Source of the DNA: Chitinivibrionia bacterium
GTDB taxonomy: Bacteria > Fibrobacterota > Chitinivibrionia > Chitinivibrionales > Chitinivibrionaceae
Assembly (NCBI GenBank): GCA_009787445.1
Contig: WRFX01000003.1
Coordinates: 1 to 50,359 of the forward strand
Direction of reading: 5' to 3'
Length of the DNA stretch: 50,359 bases
The notes under the pieces were generated by a model that saw only the letters and a list, made by a program, of their open reading frames with translations, had not been told where the DNA came from and did no database searches. A program made the position numbers and the translations under genes. The number at the start of each line of letters is the position of its first letter. Positions within the stretch are counted from its first letter, which is position 1. Below are positions 1 to 50,359 of the stretch, in pieces.

Positions 1-38
1 TCCTTTTTTGTTTGGTCGGATATTATTACCCGCTTTCA
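1..38 (-). CDS. Possible 5' end of a leftward gene (partial, unknown)
   Basis: An ATG at 36-38 on the minus strand opens a frame that stays open to the window edge (13 codons, beginning MKAGNNIRPNKKG). It lies exactly where the promoter at 45-73 would start transcription, but no Shine-Dalgarno sequence precedes it. Too little sequence is present to recognise a family, and it may equally be untranslated leader. Confidence 0.25.
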
Positions 39-44
39 TAATAT

Positions 45-73
45 ATTATGCAACATATTTTTTTAAATGTCAA
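45..73 (-). promoter_or_regulatory. Strong leftward sigma-70-type promoter at the window edge
   Basis: Read on the minus strand there is a perfect -35 box TTGACA (68-73), a 17-base spacer and a near-consensus -10 box CATAAT (45-50). Transcription would begin near position 38 and leave the window to the left. The expected start coincides with an ATG at 36-38, so the message would be leaderless or the real start lies further left. What is seen is the box sequence and spacing; activity is inferred. Confidence 0.55.
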
Positions 74-133
74 GTGTTTTTTGTAATTTTTGTGATTTTT
101 TGTGAAAATTTTTTTAATTTTGTTGTGCGGGGT

Positions 134-169
134 GGGATGTATTTTGCGGGATACGTCCCTTTTTGTTTT
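134..169 (+). terminator. Intrinsic-terminator-like hairpin upstream of recQ
   Basis: Arms GGGATGTAT (134-142) and ATACGTCCC (151-159) pair over nine positions with one T.G wobble. They enclose an 8-base loop and are followed by TTTTTGTTTT (160-169). It is oriented rightward and lies 64 bases before the recQ start, with only about 90 bases between it and the leftward start at 38. It could attenuate recQ or end a short upstream transcript. The structure is seen; the role is inferred. Confidence 0.6.
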
Positions 170-232
170 ATCGCCAAATAGTATTTTTATGAACAATAAT
201 AACGACCGTTTTAAGTTTTGGAAAAAATAAAA

Positions 233-2083
233 ATGACAAAACACGAAGTTCTTAAACAATATTTCGGATATTCGAGTTTTAGAAAAGGACAAGAAGAAAT
301 AATCGATTCCATATTGCAAAAACGCGACTGCTTGGCGGTAATGCCGACGGGCGCGGGAAAATCGATATGCTTTCAAATTCCCGCGATGATTTTAGAAGGA
401 ATTACCGTCGTAATTTCACCGCTGATTTCGCTTATGCGCGACCAAGTTTTAAGTTTGGTCGAAGACGGAATTCCCGCCGCGTTTATAAATACGGAATTAA
501 GTTATAGTCAAACAGTTAAAGTTCTTGAAAACGCTAAAAAAGGCGCATATAAAATAATTTACGCCGCGCCCGAACGGCTTGATAGCGCAGATTTCGTTTC
601 TTTCGCCAAAACGTGCGACATTTCAATGATAACGATAGACGAAGCGCATTGTATTTCGCATTGGGGAAACGATTTTCGCCCGAGTTATCTAAAAATCGGC
701 GAATTTATGAACAATCTTTCAAAACGTCCAATAATTTCCGCATTCACCGCGACGGCTACGCAAGACGTTAAAAACGATATTGCCGAAATTCTTAAACTGC
801 AAAATCCGCATATTTTAACGACGGGTTTTAATCGCGAAAATTTATATTTTGACGTGAAAAAACCCAAAAATAAGTATGACGAATTGCTAAAATATCTCAA
901 AGAAAATTCTGAAAAAAGCGGCGTTATTTATTGTTCCACGCGCAAAACCGTCGAGGACGTTTGCGAAAAATTACAAAAAGACAATTTTGACGCGACGCGC
1001 TATCACGCGGGACTTTCAAACGACGAACGCAAAAATAATCAGGACGATTTTATTTTCGACAGAAAAAAAATTATTGTCGCGACAAACGCTTTCGGAATGG
1101 GAATCGATAAGAGCAACGTTTCGTATGTTATACATTATAATATGCCGAAAAATATTGAAGGTTATTATCAGGAAGCGGGACGCGCGGGGCGCGACGGTTC
1201 GCCGTCGGAGTGCGTGCTTTATTTTTCAAACAGCGATATAATTACGATTAAAATGTTTATCGAAAAAACGGGCGAAAACAATCCCGAACTATCGCAGGAA
1301 GAAATAGAAATTATTCAAAAACGCGATAGGGAACGCTTGAATAAAATCGTAAATTATTGCCGAACAGCCGACTGTTTTAGAGATTATATTTTGGATTATT
1401 TTAGCGACGACGAAGACGTAAAATGCGGAAATTGCGGGAATTGCGACAACAAAAATCCGATAGAAAAAAAGGATATTACGATAGAATCGCAAAAAATTTT
1501 GTCGTGCGTTTGGCGGATGAATCAGAAATTTGGAATTACGCGAATTATCGAAGTTTTGCGGGGAGGCAACTCCGAAAAAGTTTTTGAATTTGGCTTTGAC
1601 AAACTGACGACTTACGGAATTATGAAAGAATATTCGCAAAAGGAAATTCATAATATTTGCGATTATCTTATCGATAAGGAATTTTTATTGCAAACGACGG
1701 ATAAATATCCGATAATAAAATTAACCGATAAATCAAACGAAATTTTGCGCGACAGAAAACAGATTTTAATGCCGTATAGAAAAGATATTATTTTGTATAA
1801 AAACAAACCGTTTAAGGAAAAATTTCACAATGCCGCAAAACTCGGAATAAACGATAATTTATTGTCGGCGCTAAAAAAATTGCGTTTGGAATTAGCCAAC
1901 AGAGAAAAAGTTCCCGCGTATGTTATATTTCACGACAGTTCGCTTATCGATATGTCGATTCGTTTGCCGTCTAACGAAAAGGAATTTTTGCAAATATCGG
2001 GCGTCGGAAAAAGCAAAATGGAAAAATACGGCGAAAAATTTTTAAATCGCATTAGGGAATTTCGCGAGGCAAATAAAAGTTAA
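233..2083 (+). CDS. recQ: ATP-dependent DNA helicase RecQ
   Basis: A 616-residue superfamily 2 3'-5' DNA helicase for recombinational repair and stalled-fork processing. Walker A is PTGAGKS (residues 38-44), the DEAH box is at 136-139 followed by CISHWG, and TATATQDV and the arginine-finger motif RAGRDG follow. The zinc-binding cysteines (CRTADC, then CGNCGNC) sit before the winged-helix RQC region. The last 80 residues form an HRDC domain ending in ISGVGKSKMEKYG, so the full RecQ-RQC-HRDC architecture is present at normal length. I chose the ATG at 233; an in-frame TTG at 218 adds five residues and has no better ribosome site. It converges on tgt with only 31 bases between stops, holding a weak A-run/T-run pair that might terminate both. 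The hairpin at 134-169 lies in its leader. Confidence 0.95.
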   Translation: MTKHEVLKQYFGYSSFRKGQEEIIDSILQKRDCLAVMPTGAGKSICFQIPAMILEGITVVISPLISLMRDQVLSLVEDGIPAAFINTELSYSQTVKVLENAKKGAYKIIYAAPERLDSADFVSFAKTCDISMITIDEAHCISHWGNDFRPSYLKIGEFMNNLSKRPIISAFTATATQDVKNDIAEILKLQNPHILTTGFNRENLYFDVKKPKNKYDELLKYLKENSEKSGVIYCSTRKTVEDVCEKLQKDNFDATRYHAGLSNDERKNNQDDFIFDRKKIIVATNAFGMGIDKSNVSYVIHYNMPKNIEGYYQEAGRAGRDGSPSECVLYFSNSDIITIKMFIEKTGENNPELSQEEIEIIQKRDRERLNKIVNYCRTADCFRDYILDYFSDDEDVKCGNCGNCDNKNPIEKKDITIESQKILSCVWRMNQKFGITRIIEVLRGGNSEKVFEFGFDKLTTYGIMKEYSQKEIHNICDYLIDKEFLLQTTDKYPIIKLTDKSNEILRDRKQILMPYRKDIILYKNKPFKEKFHNAAKLGINDNLLSALKKLRLELANREKVPAYVIFHDSSLIDMSIRLPSNEKEFLQISGVGKSKMEKYGEKFLNRIREFREANKS

Positions 2084-2114
2084 AAAAAGCGTATTTTTTT
2101 TATTGACAAGCAAA

Positions 2115-3239
<1,125 letters not shown>

Positions 3240-4682
3240 TTATTCGATTTTCCCCAAATTTTCTTCAAATTCTTTTACGTCGATAATTTTGGGGTTTAAT
3301 TTTTCGAGCGAAAATCCGTTGTATTCGGGCATACTTTTTAGCGCGGAAGTATCGGTAACGACAACCGTAAAAAATTCTTTTTCGCCGAGAAATTTTTTCG
3401 CCTCGAAACTCACGCTGTCCGCCGAAATTACTCTCAATCTTTTTTCATATTCAATGTAATGATTTGATTTTCTGCCGTCAAATTCGTCTTTCAAAAACGT
3501 CGAAACCCTGTCTTCGCTCGTGCGAAAAGCCGACGGAAGCGACAAAATAAACTGCTCGATTTTTTCATTTACTTCGTCCGCCGAAAATTTTTCGTTTGCG
3601 GTATTTTCAATAATTTCGTCGACCAAAACGCAAGCGCGATTTGTGCTTTCTATTTTTGTGAAAAACTGCACGGCAAACGTCGCGGGAAAGCGATAATTGC
3701 TACCAATTTGCGAATGGATAGAATAAGTCAGCCCTTCGTCGCTGCGAATCCGCGAAACAAGTCGCGAATTAAATCCGCCGCCCAAAATTTCGTTAAAAAT
3801 CGTAAGCGGATAAAATCTGTCGTCGGGACGCTTAAAAGACGGCAATCCCGCAATAACATACGACTGATTTAAGCCGTCTTTGTGAATTATGACGGTTTTC
3901 GGAGAGTCAGCCGTTTTTATTTCGGGAAATTTGCGCGAATTTTCGTTTCGCTTTTTGCCGAAATTCTTTTCAACAAAACTTTTTATAACATTTTCGTCAA
4001 TATCGCCGCTTGCCGCGACTATTATTTTTGCATCGTTCGTCAAATATTTGTGATACGATAAAAGGTCGTTTTTCGTAATTTTTTCGGCAAAATCCGACGG
4101 CAAAAGTTCGCTTATTGGCGTTTCGGGATAAATCAGCGATTTCCAACCCGCCGAAAGCAAGTTTGCGGGATTATCGAATCTGTGAATTATTTTTTGCGCT
4201 AATTTTGTTCTGTTCAGTTCAACTCTCGCGGAATCAAAAAGCGGATTTTGCAGAATATCTTCAAGAATTTCAAAGGCGATTTTTCGATTTTGCGAAAGTC
4301 CCGAAACAATAAAATCCGTCCTGTCGTTTCCTGCGTTTACCGAAATTGAAACGGCGTTTAGCGCGAGCAAACTGTCAATTTTTGCGGGAGAAAATTTTTT
4401 GCTTCCGCCGCTTCTTACAGATAACGAATACAACTGCGAAACTCCTTTTGGCTGTGGGGTTTCAAGTAAACTTCCCGCTTCAAAACTCATCTGAAAATAA
4501 AAAAGTCCGACGGAATTGTCTTTTTCGTAATAAAACGGAATTTTGCCGATGGTTTTTCTATAAGTTTTTCCGTCCGGAAGTTTCCATTTTAATTCGCCAA
4601 ACTTCAGCGAATCGGGATGCGGAATTTGCGCAAAAATCGCAAAAACCGCTATTAAAATTAAAAAAGCAATAATTTTTTTCAT
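3240..4682 (-). CDS. Exported M16-family peptidase homologue lacking the zinc motif
   Basis: A 480-residue protein with an N-terminal signal peptide (lysines, then a hydrophobic stretch ending AIFAQ), so periplasmic or envelope-bound. The fold matches M16 (insulinase/processing peptidase): an N-half ending near residue 230, then a C-half with GGGFNSRLVSRIRSDEGLTYS, the conserved Arg/Tyr region of the partner domain. The inverted zinc motif HxxEH should follow G80-V81 but reads QLYSL (83-87), so both histidines and the glutamate are missing. It is therefore likely the non-catalytic partner of an M16 pair, or a chaperone-like relic. No catalytic partner is in the window. Its ATG overlaps the stop of the 67-residue gene upstream in an ATGA, so its translation may be coupled to the toxin-antitoxin-like trio. 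tgt follows 3 bases later. Confidence 0.85.
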   Translation of the reverse strand: MKKIIAFLILIAVFAIFAQIPHPDSLKFGELKWKLPDGKTYRKTIGKIPFYYEKDNSVGLFYFQMSFEAGSLLETPQPKGVSQLYSLSVRSGGSKKFSPAKIDSLLALNAVSISVNAGNDRTDFIVSGLSQNRKIAFEILEDILQNPLFDSARVELNRTKLAQKIIHRFDNPANLLSAGWKSLIYPETPISELLPSDFAEKITKNDLLSYHKYLTNDAKIIVAASGDIDENVIKSFVEKNFGKKRNENSRKFPEIKTADSPKTVIIHKDGLNQSYVIAGLPSFKRPDDRFYPLTIFNEILGGGFNSRLVSRIRSDEGLTYSIHSQIGSNYRFPATFAVQFFTKIESTNRACVLVDEIIENTANEKFSADEVNEKIEQFILSLPSAFRTSEDRVSTFLKDEFDGRKSNHYIEYEKRLRVISADSVSFEAKKFLGEKEFFTVVVTDTSALKSMPEYNGFSLEKLNPKIIDVKEFEENLGKIE

Positions 4683-4882
4683 ATTAGTTTCTCCTCAAAT
4701 TTATTGTCTATATCCAAAAAGGCGTTTTCAATCCGTTCTGTATGATACATCTGATACATCTGCATAATATATTCGCTTATGTTCGTTTCGTCAAGTTCCG
4801 TTAATAAATCCGCAGTATATACGTTTTTATATTCGGCGTATTTTTCCAAAAGATACAGAAAAAAAGCATATTCATTGGACAT
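4679..4882 (-). CDS. Small DUF3791-like protein (putative antitoxin-side member)
   Basis: A 67-residue acidic protein starting MSNEYAFFLYLLEKYAEYKN and containing an MYQMYHTERIENAF segment. The pattern (short helical protein, xYxxxHTxxIENAxxDID near the end) resembles DUF3791, a family usually encoded next to DUF3990 genes. I recognise this by pattern only. It overlaps the preceding 86-residue gene by 11 bases and the following M16 gene by 4, so it is embedded in a coupled translation unit. The likely role is neutralising or accompanying the DUF3990 protein. Confidence 0.6.
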   Translation of the reverse strand: MSNEYAFFLYLLEKYAEYKNVYTADLLTELDETNISEYIMQMYQMYHTERIENAFLDIDNKFEEKLI

Positions 4883-5132
4883 AATAAGCGTCTCCTTTTA
4901 TGTACGACGATTCTCGCGGATTTCCGTTTTCAAGTTCATTTTTATACATATCAAATATTACAAACGGCGATTCTCTAAACAATTTTAATTCTTCGTCGGA
5001 TAACATTTTATACGTTTGCGAAAAAATAAAGTTTCTTATTGCCGTTTTTTCGTCAATTTTATAAACTTCGCATATTTTTGGTATCACCCAAATATCGAAA
5101 AAATACAAATAATCGCTGTTTATTTTTTTCAT
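4872..5132 (-). CDS. Small hypothetical protein, middle gene of a DUF3990 trio
   Basis: An 86-residue soluble protein with no signal peptide, rich in aromatic and acidic residues (MKKINSDYLYFFDIWVIP start, DEELKLFRESPFVIFDMYKN in the middle). I do not recognise a family with confidence. Its start overlaps the stop of the DUF3990 gene by 4 bases and its end overlaps the 67-residue gene by 11. The three are therefore translated as a set, and it is probably an accessory or second antitoxin. Interval, overlaps and amino-acid character argue for a real gene. Confidence 0.65.
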   Translation of the reverse strand: MKKINSDYLYFFDIWVIPKICEVYKIDEKTAIRNFIFSQTYKMLSDEELKLFRESPFVIFDMYKNELENGNPRESSYIKGDAYYVQ

Positions 5133-5617
5133 AATTCGATAATTTCCTTTAATTTAACTCGTTTTAACGACAAATTCGTCTTAAAAACAAATTGGTCTAT
5201 CAATTTTTCGGCTTGTATTTCGCTTAACGCAACAGGCGCGTATAAATCTTTGTTTTTAGCGTTCATATACGCCTGCAAAACCGGCATAGTATTATCGTTG
5301 GCAACGGGACCGATTATTAAATCGTAATTATCGTCCGAGTATTTTTCTATTCTATGTTCGCAAACAAAATCAAGCCATTCTTTCGTCGGTTTTTCAAATT
5401 TCTTTACCGATAATTCTTGTAGCGAATTTTCATCAAACTCATATATATTTAATAAAGGTTTGCCGAAATTGGCTCTTTTAACCACAACTTTTGCCCAATC
5501 AATCGCTTGCGTTTTATTACTTGTTGTGTAAAATCCCGCTCCAAAATCAAGCGTTCTGTTCGGCAGAATTATTCTTACTTTATCAAATTTTATATTAGTT
5601 CCGTGATACAAAAACAT
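5129..5617 (-). CDS. DUF3990 ADP-ribosyltransferase-like toxin candidate
   Basis: A 162-residue protein with the DUF3990 pattern: MFLYHGTNIKFDKV at the N-terminus (the H-x-T-like NAD site), DFGAGFYTTSNKTQAIDWA near residues 25-44 (the Tyr position), a WLDFVCEHR segment, and YDLIIGPVANDNT near residue 100. DUF3990 is considered an ART-fold family and often sits beside DUF3791 in toxin-antitoxin-like operons. Here it is the first gene of a coupled trio, preceded by AAAGGAG eight or so bases before the ATG and by a short inverted repeat at 5655-5675. Toxicity and the modified target are unknown; NAD-dependent transfer is an inference from the family. Confidence 0.75.
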   Translation of the reverse strand: MFLYHGTNIKFDKVRIILPNRTLDFGAGFYTTSNKTQAIDWAKVVVKRANFGKPLLNIYEFDENSLQELSVKKFEKPTKEWLDFVCEHRIEKYSDDNYDLIIGPVANDNTMPVLQAYMNAKNKDLYAPVALSEIQAEKLIDQFVFKTNLSLKRVKLKEIIEL

Positions 5618-5654
5618 CTATATTTTTTCTCCTTTTATCCAAAGAAAATACCAT

Positions 5655-5675
5655 TTGCCTTTTTGATTTCGGCAA
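5655..5675. promoter_or_regulatory. Short inverted repeat upstream of the DUF3990 trio
   Basis: TTGCC (5655-5659) and GGCAA (5671-5675) form a five-base dyad with an 11-base centre, 38 bases before the DUF3990 start. Toxin-antitoxin operons commonly autoregulate through such dyads, so it is a candidate operator. The arms are short enough to occur by chance. Confidence 0.25.
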
Positions 5676-5700
5676 TTTGACAAAAAATAATTTTTGTTTT

Positions 5701-6636
5701 TCATATTCTCCTCAAAAAATCTTCGTAAGCGATTTTAATGCCTTCTTCAAAATTTACTTTGGGTTTCCAGCCGAGTCCTCTTAAAAAAGACGAATCCATA
5801 AGTTTTCTTGGGGTGCCGTCGGGTTTTGATTTGTCCCAAGTCAAATTTCCCTGAAATCCTACGATGCGTTTTATCGTTTCGGCGAGCGCTTTTATCGTTA
5901 TTTCTTCGCCGCTGCCGACGTTTACGTGTTTGTCTCCCGAATAATTTTGAATTAAAAACAGGCAGGCGTCGGCAACGTCGTCGGCAAATAAAAATTCGCG
6001 CAAAGGAGAGCCCGTTCCCCAAACGGCGACTTCGTTTGAATTTGCAACTTTTGCTTCGTGAAAACGTCTAATCAATGCGGGAAGCACGTGCGAATTTTCA
6101 GGATGATAATTGTCGCCGATTCCGTATAAATTTGTCGGCATCGCCGAAATAAAATCGCAATTATATTGTCTATTTGCGCTTTCGCAAAGTTTTATAGCCG
6201 CAATTTTTGCCAAAGCATACGGCTCGTTTGTCTGTTCCAATTCGCCCGTCAAAAGCGAGTTTTCCGTTATTGGCTGTTCTGCAAATTTCGGATAAATGCA
6301 GGAAGAGCCGAGATTCAAAAGTTTTTTTACGCCAAATTTTCTTGCCGCTTCCACTACGTTTGCCGCAATCATTAAATTTTGATAAATAAAATCGTATCTG
6401 TAAGTGTTGTTTGCGTAAATTCCGCCGACTTTTGCCGCCGCCAAAAAGACGAATTGCGGTTTTTCTTTCTCAAAAAAACCATTGACCGCCGCTTGATTTG
6501 TTATGTCTAATTCGTCGTGTGTTTTTGTGATAATGTTGGTAAATCCGTTTTCTTTAAGTTTTCTTACTATGGCTCCGCCGACCATTCCTCTGTGTCCCGC
6601 GACAAAAATTTTCGATGTTTTTTCAATTTTTTCCAA
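5701..6636 (-). CDS. fcl: GDP-L-fucose synthase
   Basis: A 311-residue extended short-chain dehydrogenase that epimerises and reduces GDP-4-keto-6-deoxymannose to GDP-L-fucose with NADPH, supplying fucose for surface glycans. The Rossmann motif GHRGMVGG (14-21) is present. So are the catalytic Ser111/Cys113 (LGSSCIYP), Tyr140 and Lys144 (PYALAK) and His183 (ENSHVLP). [12 protein letters not shown] and PTNLYG are family hallmarks. Length is normal. The partner GDP-mannose 4,6-dehydratase is not in the window. It follows the CotH-like gene by 84 bases and may be read from the same leftward transcript. An AAGGAG-type site precedes the ATG. Confidence 0.93.
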
Positions 6637-6720
6637 ATTTTTCTCCTTATTTTTATTGAGAAAATACTAATTGCTCACAACACTCCCGCAAATAAAAAAC
6701 GTAACGCTTATTTATTTATT

Positions 6721-7845
6721 TCAAAATTTATTAAGTTTAGTCCGAATATACGTTTTTATTTCCGCAATATGCTCGCCCAAATTTTCACCTTGAATATACG
6801 GGTCGAATTTGTACGCCTGCGAAAACTCGTTTTTCAAACTGTCTAAAATTTCAATAATATTGTCAATATTATGCAAAGTATTGAAAACGACATCTTCTCG
6901 TTTCAATAATTTCCCAGTAATCGAATCGTTTTCGCTTAAATAAATATCTTCCGCTTTTTCCAAAAGTCCGTTTTCAAATTTGGGGAAATTAGTAGGAATT
7001 ACAAAACCGTCTTCTCTCGTATTTCCAAACGTAAAATCCAAATCGTATGGAATTATCTGAAATTTGCCGTCGTTTTTTGTGTTGCATATATGAATATTAT
7101 TCGTAATTCCGTCGATATGATATATCGACGAACACATAAAAGAATATTTTGCGACATTGTCTATATTCAAAATTTTTTTTATTCTTTCTTTGTCGTTTTC
7201 GTCCAAAGCGGAGATTAAAATGTTCAAATCGTCGTAATTTATTGAACTTTGCGGAATAAGTTTTTCAAAACTCATCGACGAATTACGTCCGTCTTTGAAT
7301 GTGAACGCTCCGCTCATTGTAATGCGATAAAGCGAATTTATTTTGACGTTTCGCCGTTCAAAAAACTTTTCGTCAATCGGTTCGCGCGAAATGTAAAGTC
7401 CTTGATAAACGTTGTTTATGCTCAAAGCGACAAAATGCGTTTTCGGAACTAAAAAATCGCCGTCTTTTTCAAAAATTATATTCGCAAAAACTTCTCTGCA
7501 ATAACTTTTGTCGGCGTTTTGCGCGACGTAATGCCAATCGCCTTCGTCGGTTTTAATGTGAAAAGACGGCTTCGGATAATATCGCGAAGAGTTTCCGCGC
7601 CGCCTGATTTTTCCCGTTTTTTTTACGCCGTCTTTTTCTATCGTTATTGCGGCGTATTCGTTTACCAATGCGTTTTTTCGCAAATCGGCAAAATCGTCTT
7701 CGCGCATTTCTATGGCGATATGCGGCAAACCGAATAATTTTTGCGGAACTTCGTTATTAAATTGCGAACAGGAAACGAACAAAAATATTCCCGCGACGTA
7801 AAATGCGCGCGTAAATGTTTTTAATATTTTCATTTTGCCATTCAT
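6721..7845 (-). CDS. CotH-family kinase-like lipoprotein
   Basis: A 374-residue CotH-domain protein. The N-terminus has a hydrophobic stretch ending LFVSC, predicting lipidation at Cys26 and export. CotH landmarks follow in order: RGNSSR (83-88), PKPSFHIK (91-98), YQGLYISREPID (147-158), HIDGITNNIHI (243-253) with the proposed catalytic Asp, and IPYDLDFTFG (265-274), the metal-binding DxDxxFG-like motif. Spore CotH is an atypical protein kinase, and bacterial homologues outside spore formers are largely uncharacterised. The gene is 6 bases downstream of an outer-membrane barrel gene and divergent from VTC-domain and DUF4956 genes, a grouping I recall as recurrent for CotH. Activity on a surface partner is inferred. 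The start at 7845 is chosen because it follows the upstream stop directly; an internal ATG five codons in is possible. Confidence 0.85.
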   Translation of the reverse strand: MNGKMKILKTFTRAFYVAGIFLFVSCSQFNNEVPQKLFGLPHIAIEMREDDFADLRKNALVNEYAAITIEKDGVKKTGKIRRRGNSSRYYPKPSFHIKTDEGDWHYVAQNADKSYCREVFANIIFEKDGDFLVPKTHFVALSINNVYQGLYISREPIDEKFFERRNVKINSLYRITMSGAFTFKDGRNSSMSFEKLIPQSSINYDDLNILISALDENDKERIKKILNIDNVAKYSFMCSSIYHIDGITNNIHICNTKNDGKFQIIPYDLDFTFGNTREDGFVIPTNFPKFENGLLEKAEDIYLSENDSITGKLLKREDVVFNTLHNIDNIIEILDSLKNEFSQAYKFDPYIQGENLGEHIAEIKTYIRTKLNKF

Positions 7846-7851
7846 AAATAT

Positions 7852-8910
7852 TCACCAAACTACATAAATTTCGGTTAAAATTCTCTCGCTTATTATCTGC
7901 GGGGATTTTGACGTTTGATTTTTCGCCGTCATAATTAAATCTATATTTGTGCGCCATTGCAAGCGGTCTTTTTTAGTAAAGCAAAAATTCACTCCCGGAC
8001 GCGCCTGCCAATATGCGTTTTTAAGATTAACGGAATCGTTGAAATACGAAATTTCGTAAATCGGAACTAACTTTTTCAAATGTTTTCGCTTAATTTCTAT
8101 GGGAAAACTTTCTTGAAATCGCAATCCTAAAAAGCCAATATTTTGTATTTCCCTATACGCCAAAGAATCGTAATAGTTCAAATACAAATATCCGTATTTT
8201 TCAGGATTTTTCCCCCAAAGCGCTTCAAATTCAAAATCGGTAAATTTGCCGTCAAACTCCAAACCAAAATTGCCGAAAACCGAATTTTTTGGCTCTTCCG
8301 AACCGTCTTCTTTTTCCAAATAATTTTCATACATTCCGGCGATAAAAAATTTTGTTTTTGAAATTTGTTTGGAAATCAGAGCCAAATTGACGAACGTTCT
8401 CGCCGAACCGTCTCCCGCAAATCCGCCTATAAGTGTGTAAGACGGAAATTTATATCTGTATTGAATCGTAAAATCGCGTCCTAAAAGGCAAAAATCTTCC
8501 AAAATATCGTTTATCATAGATTTTTTTATGAGTAAATTGTCTTTTTCGCTTTTTATCTCTTCCAACGAAAACATTTTTTTCATAAATCCCACGCGGGCAT
8601 TTGAATTGTCAAAATTGTAGCGCACAAACAATTTTTTTAAGTTCAAATCGGTAAAACGATGGTCAAATTCCAAGTCAAATTCGACTTCTACGCTGTCGGC
8701 GGGCAAAATTTTCAATTCGGTTTCTACGACGCCGATTCTGTTTAATCGGCTGTCGTTCACCACTCTGTCGCCAAGTCCGCCGACCGCTTTAAAGTCGATT
8801 CCTACTTCGGCAATTCCGCCAAATTTCACTTTATCTTTTTTCTTTTTTTCGTCTTGTGAAAAAGCAAACGCGAAAAACAATATTATAATTATTAAAATTT
8901 TCGATTTCAT
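7852..8910 (-). CDS. Predicted outer-membrane beta-barrel (porin-like)
   Basis: A 352-residue protein with a signal peptide (MKSKILIIIILFFAFAFSQ) followed by a lysine-rich linker. It then has alternating hydrophobic/polar strands with many aromatic residues (for example VRYNFDNSNARVGFMKKMF and FTIQYRYKFPSYTLIGGFAG) and ends in Trp, as outer-membrane barrels do. Layout and strand pattern recall phosphate-selective porin O/P, but I cannot assign it firmly. It heads the leftward transcript barrel-CotH(-fcl) and faces the VTC/DUF4956 pair across about 130 bases. It may be the outer-membrane anchor, channel or substrate of the CotH lipoprotein. Confidence 0.7.
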   Translation of the reverse strand: MKSKILIIIILFFAFAFSQDEKKKKDKVKFGGIAEVGIDFKAVGGLGDRVVNDSRLNRIGVVETELKILPADSVEVEFDLEFDHRFTDLNLKKLFVRYNFDNSNARVGFMKKMFSLEEIKSEKDNLLIKKSMINDILEDFCLLGRDFTIQYRYKFPSYTLIGGFAGDGSARTFVNLALISKQISKTKFFIAGMYENYLEKEDGSEEPKNSVFGNFGLEFDGKFTDFEFEALWGKNPEKYGYLYLNYYDSLAYREIQNIGFLGLRFQESFPIEIKRKHLKKLVPIYEISYFNDSVNLKNAYWQARPGVNFCFTKKDRLQWRTNIDLIMTAKNQTSKSPQIISERILTEIYVVW

Positions 8911-9040
8911 AATGCGTTAAAATAATAAATTTTGAGTTGAAAAAGCGAATTTTTTGTTATTTTTTACGAATTTTTGAATAATGATTTCGGAAAATAATTA
9001 TTTTACGCTCAAAAAAATTGTTTTTTTAGGAAATTCTCTA

Positions 9041-9817
9041 ATGAAAAATTTGTTTGAAAACGAATTGCGAAATTTTGAAAATTATTCTCTTGAAAATTGC
9101 GAAAAACTTGCGTTTCAAAATCGATTCGATACAAAATTTATCTTGAAAATTGACGGCGCGGTCGATTTTTTGCAAAATAAAAATATTGCGCAAAATTATT
9201 CGATTTTGCAAGTGGATAACTCAAAAGTTCAGGATTACGATACGCTTTATTTTGACACGCCCGATTTATTTTGCTTTAAATGTCACAAAAACGGACGGGC
9301 AAATCGCTTTAAATTTCGCACGCGACATTATTTAAGCAACGGAAAAATTTTCAACGAAATCAAGAAAAAACTCAACACGGGTAAAACGATAAAATTTCGT
9401 AAAAAACGCGAAGTTTTTCAGCAAGAATTTGACGCGGATTTTGAAGAATTGGCAAAAGAAAACGGTTTTTTCTGCGAAAATTTATCGCCGTCGCTTGCCG
9501 TAAAATTTAGCAGAATTACGCTTTTGAGCAAAAATTTTCCCGAAAGAGCAACGCTTGACTTTGGACTAAAATACGAATTTTTAGATAAAAAAATTTCGCT
9601 TCCCAACACGGCGATTATCGAAATAAAGCGCGAAAAAAACGGAGAACGTACTTTTTTACAAAAATATTTGCGTTCAAAACACATAGAGCCAAGCGGATTT
9701 TCAAAATATTGCGTCGGAATTTGTTTAACCAAAGAAGATATTAAAAAAAATATTTTTTTGCCGAAAATAAGAAATTTATTTTTTGAAAACGAAAGAGAAA
9801 GTGAGAATTATTTATGA
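9041..9817 (+). CDS. VTC-domain protein (polyphosphate polymerase-like)
   Basis: A 258-residue protein with the VTC tunnel-domain pattern that binds triphosphate/polyphosphate in yeast Vtc4: NRFDTKF (27-33), LYFDT (69-73), the basic strand RFKFRTRHY (89-97), EIKKK (106-110), KFRKKR (118-123), LDFGL (172-176), EIKRE (194-198) and the terminal SKYCVGI. The charged positions expected to line the tunnel are present, so catalysis is plausible. I chose the ATG at 9041, preceded by AGGAAA at 7-base spacing, rather than an in-frame ATG 60 bases earlier without a site. Its stop overlaps the DUF4956 start in an ATGA, and it is divergent from the barrel/CotH pair. No signal peptide, so cytoplasmic, possibly docked to the membrane through DUF4956. 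Confidence 0.88.
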   Translation: MKNLFENELRNFENYSLENCEKLAFQNRFDTKFILKIDGAVDFLQNKNIAQNYSILQVDNSKVQDYDTLYFDTPDLFCFKCHKNGRANRFKFRTRHYLSNGKIFNEIKKKLNTGKTIKFRKKREVFQQEFDADFEELAKENGFFCENLSPSLAVKFSRITLLSKNFPERATLDFGLKYEFLDKKISLPNTAIIEIKREKNGERTFLQKYLRSKHIEPSGFSKYCVGICLTKEDIKKNIFLPKIRNLFFENERESENYL

Positions 9818-10413
9818 TTTTGAATTTAGAAGCGTATGATTTGAATTTTTTGGCGTTTTTTGCAATTAGATTCGCCGTAAATTTTGTTTTTGCCTACATT
9901 TTAATTTGCGTAATTTACGCTAACGAACACAGAATAAAAGAATTTTCTTTCAGTTTTTTTGTGTCTAACATTTTGATTTTTACGGCGGCTTCTCTACTCG
10001 CGAGCGTAAAAATTAAAACTGGTTTTGCTTTTGGACTTTTCGCAATAATATCTATTTTGCGTTTCAGAACGGAACAAATTCAAGTTCGCGAAATGACTTT
10101 TTTGTTTGCGGCGATAATTTTAGGCGTAATAAATTCGCTTGCCACAATGGAACTTCCGATTGTCGCGGTTTTGCTTGCCGACGGTTTGATTTGCGGCGGT
10201 ATTTTCTTTTGCGAAAATATGTTTATTCGCGCAAATTCGGCGCAGACAATAATAATTTACGACAACACAAAACTTTTGGCAAAAGACAAAAAAGTTGAAC
10301 TTTACGCCGATTTGAAACAGCGTTTCGGCTACGACGTGCTTAAAATAGTTATCGAAAAAGTTAATTTTTTAACCGATTCAGCCGAATTGAAAGTGTTTTA
10401 TAAACACAGATGA
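9814..10413 (+). CDS. DUF4956 membrane protein
   Basis: A 199-residue integral membrane protein with four or so transmembrane helices in the first 130 residues, then a soluble C-terminal domain of about 65 residues. The signature GLFAIISILRFRTEQIQVREMTFLF (residues about 74-98) is the DUF4956 hallmark. The family is usually found next to VTC-domain genes, as here with a 4-base overlap, and is thought to be the membrane partner. The C-terminal part may contact the VTC enzyme. Substrate or transport role is unknown. Confidence 0.88.
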   Translation: MILNLEAYDLNFLAFFAIRFAVNFVFAYILICVIYANEHRIKEFSFSFFVSNILIFTAASLLASVKIKTGFAFGLFAIISILRFRTEQIQVREMTFLFAAIILGVINSLATMELPIVAVLLADGLICGGIFFCENMFIRANSAQTIIIYDNTKLLAKDKKVELYADLKQRFGYDVLKIVIEKVNFLTDSAELKVFYKHR

Positions 10414-10421
10414 TTGTGTTT
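10402..10421. terminator. Stem-loop between convergent DUF4956 and ANTAR genes
   Basis: AAACACA (10402-10408) and TGTGTTT (10415-10421) pair perfectly around a 6-base loop and span the DUF4956 stop codon, 12 bases before the stop of the convergent regulator gene. No T-run follows on either strand, so it is a weak terminator or an mRNA 3' stabiliser. Confidence 0.4.
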
Positions 10422-10433
10422 GGGAAATCCTTC

Positions 10434-11006
10434 TCAACTTTCGTATGTTTTTAATATTCTTTCGGCTATTTCTCTTCTTGTGGCGCGAATATCCATCGCC
10501 TGTTTTTCTATGAATCTGTGCGCTTCCTGCTCGGTCATTTTAAGGTTTGAAATTAAAATCCATTTTGCGCGGTCTATAATTCGTATGTCTTCGATTTTCT
10601 GTTTGAGTTTGCTGTTTTCTACGCGCATTTTTTTGAGTTTTTTTTGCGTCGATTGAGCAAGTTTCAGCGCAGACCAAAATAAATTTTTATCCAACGGTTT
10701 AACGATCACCAAAACGCCGTCGTTTTCGGTTATTGCGGATACTTCGTCAAAAATCTCGCCTTTTACCATAAGTATAACCTGCGCTTTGTCTTTCGACGCG
10801 ATATATCGCGATAAACTTTCGCCCGATTCGTCCAAAAGCGGCGCGTCTATTATCGCCAAATCAAAATCGCGCTCTATAATTTGTTGCCGCACTTGCGCGC
10901 CAGAATGCAAAACGGAAATCGCACTTCCGCAAAATGCCATATTAAGCGTTTCCATTAAAAACGCCGTATTTTTTTGCGCTTGAGTTACGACTAATATATT
11001 ATCCAT
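10434..11006 (-). CDS. ANTAR-domain response-regulator-like RNA-binding protein
   Basis: A 190-residue protein with an N-terminal receiver-like domain (residues 1-120), a coiled-coil linker (KKLKKMRVENSKLKQK) and a C-terminal ANTAR domain (about 135-188: IDRAKWILISNLKMTEQEAHRFIEKQAMD). ANTAR proteins such as NasT, NasR and AmiR bind tandem RNA hairpins and prevent termination in nitrogen genes. Asp54 (AIIDAP) matches the phospho-acceptor and Lys103 the conserved lysine. The acidic pair expected at residues 8-9 reads Thr-Gln, so phosphorylation may be lost. The start is the ATG one base after the glnA stop (TAAAATG), implying translational coupling. Its position suggests control of glnA or nitrogen uptake. 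A longer frame runs upstream into glnA but has no family match there. Confidence 0.88.
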   Translation of the reverse strand: MDNILVVTQAQKNTAFLMETLNMAFCGSAISVLHSGAQVRQQIIERDFDLAIIDAPLLDESGESLSRYIASKDKAQVILMVKGEIFDEVSAITENDGVLVIVKPLDKNLFWSALKLAQSTQKKLKKMRVENSKLKQKIEDIRIIDRAKWILISNLKMTEQEAHRFIEKQAMDIRATRREIAERILKTYES

Positions 11007-11007
11007 T

Positions 11008-12384
11008 TTACATAGTATTGAAATATTTAGTTCTGTAAAATTCCGTTTTGCCGCGACAGGTATTTTCGCATACGTCGCCTTCATAGCGGTCGCAGGATTC
11101 GCCTTTGCATCTGCACGCTTCGGCAAACGCCAATATTTCGTCTTTTTTGACGCCAATGTATTTTGAAAGCAAATTTTCGCCGACTACTTTTTTAACGAAT
11201 TTGCTTTCTTCGGTTAAATCTATCGCTTTGTCCAAATTTTCGGGCAGACGGCGCAGATTTTTAATCGCGTTTTTGTCCGTCGAAGATAAATCCATATTTA
11301 GCGGCTCGCAAAGAGCAAGTTTTTCTTCTATTCCGTCGAGTCCTGCGGATATAATTAGCGAAAACGCGAGATAAGGATTTAGCGACGGGTCGGGAGAGCG
11401 CAGTTCCATTTTTGTTTTTTCGCCGCCGGGCGCGAGAATCCGCACAAGTTGCGAGTGATTTTGCCGCGACCACGATACGAATTTCGGCGCTTCAAATTCG
11501 CCGAGACGGTCGAAAGAATTTAGCAGCGGATTTAGAAAAGTCGTTATTTCGGGCGTTTTTGAAAGTATTCCCGCAATAAAACTTTCCGCGATTTTTGCGT
11601 TTCCGTCTCCTATGTTTTTGAAAATATTAACTCCGTTTTGAATAAGCGAAATTCCGATGTGCATTCCGTTTCCCGGCGCTTCCTGTATAGGTTTCGGCAT
11701 AAAAGAAGCGAATAATCCGTTGCGCAAAGCAATGGCTTTTACCACCGCTTTGAAAGTCATAAAATTATCGGCGCATTTCAGCGGGGAGTTAAACTTAAAA
11801 TCTATTTCGTTTTGTCCGGGACCTCTCTCGTGATACGACGTTTCGGGATTTATTCCCATTTCTTCGAGCGTCAAACAAATTTCGCGACGTATATTTTCGC
11901 CTTTGTCAAGCGGCGCGATGTCAAGATATTCGCCTCCGTCGAGCGTCGTTTGGGTCGGCTCGCCAAGTTCGTCGGTTTTGAAGAGATAAAATTCGCATTC
12001 CGCGCCGATTTTGCACGCATATCCCATTTTTTCGCAGCGTTTTTCTACAAATTTCAGCAGATTTCGCGAGTCGCAAGGAAATATTGTTCCGTCGGGATTT
12101 TTTACGTCGCAAAAAAACCGCACGACCCTGCCCGGTCCGGGTCTCCACGGCAAAACCGTAAGCGTAGTCGGGTCGGGAAAAAGAAACAAATCCGAATCGG
12201 TTGCGTCTCGAAAACCTTTTATGGAATGCGCGTCAAACGACACTCCGTTTTCAAACGCGGCGCTTAACTCTTCCGAAACGATAGCGACGTTTTTAAGAAA
12301 TCCGAACAAATCGCAAAAAGCGAGTTTAACGAATTTCACGTCGTTTTCCTTGACAAATTTAAGGACTTCGCCTACTGTACTCAT
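11008..12384 (-). CDS. glnA: Glutamine synthetase, type I, with cysteine-rich tail
   Basis: A 458-residue enzyme making glutamine from glutamate, ammonia and ATP. Family landmarks are GFRDATDSDLFLFPDP near residue 57, the metal-site region GAECEFYLF, EIDFKFNS, GNGMHIGIS (the usual second His is Gly here), NHSQLVRI and LRSPDPSLNPYLAFS. The C-terminal region lacks the tyrosine adenylylation motif of proteobacterial GS, so control is not by GlnE-type modification. Unusually, the last 35 residues hold five cysteines (C424, C426, C431, C439, C443) in a short basic tail, suggesting a metal or redox site. A good site, AAAGGAG, precedes the start. An ANTAR regulator follows with a 1-base gap and a hairpin lies in the leader (12455-12483), so RNA-level nitrogen control is likely. 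Confidence 0.94.
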   Translation of the reverse strand: MSTVGEVLKFVKENDVKFVKLAFCDLFGFLKNVAIVSEELSAAFENGVSFDAHSIKGFRDATDSDLFLFPDPTTLTVLPWRPGPGRVVRFFCDVKNPDGTIFPCDSRNLLKFVEKRCEKMGYACKIGAECEFYLFKTDELGEPTQTTLDGGEYLDIAPLDKGENIRREICLTLEEMGINPETSYHERGPGQNEIDFKFNSPLKCADNFMTFKAVVKAIALRNGLFASFMPKPIQEAPGNGMHIGISLIQNGVNIFKNIGDGNAKIAESFIAGILSKTPEITTFLNPLLNSFDRLGEFEAPKFVSWSRQNHSQLVRILAPGGEKTKMELRSPDPSLNPYLAFSLIISAGLDGIEEKLALCEPLNMDLSSTDKNAIKNLRRLPENLDKAIDLTEESKFVKKVVGENLLSKYIGVKKDEILAFAEACRCKGESCDRYEGDVCENTCRGKTEFYRTKYFNTM

Positions 12385-12454
12385 AATAAATACTCCTTTA
12401 ATACCATTTACCTGAAATCTCTAAAAATCAATCGGGCTTTAAATGTTTGTCGTT

Positions 12455-12483
12455 AAGTATTTTTATCGCCTGTAAAAATACTT
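12455..12483 (-). promoter_or_regulatory. Perfect hairpin in the glnA leader
   Basis: On the glnA-sense strand an 11-base arm AAGTATTTTTA, a 7-base loop CAGGCGA and the exact complementary arm form a perfect stem-loop ending 71 bases before the glnA ATG. No T-run follows, so it is not a simple terminator. ANTAR proteins recognise paired hairpins with six-base loops carrying A and G. This loop does not match exactly, and no clear second hairpin was found. A role as antitermination or protein-binding element is inferred from the neighbouring ANTAR gene. Confidence 0.5.
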
Positions 12484-12634
12484 TATGCACAAGAGAAGTG
12501 TAAATAATTTCAATTAAAAAAAAACGTTTTTTATGTTTTTTACGATTATTATTTGACAAAGAACAGCATTGAAAAATCGTCTCTTTTTTGTTTCGCGTTC
12601 GCGCAAATAGTATTTTCCCCTTGTTAAAATTATG

Positions 12635-12640
12635 TATAAT
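12635..12640 (+). promoter_or_regulatory. Consensus -10 box for trpD
   Basis: TATAAT lies 27 bases before the trpD ATG, which would give a leader of about 20 bases containing the GGAGG site. No good -35 box sits 17 bases upstream, so it may depend on an activator. The rest of the interval 12385-12666 holds the glnA leader and a palindromic A6CGT6 run. Confidence 0.4.
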
Positions 12641-12666
12641 TCCCAAACAAAAATTTTGGAGGAAAA

Positions 12667-13656
12667 ATGAAAAAAATCTTGGACAAACTTATCGCCGGCG
12701 GAATACTCAGTTTTCAGGAAGCGTTTGACGCGATGGTCGGAATGGCGCAAGGGAAATATCCTGTGGCGCAAGTGGCATCGTTTCTTACTATCTTTGAAAT
12801 GAGAAGAATTACCGTCGGAGAACTTAACGCTTTTCGAACCGCCTTTTTGGAACTCGGAAAAAAGCCGAATGTCGGAACGCAGAACGCCATCGATTCCTGC
12901 GGCACGGGCGGCGACAGAAAAAATACGTTTAACATTTCGACGCTTTCGTCGTTTATCGTCGCGGGAGCGGGATATCCTGTCGTAAAGCACGGGGCGGGAA
13001 GCGCGTCGGGGTCGTTTGGTTCGTCGGATATTATGACGGCGATAGGATACAAATTGACCGACAACGACGAAATCCTAAAAAAACAACTCGAAGAAACGAA
13101 TTTTTGTTATTTGCATTCGCCGTTTTATTACGGATTTATGAAAAATATCGCGCCGATAAGAAAGGATTTGGGCATACAGAATTTTTTCAATATGATAGGA
13201 CCGCTTATGAATCCCGTGCAGCCGAAATTTCAATTAGTCGGCGTTTATTCGCTGAACGTGGCGGAGTTGTATTATCAAATATTATGCGAAGAAAGAGACA
13301 GTTTTACGATAGTTCATAGCAGCGACGTTTTTGACGAAATTTCTTTGACCGCCGATTTTCACGCGATTACGCGCAACGAAGCGGATTTAATAGAGCCAGA
13401 ATCAATAGGATTTAATAGGATTTCGCCCCGAAGATTATTGTGCGCCGACACGCCCGAAGGAAAAGTAAAACAATTTATAGATATTCTTGAAAACAAAGGA
13501 ACGCCCGAGCAAACCGACGTAGTTGTCGTAAATGCGGCGGCGGCGATAAATACCATAAGCGGACAAAACGACTTTCACAAAGCGATAGACGAAGCGCGCG
13601 AATCGCTTGTTTCGGGAAAAGCAAGGGCAATACTCGAAAAATTGAGGGAATATTAA
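12667..13656 (+). CDS. trpD: Anthranilate phosphoribosyltransferase (TrpD-like)
   Basis: A 329-residue type III phosphoribosyltransferase, the second step of tryptophan synthesis. The PRPP-binding motif DSCGTGGDRKNTFNIST (residues about 77-93) and FIVAGAGYPVVKHG are strong matches, as are APIRKDLGIQNFFNMIGPLMNP and the acidic DEI/E-A-D-L metal sites. The normally invariant KHGN loop reads KHGAGSASGSFGSSD, replacing the asparagine that contacts substrate. The gene stands alone with no other trp gene nearby, so a role in another pathway (a TrpD2-like or salvage enzyme) cannot be excluded. The start is fixed by TTGGAGG eight bases upstream and a TATAAT box at 12635. Confidence 0.85.
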   Translation: MKKILDKLIAGGILSFQEAFDAMVGMAQGKYPVAQVASFLTIFEMRRITVGELNAFRTAFLELGKKPNVGTQNAIDSCGTGGDRKNTFNISTLSSFIVAGAGYPVVKHGAGSASGSFGSSDIMTAIGYKLTDNDEILKKQLEETNFCYLHSPFYYGFMKNIAPIRKDLGIQNFFNMIGPLMNPVQPKFQLVGVYSLNVAELYYQILCEERDSFTIVHSSDVFDEISLTADFHAITRNEADLIEPESIGFNRISPRRLLCADTPEGKVKQFIDILENKGTPEQTDVVVVNAAAAINTISGQNDFHKAIDEARESLVSGKARAILEKLREY

Positions 13657-13661
13657 ACTAA

Positions 13662-13728
13662 AAGTTTTGTAAGTACGTTTACAAAAATTGTAAAATTTAA
13701 GTTTTTTGTAAATGTACTTGCAAAACTT
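13662..13728. repeat. 26-bp inverted repeat between trpD and the DUF4143 ATPase
   Basis: Arms at 13662-13687 and 13703-13728 are 26 bases each and differ at only two positions. Both would be G.U pairs in the rightward RNA, giving a fully paired stem around a 15-base loop. The left arm begins AAGTTTTGTAAGTACG. It starts 6 bases after the trpD stop and ends 41 bases before the next start. No T-run follows, so it is more than an ordinary terminator; a protein operator, an RNA processing site or a leftover of an element end are possible. Confidence 0.8.
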
Positions 13729-13769
13729 CCGATAAATAAAGTATATTATTGTTATCGGAGGTTTTATTT

Positions 13770-14969
13770 ATGGATATACGAAACAGAGACGGTTATATAA
13801 AATGGATTGATTCGGTAATAGATACCGAATTTGTTAAGGTTATTGCAGGAGTGCGCCGAAGCGGGAAGTCGATGATTTTACAAATGGTTCGCGATTACAT
13901 AATATCGCGCAATGTCGCTTCAAAAAACGTAATGTTTCTCAATTTTGAAAGCAATAAGTTAAATTCGTATAAAACGTCGGAAACTCTTATGGAATACATT
14001 TTGAAACAAATCGGCGAAACAAAAGAAAAAATATATTTTTTGTTCGACGAAATACAGGAAGTCGATAATTGGCAAAAAGTCGTGAACGGACTTCGGGTCG
14101 ATTTTAATTGCGAAATTTATATTACGGGAAGCAACGCAATGCTACTTTCGGGCGAATTGGCGACGTATTTAACGGGCAGATATATAGAATTAAAAGTTTT
14201 TCCGCTTTCGTTTAAAGAATATTTGCAATTTACTAAAACGGACGTAAATTCGTCGAAAGTTGATGTAAAATTCAAAGAATATATGGAATGGGGCGGATTT
14301 CCTATGCTTCCCGCAATAGACGACAAATTGCTTAAAAAAGCGGTTTTGGAATCGATTTTCGACAGCGTTTTGCTAAAAGACGTTATGTTAAGAGGAGTAA
14401 TTAAAGAAAAAAACGTCTTGTTAAGGATAACAAATTATCTGCTCGATACGATAGGAAATCCCGTTTCCGCGCAAAAAATAGCGAATTTTTTTACGTCAAG
14501 CGGCTTGAAAACCAATCATAATTCGGTCGCAAAATACTTGAATTTATTAGAAGAAGCGTTTATTTTTTACAAAGTGGACAGATACGACGTCAGAGGAAAA
14601 AATTATCTAAAAACTCTCGGAAAATATTACGCGGTCGACAACGGAATAAGAAATATTAAACTCGGAAAAAGCGGAAATCTCGGTTCGCAAATTGAAAATA
14701 TCGTATATATAGAATTAAAAAGAAGAGGATTCGACGTTTTTACAGGAAATATCGACGGCAAAGAAATTGATTTTGTGTGCTTCAAAAACGGGGACATTCA
14801 ATATTATCAAATTACGTATCAAATGCCCGATAATAGCCGAGAACAAGACAATTTATTACTCATAAAAGACAACTACAAAAAAACGATTATTACGGCAAAT
14901 CGGATGGACGTCGGCGAAGTAAACGGCATTGAAATTGTGCATATAGTTGATTTTTTGCTTGAAAACTAA
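13770..14969 (+). CDS. AAA-family ATPase with DUF4143 domain
   Basis: A 399-residue protein of the archaeal-type AAA_14 plus DUF4143 group. Walker A is near residue 32 (GVRRSGKSMIL), Walker B is FLFDEIQEVDNW, and the sensor region is ITGSNAMLLSGELATYLTGR. Then comes FPLSFKEYL and the WGGFP motif of the DUF4143 region. The C-terminal third has the nuclease-like ELKRRGFDVFTG...EIDFVCF pattern. The family is widespread, multi-copy and of poorly known function, with suggested roles in DNA or stress processes. The ATG at 13770 follows GGAGG by six bases; an in-frame TTG at 13749 lies before that site and was rejected. It stands between a 26-bp inverted repeat and a glycosyltransferase gene. Confidence 0.88.
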   Translation: MDIRNRDGYIKWIDSVIDTEFVKVIAGVRRSGKSMILQMVRDYIISRNVASKNVMFLNFESNKLNSYKTSETLMEYILKQIGETKEKIYFLFDEIQEVDNWQKVVNGLRVDFNCEIYITGSNAMLLSGELATYLTGRYIELKVFPLSFKEYLQFTKTDVNSSKVDVKFKEYMEWGGFPMLPAIDDKLLKKAVLESIFDSVLLKDVMLRGVIKEKNVLLRITNYLLDTIGNPVSAQKIANFFTSSGLKTNHNSVAKYLNLLEEAFIFYKVDRYDVRGKNYLKTLGKYYAVDNGIRNIKLGKSGNLGSQIENIVYIELKRRGFDVFTGNIDGKEIDFVCFKNGDIQYYQITYQMPDNSREQDNLLLIKDNYKKTIITANRMDVGEVNGIEIVHIVDFLLEN

Positions 14970-14999
14970 TTATTTTTACGCTAACTTTTGGGAGGAATT

Positions 15000-16640
15000 A
15001 TGAAAATATTCGGAACAACGTTTCCATTTATTGAAAGCGCAAACGCGGACGACGAGCGGCTCGGACGGCTTGTGGCAAACTATGAATTTCTGAAATCGCT
15101 GCTAAATTATTCGTCGTTTGACAGGTTTCATTTGTTTTGTTTGAGTCCAAATCACGCGCAAAATACGATAAATAAACTGATAGCGGATATGTCTATTTCA
15201 AACGGCGCAAAGCAAAAAGTTGAAATATTTCTTTACGATTCGCTAAAACGTCAACTTCAAACGACTGCTTATCATTGCTTTCATCTTGGCGGCTGGACTT
15301 ATCATTTTAACGGCACTATCTATCTTCGCAACGCTTACGCAAAAGAGGCGTTTCCCGTTACGGGCATAATTCACTCGCTCAACGCGACGGCAATGCCTTC
15401 TTATGTTCAGGGACTTATAACATCGAACGCGCAGGAATACGACGGCGTTTTTTGCACAAGTAGCGACGGAAAAGAAGTGATGCGCAAAAAAATATCGCTT
15501 GCCGAAAATTTGAACAAAAACGCGAAATATTGCGGAAAATTATCACTCGTGCCTCTCGGATACGACTTTTCGCTCGACGAAAAAATGGACAAAACGCAGG
15601 CGAAAACCGCTTTGAATTTTGAACAAAACGCAAAATATATTTTGTATTTAGGACGACTTTCACCGTCGTCGAAAGCGGATTTGTATCCGTTGCTTTTGAC
15701 GTTTAAATCGCTTAAAAAAAGAGTGGATTTCAAAATAAAATTAGTACTTGCAGGCGGCGTAAATCCAAACGAACTTAAAGTTCACAAGGATATGATTCGC
15801 GAATTGGGTTTGGATTACGACGTTCAACTTATGATAAATTTTGATTTGGCGAAAAAAAGAGCGCTTATTTCGTCGGCGGACGTTTGCGTCGCGCCGTCGG
15901 ACAACATTCAAGAAACGTTTGGGATTTCGATTATTGAAGCGGCTGCCTGCGGAATTCCCGTCGTCGCCGCCGATATTGACGGATACAAAGATTTGGTCGT
16001 TCAAAACGAGACGGGATTTAAGATAAAAACCACGTGGCTCGACGATTTTGAGCCGTGCGAAATGGATTGTTTATACGATTTTCCCGTTATGCAAATTATG
16101 CTTTCGCAGGCGATGGCTATCGATTGCGACGAAATGGAAGAAAAAATATTTTTGCTTTTGAGCGACGACGATTTGCGCAAAAAAATGGGCGAAAACGCGG
16201 CAAAACGCGCAGTCGAAAATTATCGCTGGGACGTCGTGATAAAGCAATACGAAAAAGAATGGGATTATCTAAAAGAGCAGGCGATAAAGGCGGGAAAGCC
16301 AAAAAAAGTTGCGCAAAATCCGTATTCTAATAATTATTTAGAGACATTTTCGCATTATCCTACGCGAATTTTTAACGAAAATTTAATTTTAAGTTTGACT
16401 TCCGACGGCGAAGACGCGGTAAAAAATACGAAACAAATTCCGCAAGCGTACGGCGATTGTTCGACGGCAATCGACATAGAATATTTGAAAAAAATTATGG
16501 AATATTTGTCGCAAAACGGACAAAAAAGCGTTAAAAATTTGTTTATGAAATATCCCGACGAGCATACGAAAGGACGATTTACGATTTTGTGGGCAGTAAA
16601 ATATCGCCTGTTAAAATTTGTCGAAGAGAAAAGCGAATGA
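15000..16640 (+). CDS. GT4-type glycosyltransferase
   Basis: A 546-residue cytoplasmic glycosyltransferase of the GT-B fold. The nucleotide-sugar domain shows YILYLGRLSPSSKADL, LVLAGG, a VAPSDNIQETFGISIIEAAACGIPVV block with the EX7E catalytic pair, and DIDGYKDLV. An extra C-terminal region of roughly 100 residues after YEKEWDYLKEQ is not part of the standard fold and I do not recognise it. Sugar and acceptor are unknown. The ATG at 15000 has GGAGG at 5-base spacing; a TTG four codons upstream overlaps the site and was rejected. Its stop overlaps the coaE start (ATGA), so the two are translationally coupled. Confidence 0.85.
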   Translation: MKIFGTTFPFIESANADDERLGRLVANYEFLKSLLNYSSFDRFHLFCLSPNHAQNTINKLIADMSISNGAKQKVEIFLYDSLKRQLQTTAYHCFHLGGWTYHFNGTIYLRNAYAKEAFPVTGIIHSLNATAMPSYVQGLITSNAQEYDGVFCTSSDGKEVMRKKISLAENLNKNAKYCGKLSLVPLGYDFSLDEKMDKTQAKTALNFEQNAKYILYLGRLSPSSKADLYPLLLTFKSLKKRVDFKIKLVLAGGVNPNELKVHKDMIRELGLDYDVQLMINFDLAKKRALISSADVCVAPSDNIQETFGISIIEAAACGIPVVAADIDGYKDLVVQNETGFKIKTTWLDDFEPCEMDCLYDFPVMQIMLSQAMAIDCDEMEEKIFLLLSDDDLRKKMGENAAKRAVENYRWDVVIKQYEKEWDYLKEQAIKAGKPKKVAQNPYSNNYLETFSHYPTRIFNENLILSLTSDGEDAVKNTKQIPQAYGDCSTAIDIEYLKKIMEYLSQNGQKSVKNLFMKYPDEHTKGRFTILWAVKYRLLKFVEEKSE

Positions 16641-17221
16641 TTATAGGAATTTCGGGATATACCGGCGGCGGGAAAAGTAGCGCGGCAAAGTATCTTGCGG
16701 AAAAAGCGCCGTCTTTTTTTCTTGTCGATGCGGATAAAATTGCAAGAAAAATTATGTTAGAAAATTGCGATTTAATAAACGAAGTCGCCAAAAATTTTAA
16801 CGTCGTAAAAAACGGAAAAATCGATTTTGCAAAACTTGGAAACGTCGCTTTTGAAAGCGTTGAAAATCTGAAAAAACTCAATTCAATAACATTTCCTTAC
16901 ATAATATCCGCTATAAATAACGAAATTTGCAAAACAAAATTTTTGATTATGGATATTGCGCTTTTGCCGCTTGTTTCTTCGTTGTGCGAAAAATGCGATT
17001 TTTTAATTTGGATAGAAAGCGACGTAGAAAAAAGAGTGGAAAGATTGCAAAAAAGAAGCGGTTTGGACGTTTGCGCAATAAAAAATCGCGTCCAAAAACA
17101 AATGGACTTAATGCCCGCTCCCGTTGAAGAAAGTTTATGGAAAATTGTCGAAAATAACTCGTCTTTTGAAAATTTATTTGAAAAAATAGACGAAATTTGC
17201 AATAAATATGCCTTAAATTAG
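16637..17221 (+). CDS. coaE: Dephospho-CoA kinase
   Basis: A 194-residue kinase that phosphorylates the 3'-hydroxyl of dephospho-CoA, the last step of CoA synthesis. The P-loop is GISGYTGGGKSS at residues 4-15, followed by the acidic VDADKIARK, LNSITFPYI and a lid region with RLQKRSGLD. Length is typical. The first methionine after the overlap with the glycosyltransferase stop gives MIIGISGYTGGGKS, the normal family start; an upstream extension in the same frame runs inside the previous gene and is not needed. The fit is clear but divergent (for example, no standard LV.DVPLL), so a related P-loop kinase is a small possibility. Confidence 0.82.
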   Translation: MIIGISGYTGGGKSSAAKYLAEKAPSFFLVDADKIARKIMLENCDLINEVAKNFNVVKNGKIDFAKLGNVAFESVENLKKLNSITFPYIISAINNEICKTKFLIMDIALLPLVSSLCEKCDFLIWIESDVEKRVERLQKRSGLDVCAIKNRVQKQMDLMPAPVEESLWKIVENNSSFENLFEKIDEICNKYALN

Positions 17222-17280
17222 CGCGGCAAAAAGTATTTTCGAGGCGAAAATTTAACAGAGAATATTTTTAAGGAGATATT

Positions 17281-18756
17281 ATGGGACAGAATTATTTTAA
17301 CAGCATTCCGTTCAGCAAAAAAGTGCGCGAATTGGGAAAATGCAGATTTATGGATTCAAACGAATTTAACGGCGTTGAAAAACTTAAAGGCAAAAAAATC
17401 GTGATTGTCGGCTGCGGCGCGCAGGGGCTTAATCAAGGATTAAATTTAAGAGACAGCGGACTCGACGTTTCGTATGCGCTTCGCAAAGAAGCGATTGAAA
17501 CAAAACGTCAAAGTTTCAAAAACGCTTCAGAAAACGGTTTTAAGGTCGGACTTTACGAAGAATTGATTCCAAGCGCAGATTTGGTGGCAAATCTCACTCC
17601 CGACAAACAGCACACTTCGGTGGTAAACGCGATTATGCCGCTTATGAAAGAAGGCGCGTCTCTTCTTTATTCGCACGGTTTTAACATAGTCGAAGAAGGA
17701 ATGCAGGTTCGCAAGGACATAACAGTTATTATGGTCGCGCCGAAAAGTCCGGGTTCGGAAGTTCGCGAAGAATATAAGCGCGGTTTCGGCGTTCCGACTC
17801 TTATCGCGGTTCATCCCGAAAACGACCCGCGCGGCGACGGCTTTGAAATCGCAAAAGCGTATTGTTGCGGAACCGGCGGCGACAGAGCGGGCGTTTTGGA
17901 AAGTTCGTTTGTCGCGGAAGTAAAAAGCGACCTTATGGGCGAACAGACGATTTTGTGCGGAATGTTGCAAACGGGCTCGATTTTGGCTTTCGATAAAATG
18001 ATTGCAAACGGAGTAGATTCGGCTTACGCTTCGACTCTCGTCCAATACGGATGGGAAACGATTACGGAAGCGTTAAAACACGGCGGAATTACAAATATGA
18101 TGGACAGATTGAACAATCCCGCAAAACTATTAGCGTTTGACATTGCCGAAGATATTAAGGAAATTTTAACTCCGCTTTATCAAAAGCATATGGACGATAT
18201 TCTCGACGGCGATTTTTCCAAAACTATGATGGAAGATTGGGCGGCGGGCGACAAAAATTTACTAAAATGGCGCAAGGAAACGGGAGAATCGGCGTTTGAA
18301 AAAGCGAAAGGCAACGCAAAAGATTCGATAAAAGAGCAGGAATATTTTGACAACGGAATTTTGATGATTGCGTTTGTAAAAGCGGGCGTGGAACTTGCCT
18401 TTGAAACTATGATACAAGCGGGAATTTTGGAAGAATCGGCGTATTACGAATCGCTTCACGAGGTTCCTTTGATAGCAAATACGATTTCGCGCAAAAAACT
18501 TTACGAAATGAACGTCGTAATTTCGGACACTGCGGAGTATGGAAATTATTTGTTCAGCAATTCGGCTATTCCGCTTCTTAAAGATTATGTCGACGAACTT
18601 ACGGAAGACGTTATAGGAATGCCCGCCGCGACAAGCGACTACGGCGTGGACAATCGCGATTTAATTGAGGTAAACGATTTTATTCGCAATCATCCGATTG
18701 AATACGTAGGCGCGGAACTTCGCGGATATATGACGGAAATGAAAGCGATAATATAA
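17281..18756 (+). CDS. ilvC: Ketol-acid reductoisomerase, class II
   Basis: A 491-residue NADPH- and Mg-dependent enzyme that isomerises and reduces acetolactate or acetohydroxybutyrate for valine, leucine and isoleucine synthesis. The length matches the long enterobacterial-type class II form. The Rossmann motif is GCGAQG (residues about 44-49). [22 protein letters not shown], the metal-site stretch [15 protein letters not shown] and the duplicated C-terminal knotted domain with CESLHE-type ligands (here [14 protein letters not shown]) are all present. AAGGAG sits before the ATG. It is monocistronic, ending at a clear intrinsic terminator at 18773. Confidence 0.97.
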
Positions 18757-18772
18757 TATCTGTTTTTATCGG

Positions 18773-18800
18773 GGGCAAATTTTTTTGCCCTTTTGTTTTT
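18773..18800. terminator. Intrinsic terminator of ilvC
   Basis: GGGCAAA (18773-18779), a TTTT loop and TTTGCCC (18784-18790) form a strong stem followed by TTTTGTTTTT. It lies 17 bases after the ilvC stop. The opposite strand also ends in A/T runs next to the amidase stop at 18799, so it may serve both convergent genes. Confidence 0.9.
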
Positions 18801-19302
18801 ATTTAATTTTTTCCCAATCAAACATTTTTCCCGGGTCCCATTTTACGTCTTTTCGCAAGCCCAAATCTACAAGTTCTTGCGTTGCGATATGCTGATGTCC
18901 GACGATAAATTTAATTTTTCGTCGTTTTTTTATGTCGTCAAGCAAAAAATTCAGCGACGAATATTGTTTTTGCGAAAACGGCGATTCCTCGTTTCCTATC
19001 AATTCTATTCCTATTGAAAAATCATTTACGCCGCTGCGATTATCTGGCTCTGGCATTTTTGATACGCCCGCGTGCCACGCTTTTTTTTCTTCGGGAACAA
19101 GATTGTAAATTTTGCCGTTTCTATCGATAACGTAATGGGAACTTACGTCGTAATCTATAAGAATTTTTTTGCATTTGTTAAAAGAAAACGCGAATTTTGG
19201 ATATAAAACGCCCGCGTTCATCGCGTGAATTACGACCGTGTCAATTTCGCCGCCTGCGCGTTCGCTCCAAATATTCGGTAAAAAATCGGTTATTATTTTC
19301 AT
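18799..19302 (-). CDS. N-acetylmuramoyl-L-alanine amidase (Amidase_2)
   Basis: A 167-residue zinc amidase cleaving the bond between N-acetylmuramic acid and L-alanine. The AmpD/AmiD-type sites are visible: zinc ligands His26 (VVIHAM), His136 (VGHQHIA) and Asp156 (WDPG), the catalytic Glu100 region (SIGIEL) and Lys154. SSHYVIDRNGKIYNLVPE and AWHAG are family motifs. There is no signal peptide, so it either acts in the cytoplasm on recycled muropeptides, like AmpD, or leaves the cell by another route. It is the last gene of the envelope operon, 3 bases after the UPF0164-type gene, which hints at a link with surface assembly. Length is near that of AmpD. Confidence 0.88.
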   Translation of the reverse strand: MKIITDFLPNIWSERAGGEIDTVVIHAMNAGVLYPKFAFSFNKCKKILIDYDVSSHYVIDRNGKIYNLVPEEKKAWHAGVSKMPEPDNRSGVNDFSIGIELIGNEESPFSQKQYSSLNFLLDDIKKRRKIKFIVGHQHIATQELVDLGLRKDVKWDPGKMFDWEKIK

Positions 19303-19305
19303 TTT

Positions 19306-20844
19306 TTAAAGATTTACTTTAAACGAAATATCCCAAACGTTTCGTAATTCTCTGTCGGTCATAAATTCGTAAGAAATATCGACGTCGACGACTTTTTTTC
19401 TGACGGGAAAACGAACTCCGCCGCCGCAAGTCAAATACCACGGCGTTTCAAAATCCGTAAATATTTCTTTTGCCGCGCCAAAACGCAAACGAACGGGAAT
19501 CGCTATTTGCTGTTCAAGTCCGCCGGCAAATCGCCAATTTTGGTCTCTGTAAAGCGGAATTTTTCCTTCCGCGACAAGCAAAGTCGCATAACTCGCCGTA
19601 AACGAGCCGCCCAAACTCAACGAAGGCGGAGAATTTTCATTATAACGATATTCTTTGTAAATTTCGCTTCCGATTTCCTTTTCCGAAGAACTTGAATTGT
19701 GATAAAAATTAAAAGTCGGAACATTATTAAAAACAAGTCCGAAATCGATATGGTTAGATAATTCTATTAAAAAACCTATGTCCAAGCCGAAACCGTAAGC
19801 CGTTCCGCTTTGGTCGTATTCGCTTCCGCTTCCGCCTGTCGTTCTCGCCGACGAAACGCTTAAATTTGCGCCCGCCGAAAACGGAGGAAGTATCCATAAA
19901 TCCGAAAATCTGTAAGAAGCAAGCGTAGAAAAATACAGTTCCTGATAAAAACTTTCGGGATGTCCGCTGTAAATAAGCGAATGCCCCCAGCCAATTTCTC
20001 GCGTGGCTTTTTCCATAAACGAAGCCGAAACCGTGTTTAAGAGTCCGAATCTGTTTTGATAACTCAAAGACGCTTGCGGTCCGTCTATCCACGATGCGCC
20101 CGCAGGATTGTAAAACGCTCCGTAAGCGTCTTTGGACAGCGCGACGTAGCAATTTCCCATCGCTTTTGCCCGCGCCGATTTTGCAACGGTGCGCATAGAC
20201 GGGTCTATACCGGATAATTTATTATCCATTTTTACTGGCGTTTTTTGAAAATCGTTGCCTATAAGCGCAATTAAAAGTCCGACTCCCATATAAGACGACG
20301 ACGAAATTATCATCGGCTTTATGTTGTTTACTTCTTCGCCGAAATATCTTGTAAGTTCAACTGCGGTCGAAAGCGTGTCTATTTCGTGCATACGAAAAAT
20401 TGCGGTTTTTACGACATCGTCCAAAGCCGCGCCCTGTTCGCCTTGCAAATTGCATTCGTTTACAATTTTTCTACTCGTTACGTCTACCATTTTTAACATT
20501 ACGGCATAACGTTCGTTATTGAAAGCGACGTCGCCCAGAATCATTCTGTCTAATTGAAGCGAAGAACCAAGCACGGCGGCGCAACGCGGTTCGTGGCAAT
20601 ACGACGGAAAATTGCCGCCCATAATTTCGTACGCTTCTTCCATTCTATCCTGCGTGAAAACGTTGTATCTGCCTATCTCTTCAAGCGCGTCGCGAACGCT
20701 TCGCACGGCTTCTACAGCCATAAGCGAATCGCCTGTGTTCGTATAAAGATTAAAAACGCCTATCGGGGTCGTCGTATAATCGCTTTCGGCAAACAAAGCC
20801 GCCGCAAAACATACGCAAAAGAGAGTTAATTTTATATTTTTCAC
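19306..20844 (-). CDS. CsgG-like domain fused to a UPF0164/PorV-type outer-membrane barrel
   Basis: A 512-residue exported protein (signal peptide ending LFAES). Residues about 25-165 form an alpha/beta domain resembling the CsgG/LpoB/FlgT family of helper lipoproteins (VFNLYTNTGDSL, VRDALEEIGRYNVFTQDRMEEAYE, LQLDRMILGDVAF). After a spacer, residues about 225-512 match UPF0164/PorV-like barrels (MGNCYVALSKDAYGAFYNPAGASW, repeated aromatic strands, C-terminal DISFKVNL). In FCB bacteria such barrels serve as docking or shuttle proteins for surface-secreted proteins with C-terminal signals. It lies 21 bases after the giant surface protein and 3 before the amidase, so delivery or anchoring of that protein is plausible. 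The N-terminal assignment is tentative. Confidence 0.75.
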   Translation of the reverse strand: MKNIKLTLFCVCFAAALFAESDYTTTPIGVFNLYTNTGDSLMAVEAVRSVRDALEEIGRYNVFTQDRMEEAYEIMGGNFPSYCHEPRCAAVLGSSLQLDRMILGDVAFNNERYAVMLKMVDVTSRKIVNECNLQGEQGAALDDVVKTAIFRMHEIDTLSTAVELTRYFGEEVNNIKPMIISSSSYMGVGLLIALIGNDFQKTPVKMDNKLSGIDPSMRTVAKSARAKAMGNCYVALSKDAYGAFYNPAGASWIDGPQASLSYQNRFGLLNTVSASFMEKATREIGWGHSLIYSGHPESFYQELYFSTLASYRFSDLWILPPFSAGANLSVSSARTTGGSGSEYDQSGTAYGFGLDIGFLIELSNHIDFGLVFNNVPTFNFYHNSSSSEKEIGSEIYKEYRYNENSPPSLSLGGSFTASYATLLVAEGKIPLYRDQNWRFAGGLEQQIAIPVRLRFGAAKEIFTDFETPWYLTCGGGVRFPVRKKVVDVDISYEFMTDRELRNVWDISFKVNL

Positions 20845-20865
20845 TTTTTCTCCTTCATAAATTTT

Positions 20866-23800
20866 CTACTTGAAAAGTATTATTTCTTTCGTGTAGCGTT
20901 TTTTCTCTTTAACATCGTCAATCGTAACGTTTACGAAATAACGTCCGTTTCTGCACATTTCGTCGCCGCGAGTGAAAATTGCGGAGTTGGGTTCAACTTC
21001 GATTTTGTTTGCTCCCGCGCGCGAAAGTTGCTTTCTTCCGTCCCAAAATAAATAATACGTTTCGCCCGGATTAAGCCCGTTCAGTTCCGTATGATACACC
21101 ATAGTTCCTTCGGCGCTGTAAATCGAGACCTTTGCCGACGGCTTATATTTTGTTCCGCTTGCTTTCGGCGTAATTTTTATGCAAGTTCCTTTCACTTCGC
21201 TGTTCATATTTCTAATTTTGAAAGAATAGTCGTTCATAGGCGAAACAAACGGCGAAAACGGATTCGGACTTACTTCGACCATAACGTCCGTTTCGAGTCC
21301 TCTGCCTATAATTCCGAGTCGAATATTCCCGTTAAGTTTGTTTAAAAATTTTTCTATATTAAGCGAAAGCGATTTTTCTTCGCTTTTGTACGTTGCGTTT
21401 TCATCGATAAATCTTTGAGAATCGTCTCGCGCGGGCGACGTTTTCGCCGAATTTTTCGGCAGCGGATATCTCCAAGTAAGAGAATCTTCGTCCCAAACGG
21501 CTATATCCAATTTTGATTCGTCGCTTTGTCCGTTTTTCAAGTCGTTATGATAAATTTCAGGAACGTAAAGTTTGACTTCGGCGTTTAAGTTTTCGTCGGA
21601 ATGCCTTTTTATTTCAAACACGTCCGAAATTATGAAAACATTCCCTCCACTTGTATCGGCGTCCTTTTCTACGTTGTGCAAAATGAAGTTTTTAAGTTCG
21701 GGATTGTCGAGCGTAACTATAATCGGATTTTCGTCGTGTTTAAATTTCAGTTCGGCGGTTTTTTTGTCGTTTGCCGAATAATTTACCGCTTTTGTCGTAT
21801 CGGCATTTTGCATTACGGGATGTGCGATAAGCACGCCTTTTTCGCCGCCCAAACTAAACTCGTGTCGGACTTTGGAATTTATTTGCGCGACAATATACGC
21901 TCTTCCGACGAAAGTAGAATCCGGCTTGAACAAACCGCTTCTTACGTCGAAATTTTTCGCCAAAATCGACGGTTTTATTAGCCACGAAGGCGTTGCCGAA
22001 ACCAGTTCGCCGCTTTTGTCTCTCGCCTCGACGCCAAAAATTACGCTTTCGGTATTTTTAATAAAACTCGAATTTTCTGGTCTTGAACGCAAAACCGCTT
22101 CAATTTTGTCTATTTTGCTGTTTGTAACTTTTACGATAGTTTTTTTGGTTTCCGTCGTACCGTTTAACGAAACGGTGAGTTCGGCTTCTCCTGCGGATTT
22201 TCCCGTAATTATCGCGGAGGCGTTTGCGGGACTTACATTCAAAATTTTAGAGTTGTTTGTACCGAATGAAAATCTGCCGCTTATATCTTTTATTTTTTCA
22301 TAATTCGAGCCGAAATACGCTTCGACATAAACGTCCATTCGTCCGTCCAACGCAAGCGTTATGGAATCGCTGTTTCCCATCGGAAGTACTTCCCAGTGAG
22401 AAATAATTTTGGGGTCTGCCGCTACAAATTTTGTATACGGATATTTTTCGTTGCCGTAAATTGTTCCGTCCGCCGTTTCTATTCTAAAATAATATTCGAT
22501 ATCGCTTCCCGCTTTGCTTCCAAGGTCCGCGTCAAACGAAACGGTTACGTCCGACGGATTTACGTTTGTCGTCGTCGAATCGTATTTGGTTTCGCCTTTC
22601 CGTCTGTAAAACGCTTGCGCTTTTGCAACGGCGACGCCAGCCCATTTTGAAAGTTCAAGTTTCGCGATTGTCGTATCGTTTTTTTCCGATTTTTTATACT
22701 TAAACGGCATAAGAATTACGTCGGTTTCTTCTTCATTATTTACAGTTAAAGCCCTTTGAACGCAGGCGATTATAGTAGAATCCGAACTTGTCGCTCTCGC
22801 CAAATAACGAACTCCAAGCGCGGCGTTTTCAAGTTTGTTGTTTTCGTTGTCCAAAGTTTGCACGAGCGGCGAATATACCGTAATAATAATAGACGGGTCG
22901 TGCGCGGTTTGTTCGGGGCTTGTTTTCGCCGTCCAGATAATTGTCGCGTTTGCCTCTTTTGTGTGAATATTTATAAACGAAACGTCGTGCTTGGGGTTAC
23001 CCGCACGAAATTTCCCGCCTTCGACGGTTGTTTCGTCGCTTGTCGTTTTTTCTGCCTGCAAAGTTTGCTCAACAAAATCTTTTGTTCGTCCGTTTCCGTT
23101 TGCAAAAATTTTGTAATTGCCTGCGGGAATCCTGAAAAACGTAAATTTCCCGTCGCTGCCGGTTTTGGCGACGGCGACCTGAACTTGGTCGCTTGTTCTT
23201 ATAAGCGATACCGAAACGTCGGAATGTACGGGAATAACTTTACCCTCGATAGTCGCGAATGCGTTTATATCAAAATTCTGCGAATAAGTATTTCCTTTTT
23301 CAATTCCGTTTGTCGCGTTTGTGAAAGCGTTGTTAAGCGCATCAAATCCTTCCGCCGTAAATTTCAACTTGTAATTAAAACCTGCGCCGGATTTTGACGG
23401 CACGCTTACGGCGTATGTTCCGTAAACTTTGTCGGTGGTCGTCGTAATTATTATTGAATCTTTTTTATTCGTTGTGTCAATTACTTCCAATTTCGCATTT
23501 ATCACAGCCGCGCTGTTTTTTACAAGTTCTCCCGTAGAATTTGCGAGCCAACTCACTCCGTAAAGCGTTCCTTTAAGCATTGCCGCGCCGCTGGGCAAGG
23601 TAATTTGCATATTTTGGCTCGACGAAACCGTAACCGTTCTTTCAACCGGAGCAAGCCCCGTTTTTGTCGCCGTTATTTTGTACACTCCCGCGGCGAGCGA
23701 AAACGAAAATCTGCCGTCGCTGGGGGTTGAAAGTAGCGACGCAATTTCAGTATTTCCGTCTCCGCTCAATATTCTTACGGTTGCGCCCGTTACGGGATTT

Positions 23801-25530
23801 CCATCTTCATTTGTAACGATTCCCGAAAAAGTATGCGGATTTCTTTTTATTTGAAAATTCGCCATTTTATTCGTTTCGTTCGGCAACTGCACGCGCTGCG
23901 ATTTATTTATAAAATCCTGCCTGCCGACGGTTATCGTCCAATCGCCAAAAGAGCAGTTAAGCACGTAATTTCCATCGGGAAGCGACTGCGTTTTTACCGT
24001 GTCGCCGTTGTCGGAAACCGCGATGATATTAGCCAAATTTACGGGAACTCCCGTCGTAGAATCCGTGATTTTTCCGTAAATCGAAGAAAACGGTCTGCTA
24101 AGATAAAATTCGACATACGCCGTTTCGCCGTCGCGTATTTGTACTATTTTATTTTCGCTGCTGTAACCTTCTTTTTTTATTGAAATTCTGTGCGTTCCGA
24201 CGCTGCGGCTTCTTTCCGCGCCTCCGGTATTGTCGGTGAAAAAGAAAATCGTCTCTTCAAGCGAGCCCTGCAAAACTTCCGCTTCTATTTCGGCAAGAGC
24301 AAGTTCCTGCGTAAATGTATGCCCGCCGAAAATAATTTTTTCATACGCTTTTACGTTAATAGTTCCCGACGGCGAATCGTAGTGAAATTTCGACAAATCG
24401 CCCGCCTGTCCGCTTCCGTCGCTATACATCGTAACTACGCGCCACGAATATTCGTTGTCGCTCAAAATATCTTTCGCGCTCATAGAAAGTTGCGCTTCGG
24501 AGGTATTGCTTACGACAGGAAATTGCCCCGCCGTAACTTCATCGCTCCAAACCAATATTTGCACGTTCACTCCGCCCGGTATCGGCGCTTGCGTATAAAC
24601 AAAAACCTTATATATGTTTGCCGTCGGGTCTAAATTTTTCCATCTGAAAGTAATATTTCCGTTATTGTCGGTATGTTTCAACGTGTCGGTTTTGTCTTTA
24701 TTCGCCGATACGGGAAAAACGTTTTCAGGCGTTTTTCTATTCGCCGCGCCGGGTCCCAAAGCGTTTGGACTTATACCGAAAAATCCCGGTATAGACACGT
24801 CTCCCGCAGTAAACGCAGGACTGTTGCCGTAATTGTTAAACACGAACCACGAATAATCTTTTCCCGGCGAAAGCGGCGGGGGAGCGGTCGCAAAAATTCC
24901 CGACTGGTCTGGCTCGCCGTATGTTACGCTGTTGTCTTTCGTTATGGTTTGCCAAATCATCGAAACGCCGTTTATCGATTCGAGAGACATTCCGTCTATC
25001 GCTCCGCTTATGTCTATTTTTTCGTCGGAAAGAAGAACGTGCGAATATGGAACTCCGCTCGGTTTTGTCCACGAAAGCGTGGGAGTGGTATTATTTACCA
25101 ATCCGCTTCTTGGACTTATTATATTGCTTTGCGCGGAATGTTTTACTATAATTTTTACTTCGTTTGAAATTCGCTTTTTTGCGGTATTGCTAACGATATT
25201 GCTAACGATTACGTAATTTATTCCCGCTCTAAAATTCGTATTTTGCGGCAATTTAAAAGAAATTTGTTTTACGAGAGGATTATACGAACTAACGACGATT
25301 GGAGAAGCGGTACCTATTTTTTCGGAATAATTTGCAATATTGGCGCCGCCGGGATTTCTGCTGAACCAAATGTCGCAATTTCCCAAATCATCGTCAATAT
25401 CGACAAATCCTATGGTTATCGTCGTGTCGTTTTTTACGACCCAAGTCGGATATTCCACAATGGGAAAACTGTGCTGTCCAAAAATAGAAGCGGCAAACAA
25501 TAAAACAAAAATCCTAATCATATTCTTCAT
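20866..25530 (-). CDS. 1554-residue secreted multi-domain surface protein
   Basis: A signal peptide (MKNMIRIFVLLFAASIFGQ) is followed by Ig/Fn3-like modules (about 130-400; repeated P-x-L-SW and YSWRV patterns). A PEGA-like segment (about 425-495) comes next, then at least four carboxypeptidase-regulatory-like modules (for example IYGKITDSTTGVPVN, FSGIVTNEDGNPVTGATV, IEGKVIPVHSDV), a BIG2-like module (about 1140-1205) and acidic spacer regions. The C-terminal domain of about 120 residues starts VEVSPNPFSPF and ends YTKEIILFK, the FlgD/type-A-like sorting module seen in FCB surface proteins. No catalytic site is evident, so it is likely an adhesin, a scaffold or a carbohydrate-surface binder. 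It sits second in a four-gene leftward operon, 20 bases after a barrel gene. Confidence 0.85.
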   Translation of the reverse strand: MKNMIRIFVLLFAASIFGQHSFPIVEYPTWVVKNDTTITIGFVDIDDDLGNCDIWFSRNPGGANIANYSEKIGTASPIVVSSYNPLVKQISFKLPQNTNFRAGINYVIVSNIVSNTAKKRISNEVKIIVKHSAQSNIISPRSGLVNNTTPTLSWTKPSGVPYSHVLLSDEKIDISGAIDGMSLESINGVSMIWQTITKDNSVTYGEPDQSGIFATAPPPLSPGKDYSWFVFNNYGNSPAFTAGDVSIPGFFGISPNALGPGAANRKTPENVFPVSANKDKTDTLKHTDNNGNITFRWKNLDPTANIYKVFVYTQAPIPGGVNVQILVWSDEVTAGQFPVVSNTSEAQLSMSAKDILSDNEYSWRVVTMYSDGSGQAGDLSKFHYDSPSGTINVKAYEKIIFGGHTFTQELALAEIEAEVLQGSLEETIFFFTDNTGGAERSRSVGTHRISIKKEGYSSENKIVQIRDGETAYVEFYLSRPFSSIYGKITDSTTGVPVNLANIIAVSDNGDTVKTQSLPDGNYVLNCSFGDWTITVGRQDFINKSQRVQLPNETNKMANFQIKRNPHTFSGIVTNEDGNPVTGATVRILSGDGNTEIASLLSTPSDGRFSFSLAAGVYKITATKTGLAPVERTVTVSSSQNMQITLPSGAAMLKGTLYGVSWLANSTGELVKNSAAVINAKLEVIDTTNKKDSIIITTTTDKVYGTYAVSVPSKSGAGFNYKLKFTAEGFDALNNAFTNATNGIEKGNTYSQNFDINAFATIEGKVIPVHSDVSVSLIRTSDQVQVAVAKTGSDGKFTFFRIPAGNYKIFANGNGRTKDFVEQTLQAEKTTSDETTVEGGKFRAGNPKHDVSFINIHTKEANATIIWTAKTSPEQTAHDPSIIITVYSPLVQTLDNENNKLENAALGVRYLARATSSDSTIIACVQRALTVNNEEETDVILMPFKYKKSEKNDTTIAKLELSKWAGVAVAKAQAFYRRKGETKYDSTTTNVNPSDVTVSFDADLGSKAGSDIEYYFRIETADGTIYGNEKYPYTKFVAADPKIISHWEVLPMGNSDSITLALDGRMDVYVEAYFGSNYEKIKDISGRFSFGTNNSKILNVSPANASAIITGKSAGEAELTVSLNGTTETKKTIVKVTNSKIDKIEAVLRSRPENSSFIKNTESVIFGVEARDKSGELVSATPSWLIKPSILAKNFDVRSGLFKPDSTFVGRAYIVAQINSKVRHEFSLGGEKGVLIAHPVMQNADTTKAVNYSANDKKTAELKFKHDENPIIVTLDNPELKNFILHNVEKDADTSGGNVFIISDVFEIKRHSDENLNAEVKLYVPEIYHNDLKNGQSDESKLDIAVWDEDSLTWRYPLPKNSAKTSPARDDSQRFIDENATYKSEEKSLSLNIEKFLNKLNGNIRLGIIGRGLETDVMVEVSPNPFSPFVSPMNDYSFKIRNMNSEVKGTCIKITPKASGTKYKPSAKVSIYSAEGTMVYHTELNGLNPGETYYLFWDGRKQLSRAGANKIEVEPNSAIFTRGDEMCRNGRYFVNVTIDDVKEKKRYTKEIILFK

Positions 25531-25550
25531 AATTTTTATTTACTCCGTTT

Positions 25551-26975
25551 TCAAAAGTTATAAACTAATCCGGTTTTTAACGCAGGCAAAGGCAACAAAT
25601 CCAATTCGAGCATAAATTGTATTTTTGTTCCTATCACTCCGCCGCCCGAAAGCACGGGAAGCATAACGCCTTTTCCGTAACGAATAAGAAACGGCTGGTC
25701 TTGACTGCTTAATACTTTTTTGCCGTCGTCCAAAAAGTCAAGGTCAAAATCAATCGAAATTATTCCCAAATTGCCGTAAAACCAACCGAGTTTTCCGTTT
25801 ATCAACAATAAATGGTCTAAACTCATACCCATACGAAAATCAAGTCCGTCCTGTAAAAATTCAGGCGGTTCGTCGCCCGTCTTTTTTCCAATATTTCGGT
25901 CGGTCAATCCAATATACGTTTTGCCTATGAATTTTGAATACGAAACCGAAAGATGTTCGGGTATAATATTGTACTTAAACGTTAAAACGTGCGGAAGTTC
26001 CCATTTCATTTTGGTGTTTGCGCTTAAATCGACCGTTTGCGTTTCGCTTTCCATAAATTTGTTCAAACTGTCAATTATATATTTTTGGTCGCTCAATTTT
26101 TCTTTGTCAAAACTAAAAGTAGAGGCGTTTATAAAAAACGGCAAAACGTATTTTCCCGATAGCGACCCCTTCGCTTCGTCCTTAAACATAAATCTCATAA
26201 CAAGGTCAAAATTCCAAAATCTTGCGGCAAACGTGGGAGTCCAGCGTTCAAGCGAATATTCGCCGTTAAGCGAATTTTTTAACGAATAATCTATAGGAAC
26301 CGACGGACCGGGCATACCTTCTACTTTTGTGCTTACTTTTCCGTAAATATCCATATCTATGTGGGCGTTCGCGTTAAAATAAAATCTGTGTCTGTGCAAA
26401 TTTAAGCCGACCGTAACAAGTTTGTTTATCTTATAAACATAGCCGAAAGTCATCGCTTCCCAGCCCAAAGAAAAATCGATGGGAATGTTAAAACTTCCGC
26501 GCAAAAGCATTCCTATATTTTCGTTTATACTTCCGTCTTCGTTTGTAAGCTCGTACTCAAAACTCGGAATTCCCGTTTGATTTTCGTATTTAAGCGACAT
26601 CACGTTCATATGAGAAAACGTAGAAACGCCGCCAAGCATAGGAACGTCGACTTTTATGGTGGTGTTTGCAAATTGCCGCGCCGCCATATTCGGCATAAAT
26701 TGTTCTCCGTCTTTGGAAAGATTTATTTTCGCGCTGTTAAGAATAGTTTGGGTAAGTTCGTAACTCGGTTTGAATTTTACGGGAATATTTACGGAATAAT
26801 ATCCTTTTGCGTTTTCAAAATCGACGTCGAGCGGCGATTTTAGATAATCGTAGTCAAAGCCGATTCCCAAAGAAGCGTTAAAATCGGGAGTGGGAAGAAG
26901 TTCGCCTAAATCTTGCGCCAAAGCAAAAATTGTTCCAAAAAATAAAAAAATACATACTTTAATAAAAAATTTCAT
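25551..26975 (-). CDS. Predicted outer-membrane beta-barrel, first gene of the envelope operon
   Basis: A 474-residue exported protein (signal peptide ending FALAQ) with regular amphipathic strands across its length, for example YYSVNIPVKFKPSYEL, FSLGWEAMTFGYVYKI, LNLHRHRFYFNANAHIDMDIYG and KLGWFYGNLGIISIDFDLDF. The C-terminus is LKTGLVYNF with terminal Phe, typical of BAM substrates. I do not recognise a named family. It opens the leftward operon with the giant surface protein, the CsgG/UPF0164 protein and the amidase. A run of ten C lies 65-74 bases before its start codon, where promoter elements are expected, so expression may be phase-variable. Confidence 0.75.
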   Translation of the reverse strand: MKFFIKVCIFLFFGTIFALAQDLGELLPTPDFNASLGIGFDYDYLKSPLDVDFENAKGYYSVNIPVKFKPSYELTQTILNSAKINLSKDGEQFMPNMAARQFANTTIKVDVPMLGGVSTFSHMNVMSLKYENQTGIPSFEYELTNEDGSINENIGMLLRGSFNIPIDFSLGWEAMTFGYVYKINKLVTVGLNLHRHRFYFNANAHIDMDIYGKVSTKVEGMPGPSVPIDYSLKNSLNGEYSLERWTPTFAARFWNFDLVMRFMFKDEAKGSLSGKYVLPFFINASTFSFDKEKLSDQKYIIDSLNKFMESETQTVDLSANTKMKWELPHVLTFKYNIIPEHLSVSYSKFIGKTYIGLTDRNIGKKTGDEPPEFLQDGLDFRMGMSLDHLLLINGKLGWFYGNLGIISIDFDLDFLDDGKKVLSSQDQPFLIRYGKGVMLPVLSGGGVIGTKIQFMLELDLLPLPALKTGLVYNF

Positions 26976-27039
26976 TAACGTCTTTCTCTACTTTTTAACG
27001 TTTTTTAAGTTTTTCCGTTAATAAAATAATTATTTCCCT

Positions 27040-27049
27040 CCCCCCCCCC
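27040..27049. repeat. Homopolymeric C10 tract in a divergent promoter region
   Basis: Ten consecutive C (preceded by CCCT) lie in an otherwise very AT-rich 209-base interval (26976-27184) between the leftward barrel gene and the rightward lipoprotein gene. The tract is 65-74 bases from the first start codon and 136-145 from the second. Slippage of such G/C runs in promoter spacers is a classic phase-variation mechanism. On the leftward strand, AT-rich -10-like sequence (TAATTATTTTAT) follows the G-run directly, so tract length could set promoter spacing. Variation itself cannot be seen in one sequence. Confidence 0.85.
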
Positions 27050-27138
27050 GACGAAAAAAAATGAAAAAAATGTGAAAAAAAAGTTTTTTTTACGATTTTG
27101 GAATAAAATTAAAGCATAAATTTGCGGAATATTGTATA

Positions 27139-27161
27139 TTTACATTTGGAATTGATGTAAA
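27139..27161. promoter_or_regulatory. Dyad upstream of the lipoprotein gene
   Basis: TTTACAT (27139-27145) and ATGTAAA (27155-27161) form a perfect 7-base dyad around a 9-base centre, 24 bases before the GTG start. It could be an operator or a leader hairpin in front of the AAAGGAG site. The role is inferred. Confidence 0.35.
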
Positions 27162-27184
27162 ATTTTTAAAAAAGGAGTTTTTTT

Positions 27185-28105
27185 GTGAAATATTTAATTG
27201 GATTTTGTATTGCGTCCGTTTTGATTTTAGTCGGATGCAAATCTTTTGAAGACAACGAAAAAGACGTAAGCAAACGTTTGGCAGTTTTGGAACAGAAAGG
27301 GCTTCCCGATTCGCTAATATCTTCGGCGCGGCTTGCTCTTTCGCAAGCGCAGGGAGACAAAAGAAGAAACAAACCGACCGACGCGGATAAAAAAATGAAA
27401 GAGGCGATTTCTCTCGTTAAAAACGCGGAAGTTGCGCTTCAAAATTCGCTTGCCTCAAAGCCCGACGTTGTTGCAAGATTAAACGCGCTAAGCGAAAAAT
27501 CAAACAAGGATTTTCGCGGATTACACAAGAAAGAAGCGGATTCTTTGCTTGCGGCAGCGGATTCTCTGTTAAAAATCGATTATGTTTTTAAGGCGCAGAA
27601 TATTGTTAGCAATTTTGAAAACGATTACGCTAAAAAATTAAAAGACCAAGCGACAGCCGATTCTCTTACTTTGCGAATTGTAGGAACTTGGACGTTTTTG
27701 GACACCGCAAAACACAGCGAAGATAAAAACGTAAACGCGGTCGACAGAAAAGTATTTACGTTTAAAAAAGACGGCGGCGCGTATTTTCTCGGCGAAAAGA
27801 AAGGACAAACGTCTCCTTATTCAAAAATAGACGCGAAATTTGAAACTTTTGGAACTTGGGACATAAAAGGCGACGTAATTTACATTACCGCGACAAAATT
27901 TGTTCAGCACAGACAATCGTCGTGGCAAATGAACGAATTTACAAACAAATGGGGACACATAAGTCCGCAAACGGGTCAGTTTGTAGAAGGCAAAGCGAAT
28001 GTAGTGGAAGGCGAAACTTTGGATACGGGGCATAAAGATTTGGATAAACAAAGTCGCAATGTTTCTTTCAAAGAATTGGAAGAATGGTATAAATTTAGAA
28101 AATAA
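27185..28105 (+). CDS. Lipoprotein with coiled-coil and lipocalin-like C-terminal region
   Basis: A 306-residue protein starting at GTG (27185), preceded by AAAGGAG at about 8-base spacing. The signal peptide ends LILVGC, giving lipidation at Cys18. Residues about 25-165 are charged and helical with heptad-like spacing (ADKKMKEAISLVKNAEVAL, ADSLLAAADSLLKID), suggesting a coiled coil. Residues about 170-306 contain IVGTWTFLDTAKHS, VFTFKKDGGAYFLGEKKG and FGTWDIKGDVIYITATK, a small beta-barrel-like pattern seen in lipocalin-type and stress domains. No enzyme motif is visible. It is divergent from the barrel operon across the C10 tract and ends at a strong terminator. Confidence 0.8.
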   Translation: MKYLIGFCIASVLILVGCKSFEDNEKDVSKRLAVLEQKGLPDSLISSARLALSQAQGDKRRNKPTDADKKMKEAISLVKNAEVALQNSLASKPDVVARLNALSEKSNKDFRGLHKKEADSLLAAADSLLKIDYVFKAQNIVSNFENDYAKKLKDQATADSLTLRIVGTWTFLDTAKHSEDKNVNAVDRKVFTFKKDGGAYFLGEKKGQTSPYSKIDAKFETFGTWDIKGDVIYITATKFVQHRQSSWQMNEFTNKWGHISPQTGQFVEGKANVVEGETLDTGHKDLDKQSRNVSFKELEEWYKFRK

Positions 28106-28133
28106 TTGTTTCCTTTGTTTTTGATTTTTTGAT

Positions 28134-28178
28134 AACAAAGAGAAGTTAAGCGAAAAGTTTAATTTCTCTTTGTTTTTT
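28134..28178. terminator. Bidirectional intrinsic terminator (lipoprotein gene / purB)
   Basis: AACAAAGAGAA (28134-28144) pairs perfectly with TTCTCTTTGTT (28164-28174), followed by TTTT. An A-rich stretch on the other side serves the opposite direction. It sits between the convergent stops at 28105 and 28183. Confidence 0.85.
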
Positions 28179-28182
28179 AAGG

Positions 28183-29604
28183 TTACAAAATAGAACCGAC
28201 TTTATACTCTTTCGCTTTTGGAAATTTTTTGCTCCAAATTTCAACTTGTTTTGCAAACTCGTCGACCTGTTCTTTTGCCGAACCTACCAAATCCTCTCCT
28301 CTGTTTATAATTGCGGTCAACTCTTCTATGGAAAGTTTTAATTCGCTTTTTGCCAAACGTTCAAGCAAATCGTTTTTTGCTATTTTGCCGTTTCGCAAAT
28401 CTCTAACCGCCGAAACCGCGTTTTCCTTAATAATTTCGTGCGCCGTTTCGCGACCTACGCCTTTTTTAACGCTTTCCATAAGAATAGTCGTTGTCGAAAG
28501 AAAAGGAAAATAATATTCGTTTTCGCGTTTTATTACCGCTTCAAAAACTTCCATTTGATTTAAAACGCTCAAAAATGTTTCAAAAAGTCCGTCGGTCGCA
28601 AAAAAAGCGTCCGGCAAAGCTACTCTTCGCACTACGCTGCACGAAACGTCGCCTTCGTTCCACTGATTTCCCGAAAGTCCGAAAAGCATCGCGACGTATC
28701 CCGACAAAATTACACGAAGTCCGTTTATGCGCTCGCAAGAACGACTATTCATTTTATGCGGCATTGCGGAACTTCCTACTTGTCCTTTTGCAAAGCCCTC
28801 GCTTGCGGTTTCGTTGCCCGCCATTATTCGCAAAGTCGCGCAAAAACTTCCCGCGCCGGCGGTCAAATTATAAAGCGAACTCACGACTTCGTAATCGAAC
28901 ATTCGCGGATAAACCTGCCCGACCGCGTTCATAGTTTTGGATATTCCCAAATGTTTCGCCAAAGAATTTTCAAGTTTTTCGACTTTTAATTTATCGCCGT
29001 CAAAAAGCGTGAGCAGGTCTAATTGCGTTCCGACCGCGCCCTTTATTCCGCGAACCGCATAATTTTCTATAATTCTGTCCAAATTTTCCAAGCCCAAAAG
29101 CAACTCCTGACCAAACATCGCGATTCGTTTGCCGAAAGTCGTCGGTTGCGCCGCGACGTTATGCGTTCTCGCGGTAATTATCAAGTCCCTGTATTTAACT
29201 GCCTTTTCGCTCATTTTAACGAGCGCGCAAATTGTTTTTTCGCGAATAATTTTAAGCGATTCAAAAATTTGCAACTGCTCTACGTTTTCGGTCAAATCGC
29301 GACTTGTCATACCTTTGTGAATATGTTCAAATCCCGCCAAATCGCAAAATTCTTCAATTCTCGCCTTAACGTCGTGTTTCGTAATTCTTTCGCGAGAATC
29401 AATACTTTGCAAATTTACGTTTTCTTTTACTTTTTCGTAATTTTCAATCGCTTCTTGCGGAATATCCAAACCCAATTCTTTTTGCGATTTCATAACGGCA
29501 ATCCAAAATTCGCGTTCCAAAATTACTTTGCCCTCGCTCGACCATATTTTTTTTATTTCGCTTCCCGCGTATCTTTGCGCCAAAACATTTTCAATTTTGT
29601 CCAT
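28183..29604 (-). CDS. purB: Adenylosuccinate lyase
   Basis: A 473-residue homotetrameric lyase of the fumarase/aspartase superfamily. It splits SAICAR and adenylosuccinate to fumarate plus AICAR or AMP in purine synthesis. The signature GSSAMPHKMN (residues about 277-286) carries the flexible catalytic loop. GMTSRDLTEN and ARTHNVAAQPTTFGKR (the His region), GAVGTQ and the C-terminal PurB-type tail are present, and length is as expected. It is monocistronic, and its start is 118 bases from the divergent mraY start. Confidence 0.95.
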   Translation of the reverse strand: MDKIENVLAQRYAGSEIKKIWSSEGKVILEREFWIAVMKSQKELGLDIPQEAIENYEKVKENVNLQSIDSRERITKHDVKARIEEFCDLAGFEHIHKGMTSRDLTENVEQLQIFESLKIIREKTICALVKMSEKAVKYRDLIITARTHNVAAQPTTFGKRIAMFGQELLLGLENLDRIIENYAVRGIKGAVGTQLDLLTLFDGDKLKVEKLENSLAKHLGISKTMNAVGQVYPRMFDYEVVSSLYNLTAGAGSFCATLRIMAGNETASEGFAKGQVGSSAMPHKMNSRSCERINGLRVILSGYVAMLFGLSGNQWNEGDVSCSVVRRVALPDAFFATDGLFETFLSVLNQMEVFEAVIKRENEYYFPFLSTTTILMESVKKGVGRETAHEIIKENAVSAVRDLRNGKIAKNDLLERLAKSELKLSIEELTAIINRGEDLVGSAKEQVDEFAKQVEIWSKKFPKAKEYKVGSIL

Positions 29605-29722
29605 AGTTTTTCCTTATTTTACAAATTTTTACTGCAAAAATACGATATTTGGCATTTGACAAACGGAAATTTATTATTTTGTCAAATAATTCGTTGACTT
29701 ATTTGAAAGGTAAAACGAAAAA

Positions 29723-30937
29723 ATGTTTTTGGAATTTCTGTTACAAAATTTAGATATATCGTTATTGAGAAGCCGACTTTTCGCGGCTTGTTGTGCGCTT
29801 GTTATGTCGTTTATTCTCGGAATAATTTTGTTTCCGCCGCTGATTAAATTTTTGCGAAAAAAAGATTTCAGTTCGGAACTTGAAAAAAGCAAAAGCCAAC
29901 CCGTTCAGCCCGCGGGAATATTATTCGCCGCAATAATTATTGCCGTTTCTCTTTTAACTGCGCGATTTAACGCGATAGTAATTTCCGCGCTTTCGATTTA
30001 TATTTTATACGCGCTAATCGGCGCCGTCGACGACATCGTAAAGGTAAGAAGCAAGAAAAAAATCCAAAGCGGAGAGCAAAAAAAGAAGTCGTATCTTTAC
30101 AAAGCGGACGGAATTTCGGCAAACGTTCGGCTCGGACTTTACCTTATTTTTGCGTTTTTGGTTTCAATTGTCGCGTATCATTACGTTCCCGATATAAACA
30201 AAAATATAACGATTCCTTTCGTTTCGACAAACAGGGTTACGGTCGATTTGCCGTTTTGGGTTTTCGTTTTAATTGCGACTTTCGGAATTGCCGCCGTCGC
30301 AAACGGAGTAAATTTCACCGACGGTTTAGACACGCTTGCCACGGTTCCGCTTATTACAAATTTTATTTTTGTCGCGATTGTCGCATATATCGCCTCGCGC
30401 CCCGACTGGAGCGGATATTTGCTCGTTCCGTTTGCAAGCGGTACAAACGAAGTCGTGCCTATCGTGGGAGCGGTTATCGGCGTATTGTTCGCGTATTTGT
30501 GGTTTAATTCCTCGCCGTCGTCTATAATTATGGGCGACAGCGGTTCAATAGGACTTGGCGGACTACTTGGCGCGCTTTTTATTTTGCTGAAAGTAGAATT
30601 TTTTGTTCCGATTATCGCGTTTGTGTTTTTGGCGGAATTTGCGTCAAGTTTTTTGCAAATGTTTTATTTCAAAATTTCAAAAGGAAAGCGAATTTTCAAA
30701 TGCGCGCCCGTTCATCATCATTTTCAATTTTTAATGCGCGAAAAAAACTGCTTTTGCAAAATACAAGATATAAAATCCGAACTAAAAGACGGCGACAATT
30801 TATCGGACGAAACGCTGGCAAAAATTGCGCGAAGATGGCAAAATAAAGACATAAATTCCAAAATTATTTGGCGTTTTCACATCGTTTCGTTTATTTTGTT
30901 AGTATTGACTCTTGTTTTGTATATGAAAGTGCGGTAA
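29723..30937 (+). CDS. mraY: Phospho-N-acetylmuramoyl-pentapeptide transferase (variant MraY)
   Basis: A 404-residue multi-spanning membrane enzyme that moves phospho-MurNAc-pentapeptide to undecaprenyl phosphate, forming lipid I. Catalytic landmarks are present: DDIVK (103-107), NGVNFTDGLDTLA (194-206, with Asn198 and Asp200), the nucleophile-region GDSGSIGLGG (271-280) and the HHH motif (331-333). Two departures stand out. The N-terminal TPTMGG motif is replaced by PVQPAGILF (60-68), and about 40 extra residues (roughly 337-378) sit between HHHFQ and the final helix, accounting for the larger size. It is separated from any cell-wall gene cluster; a methyltransferase gene follows after 2 bases. 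A paralogous transferase for another polyprenyl-linked sugar is possible. Confidence 0.85.
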   Translation: MFLEFLLQNLDISLLRSRLFAACCALVMSFILGIILFPPLIKFLRKKDFSSELEKSKSQPVQPAGILFAAIIIAVSLLTARFNAIVISALSIYILYALIGAVDDIVKVRSKKKIQSGEQKKKSYLYKADGISANVRLGLYLIFAFLVSIVAYHYVPDINKNITIPFVSTNRVTVDLPFWVFVLIATFGIAAVANGVNFTDGLDTLATVPLITNFIFVAIVAYIASRPDWSGYLLVPFASGTNEVVPIVGAVIGVLFAYLWFNSSPSSIIMGDSGSIGLGGLLGALFILLKVEFFVPIIAFVFLAEFASSFLQMFYFKISKGKRIFKCAPVHHHFQFLMREKNCFCKIQDIKSELKDGDNLSDETLAKIARRWQNKDINSKIIWRFHIVSFILLVLTLVLYMKVR

Positions 30938-30939
30938 AT

Positions 30940-31665
30940 ATGGTTACGGACATAAAAAGCAATTACACGTCGCCGGCGGGCAAAGAATTTACGCTTGTCG
31001 CGGGAAGATTTGCGGGAATTTCGCCCGCAAGCAACGTTTTGGACGTCGGCTGCGGCTACGGCGACGGCGTTTGCAATATCGTTTCGGAATTTCGCTGCAA
31101 GGCGACCGCGATAGACATAAACAAAGACAACATAAAAATCGCGCAGACATCCGCCGAACAAAGAAGAATAAGCCACCTGATAACATTTATAACAAGCGAC
31201 GTTTTGCAAGAACAAATTCACGAAAAAGCATTTGATTTAATACTCGCGGAAGGCGGCGTTTTAACGATGTTAGGACGCGAAAAAAGCGTAGAAATGATAA
31301 ATAAATTACTTTCGCCCCGCGGATGGCTTGCGTTTTCGGATTTAATTTTTCTCACAAATAACGACAAAATTCCCCCCGAAATACTAAACATTTACGACGA
31401 CGAAAGATTCAAATACGAAACGGAATCGGGTTACCGAAAACTTTTGAAATCGCAAGGATTTGACATTCATCTTATGACTTTGGTTCCGCAAAGCGGCTGG
31501 GACAATTATTACGCGCATATGGCTCGTCGTCTCGAAGACCAAACGGGATTTTTTGCGGACAAACAGGTAAAAACGTTTTTCCATCGCGAAATGGATATTT
31601 TTTATCGCTTGGAAGCGTTTAAGTACATCGGCTATCTTTTTGGGTTAGTGCGAAAATCGTCTTAA
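30940..31665 (+). CDS. SAM-dependent methyltransferase (class I)
   Basis: A 241-residue methyltransferase with motif I VLDVGCGYGDG (about residues 33-43), an acidic motif II TAIDINKDN, the post-I/motif III FDLILAEGGVLTMLG and SPRGWLAFSDL. It resembles the UbiE/type 11 group; the acceptor is unknown. The start is the ATG 2 bases after the mraY stop, so the two are probably translated together. A longer frame starting inside mraY has no family support and was rejected. The gene ends only 2 bases from the convergent GH2 stop, leaving no room for a terminator. Confidence 0.82.
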   Translation: MVTDIKSNYTSPAGKEFTLVAGRFAGISPASNVLDVGCGYGDGVCNIVSEFRCKATAIDINKDNIKIAQTSAEQRRISHLITFITSDVLQEQIHEKAFDLILAEGGVLTMLGREKSVEMINKLLSPRGWLAFSDLIFLTNNDKIPPEILNIYDDERFKYETESGYRKLLKSQGFDIHLMTLVPQSGWDNYYAHMARRLEDQTGFFADKQVKTFFHREMDIFYRLEAFKYIGYLFGLVRKSS

Positions 31666-31667
31666 TC

Positions 31668-34187
31668 TTAACTTTCGTCTGAATTTAACGCTTTGACCTG
31701 CAAAGTAAGTTTATCGAAAGAAATTTGCGGATTTTCAAGTATCGCCGCTCGCACCGTTTTTAATTCTCCGGGAGATAGCCAAAATAAATTTTCGCTGAAA
31801 GAAACAGGATAAAATAATTCTCCGTTGCTATCGACAAAATCCAATTGAACCGCGGCGGCAAAATGCTTTCCCGTGTTTCGCAAAACAATAACGGCGGTTC
31901 TCGAATCCGTTTTAAGTTCCGCGTCAACAGTCGTTTTCGGCATATTAAGTATCGGCGACAAATCGGCGTATTGCGTTTGCGGACGATAATACCAGCATTC
32001 GCTCGTATGCTCTTTTACAAATTCGTCGCCTTTTTTTGTCAGCCAATAAACGTTTGCGCTTATTTCGTAATCCAAATGCAAAATAAAAAAATCGTCGCGT
32101 ATTTTATCTAATTCCAACGACGAAATTTTCGCTTTTTGTCCGCTTTCAAGTTTTATTTTGCAAATTTCTTTGTAAATTACGTCGCTATTTACGTCGTAAA
32201 CAGAGATAGCAAGCGAAATTTCGCGGGTATTGCGAGTATAATTTATCGCCCAAATCGAATTGTCGTCGTAAGAATATTGACAATGAACCTGTTCGCACGC
32301 TTTTTGCGCGCCGTAAAATCCACCCGTCGGAACCAAATAATAATCGTATAATTGCCAAAACGTTTTTCCCCAACTCGCGTTAAGCATCCAGCCGATAACT
32401 CCCGTACCGTTCGGGAAATTTCGTCCGTACGCTTCATACATTGCGCGCCAGCATTCGTAACCCATAATTTGTCCTACTTGCAAAAATTTTCTAAAATCGC
32501 CGCGAGAAACGCCGTATCGTTTTTCGAGTCCGTTTATTGTCGGCTCAATGCTCGAAAAAGTAGAAACGCCGCAGTGAAAAGTCCAAGATGCCGAATCGAC
32601 GTTTCGTTCATCCTGCGGCAAAAATTTTATTGCGGATTCGTATCGCGGAAGCGAAGCGTCGGGACTCGTTTCGGTATTAAACGAATGCGCGACGCCGTTC
32701 ATTTCTTCGTTATACCAATAAGACGGCGGCACAAAACCGTAAGGTCCGCTCATTTTTACGCCGCTTTCGCCCGTAAGAGGCGACGGAAATTTTGCAGCCG
32801 ACGAAATACGCACGACATTCGGCGCGTATTTTTTTAGAACGTCAAGATAAATTTTTTCCACTTTCGGCGGCGGCGGATAATCGCTTCCATACACAAAAGC
32901 GGCGAAAGACGTATGATTTCTTAAACGCAAAAGTTGAGATTTAAGCGATTCTTCGGCAATGTAATAATCTTCGGGCTTCCATTTTTCCCACTGCTCCCAA
33001 TGCGTGCAACAAGACCAGCCGGCAAGCACCAAAATTCCTTTCATATCGCACAAATCAAAAAAATTATCGCTCGCCAAAAAACCTTCAAATCGCACCGCGT
33101 TAAAATTCATCGCTTTTATGTAATCGGTTTCTACGTTTTCTTTTTGCAAATTTTGCCGAAGCAATATGTCGGGAGCGTAAGCCGCGCCTCTGATGAGAAC
33201 TTTTTGCTTATTTACCAAAAATTCTCTTGCGCCAAACTCGTTTATTCTGCTTTCTATTTTGCGATACGCATATTTAACGTTTGAATTATCGACTTCTTTT
33301 CCGTTTTCGTCGCGCAAACTTGCAAAAAGCGTGTATAAATTCTGATTTCCCATATCGTGCGGATACCAAAGCGAAAAATTTCCGTCAAAAAGCGTGTCTT
33401 TTACGTTTATAATTTGTTCGTCAAACTTATCAATATTAACTTTACATTCTATAAATTGCCCTTCGTCGAGCATAATTTTTAAGGTTCCAATAAATTTTTC
33501 TTCGGTATTATTTACCAATTTGCAGGAAAAATTAACGTCTGCGCTTTTTAGGTCTCCCGACAAAACGGGATTTACATACAGTTCTTTTATAGCCGCTTTC
33601 CCTGTGGAATAAAGTTCTACTCTTTGCCACAAACCAGCCGAATCGTCGGGCGGAGTCGCAAGCCAATCTACAAAAGTTAAACCGAGTTCGTCGCATCTTT
33701 GAGCCGTAACTTTTACCGCGAGAACGTTTTTATTGTAACGACGAATCCATCTGGTAACGTCTATGTCGTATTGACGATAAGGTCCCGCGCATCCCGCTTC
33801 GCTTGCTATCCGTTTTCCGTTTAGCCAAATTTCGGCGCGAAAATTTATTCCGTGAAATTTAAGCCACCAGCGATTTTCCGCGCTTTTGTCTTCCGTTTCA
33901 AATTCCGCGCGATACCAAATCGGACTTTTATACGGCGAATCGTCGGGCATCGGATGCCACGAAAAATGGTCTTTCGCCTCTCTCTTAAATCCGCGCAAAC
34001 GAAACATATTTTTGCCAAAATACACGTCTCCGATTTTTCCCGATTCGTAAAGAGAACCCACCGCCGACACAGGAATTTTGGTATCGACCCACTCGCCCGT
34101 ATTAAAATTTTCCGCACAGACAATATCGCCGAACAAATTGTAATTGCTCGGCGTAAGTATTTTCCAATTAGTAAGCGAAGTTACCAT
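31668..34187 (-). CDS. GH2 glycosidase, exo-beta-D-glucosaminidase-like
   Basis: An 839-residue glycoside hydrolase family 2 protein. It has a jelly-roll N-domain (FHGINFRAEIWLNGKRIA, about 111-128), an immunoglobulin-like middle, a TIM barrel from about 320 and two C-terminal beta domains. The pair YGSDYPPPPKVEKIYLDV (Asp436, acid/base position) and HSFNTETSPDASLP (Glu506, nucleophile position) is the exo-glucosaminidase (CsxA-type) signature rather than beta-galactosidase or mannosidase. That points to removal of glucosamine from the non-reducing end of chitosan or glucosamine oligomers. No signal peptide is present, so substrates must be imported or internal. Its start overlaps the SPOR lipoprotein stop by 7 bases, so both are in one operon. 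Substrate identity is by motif only. Confidence 0.85.
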   Translation of the reverse strand: MVTSLTNWKILTPSNYNLFGDIVCAENFNTGEWVDTKIPVSAVGSLYESGKIGDVYFGKNMFRLRGFKREAKDHFSWHPMPDDSPYKSPIWYRAEFETEDKSAENRWWLKFHGINFRAEIWLNGKRIASEAGCAGPYRQYDIDVTRWIRRYNKNVLAVKVTAQRCDELGLTFVDWLATPPDDSAGLWQRVELYSTGKAAIKELYVNPVLSGDLKSADVNFSCKLVNNTEEKFIGTLKIMLDEGQFIECKVNIDKFDEQIINVKDTLFDGNFSLWYPHDMGNQNLYTLFASLRDENGKEVDNSNVKYAYRKIESRINEFGAREFLVNKQKVLIRGAAYAPDILLRQNLQKENVETDYIKAMNFNAVRFEGFLASDNFFDLCDMKGILVLAGWSCCTHWEQWEKWKPEDYYIAEESLKSQLLRLRNHTSFAAFVYGSDYPPPPKVEKIYLDVLKKYAPNVVRISSAAKFPSPLTGESGVKMSGPYGFVPPSYWYNEEMNGVAHSFNTETSPDASLPRYESAIKFLPQDERNVDSASWTFHCGVSTFSSIEPTINGLEKRYGVSRGDFRKFLQVGQIMGYECWRAMYEAYGRNFPNGTGVIGWMLNASWGKTFWQLYDYYLVPTGGFYGAQKACEQVHCQYSYDDNSIWAINYTRNTREISLAISVYDVNSDVIYKEICKIKLESGQKAKISSLELDKIRDDFFILHLDYEISANVYWLTKKGDEFVKEHTSECWYYRPQTQYADLSPILNMPKTTVDAELKTDSRTAVIVLRNTGKHFAAAVQLDFVDSNGELFYPVSFSENLFWLSPGELKTVRAAILENPQISFDKLTLQVKALNSDES

Positions 34188-34852
34188 TCAAAATTATCCC
34201 AACTATTTGTTGCGGGAGGCGGAGTCGGGGTCGTTTGTTCAATTTCAAACGTCGATTGCTGCGGCGTAGTCGAAGGATTTAACGTGTTGTAATCGACCGC
34301 CTGCTGATACGAGCCAAGTCCCATACCGCCGATTCCTATGTTGTCGTTTGATTTGTTGTCGACCCAATAGTCGTATCCGAGCGGACGAAGCACCGCTTCG
34401 CCAAAGTTTTTGGCTTCGGCTATGCCGCTGAATCCGCCTATGCGAACCCGATAATAAATGCCGATTAACGACGTCGTAGGATTTTCGACTTGCGCGGAAT
34501 AAGCGGGATATCCCATTCTTTCAAATTTTTTTACGATGCTGTTCGCCAAATCAACGCTTGCGACAGTCGACACTTGCACGACGTATCTTCCGTTAGGCGA
34601 AAAAGTAAACTCAACGGGAATTGGAGCCGAAAACGAAGACGTGTTCCTCTGATTCGGCGGCGGAGCAATAACGTCTCCCGTCTTTTTAGAAGAATTGTCA
34701 AAAAATTCGTCGAATAAAGCGTCTGCCGCTCTATCCTGTTCCATTGCAGGTTTCGGCGTAACAACCCGAGTTTCCGGTTCTTTTTCTTTTTTGAAACATC
34801 CGACGAATACGAAAACCGTCGCCGTTAGCAAAAATAAACGCATAAAAGTCAT
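34181..34852 (-). CDS. SPOR-domain lipoprotein
   Basis: A 223-residue protein with a lipoprotein signal (VFVFVGC, Cys19), an acidic linker and a SPOR domain at about residues 88-165 (RYVVQVSTVASVDLANSIVKKFERMGYPAYSAQ, IYYRVRIGGFSGIAEAKNF). SPOR domains bind denuded peptidoglycan at division sites. The tail of about 55 residues is Pro/Thr/Asn-rich. GGGAGG precedes the ATG. It overlaps the GH2 gene downstream, tying a peptidoglycan-binding protein to a glucosaminidase, and follows hisB by 69 AT-rich bases that may hold a separate promoter. Confidence 0.9.
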   Translation of the reverse strand: MTFMRLFLLTATVFVFVGCFKKEKEPETRVVTPKPAMEQDRAADALFDEFFDNSSKKTGDVIAPPPNQRNTSSFSAPIPVEFTFSPNGRYVVQVSTVASVDLANSIVKKFERMGYPAYSAQVENPTTSLIGIYYRVRIGGFSGIAEAKNFGEAVLRPLGYDYWVDNKSNDNIGIGGMGLGSYQQAVDYNTLNPSTTPQQSTFEIEQTTPTPPPATNSWDNFEW

Positions 34853-34921
34853 AATTTCCTCCCAAAGCCATAATATCTTTCCAAAAATATATTATTTCAA
34901 AACGAAAGTGTTAATTTTTTT

Positions 34922-35512
34922 TTACAAAACTCCTTTTGTCGACGGAATTTCGTTTTTTACCCTATCGTCGATACTCGCCGCTTGCCTTAAAGAACGCCCC
35001 AACGCCTTAAAAATCGCCTCTATTGCGTGATGACTATTCCTGCTTCGCAAGATGTCTATATGAAGCGTCGCGCAAAGAGAATCGCAGAAACCTTTAAGGA
35101 AATCGAAAACCAAATCCACTTCGAACGAACTTACGTTGCGGTCGCGAAGATTTTCTTCGTAAATTAAATTGCTTCGTCCGCCCAAATCGACAACGCAGCG
35201 CACAAGCGTTTCGTCCATAGGAACATACGCCAATCCGTAGCGCGAAATTCCTCTTTTTTCTCCCAACGATTCCTTAAACGCCGTTCCTAACGCAATGCCA
35301 ATGTCTTCTGCGGAATGATGGAAATCGACTTCGGTGTCGCCCAAGCATTTCAAATCCAAATTAAAAAGTCCGTGTTTTGCAAAAAGCGAAAGCATGTGGT
35401 CGAAAAAACCGTTTCCGCTTGCCGCTACGCTTTCGCCAACGCCGTCGATATTTAACGTTATTTTAACGTATGTTTCGCTCGTTTTTCTTTCTGTTACCGC
35501 TTCTCTTGCCAT
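34922..35512 (-). CDS. hisB: Imidazoleglycerol-phosphate dehydratase
   Basis: A 196-residue Mn-dependent enzyme, the sixth step of histidine synthesis. The metal-binding repeats GFFDHML (His39 region), DFHHSAEDIGIALG and NSHHAIEAIFKALGRSLR are complete, and the length matches monofunctional HisB without the phosphatase domain. It is the last gene of a leftward set dxs / 64-residue membrane protein / hisB with gaps of 3-4 bases. No other his gene is present. Confidence 0.96.
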   Translation of the reverse strand: MAREAVTERKTSETYVKITLNIDGVGESVAASGNGFFDHMLSLFAKHGLFNLDLKCLGDTEVDFHHSAEDIGIALGTAFKESLGEKRGISRYGLAYVPMDETLVRCVVDLGGRSNLIYEENLRDRNVSSFEVDLVFDFLKGFCDSLCATLHIDILRSRNSHHAIEAIFKALGRSLRQAASIDDRVKNEIPSTKGVL

Positions 35513-35516
35513 ATTT

Positions 35517-35711
35517 TTACTCCTTATTTTTGTCTTTTTCTTTTTCTTTCGCTTCTTCTTCTAATTTTTCATCGAGATTTTTAGCGTAATAAGCGACTAC
35601 TCCGTCGTGCAAATCCGCGCAACTTTTTTCCATAATATTATTTGTCAAATAAATGTGAACGACTAAAATCGCCATCACAAATATTCCGATAAACATTATA
35701 AAAGCCGTCAT
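35517..35711 (-). CDS. Small single-span membrane protein
   Basis: A 64-residue protein with one hydrophobic helix at residues 4-25 (FIMFIGIFVMAILVVHIYL) and a highly charged Lys/Glu tail from about 47. Spacing of 3 bases from the dxs stop and 4 bases to hisB, with its own start, supports a real gene in that operon. The family is unknown; it might be a membrane-bound regulator or subunit. Confidence 0.7.
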   Translation of the reverse strand: MTAFIMFIGIFVMAILVVHIYLTNNIMEKSCADLHDGVVAYYAKNLDEKLEEEAKEKEKDKNKE

Positions 35712-35714
35712 AAT

Positions 35715-37595
35715 TTATCCTTTTATCGCCGATATTATTTTGTCCGCGACCTGCTTCGGCGACATATTTATATCTTTTGCCAATTCCCCGACGTGTCCGT
35801 GATTTATAAAGCAATCGGGATATGCGACTCGAATAAATTTCGGCATTTTCGCCAACTTTTTTTCTTCCATTAACTCTTGCGACATTTCTATAACGGCAGA
35901 ACAAAAACCGCCGATTATCGTGTTTTCTTCGCACAGTACAATATACTCAAATTTTTTGAAAATTGCAGAATATAATTCTTTTGTAAGCGGTTTTATTTGT
36001 TTTACCGAAATTAAACAAGGAAAAATTCCTTTCGTTTCAAGCAATTCGACGGTTTCTTTCGCGCTCTGCAAAAAATGTCCGACGGCAAGAACGCAGACGT
36101 TTTTTCCGCTTTTTATTTCGGTAATCTCTTCAAATTTAACTTTTTCTTCGTCGTTTTGCGGCGCAATTCCCCGCGGATAACGAATAAAAACGGGACAATT
36201 CAAGTCGTCAAGTGCGTATTTTAGCATAAATCTTAAATCGGCGGCGTTTGCGGGAGTTAAAATTATCGCATTTGGAACCGTCCGCAAAAACGACAAGTCA
36301 AACGCTCCGTGATGAGTAGGACCGTCCGCGCCGACAATTCCGGCTCTGTCTATCGCAAAAACCACGTGCAAATTATCGAGCGCGACGTCGTGAATTATTT
36401 GGTCAAACGCTCGCTGCAAAAAAGTCGAATACATAGCCACGACGGGTTTTATTCCGTTTAGCGCAAGTCCCGCGGCAAAAGACACGGCGTGTCCTTCGGC
36501 GATTCCTACGTCAAAAAATCTTTCGGGAAATTTTTCGGCAAAACCGCTTAATCCTGTTCCGTCTGGCATTGCGGCGGTTATCGCGACTATTTTTGCGTCG
36601 TTTTGCGCAAGGCGCGTCATTTCTTTTCCAAAAATTTCGCTATAAGAATTTTTGCCCGAAGAATAAATTTCGCCCGTATTTTTATCGAAAGCGCCTAATC
36701 CGTGAAACTTTTCTTTGTCCGCTTCTGCGTGAGCGTAACCCTTGCCTTTTTGCGTCAATACGTGAATTAAAAGCGGAACGTTGTTTTGGTCGCGCGCGTA
36801 TTTCAAAACCGAAAGCAACTCCGCAAAATTATGACCGTCAATGGGACCGATATAGCGCAAACCCAAATCCTCGAAAAGTCCGCCCGGAATAAATACCTGT
36901 TTTACCGATTTACTTAAATGATGCATAGTATTTTGAATTTTTTTGCCGAAACCGCCCGAAAAACTTCCAAGCCGATTCCACGCGCCGGTTTTTAGCGCGT
37001 TATATTTTTTGTCGGTTATAATTTTTGTCAAATATTTTGAAAGCGCGCCGACGTTGTTTGCTATCGCCATTTCGTTGTCGTTGAGTATAACGCACATTTT
37101 CGTTTTGGAATGTCCGAGATTATTTAGTCCTTCAAACGCCAAACCACCCGTAAGCGAGCCGTCGCCGATAACCGCAATTACGTCGTTTTTCTTTTTTTGC
37201 AAGTCGCGGGATTTTGCAAGTCCAAGCGCGGTCGATATCGAAGTCGAAGCGTGCCCCGTCGTAACCGCGTCGTGTTCGGATTCCGTAATATGAGGAAAAC
37301 CGCTTATTCCGCCGTATTGACGAAGCGTGGAAAATCTGTCCTTTCTTCCCGTCAATAATTTGTGCGCGTATGCCTGATGTCCGACGTCCCAAACTATTTT
37401 GTCGTTCGGGGAATCGTATATATAGTGCAAAGCAATCGTCAATTCGACGACTCCAAGCGACGGACCGATGTGTCCGCCCGTTTTGCTTACGGAATCTATT
37501 AAAAATTCTCTTATTTCTTGCGCTAATTGCGAAAGATTTTCAACGGAAAGTTTTTTTAAATCCGCAGGAGAATTTATATTTTCGAGTAAATTCAC
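35715..37595 (-). CDS. dxs: 1-deoxy-D-xylulose-5-phosphate synthase
   Basis: A 626-residue thiamine-diphosphate enzyme condensing pyruvate and glyceraldehyde 3-phosphate, the first step of the MEP isoprenoid pathway. Its product also feeds thiamine and pyridoxal synthesis. The motifs are TGGHIGPSLG (39-48), VWDVGHQAYAHK, GDGSLTGG (144-151, ThDP/Mg site), PIDGHN, the Asp/Arg-region TFLQRAFDQIIHDV and HHGAFDLSFLR. I chose the GTG at 37595 (VNLLENINSPADLKKL), preceded by AAGGA at 8-base spacing. A longer frame to 37664 adds 23 residues unlike the family. It heads the dxs/64-residue protein/hisB set. Confidence 0.95.
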   Translation of the reverse strand: MNLLENINSPADLKKLSVENLSQLAQEIREFLIDSVSKTGGHIGPSLGVVELTIALHYIYDSPNDKIVWDVGHQAYAHKLLTGRKDRFSTLRQYGGISGFPHITESEHDAVTTGHASTSISTALGLAKSRDLQKKKNDVIAVIGDGSLTGGLAFEGLNNLGHSKTKMCVILNDNEMAIANNVGALSKYLTKIITDKKYNALKTGAWNRLGSFSGGFGKKIQNTMHHLSKSVKQVFIPGGLFEDLGLRYIGPIDGHNFAELLSVLKYARDQNNVPLLIHVLTQKGKGYAHAEADKEKFHGLGAFDKNTGEIYSSGKNSYSEIFGKEMTRLAQNDAKIVAITAAMPDGTGLSGFAEKFPERFFDVGIAEGHAVSFAAGLALNGIKPVVAMYSTFLQRAFDQIIHDVALDNLHVVFAIDRAGIVGADGPTHHGAFDLSFLRTVPNAIILTPANAADLRFMLKYALDDLNCPVFIRYPRGIAPQNDEEKVKFEEITEIKSGKNVCVLAVGHFLQSAKETVELLETKGIFPCLISVKQIKPLTKELYSAIFKKFEYIVLCEENTIIGGFCSAVIEMSQELMEEKKLAKMPKFIRVAYPDCFINHGHVGELAKDINMSPKQVADKIISAIKG

Positions 37596-37690
37596 ATTAT
37601 TTTCCTTCAATAAATTAAATGAAAAATAATTTTCGCAACTCTGTTTTAGGTACGAAAAACGCAAAAATAACGCAAATTTTCGTTTTTGAC

Positions 37691-37719
37691 TTGCAAAAAA
37701 TTAAAAACCGACGTAAAAT
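37691..37719 (+). promoter_or_regulatory. Predicted promoter of the PilX-like gene
   Basis: TTGCAA (37691-37696), a 17-base spacer and TAAAAT (37714-37719) form a plausible sigma-70 promoter about 57 bases before the ATG at 37777, which has a strong AAGGAGG site. The remainder of the 181-base interval 37596-37776 shows no other structure. Confidence 0.45.
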
Positions 37720-37776
37720 AAACTGTATATAAGGTTGCTTTTTTTAATAATAATAATTTAACAAGGAGGCAACTTT

Positions 37777-39537
37777 ATGTTTCTTATAAAAAACCAAAAA
37801 GGCGTTTCACTCGTTTATGTGCTTATGGCGCTTGTCTGCGTCGGGGCGATGGGAATGCTTGTTTTAAGTATGGCAAAAAAAGAAAAATCCGATTCTTCTT
37901 TGCGTATATCTTCTGAATTATCGCGCTATGCCGCAAACGCGGGACTAATTTACGCGGTAAATTATTTTAGCAATCCCGTAAGCGAATCGTCCGCGCTTAC
38001 TCTGTTAAAATATTGGCACGAAAAGTATAAAAAGGGCGAAATTAACAAAATAACGAATGGAAGTCCGCAAAAATGGCTCGTCGGCGACGCGGCGGAGTTC
38101 GTTAGCAAAGACGGAATGCGGTTTCGGACAAAAATTATAAACATCGATTTTAGTAATTTGAAGAAAATTACGGGCAAAAGCGATAGAAATCGCAGAGATT
38201 CCAAAGTTCTTATAATGCTTGAATGCGAATCGATAGACAAAAGCGGAAGCAGAGCGAAATCTTGCGGCTCTTACGCAATTTACGGATACGAAATAGACGA
38301 GATGTCAAACGCTTTGCCGCAAAACGCCTTATATATGGGAAGCGGCGCGGACGAAATAAACGTGGTCGTAGACGTGGACGGCGCGACGTTTTTAAGAGGC
38401 GGCGGTTTTTTGCATCATTCGGGTCATATTTTCGGAAATCCGACGACGGGCGGAGAATTTAGAAGACACGGCACGGGAGACGGTTTTATATTAAAAAATT
38501 CCGTTTTTAACGGTCCCGCGTATTTTGGAGAAGAAGTCGGGCAAAACGGCGCCACAAAAATGAAATTGGAAACGGGACGTTCCATTTTTAAGCGCGGTTT
38601 CGGCTGCGAAAGTTTTATATTTTCCACAGGTCAAAGCGACCCCGATATATATTTTGGCGCGTTTTTAAATAACGGATACAGCACTCAAAATTATAACGGC
38701 GGCTGGATATTTCAACCGCAGGCAAAATTGCGCGGATTATCTGGGCAAACGTACACGTCGGGTTCGGGAAGCGGAATAGAAAAATTATATTCGTGGAGCG
38801 GAGTCGCAGTAGCGCCGACGACTCCCGCAACCCTTGAATATACAAAAATGAATATTTTGGATTCGCTTTCTATGCCCAAAGACCCGCCGCCTTCCATAAG
38901 CATCGATTACTCTTTGATAGAGCCGTACATATATAATCTTACCTCGATAAACGGCAAGAGAAAAGCCGTCGACGGCGACGATTTGAATGAACTTTACAAA
39001 AATTATTTCGGGCAAAAATACAATAACGAATGGATGATAATAAGATTTCAGCCCGACGGAGTTCCGTTTAATTCGGGCGGAATAAACGGTTTTAGCGGTA
39101 AAATGATTTTGCTCATAGACAATAAACTTTCCGCCAGCGGTTTTGGAACGCAATTCTACAAAAGCGCAAACAACGGCGTAAGTTTAATCGTTGTAGAAAA
39201 CGGCGTAAAAGCCGACCAATTGGGGAATAACGCTTTAATAAGAGGATTGGTGGTTAATCTTGGAAGCGGCAACTTGGATTTGCAATCGTCGGGCAAAAAT
39301 ATGACGGTTCGCGGGGCGGTTTATTGCGTGGGTTCCGGAAAATTGCGGCTTGAAGGCGGCGAAAACAACAAAATAAAGTTCGTATACGATAGAAGCGTAC
39401 TCGAAGAAATTGCCGAATTGGGAGTGGTAATTGTCGACGGAGTAAAAGAAGTAAAAGAAGGGCTTATTGAAAGAATTAAACAGGAAGTTATAGACGGACT
39501 TCCCGTTTCAAGCGAGTTGCTGGGAAGGAGTTTTTAG
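37777..39537 (+). CDS. PilX-like pseudopilin / large exported protein
   Basis: A 586-residue protein with a type IV prepilin-like N-terminus: NQKGVSLVYVLMALVCVGAMG, where cleavage after Gly9 would expose a hydrophobic helix (residues 10-31). The usual Glu at +5 is absent (Tyr), as in PilX/GspK-type minor components that lack it. A long beta-rich body follows (residues 150-520: repeated Gly/Asn-rich GGGFLHHSGHIFGNP, FSTGQSDPDIYFGAFLNNGY, KMILLIDNKLSASGF). It resembles PilX-like surface proteins that include right-handed-helix-type repeats, but I do not recognise the body. No other pilus gene lies nearby. A strong AAGGAGG site fixes the start. Confidence 0.7.
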   Translation: MFLIKNQKGVSLVYVLMALVCVGAMGMLVLSMAKKEKSDSSLRISSELSRYAANAGLIYAVNYFSNPVSESSALTLLKYWHEKYKKGEINKITNGSPQKWLVGDAAEFVSKDGMRFRTKIINIDFSNLKKITGKSDRNRRDSKVLIMLECESIDKSGSRAKSCGSYAIYGYEIDEMSNALPQNALYMGSGADEINVVVDVDGATFLRGGGFLHHSGHIFGNPTTGGEFRRHGTGDGFILKNSVFNGPAYFGEEVGQNGATKMKLETGRSIFKRGFGCESFIFSTGQSDPDIYFGAFLNNGYSTQNYNGGWIFQPQAKLRGLSGQTYTSGSGSGIEKLYSWSGVAVAPTTPATLEYTKMNILDSLSMPKDPPPSISIDYSLIEPYIYNLTSINGKRKAVDGDDLNELYKNYFGQKYNNEWMIIRFQPDGVPFNSGGINGFSGKMILLIDNKLSASGFGTQFYKSANNGVSLIVVENGVKADQLGNNALIRGLVVNLGSGNLDLQSSGKNMTVRGAVYCVGSGKLRLEGGENNKIKFVYDRSVLEEIAELGVVIVDGVKEVKEGLIERIKQEVIDGLPVSSELLGRSF

Positions 39538-39629
39538 CGATTCAAATTTGTTTTTTTCGTTGAACTCGCGGCAAATATATTATTTTCGCAAGAAAAAACA
39601 AAAAAAACGAATATTTAGGTTTAATAACT

Positions 39630-40697
39630 ATGCAAAAAAACAAAGACGTAATGGTAGCGATGAGCGGCGGCGTCGATAGCAGCGTCGCCGCGTTTCTGCT
39701 GAAAGAACAGGGATTTAATCCCGTCGGCGCGACAATGTGTTTCGGACTCGTCGGCGTCGAGGAAAACCCAAGAAGTTGCTGCGACCCAAAAAGCGTGGCG
39801 GACGCAAAAAGAGTATGCCAAAAACTCGGCATACCGCATTACGTTTTCGATTACGCAAGCGAACTCAAAGAATACGTTATAGACAATTTTTTAGAAGAGT
39901 ATAAATTAGGCAGAACGCCAAATCCTTGCGTTCGCTGCAACACTTTTCTAAAATTTCAACTACTGTTAAACCGCGCGAAAGAACTCAATATCCAAACAAT
40001 CGCAACAGGACATTACGCAAAAATCACGGAAGACGAATCGAACTTTTATTTGGAAACAGCCGATGATAAAATAAAAGACCAGTCGTATTTTTTGTGGGGA
40101 ATAAAAAAACGGGACTTGCCGAATATCGTTTTTCCGATATCCCATTTACAAAAGACGCAACTTCGCAAAATCGCCGAAGAAGCGGGACTTCCCACCGCGC
40201 AAAAACAGGACAGTCAGGATATATGTTTCGTAAGCGGCTCTAATTACAGAACGCTACTTTCGCAATACGGAATCGAGCAAAAAAAAGGTAAAATGTTCCA
40301 TATCGACGGAAGAGAATTAGGCGAGCATTCGGGAATAGAAAATTATACCGTCGGACAGAGAAAAGGTCTCGGAATAGCGCTTGGCGAGCCGGCGTTCGTC
40401 TGCGATATAGACGTAAAAAACAATATTGTAATAATCGGAAACCGAAACGATTTGCTCGCGGACGGCTGTCTTGTAGAGAATTGTAATTTTCTACAAGACG
40501 TAACCGAAGACGGGGAATACAGCGTAAAAATTCGTTCTACTATGTCCGCGGTAAAATGCGGCGTTAAAAAAATTAGCGAAAACAGCGCCGAAATTACTTT
40601 TGACGAACCGCAATTTGCGGTTACACGCGGACAGTCCGCCGTCGTTTATGATGAAAACCGCGTCGTATTCGGTTCCATAATCGAACGGCGGACGTAA
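39630..40697 (+). CDS. mnmA: tRNA-specific 2-thiouridylase MnmA
   Basis: A 355-residue enzyme that activates U34 of tRNA-Lys, -Glu and -Gln with ATP and transfers sulfur, giving 2-thiouridine. Its target tRNA-Glu(UUC) is itself encoded at 48540. The PP-loop SGGVDSS is at 12-18, the sulfur-relay cysteines are Cys100 (NPCVRCN) and Cys199 (DICFVSG), and GHYAKI, DQSYFLW and GQRKGLG complete the family pattern. An unusual CCDPKSVADAKRVCQK segment replaces the typical C(G)-x-EDVEDARRVA. The 92-base upstream interval 39538-39629 is A/T-rich with a loose T-run/A-run dyad. It converges on the GLUG gene with 7 bases between stops. Confidence 0.96.
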   Translation: MQKNKDVMVAMSGGVDSSVAAFLLKEQGFNPVGATMCFGLVGVEENPRSCCDPKSVADAKRVCQKLGIPHYVFDYASELKEYVIDNFLEEYKLGRTPNPCVRCNTFLKFQLLLNRAKELNIQTIATGHYAKITEDESNFYLETADDKIKDQSYFLWGIKKRDLPNIVFPISHLQKTQLRKIAEEAGLPTAQKQDSQDICFVSGSNYRTLLSQYGIEQKKGKMFHIDGRELGEHSGIENYTVGQRKGLGIALGEPAFVCDIDVKNNIVIIGNRNDLLADGCLVENCNFLQDVTEDGEYSVKIRSTMSAVKCGVKKISENSAEITFDEPQFAVTRGQSAVVYDENRVVFGSIIERRT

Positions 40698-40704
40698 AAT
40701 AATC

Positions 40705-42594
40705 CTATCTTTTCACGCCGACTTTTCCCGAATACCACCAAGTTTTTCCGCTTAATCCTTTTGCCTCCGCGACAATCAAATAACCGCCGTTAGCGACGTA
40801 TCTGCCCGCTTTATTTTTCAAATCCCAAGTAAATTTGTCCGACGATTTGCCTGTCGTTTGAAACATAACGTTGCCCAAATTATCATAAACGACAATATTC
40901 ACTCGCGCTTGTTCGGGAGTTTTTATCGAAATTTCGGCGACTTGCGAAACAACCGTGTTTTCAAGTAAAATCGCGTATTTTTTGTCGAGTTTTTTATTGT
41001 CGCGAATTGGCGTATTGTCATTGTCGCCATCGTCGCCATCGACATCGTCGATAATTTTAAAACTCACATATTTTGTTCCCGAATATCCGCCGTCCGATAT
41101 TCCCGCGACGGCAATAAGCGCGGCGCCGCTCTTTTCGACGTTATTGTAATACGAAAGCGAATAATGCGTTCCTTCAATCAATATTGTTTCTCCGTCTTTA
41201 ACGACAATCGACGGTTTAATTTCGCTTCCCGTATATATTTGGTCTAAAACCGGTGAAATTACCAAATCGTCGACAGGTTTAGGTTCTACTTCGTCTTCTA
41301 CATCGCTGAAAAATCTCAAAAACGGCGATGTAACGTCTTCCGTAATTGCCCAAATATCTTTAAAATCCCATCCAAAGAAAGAACTCTGTTTTTTAATCTG
41401 CGCCTCGCCTAATCCTACAATGCCCGACGGAGAACCGCTTCCTGCAACTCTGCTTGCTCCGCTTGTATTGTAATATAAACCCGTATTTTTCCCTTGCGAA
41501 TATATTCCAAAAATTCCACCGATGCGTTTTGTTCCATCTCCACTCGCCGTTATTGTTCCGGACGAATAAGAATTTGTAATACTTGAATAGGAATTTGCGT
41601 ATCCTATCAATCCGCCAGAGTTAGAAACATTAGAACCATTTGCGGAACTAGTAGAAGTATTACAAGTTGCGTAAGAATTATTGATTATTATCGTATCTTT
41701 CGCATATCCCACCAATCCGCCAGAGTTAATAGTAATTCTAAAATTAGTGGAACTACCGGAAACAGCGCCATTTGCGTAGGAATTATTGATAAGCGTCGTA
41801 TCGTTCGTATACCCCACCAATCCACCGGAATAAACAATTCCGCAATCATAGTTGGAACTAGCGGAAACAGCGCCGTCTGCGTAAGAATTATTGATAGTTG
41901 TCGTATCGTTTGCATATCCCACCAATCCGCCGGAATAAGTATAGCCATTATTAGCAGAAACTTTACCTTTTACAGAAGAATTATAAATTGTTGTTTTTCT
42001 GCTTATAAATCCCACCAAGCCGCCGGAATAAGTATTAGTATTAGAAGTAGAAGAAACGGAAGTATTGTTTTCTATATTTATTCCGCAGTTTTCTATCGGT
42101 TTTGTTGAAGCGTAATATGCGGATAAGCCGCCGGAATAAGCCGCCGTACCGCTCGCATTTGCCGTTATTCCTCTAATATTAACGATAATGTTTTTAATTT
42201 GCCCGTTTGCTCCGACATAGCCGAACAAACCCGCGTAACTTACTCCCGACACGGATAACCTTAATATGGAATGTCCTTTCCCGTCAAACGTGCCTTGAAA
42301 CATTCTTCCGACGGTAGAATTACCTATCGGCGTCCAATTCTTGATAGCCAAATCGATGTCTTTTGTCAAAATTATCGTTTTGTTTTCAAACGTCGTTATC
42401 TCATTATTCACCAATTGCCTGATTCCAGCCAATTCCTGCGCGTTTGAAATAAAAAACGTGTCTTTTGACGCATTGTTATTATACCAAATAACATCGCTGC
42501 TTGTACCGTCCCAAACTTCCGTTTGAGCCATAATAACCATTACGATAGATAAGGCTATCGCAATTACCTTTGAAACTTTGTATTTATTATACAC
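40705..42594 (-). CDS. GLUG-repeat secreted surface protein with FlgD-like C-terminal domain
   Basis: A 629-residue exported protein starting at GTG (42594), with a hydrophobic signal region ending VIMAQ. Residues about 35-125 form the pre-GLUG region. Then come six to seven GLUG-type repeats of 33-36 residues (YSGGLVGYANDTTTINNSYADG and variants, about 135-355), predicted to stack as a beta-helix. A Yxx-like module with VLDQIYTGSEIKPSIVV (about 435-500) and an Asp-rich linker follow. The C-terminus (about 535-629: VVYDNLGNVMFQTTGKSSDKFTWDLKNK...GGYLIVAEAKG) is the FlgD/type-A sorting module, so secretion to the surface is expected. The repeats are similar at DNA level and may expand or contract. 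An adhesin-type role is inferred. Confidence 0.82.
   Translation of the reverse strand: MYNKYKVSKVIAIALSIVMVIMAQTEVWDGTSSDVIWYNNNASKDTFFISNAQELAGIRQLVNNEITTFENKTIILTKDIDLAIKNWTPIGNSTVGRMFQGTFDGKGHSILRLSVSGVSYAGLFGYVGANGQIKNIIVNIRGITANASGTAAYSGGLSAYYASTKPIENCGINIENNTSVSSTSNTNTYSGGLVGFISRKTTIYNSSVKGKVSANNGYTYSGGLVGYANDTTTINNSYADGAVSASSNYDCGIVYSGGLVGYTNDTTLINNSYANGAVSGSSTNFRITINSGGLVGYAKDTIIINNSYATCNTSTSSANGSNVSNSGGLIGYANSYSSITNSYSSGTITASGDGTKRIGGIFGIYSQGKNTGLYYNTSGASRVAGSGSPSGIVGLGEAQIKKQSSFFGWDFKDIWAITEDVTSPFLRFFSDVEDEVEPKPVDDLVISPVLDQIYTGSEIKPSIVVKDGETILIEGTHYSLSYYNNVEKSGAALIAVAGISDGGYSGTKYVSFKIIDDVDGDDGDNDNTPIRDNKKLDKKYAILLENTVVSQVAEISIKTPEQARVNIVVYDNLGNVMFQTTGKSSDKFTWDLKNKAGRYVANGGYLIVAEAKGLSGKTWWYSGKVGVKR
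41600..42140. repeat. Tandem DNA repeats coding the GLUG units
   Basis: Six units of about 95-108 bases share the near-identical core CCCACCAATCCGCCGGAATA (or close variants), with cores near 41607, 41707, 41812, 41917, 42009 and 42122. Divergence is highest between cores. The period matches the 33-36-residue protein repeats, so recombination or slippage could change repeat number in frame. Confidence 0.75.
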
Positions 42595-42630
42595 AAAGAA
42601 CCACCCTTCTTAAAATTGTTTTAACTCGAG

Positions 42631-42757
42631 ATAAGTTAGACATAAAAACTGTAATATTTATTGCTTTCTATCGCTTTTTATTACTATCCCATATAAATAA
42701 ATCAGACATAAAAAACCGTAATTTTTATTGATTCTTATTGTTTTATTCCTATCCCAT
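42631..42757. repeat. Two imperfect ~62-bp direct repeats upstream of the GLUG gene
   Basis: Copies at 42631-42692 and 42697-42757 (66-base period) share AGACATAAAA, GTAAT.TTTATTG, TTTTATT.CTATCCCAT and matching spacing, with about a dozen differences. They lie 37-163 bases before the GTG start of the leftward surface gene, so tandem regulator sites or duplicated promoters are likely. No coding meaning is visible. Confidence 0.75.
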
Positions 42758-42900
42758 TCTAATAATATACTATATGTCGCTTTCAAAAAGTAATAATTTT
42801 ATTAAATTAGGCAAAAAATTCCCAAAATATCAGAAAATTCTTGCGTATTTAATACGAATATACTAGAATTTTAACTTTATTTCCGTATTATTTTGCACTT

Positions 42901-42915
42901 TGGCACGGTATTTGA
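42901..42915 (+). promoter_or_regulatory. Sigma-54-like promoter of the flagellin gene
   Basis: TGGCAC (42901-42906), five bases and TTGA (42912-42915) match the -24/-12 consensus TGGCAC-N5-TTGC except for the last base, with exact spacing. The start of transcription would be near 42927, 36 bases before the ATG at 42963. No sigma-28 consensus (TAAA-N15-GCCGATAA) was seen in the interval. Confidence 0.6.
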
Positions 42916-42962
42916 GTATAAAACAACGAAAGGATTTAATTAACCGTAAACAGGAGGATACT

Positions 42963-43811
42963 ATGCGGATAAATTACAATGTTGCTTCGGTAGTAACACA
43001 AGGGGCGCTTGAAAACGGAAATCGCGCAACCGTAAAAAATTTGGAAAAATTGTCAACAGGGTTGAGAATTAACAGAGCAAGCGACGACGCGGCGGGATTG
43101 GCTATCTCGGAAAAACTTCGCACGCAGGTTCGCGGCTCGGAACAGGCAAAAAGAAACGCGCTCGACGGAATCAGCGCAATGAACATTGCAGAAGGGGCTG
43201 CAAACGAAATATCGAACATTCTTCAACGTCAACGCGAACTTGCAATACAAGCGTCGACGGCTACTTACAGCAATGCGGAACGCGAATATTTGGATTTGGA
43301 ATATCAGCAGTTAACAAGCGAAATTGCGCGAATTTGCAGTTCGACAAACTTTAACGGAATGAAACTTTTAGACCCTGCCGCCGAAGCCGCAGGAACTCGT
43401 TTTGGGAGCACGGCAAACTGCGAATTGTGGATTGACGCAAACTCGGTTAATTTTGTAGACAGTATTAGCGCGTCGTATACCGCTATTGACGTAAGTACGT
43501 TAAGTATCGGAAACGTCAGTACGCAGTCGACCGCGCAAGCAGAAATTGGAGCGCTTGACAAAGCCATTACAATGGTGAGTAAAATGCGCGCGGATATAGG
43601 TTCATATGTCAATCGTTTGGAAAGCACGATAAATAACTTGAACGTATCAATCGCGAATCAGGGCGCGGCGGAAAGCCAAATTCGAGACACGGATTTCGCT
43701 TTGGAATCGTCAAACTTTACGAGAAATCAAATTATTACGCAATCGGCTACGGCAATGCTTTCGCAGGCAAACCAAGTGCCGCAAAGCGTACTTCAATTGG
43801 TAAGAGGTTAA
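42963..43811 (+). CDS. fliC: Flagellin
   Basis: A 282-residue flagellin built of the D0/D1 core only. The N-terminal part has the usual LSTGLRINRASDDAAGLAISEKL and AIQASTATYSNAERE; the C-terminal part has RDTDFALESSNFTRNQIITQS and ends AMLSQANQVPQSVLQLVRG. The central region is only about 60 residues, so the surface-exposed D2/D3 domains are lacking. Two cysteines (ICSS, NCEL) are uncommon in flagellins. The ATG at 42963 has AGGAGG upstream; 21 in-frame upstream codons are not needed. A sigma-54-like promoter lies at 42901. No other flagellar gene is in the window. Confidence 0.96.
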   Translation: MRINYNVASVVTQGALENGNRATVKNLEKLSTGLRINRASDDAAGLAISEKLRTQVRGSEQAKRNALDGISAMNIAEGAANEISNILQRQRELAIQASTATYSNAEREYLDLEYQQLTSEIARICSSTNFNGMKLLDPAAEAAGTRFGSTANCELWIDANSVNFVDSISASYTAIDVSTLSIGNVSTQSTAQAEIGALDKAITMVSKMRADIGSYVNRLESTINNLNVSIANQGAAESQIRDTDFALESSNFTRNQIITQSATAMLSQANQVPQSVLQLVRG

Positions 43812-43816
43812 TATGC

Positions 43817-43904
43817 CTGCGCTTACGTCCGCCGTTTTATGATAAAACCGAGTACAACGCGATTTTTATTATAAACGACGGCGGACTTTCCGCAGAAATT
43901 TTTT
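43817..43904 (+). terminator. Extended stem-loop after flagellin
   Basis: CTGCG (43817-43821) pairs with CGCAG (43891-43895). After a small internal loop, GTCCGCCGT (43827-43835) pairs with ACGGCGGAC (43878-43886) around a 42-base A/T-rich apical region. AAATTTTTT follows. It is a GC-rich stem in an AT-rich region directly after the stop codon, most likely a terminator that also protects the flagellin mRNA 3' end. Confidence 0.65.
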
Positions 43905-43906
43905 GC

Positions 43907-44824
43907 CTAAATTTCTATATTTTTCCATCGCAATTTTACAAAAAACAGCGACCAAGTTATTATAATTGTCTCGATAAAAAACACAAAAGGAAGCAAAAGT
44001 ACATACTTTATGCTTATTTTATTTTTCAAAAAAACGGGAAGCAAAAGTAAGATTAAAATAAACGCGGGAACAATAAACAGATTTCCCAAAGCGAAAATCA
44101 AAAGAATCGCCGTCAAAAATTTACTTTCCAAAAAACCGCCTTTAACCCAGCGAAGAGTTTGATGTAAAAATTTTTTTGGAGATACGGGTTTAGTAAACGC
44201 ATACGCGGAAAAATCCTGCGTACAAAAAATTTTTATCTTATTTTTTCGGGCGATAGAAAGCAATTTTTTATCTTCCACAAGCGAAAAACCGATAACATTT
44301 TGTCCGCCGATTTTTTTATAAACATCTTTTGAAATCGCCAAATTGTTGCCCATAGCCGAACCGTCAAAATTGAGTTTGCAAAAAACAAAAGCGGCGGCGA
44401 AAAGAAAATCCAATTGCGTTTTTTGCAATATTTCAAAAAAATTTTTTGTCTGATGAATTTGCGTTCTCGAAAATATAAATTTCGCTTCGGTTTTTTCTAT
44501 GGAAATTCTGTAATTTTCTATCCAATTTACGTCAAAAACCATATCGGCGTCGGTAAAAAGCAAAAAATCGTATTGCGCAAAATTTACTCCTATGTCGAGC
44601 GCGTTTTGCTTGGAAGAAATATTCGGATTATCCGCAAAATCCTTTCTGTGCAAAAGTTTTATTTCTTCGTATTTTTTGACGATTTCGTCGCCGCCGTCGT
44701 CGGAAAAATCGTCGACCATAATTATTTCGTATTTTGAACGCGTTTTTTGAGCGGCAAGCGATTTCAGCAAATCGTCCAAATTTTCTTTTTCATTCCGAAA
44801 AGGAATAATTACGGAAAAATTCAT
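43907..44824 (-). CDS. GT2 family glycosyltransferase, membrane-bound
   Basis: A 305-residue processive-type GT-A glycosyltransferase: VIIPFRNEKENL at the N-terminus, DDFSDD near 38-43, the metal-binding DAD (about 93-95), the catalytic VEDKKLL and QTLRWVKGG (the QxxRW-like motif). Two hydrophobic helices follow at the C-terminus (about 238-295), anchoring it in the inner membrane. The nucleotide sugar is unknown; exopolysaccharide or lipid-linked transfer is likely. Its start overlaps the NAGS stop by 4 bases (ATGA), the third gene in a translationally coupled set with a diguanylate cyclase. Confidence 0.88.
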   Translation of the reverse strand: MNFSVIIPFRNEKENLDDLLKSLAAQKTRSKYEIIMVDDFSDDGGDEIVKKYEEIKLLHRKDFADNPNISSKQNALDIGVNFAQYDFLLFTDADMVFDVNWIENYRISIEKTEAKFIFSRTQIHQTKNFFEILQKTQLDFLFAAAFVFCKLNFDGSAMGNNLAISKDVYKKIGGQNVIGFSLVEDKKLLSIARKNKIKIFCTQDFSAYAFTKPVSPKKFLHQTLRWVKGGFLESKFLTAILLIFALGNLFIVPAFILILLLLPVFLKNKISIKYVLLLPFVFFIETIIITWSLFFVKLRWKNIEI

Positions 44825-46110
44825 TGCAGATTCAATACCATTACGCGCGATTTTCTATCTTGATTATACGAATCGCGCTTTGCTTTCGGAAGATTTTCGG
44901 GCGTCGTTTCAACAAAATCCAATTCTTCAAACCAATCGCTCGTTTTTGTCGTTAAAAGAAAAAGACGCTTTTTATTTTGCGATTTTGCAAGCGTTATCAA
45001 AAAAGACACCATTTTTTTTCCTATGCCCATTCCGCTATAAACTCCGTCGACAGCCACGCAATAAATTTCTACGTTTGCGTCGTCGAAAGAATGCAAAGCC
45101 GCGACCGCGTGCAATATTTTGTCCACTTCGTATCCGTAAAATTCGTCTATCGTTTCTGTTACGTCTTCGGTTGAGCGTTCTACCAAAATTCCTTTTTCGA
45201 CGAGCGGACGAGTTATCCGCAAAATTTCGGGAATGTCGGAATGCGTAAGTTTGCGAATATTGTCGTATTCGTTTGTGTAAATCATAGTTCCCTGACCGAT
45301 ATTGCCGAAAATTTCTTTCAAAAGCGTTCCGTCTCCGTGTCCGCCGACTATATGAACTCGCTTTACGCCGCTTTTCGCCGCTTCGTAAGACAATTTAAGA
45401 AGTTGCGTTTCTTCGTTTTCGTCGCCTTTTTTTTCGTCCAAAAGACGTTTTGCGTCGTTTATTGTAAGTTGCGAAACCTGCGAACCGTTTATCGATATTG
45501 CGCCGAAATCCGTAACGAAAAACAATTTTTCCGCCCCCAGCGCGACGCTAATTTTAAGCGCGAGTTCGTGCGACGAAATATTATACGGTTTTCCCGACAA
45601 ACTCCAGCCGATATTTGGAAAAATCGGTATCATATTATTTTCAAGAATTTTCATAATCGATTCGCTGTCGACTCTGTCTACCGAGCCGCTGTATTGAAAA
45701 TCTACGCCGTCTACCACGCCTATTGCGCGCGCGCGAATCCAATCGCCGATAACCGAATTTGCGCCGTTTTCCACAAACATCGTCATAACTTGATTTGCGA
45801 CGTCAAAAGCCGCCATTTTTATGAAAGGAAGCGCTTCTTCGGAAGAAATTCGCTTTCCGTTATGCTCTTGCGTTTCAATTCCAAACGAACTTAAAATTCC
45901 GTTTATTCGCACTCTTGTGCCGGGAATAAACACAATTTTAATTCCAAGATTATGAAGCAAAACGACGTCGCGAATAAGCATCTGAAAAATCGGATGCAAA
46001 ATAAGCCGTCCGTCAATTTTTATGACAAAAATCGAATCTTTGTATTTCTGCAAATAACCGAACGTTTGGCGAATTGTGTCTATTTGGTCTTGAAAAAGTT
46101 CGTTTTTCAT
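44821..46110 (-). CDS. argA: N-acetylglutamate synthase (amino-acid kinase + GNAT)
   Basis: A 429-residue protein with the classical NAGS architecture: an amino-acid-kinase-like arginine-sensing domain (about 25-285; VIKIDGRLIL, VFIPGTRVRI, HIVGGHGDGTLLKEIF) and a C-terminal GNAT acetyltransferase (about 290-429; IRKLTHSDIPEILRI, YSGMGIGKKMVSFLITLAKSQ as the acetyl-CoA loop). It makes N-acetylglutamate, the first step of arginine synthesis. Arginine feedback is inferred from the kinase-like domain. It overlaps both neighbours by 4 bases, an unexpected operon with signalling and glycosyltransferase genes and no other arg gene nearby. Confidence 0.93.
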   Translation of the reverse strand: MKNELFQDQIDTIRQTFGYLQKYKDSIFVIKIDGRLILHPIFQMLIRDVVLLHNLGIKIVFIPGTRVRINGILSSFGIETQEHNGKRISSEEALPFIKMAAFDVANQVMTMFVENGANSVIGDWIRARAIGVVDGVDFQYSGSVDRVDSESIMKILENNMIPIFPNIGWSLSGKPYNISSHELALKISVALGAEKLFFVTDFGAISINGSQVSQLTINDAKRLLDEKKGDENEETQLLKLSYEAAKSGVKRVHIVGGHGDGTLLKEIFGNIGQGTMIYTNEYDNIRKLTHSDIPEILRITRPLVEKGILVERSTEDVTETIDEFYGYEVDKILHAVAALHSFDDANVEIYCVAVDGVYSGMGIGKKMVSFLITLAKSQNKKRLFLLTTKTSDWFEELDFVETTPENLPKAKRDSYNQDRKSRVMVLNLQ

Positions 46111-48347
46111 TGCCTCGAAAGTCCCTTTTTCTTTTTCTCCATTTTTTCTTCGTATAAAACGCTGTCGGCGCTTAACATTGCCGCTTCAAAACATTCTTTT
46201 GTCGCGGAATCCAAAACTACGCTTCCTATACTGCCGCTTACGTTATATACGTGAAGTTTTTTGGCGTTGTATTCGTCGAGTTTCGCTCTAATTCGCTCTA
46301 CGACCTGATATGCGTTTTCCCTTGATTTTACCGACGAAAACACTACAAATTCGTCTCCGCCCATTCGTCCGATAATATCTTCTTCGCGCAAAGTGTCTTT
46401 AAGTATTTTCGCAAAAGCCGATATTGCAATGTCGCCTTCTTTGTGTCCGTATGTGTCGTTGATAAATTTTAGTCCGTCCATATCCATAAACATAACTATC
46501 GATATAATTTCCGTTCTTCTGTATAAATGTTGCATCCGCGAATATACGAATTGGAAAAATCCTCTTCTGTTCAGCAGTCCCGTAAGTTCGTCGGTTATGG
46601 ATAGCGTTTGAATTTTGGATAACAATTCCGCTCCCTTTACCGCAGTGGAAATATTTACGCGCAAGGTCTCGTATGCGTCCGAAGGAATTGAAGAATCGTA
46701 TGGCAAAAGCAGTACGCCGAGTTCTTCGTCCTTAAAAAACAGCGGAATAAAAAACAAACTTCTGCGTTTGGATTCAAAATCAAATCTATCTATTGTAGAA
46801 TAGTCCGAGAGAACAATCGGATTCCAAGAATTATGCTTTATATTAAATTTTCTTTCGCCGTCAAATCCTATTAACGTGTCTATCGTTCTGTCAACTCCGT
46901 CGGTGTCGCTGCTTTTTATTGGACTGTGATACAAACCGATTAACGCCATATCTATGGAAAGTTCGGGAAGCGAGCGATAAAGTTCTTCCGCCAAAGAATC
47001 TATATCGAATATCAAAACCAGCGCGCCCGCCACTCTTCTTAAAACCAAACGCAAGTCGTCGGTTTCAAATTCCTTTATTTTTCTTTCTTTTACGCGAATA
47101 TCGTGAACAAGCGTCGTGGCAAAATTAAGCGTCGCCAAAATAGAATACGTATCTACAATTTCTTCTTTATAAACTTCTATGCCCATTGTAAGAATATCCA
47201 ACGCTTCGTGCCAAACGGAAAAATCCTTTGAATAATTGTTGTAATTGACCAAAATTTCGTTGAACAAATGCAAAAATTTTTCTTTTATAAACGGTTTTCC
47301 TTTTATGTTTTCAACTATCGCCGTAGCCCACTGATGAATTTGCTGCGCGGGAACGTCGTGCCTGAAAAGAACTCTAAATTTGCGCAAAACAAACGGATAA
47401 AACGAATTTGTAGCGTCTTGCGTGTCGCCCGATATCCATTCGGGAGTCGACATTTCCTTTTCCAAACATCCGCAGGACTGACGAGGAACAAAAAACGATT
47501 CCACATATTTTACTTTTTCCGCTTCCTCCGAGAAAATGCCGCCGACTTGCTTGTGAAGCATAGTTGCGCTTTGCAATCCTATATTAAAAAATTCTTGCCG
47601 CGCCGTACTTATCGAGGGAATAAACGTCGCCGACGCTCTGTCGTCGTCAAATCCCGTTACCGCGACGGTTGTCGGTACCATAATATGTCTGTCGTTGAGT
47701 TCGTTAAGGACGCCTATCGCGGTTTCGTCGTCGCTGGCTACAATCGCGTCAAAGGGAAGTCCGCGCTTGTCTATAAGTTCTTCCACCGCTTCCTGCCCCG
47801 ATTCTTGCGAGAAATGTCCGGGCAAAACATATTTTTCGTCAAACGTCAAGCCGTTTTCTTCGAGCGCTTTTTTGTAGCCCGCCATACGTTCTTCCGCTTC
47901 GGAATGTCCGTCGGGACCTTTTACAAACGCAATATTTTTTTTACCGTGACATTTTATTAAATGTTCTACCGCTCTGAAAATACCGTCGGTGTTGTCCGCC
48001 AAAACCGACGAAACGCCGGGCATCACATACGAAACGGACACAATAGGAACATTTTTGGGAATCCTTTCAACATATTTTTGAAAATTTTCTAATCCTATGT
48101 CTTCCGCTATAAATCCCGCGAACAAAATTATCCCGTCCAAAGAATTACTGTTTTTTATCGTTTCAAAACAGGTCTCGTAATGCGGGTCAAAATCGTCGCC
48201 GGTCGTTTGATACGTCCCAATATACGCCGTCAAGTTAATATCGTTCATCTTCGCGTATTCGACAATGCCTTCCCATATTCTACACTGGCAAATATTATCT
48301 ATCGTAGAAAGCAAAACGCCGAAATGAAGATTTTTTTTTCCTTCCAT
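46107..48347 (-). CDS. Diguanylate cyclase with LacI-type ligand-binding domain
   Basis: A 746-residue soluble protein without signal peptide or transmembrane segment. Residues about 8-290 match the LacI/GalR periplasmic-binding-like sensor (HFGVLLSTIDNI, NVPIVSVSYVMPGVSSVLADN, AIVASDDETAIGVLNEL, VTGFDDD, then FVPRQSCGC). There is no DNA-binding helix-turn-helix. Residues about 300-570 are a helical/GAF-like linker. The GGDEF domain (about 580-740) keeps GGDEF at 663-667 and the inhibitory RxxD (REED, 654-657) exactly five residues before it, so it should make cyclic di-GMP with product inhibition. A cytoplasmic sugar-like ligand is implied. It heads a coupled set with argA and GT2 (4-base overlaps), and its leader has a dyad covering the ribosome site. 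Confidence 0.92.
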   Translation of the reverse strand: MEGKKNLHFGVLLSTIDNICQCRIWEGIVEYAKMNDINLTAYIGTYQTTGDDFDPHYETCFETIKNSNSLDGIILFAGFIAEDIGLENFQKYVERIPKNVPIVSVSYVMPGVSSVLADNTDGIFRAVEHLIKCHGKKNIAFVKGPDGHSEAEERMAGYKKALEENGLTFDEKYVLPGHFSQESGQEAVEELIDKRGLPFDAIVASDDETAIGVLNELNDRHIMVPTTVAVTGFDDDRASATFIPSISTARQEFFNIGLQSATMLHKQVGGIFSEEAEKVKYVESFFVPRQSCGCLEKEMSTPEWISGDTQDATNSFYPFVLRKFRVLFRHDVPAQQIHQWATAIVENIKGKPFIKEKFLHLFNEILVNYNNYSKDFSVWHEALDILTMGIEVYKEEIVDTYSILATLNFATTLVHDIRVKERKIKEFETDDLRLVLRRVAGALVLIFDIDSLAEELYRSLPELSIDMALIGLYHSPIKSSDTDGVDRTIDTLIGFDGERKFNIKHNSWNPIVLSDYSTIDRFDFESKRRSLFFIPLFFKDEELGVLLLPYDSSIPSDAYETLRVNISTAVKGAELLSKIQTLSITDELTGLLNRRGFFQFVYSRMQHLYRRTEIISIVMFMDMDGLKFINDTYGHKEGDIAISAFAKILKDTLREEDIIGRMGGDEFVVFSSVKSRENAYQVVERIRAKLDEYNAKKLHVYNVSGSIGSVVLDSATKECFEAAMLSADSVLYEEKMEKKKKGLSRQ

Positions 48348-48352
48348 AATAT

Positions 48353-48422
48353 GCCTACCCCATATAAATTTTATGACTAATTTAGAATATATAAATATAT
48401 TTTATGCCAAACAATAGTAGGC
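48353..48422 (-). promoter_or_regulatory. Dyad that could mask the cyclase ribosome-binding site
   Basis: In the leftward message an upstream GCCTAC (48417-48422) can pair with GTAGGC (48353-48358), which overlaps the GGGGTAGG ribosome site 6 bases before the ATG. The separating 58 bases are A/T-rich. This would allow translational control of the cyclase. The arms are short and the fold is not computed. Confidence 0.3.
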
Positions 48423-48539
48423 GACTTTTTTTACAAAATTCTCGTAAAAAACGAAAAAACAATAAATTTTAACAATTTTGCGTTTACCCCTTGCGCAGAT
48501 TTTGCGCATAATATTATTTTAGCGCATATTTTTATAAAC

Positions 48540-48611
48540 GCACGCATCGTCTAGAGGTTAGGACTCAGGGTTTTCATCCCTGCAACCGGGGTTCAATTCC
48601 CCGTGTGTGTA
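48540..48611 (+). tRNA. tRNA-Glu (anticodon UUC)
   Basis: The cloverleaf is complete: acceptor GCACGCA (48540-48546) pairs with TGTGTGT (48604-48610), D arm GTCT...GGAC, anticodon stem CAGGG/CCCTG around the loop TTTTCAT giving TTC, and T arm CGGGG/CCCCG around TTCAATT. The discriminator is A, and CCA is not encoded. Two acceptor pairs are wobble (G1.U72 and G5.U68), the first unusual for tRNA-Glu. The adjacent 48348-48539 interval holds only the cyclase leader and A/T-rich sequence. Confidence 0.96.
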
Positions 48612-48688
48612 TTTTTCTTTAAGTGAAGTTAATCCTTTGTCAATTCTTTCGTTTGTCATAAAAAAATTCCCTGTTTTGAAATTGAATT

Positions 48689-50359
48689 TTACGCTTTATT
48701 TTTTCTCGCAAACTCCAACGACACTTTTTCGCTTTTGCCGCTTTCCCGCTCTTTTCGCAGTTTTTCGTAGTTCGCGTTAATCTCGTCGAGATATTTTTGT
48801 TTTTCGCCGCTCAAAAGTTTTTTGGCGACTCCGGGAATAAGCGACGCATCGGAAACCTGAATAACTCCGAAAGGATATTCGGGAGCGATTTTTACCGCGG
48901 TATGAACGCGAGACGTCGTCGCGCCGCCCAAAACAAGCGGAATTTTCATATTCCTTTCTTTCATTTTTTTCGCGATGTTCGTCATTTCTTCAAGCGACGG
49001 CGTTATCAAACCCGAAAGCCCGATAATATCGACTTTTTCGGTTTGCGCCTTATCCAAAATATCCTCGCACGAAACCATAACGCCCATATCGACGACGTCG
49101 TAATTATTGCACTGCAAAACTATCGCGACGATATTTTTTCCTATATCGTGAACGTCTCCTTTCACGGTAGCCAAAAGGATTTTGCCCGCCGAAGACGCAA
49201 CGCCTTTTTTCTCTTTTTCTATTTGCGGCTGCAAAACTGCGACCGCCTTTTTCATAACTCTCGCGGATTTTACGACCTGCGGCAAAAACATTTTTCCGCT
49301 TCCGAACAATTCGCCGACTTTGTTCATTCCGTCCATAAGCGGACCTTCGATAATAGCGACCGAACTTTCAAATTCCTTCTGTATCTCGCAAACGTCCTCT
49401 TCGATAAAATCCGTAATTCCGTTTACAAGCGAATATTTAAGCCGCTCGCCCGCGCAAGCGTTTCGCCACTGCGCCGTTTTCGTTTCCTTCACGTTTTCGG
49501 GTTTCAGCGTTTGAGCGAAATCCAACAGATGCTGCGCGGCGTCGTCTTTTCTGTCAAAAAGCAAATCCTCTATTTTTTCTTTAAGTTTTTCGTCTATCTC
49601 GTCGTAATTCGGAATCACTCCCGCGTTTACGATTCCCATATCCATTCCCGCTTTGACCGCGTGATACAAAAAGCACGAATGAATCGCCTCGCGCAAAAAA
49701 TTGTTTCCGCGAAACGCAAAAGATACGTTGCTAACGCCGCCCGAAATATGCGCTTTCGGCATTTTTTTCTTTATCTCGCTAACCGCCTCAATAAAATCAA
49801 TCGCGTATCTTTTATGCTCTTCAAGACCGGTTCCGACCGCAAAAATATTCGGGTCGAAAATTATATCTTCTTCGTTAAATCCTATATTTTTCAGGATATT
49901 ATACGAGCGTTCGCAAATTTGTACTTTTCGCTCTTTCGTGTCCGCCTGACCTTTTTCATCGAACGCCATAACGACTACCGCCGCGCCGAAACGCATAACT
50001 CTTTTTGCGCGTTCTATAAAAATTTCTTCGCCTTCTTTAAGCGAAATTGAATTTACTATGGTTTTTCCGCCGCAGCATTTAAGCCCCGTTTCAATAACGC
50101 CCCATTTTGAACTGTCAATCATCACGGGAACGCTGTTTACGGACGGGTCGCTCGCGAAAAAATTCAAAACGTTTTTCATTTCTTCTTCGGCGTCAAGCAT
50201 TGCGTCGTCAAGATTTACGTCGATAACCTGCGCGCCGTTTTCAACCTGTTCGCGGGCTATTTTTAACGCTTCTTCGTAATTTTTCTCGCGAATTAAACGG
50301 GCGAATTTCGCGCTTCCCGCCACGTTCGTCCTTTCGCCGATGTTTACAAAAAGCGAATC
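48689..50359 (-). CDS. metH: Methionine synthase MetH, partial, lacking the reactivation domain
   Basis: The start lies beyond the right edge. What is visible begins with the pterin-binding domain ([16 protein letters not shown], then [23 protein letters not shown] and [10 protein letters not shown]), followed by the cobalamin cap ([35 protein letters not shown]). The Rossmann B12 domain carries the base-off motif GDVHDIGKN, with [11 protein letters not shown] and [16 protein letters not shown]. It transfers methyl from methyltetrahydrofolate to homocysteine through cobalamin. The protein stops just after the linker ([11 protein letters not shown]), where E. coli MetH continues with about 330 residues of AdoMet-binding reactivation domain. 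No such sequence follows in the 77 bases before the tRNA. The homocysteine domain would lie outside the window. Confidence 0.94.

Follow-up and report, generated by a model that had tools for sequence, protein, structure and literature searches.

The window analysed here, a stretch of 50,359 bases, contains a four-gene operon that begins with a gene for a barrel-type outer-membrane protein and is faced by a divergently transcribed lipoprotein gene (Table 1). The genes of the operon are separated by gaps of 20, 21 and 3 nt, and Pfam searches identified Amidase_2 and CarboxypepD_reg repeats in its products. An earlier note on this DNA had described the operon as encoding a barrel, a 1554 aa surface protein, a CsgG/UPF0164 protein and an amidase. 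The barrel, the 1554 aa protein and the amidase stand; a CsgG domain was not confirmed in the operon by Pfam, and the 512 aa protein resembles PorV/PorQ of NCBIfam (E-value 1 × 10−14, 54.8 bits, below the cut-off of 90). From signal-peptide-like N-termini, the CarboxypepD_reg repeats and this sub-threshold PorV/PorQ match, we infer that the operon products are exposed at the cell surface. No relative of the 1554 aa protein was found in the PDB, and AlphaFold runs from single sequences returned no usable model for either the barrel or the 512 aa protein (pLDDT ∼30). The barrel, the giant CarboxypepD_reg protein and the PorV-like protein (20866–26975) form an order-wide operon, the barrel being without a named family. 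Elsewhere in the window, an adenylosuccinate-lyase-like gene (28183–29604) has its best named matches (≤66 %) in a Melioribacteraceae MAG, Verrucomicrobiota and Bradyrhizobium, a scatter that suggests horizontal transfer.

Table 1. Genes and predicted promoter elements of the barrel operon and its divergent neighbour
Feature	Coordinates	Strand	Remarks
AmpD-like N-acetylmuramoyl-L-alanine amidase, 167 aa	18799..19302	-	Pfam Amidase_2
512 aa protein, PorV/PorQ-like C-terminal part	19306..20844	-	Sub-threshold NCBIfam match
1554 aa surface protein, carboxypeptidase-regulatory-like (CarboxypepD_reg) repeats	20866..25530	-	Syntenic in 20/20 relatives fetched
Barrel-type outer-membrane protein, 474 aa, first operon gene	25551..26975	-	Detected in 36/41 genomes, nearly always single copy
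Predicted -10 box TATTTT, barrel operon	27023..27028	-	PWM score 9.6; 11 nt downstream of tract (G strand)
C10/G10 homopolymer	27040..27049	-	Spacer between -35-like and -10 boxes
-35-like TTTTCG, barrel operon	27052..27057	-	Weak motif from 113 non-leader promoters; 2 nt before tract
Predicted -10 TATATT, divergent lipoprotein gene	27135..27140	+	PWM score only 0.8; conserved in sister species G001
Divergent lipoprotein, 306 aa	27185..28105	+	Divergent pairing conserved within family

Inspection of the sequence revealed a run of ten C on the plus strand of the divergent interval, flanked as AATTATTTCCCT-C10-GACGAAAAAAAATG and read by the operon strand as G10-A-GGG. The note's description of this site was borne out: the run is present, the interval is very AT-rich (∼76 % A+T), and 64 and 135 nt separate the tract from the barrel start codon (26975) and from the GTG start of the lipoprotein gene (27185), respectively. 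The longest C/G run elsewhere in the window is 6. When the decay of the window's own run lengths is extrapolated for C and G together, runs of ≥10 are expected ∼8 × 10−5 (C) plus 1.5 × 10−4 (G) times per window, or ∼2.4 × 10−4; the tract thus exceeds both chance and a homopolymer threshold of at least about 8 bases. It is non-coding, with all frames on both strands closed 7–67 nt past the tract and no in-frame start codon preceding it.

Promoter elements were scored using a -10 PWM derived from a promoter-leader element that recurs in the same genome (ATATTATATT / ATATTATTTTATT; 26 copies used), and a -35 profile drawn from 113 other, non-leader promoters. The top PWM match on the barrel strand of the divergent interval was TATTTT, predicted in silico to follow the tract directly in the direction of transcription; sites scoring ≥8 occur at 0.36 per kb over both strands. 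Counted from the hexamer, the -35 region of this genome carries TTG at position -24 or TTCG at position -25, either of which places a G at -22, and the motif is weak (best column 0.4 bit). With the -10 box 11 nt after it and the -35-like TTTTCG 2 nt before it (TTTTTTTTCG-TC-G10-AGGGAAATAAT-TATTTT), the tract fills the spacer of the predicted promoter. The G of TTTTCG lies 24 nt from the hexamer at G10 and would lie at 22 nt, the genome consensus, at G8; TTCG is accordingly 2 nt too distant in the assembled form and takes its consensus place in the shorter one. At fixed spacing, the -35 score was 2.69 for G8, 0.94 for G9, 0.80 for G10, 1.17 for G11 and negative for G0–G6, compared with a median of 1.57 and an upper quartile of 2.77 in real promoters of the genome; TTTTCG is therefore optimal at G8, where its score nears the upper quartile, albeit against a -35 motif that is itself weak.

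We consider it fairly probable that the homopolymer serves as a contingency tract within the spacer of the promoter that drives the barrel, 1554 aa, PorV-like and amidase genes, and that its slippage would alter expression. Slipped-strand mispairing would change the number of Gs, and with it the distance between TTTTCG and TATTTT; G8 would give the spacing normal for this genome and is predicted to be strongest, the assembled G10 would be 2 nt too long and weaker, and expression of the outer-membrane operon would vary from cell to cell within a population. Use of this promoter, its -35 element, variation in tract length and an effect on expression are what we infer here; length variation in particular is drawn from the type of tract and from near-identical paralogous leaders with different tract lengths (see below), rather than from the window site itself. 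The note had proposed a phase switch acting on the surface operon and the lipoprotein gene alike. The position of the tract in a predicted -35/-10 spacer and the tracts at other surface genes agree with the former, but the lipoprotein gene drops out as a target, as its predicted -10 lies 86 nt from the tract and is conserved in the sister species G001, which is itself tract-free.

The tract could alternatively be a binding or structural element whose spacing is immaterial, either overlapping the -35 and a regulator site or forming a G-quadruplex at G11-A-G3, although we regard this as quite improbable. The operon strand does read G10-A-GGG, and a -35 hexamer placed at the canonical 18 nt spacing would, in the G10 form, overlap the tract in part. 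In opc of Neisseria meningitidis, poly-C covers the -35 (summarised in PMC7864442); both loci combine a homopolymer in the -35 region with the lack of a strong -35 in the form assembled. Unlike opc, however, a -35-like box remains just upstream here, at a distance that is canonical at G8, and the sense strand is G; furthermore, no regulator site was identified.

Comparison with related genomes bears on how the operon might be tuned. The barrel was found in 36 of the 41 genomes searched, and in all 20 relatives whose loci were fetched it adjoins the 1554 aa protein, with the 512 aa protein inside the fetched stretch in 17 of them; no amidase homologue was seen at these 20 loci, and the lipoprotein is the divergent neighbour in G001–G004. 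The operon is thus core rather than an accessory surface locus. The tract itself is absent from the sister species, and the operon promoters of the other 19 relatives hold no C/G run >6, so that the search for a variable tract in relatives, proposed in the note, came back empty in 20/20. As an order-wide core operon that exists without the tract in every relative fetched, it is likelier to undergo graded change in expression than on/off switching, and full off-switching may be costly. Counts of C9 tracts across the order (40/41 genomes) were rejected as evidence, as the C8/G8 runs examined in the higher-GC relative G003 lay mostly in housekeeping coding sequence. Among 21 genomes searched, a Fib_succ_major domain occurred in 12, with up to 80 copies in one relative.

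The sister species retains the same anchors without a tract, as CATTTTTTTATG-21nt-TATATT, and its 21 nt from G to hexamer are what G8 would give. By this sequence comparison, the tract took the place of the ordinary spacer in a pre-existing promoter. It could have done so as a near-neutral, unstable homopolymer that arose in this lineage within a tolerant spacer and hardly affects expression, whether because the -35 is weak or because an activator or the UP-like upstream T-tracts dominate. The absence of the tract from all 20 relatives, the weak -35 signal and the core nature of the operon fit such an origin, which we nevertheless think unlikely: the chance expectation for the window is 2 × 10−4, the tract sits exactly between both boxes where G8 would restore the sister-species spacing, and the genome is rich in tracts of the contingency type.

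This last point emerged from the draft genome of the bacterium (G000; 2.69 Mb, 231 contigs), in which we catalogued 81 C/G runs of ≥8 where ∼0.8 would be expected, with an excess at surface and restriction-modification (R-M) genes. Isolated tracts are mostly G-runs in the coding sequence of exported proteins, either in signal peptides a few codons past the start (contigs C21, C53, C108, C109 and C147) or further inside the gene (C4, C29, C184 and a GH19 chitinase on C28/C57); the signal-peptide tracts of predicted lipoproteins and secreted proteins (G8–G11; L206:6655, L219:7711, L245:7480, L246:910 and L257:3264) are in frame as assembled. The genome also encodes Por-secretion tails besides the GH19 chitinase; together with the Fib_succ_major domains noted above, these features suggest that the bacterium belongs to the Fibrobacterota. 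The hsdS gene of Neisseria gonorrhoeae (NgoAV; e.g. PMC9577141) is phase-variable, and similarly a G9 tract here parts two Methylase_S (HsdS) domains lying in different frames (C166, L260:4238–5294; and C174). This type I R-M specificity gene is probably phase-variable as well; it is a locus separate from the window tract and serves as genome context only. On contig C138 (L255:1751 and L255:6926), two similar loci with near-identical flanks carry C10 and C12, and in the C10 form a short pre-tract ORF is out of frame with a 565 aa membrane-protein ORF behind the tract. Only one of the 81 tracts, that of the window, is immediately followed by a -10 box, making this the sole promoter-spacer case seen in the genome. 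Loss of mismatch repair was rejected as a cause, given that mutS is present. With dozens more C/G runs at surface genes of the same genome, random surface variation, as in Neisseria and Treponema, is probable for this bacterium.

That the window tract or its length is an artefact of assembly or sequencing seems very remote. The draft does contain many contigs ending in C/G tracts, so that a tract length read at a contig end is a minimum, and on contig C32 (L212, 19337) a G16 tract interrupts serC with unrelated sequence beyond, likely an assembly chimera through the homopolymer that calls for caution over tract lengths in this draft. The window tract, however, lies 23 kb inside its contig, and its flanks belong together, given that G001–G004 retain the lipoprotein and barrel genes as a divergent pair with a similar interval length.

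Many of the remaining tracts belong to a repeated leader element. Its peptide of ∼37 codons (MKNKIKKMQNNFAILVRTALYFILMNNKVRGDGTPPP) has 52 matches in G000 and none in 39 of the 40 other genomes, the sole match, in G006, being weak (E-value 0.04); the leader motif had no match in IMG/VR, and Rfam returned tRNAs only. The element runs from a promoter through the ∼37-codon ORF, a poly-C tract and a terminator-like hairpin to a gene (e.g. C71, L228:9520–10000; C96, L238; C106, L244; C124, L252; C126:1833, L253), with lipoproteins, secreted proteins and a type IV pilin-like protein encoded downstream. At least 27 copies run into a C9–C27 tract. Of 15 copies whose downstream sequence is available, 14 have one open frame that runs from the tract up to the start codon of the following gene, 142–316 nt away; this frame mostly ends in the TGA of ATGA. 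Across these 14 copies the open frame has 0 stops in 771 codons vs 61 and 40 in the other two frames, whose first stop falls at a median of 15 nt; as the frame was picked for being open, the zero is partly by construction. Dinucleotide shuffling put the chance of such a frame mostly at 0.02–0.27 per copy, values that cannot simply be multiplied because the copies are related. The argument rests on copy number and stop position, rather than on the lack of stops. The open frame encloses the hairpin (CGCGGT-TTTTC-GTCGCG with a T run, or GCGAAAAA-TATTC-TTTTTCGT), whose covariation is weak (2 pairs changed on both sides).

Six copies have a long tract in full, and each of them is out of register in the assembly; the paralogous leaders C62 (C9) and C78 (C10) differ in tract length at 92 % identity over 435 nt. 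The C126:1833 copy has C6 only and no such hairpin was seen; it reads through to the ATGA of the lipoprotein gene, as if fixed on. The leader is apparently a frame-switched translational-coupling module. A single register of the tract would carry leader translation past the terminator-like hairpin to a stop overlapping the downstream start codon, and slippage would switch the gene by translational coupling or anti-termination of the leader, with no frameshift of the gene itself. The GeneTack survey took an upstream stop overlapping a start codon to mark translational coupling and homopolymers to mark phase variation (PMC3711429). Unlike those classes, the leader element joins both, with the tract determining if the leader ORF extends as far as the following start codon, and we found no paper describing this combination in one element. 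At the window tract the leader-ORF mechanism was rejected, given the stops in every frame within 7–67 nt and the lack of an in-frame start. We put forward, as a tentative extension with slightly less than even odds, that the tract in the window belongs to a programme of surface phase variation spanning the genome, the main device of which would be new: a dispersed, 52-copy leader whose tract register gates downstream genes by translational coupling or anti-termination.

For the window tract itself, the best explanation appears to be phase variation by the mechanism of porA (N. meningitidis) and tp0126 (Treponema pallidum), in which poly-G lies between -35 and -10 (PMC7864442). In each case poly-G lies in the spacer of a promoter that serves an outer-membrane protein gene, with an optimum spacing predicted. 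Unlike these systems, the target here is a conserved multi-gene operon in an uncultured bacterium, and the predicted optimum is a spacer of 18 nt, where the -35 is a weak TTTTCG. The setting is a spacer tract in the promoter of an outer-membrane operon that is core to the order, in a genome rich in C/G contingency tracts; we found no paper describing phase variation in this bacterial group, probably the Fibrobacterota. If true, the leader family would represent a novel link between slippage and expression, and simple-sequence phase variation would extend to uncultured polysaccharide degraders that are no known pathogens, in which pressure from phages or protists may drive such variation.
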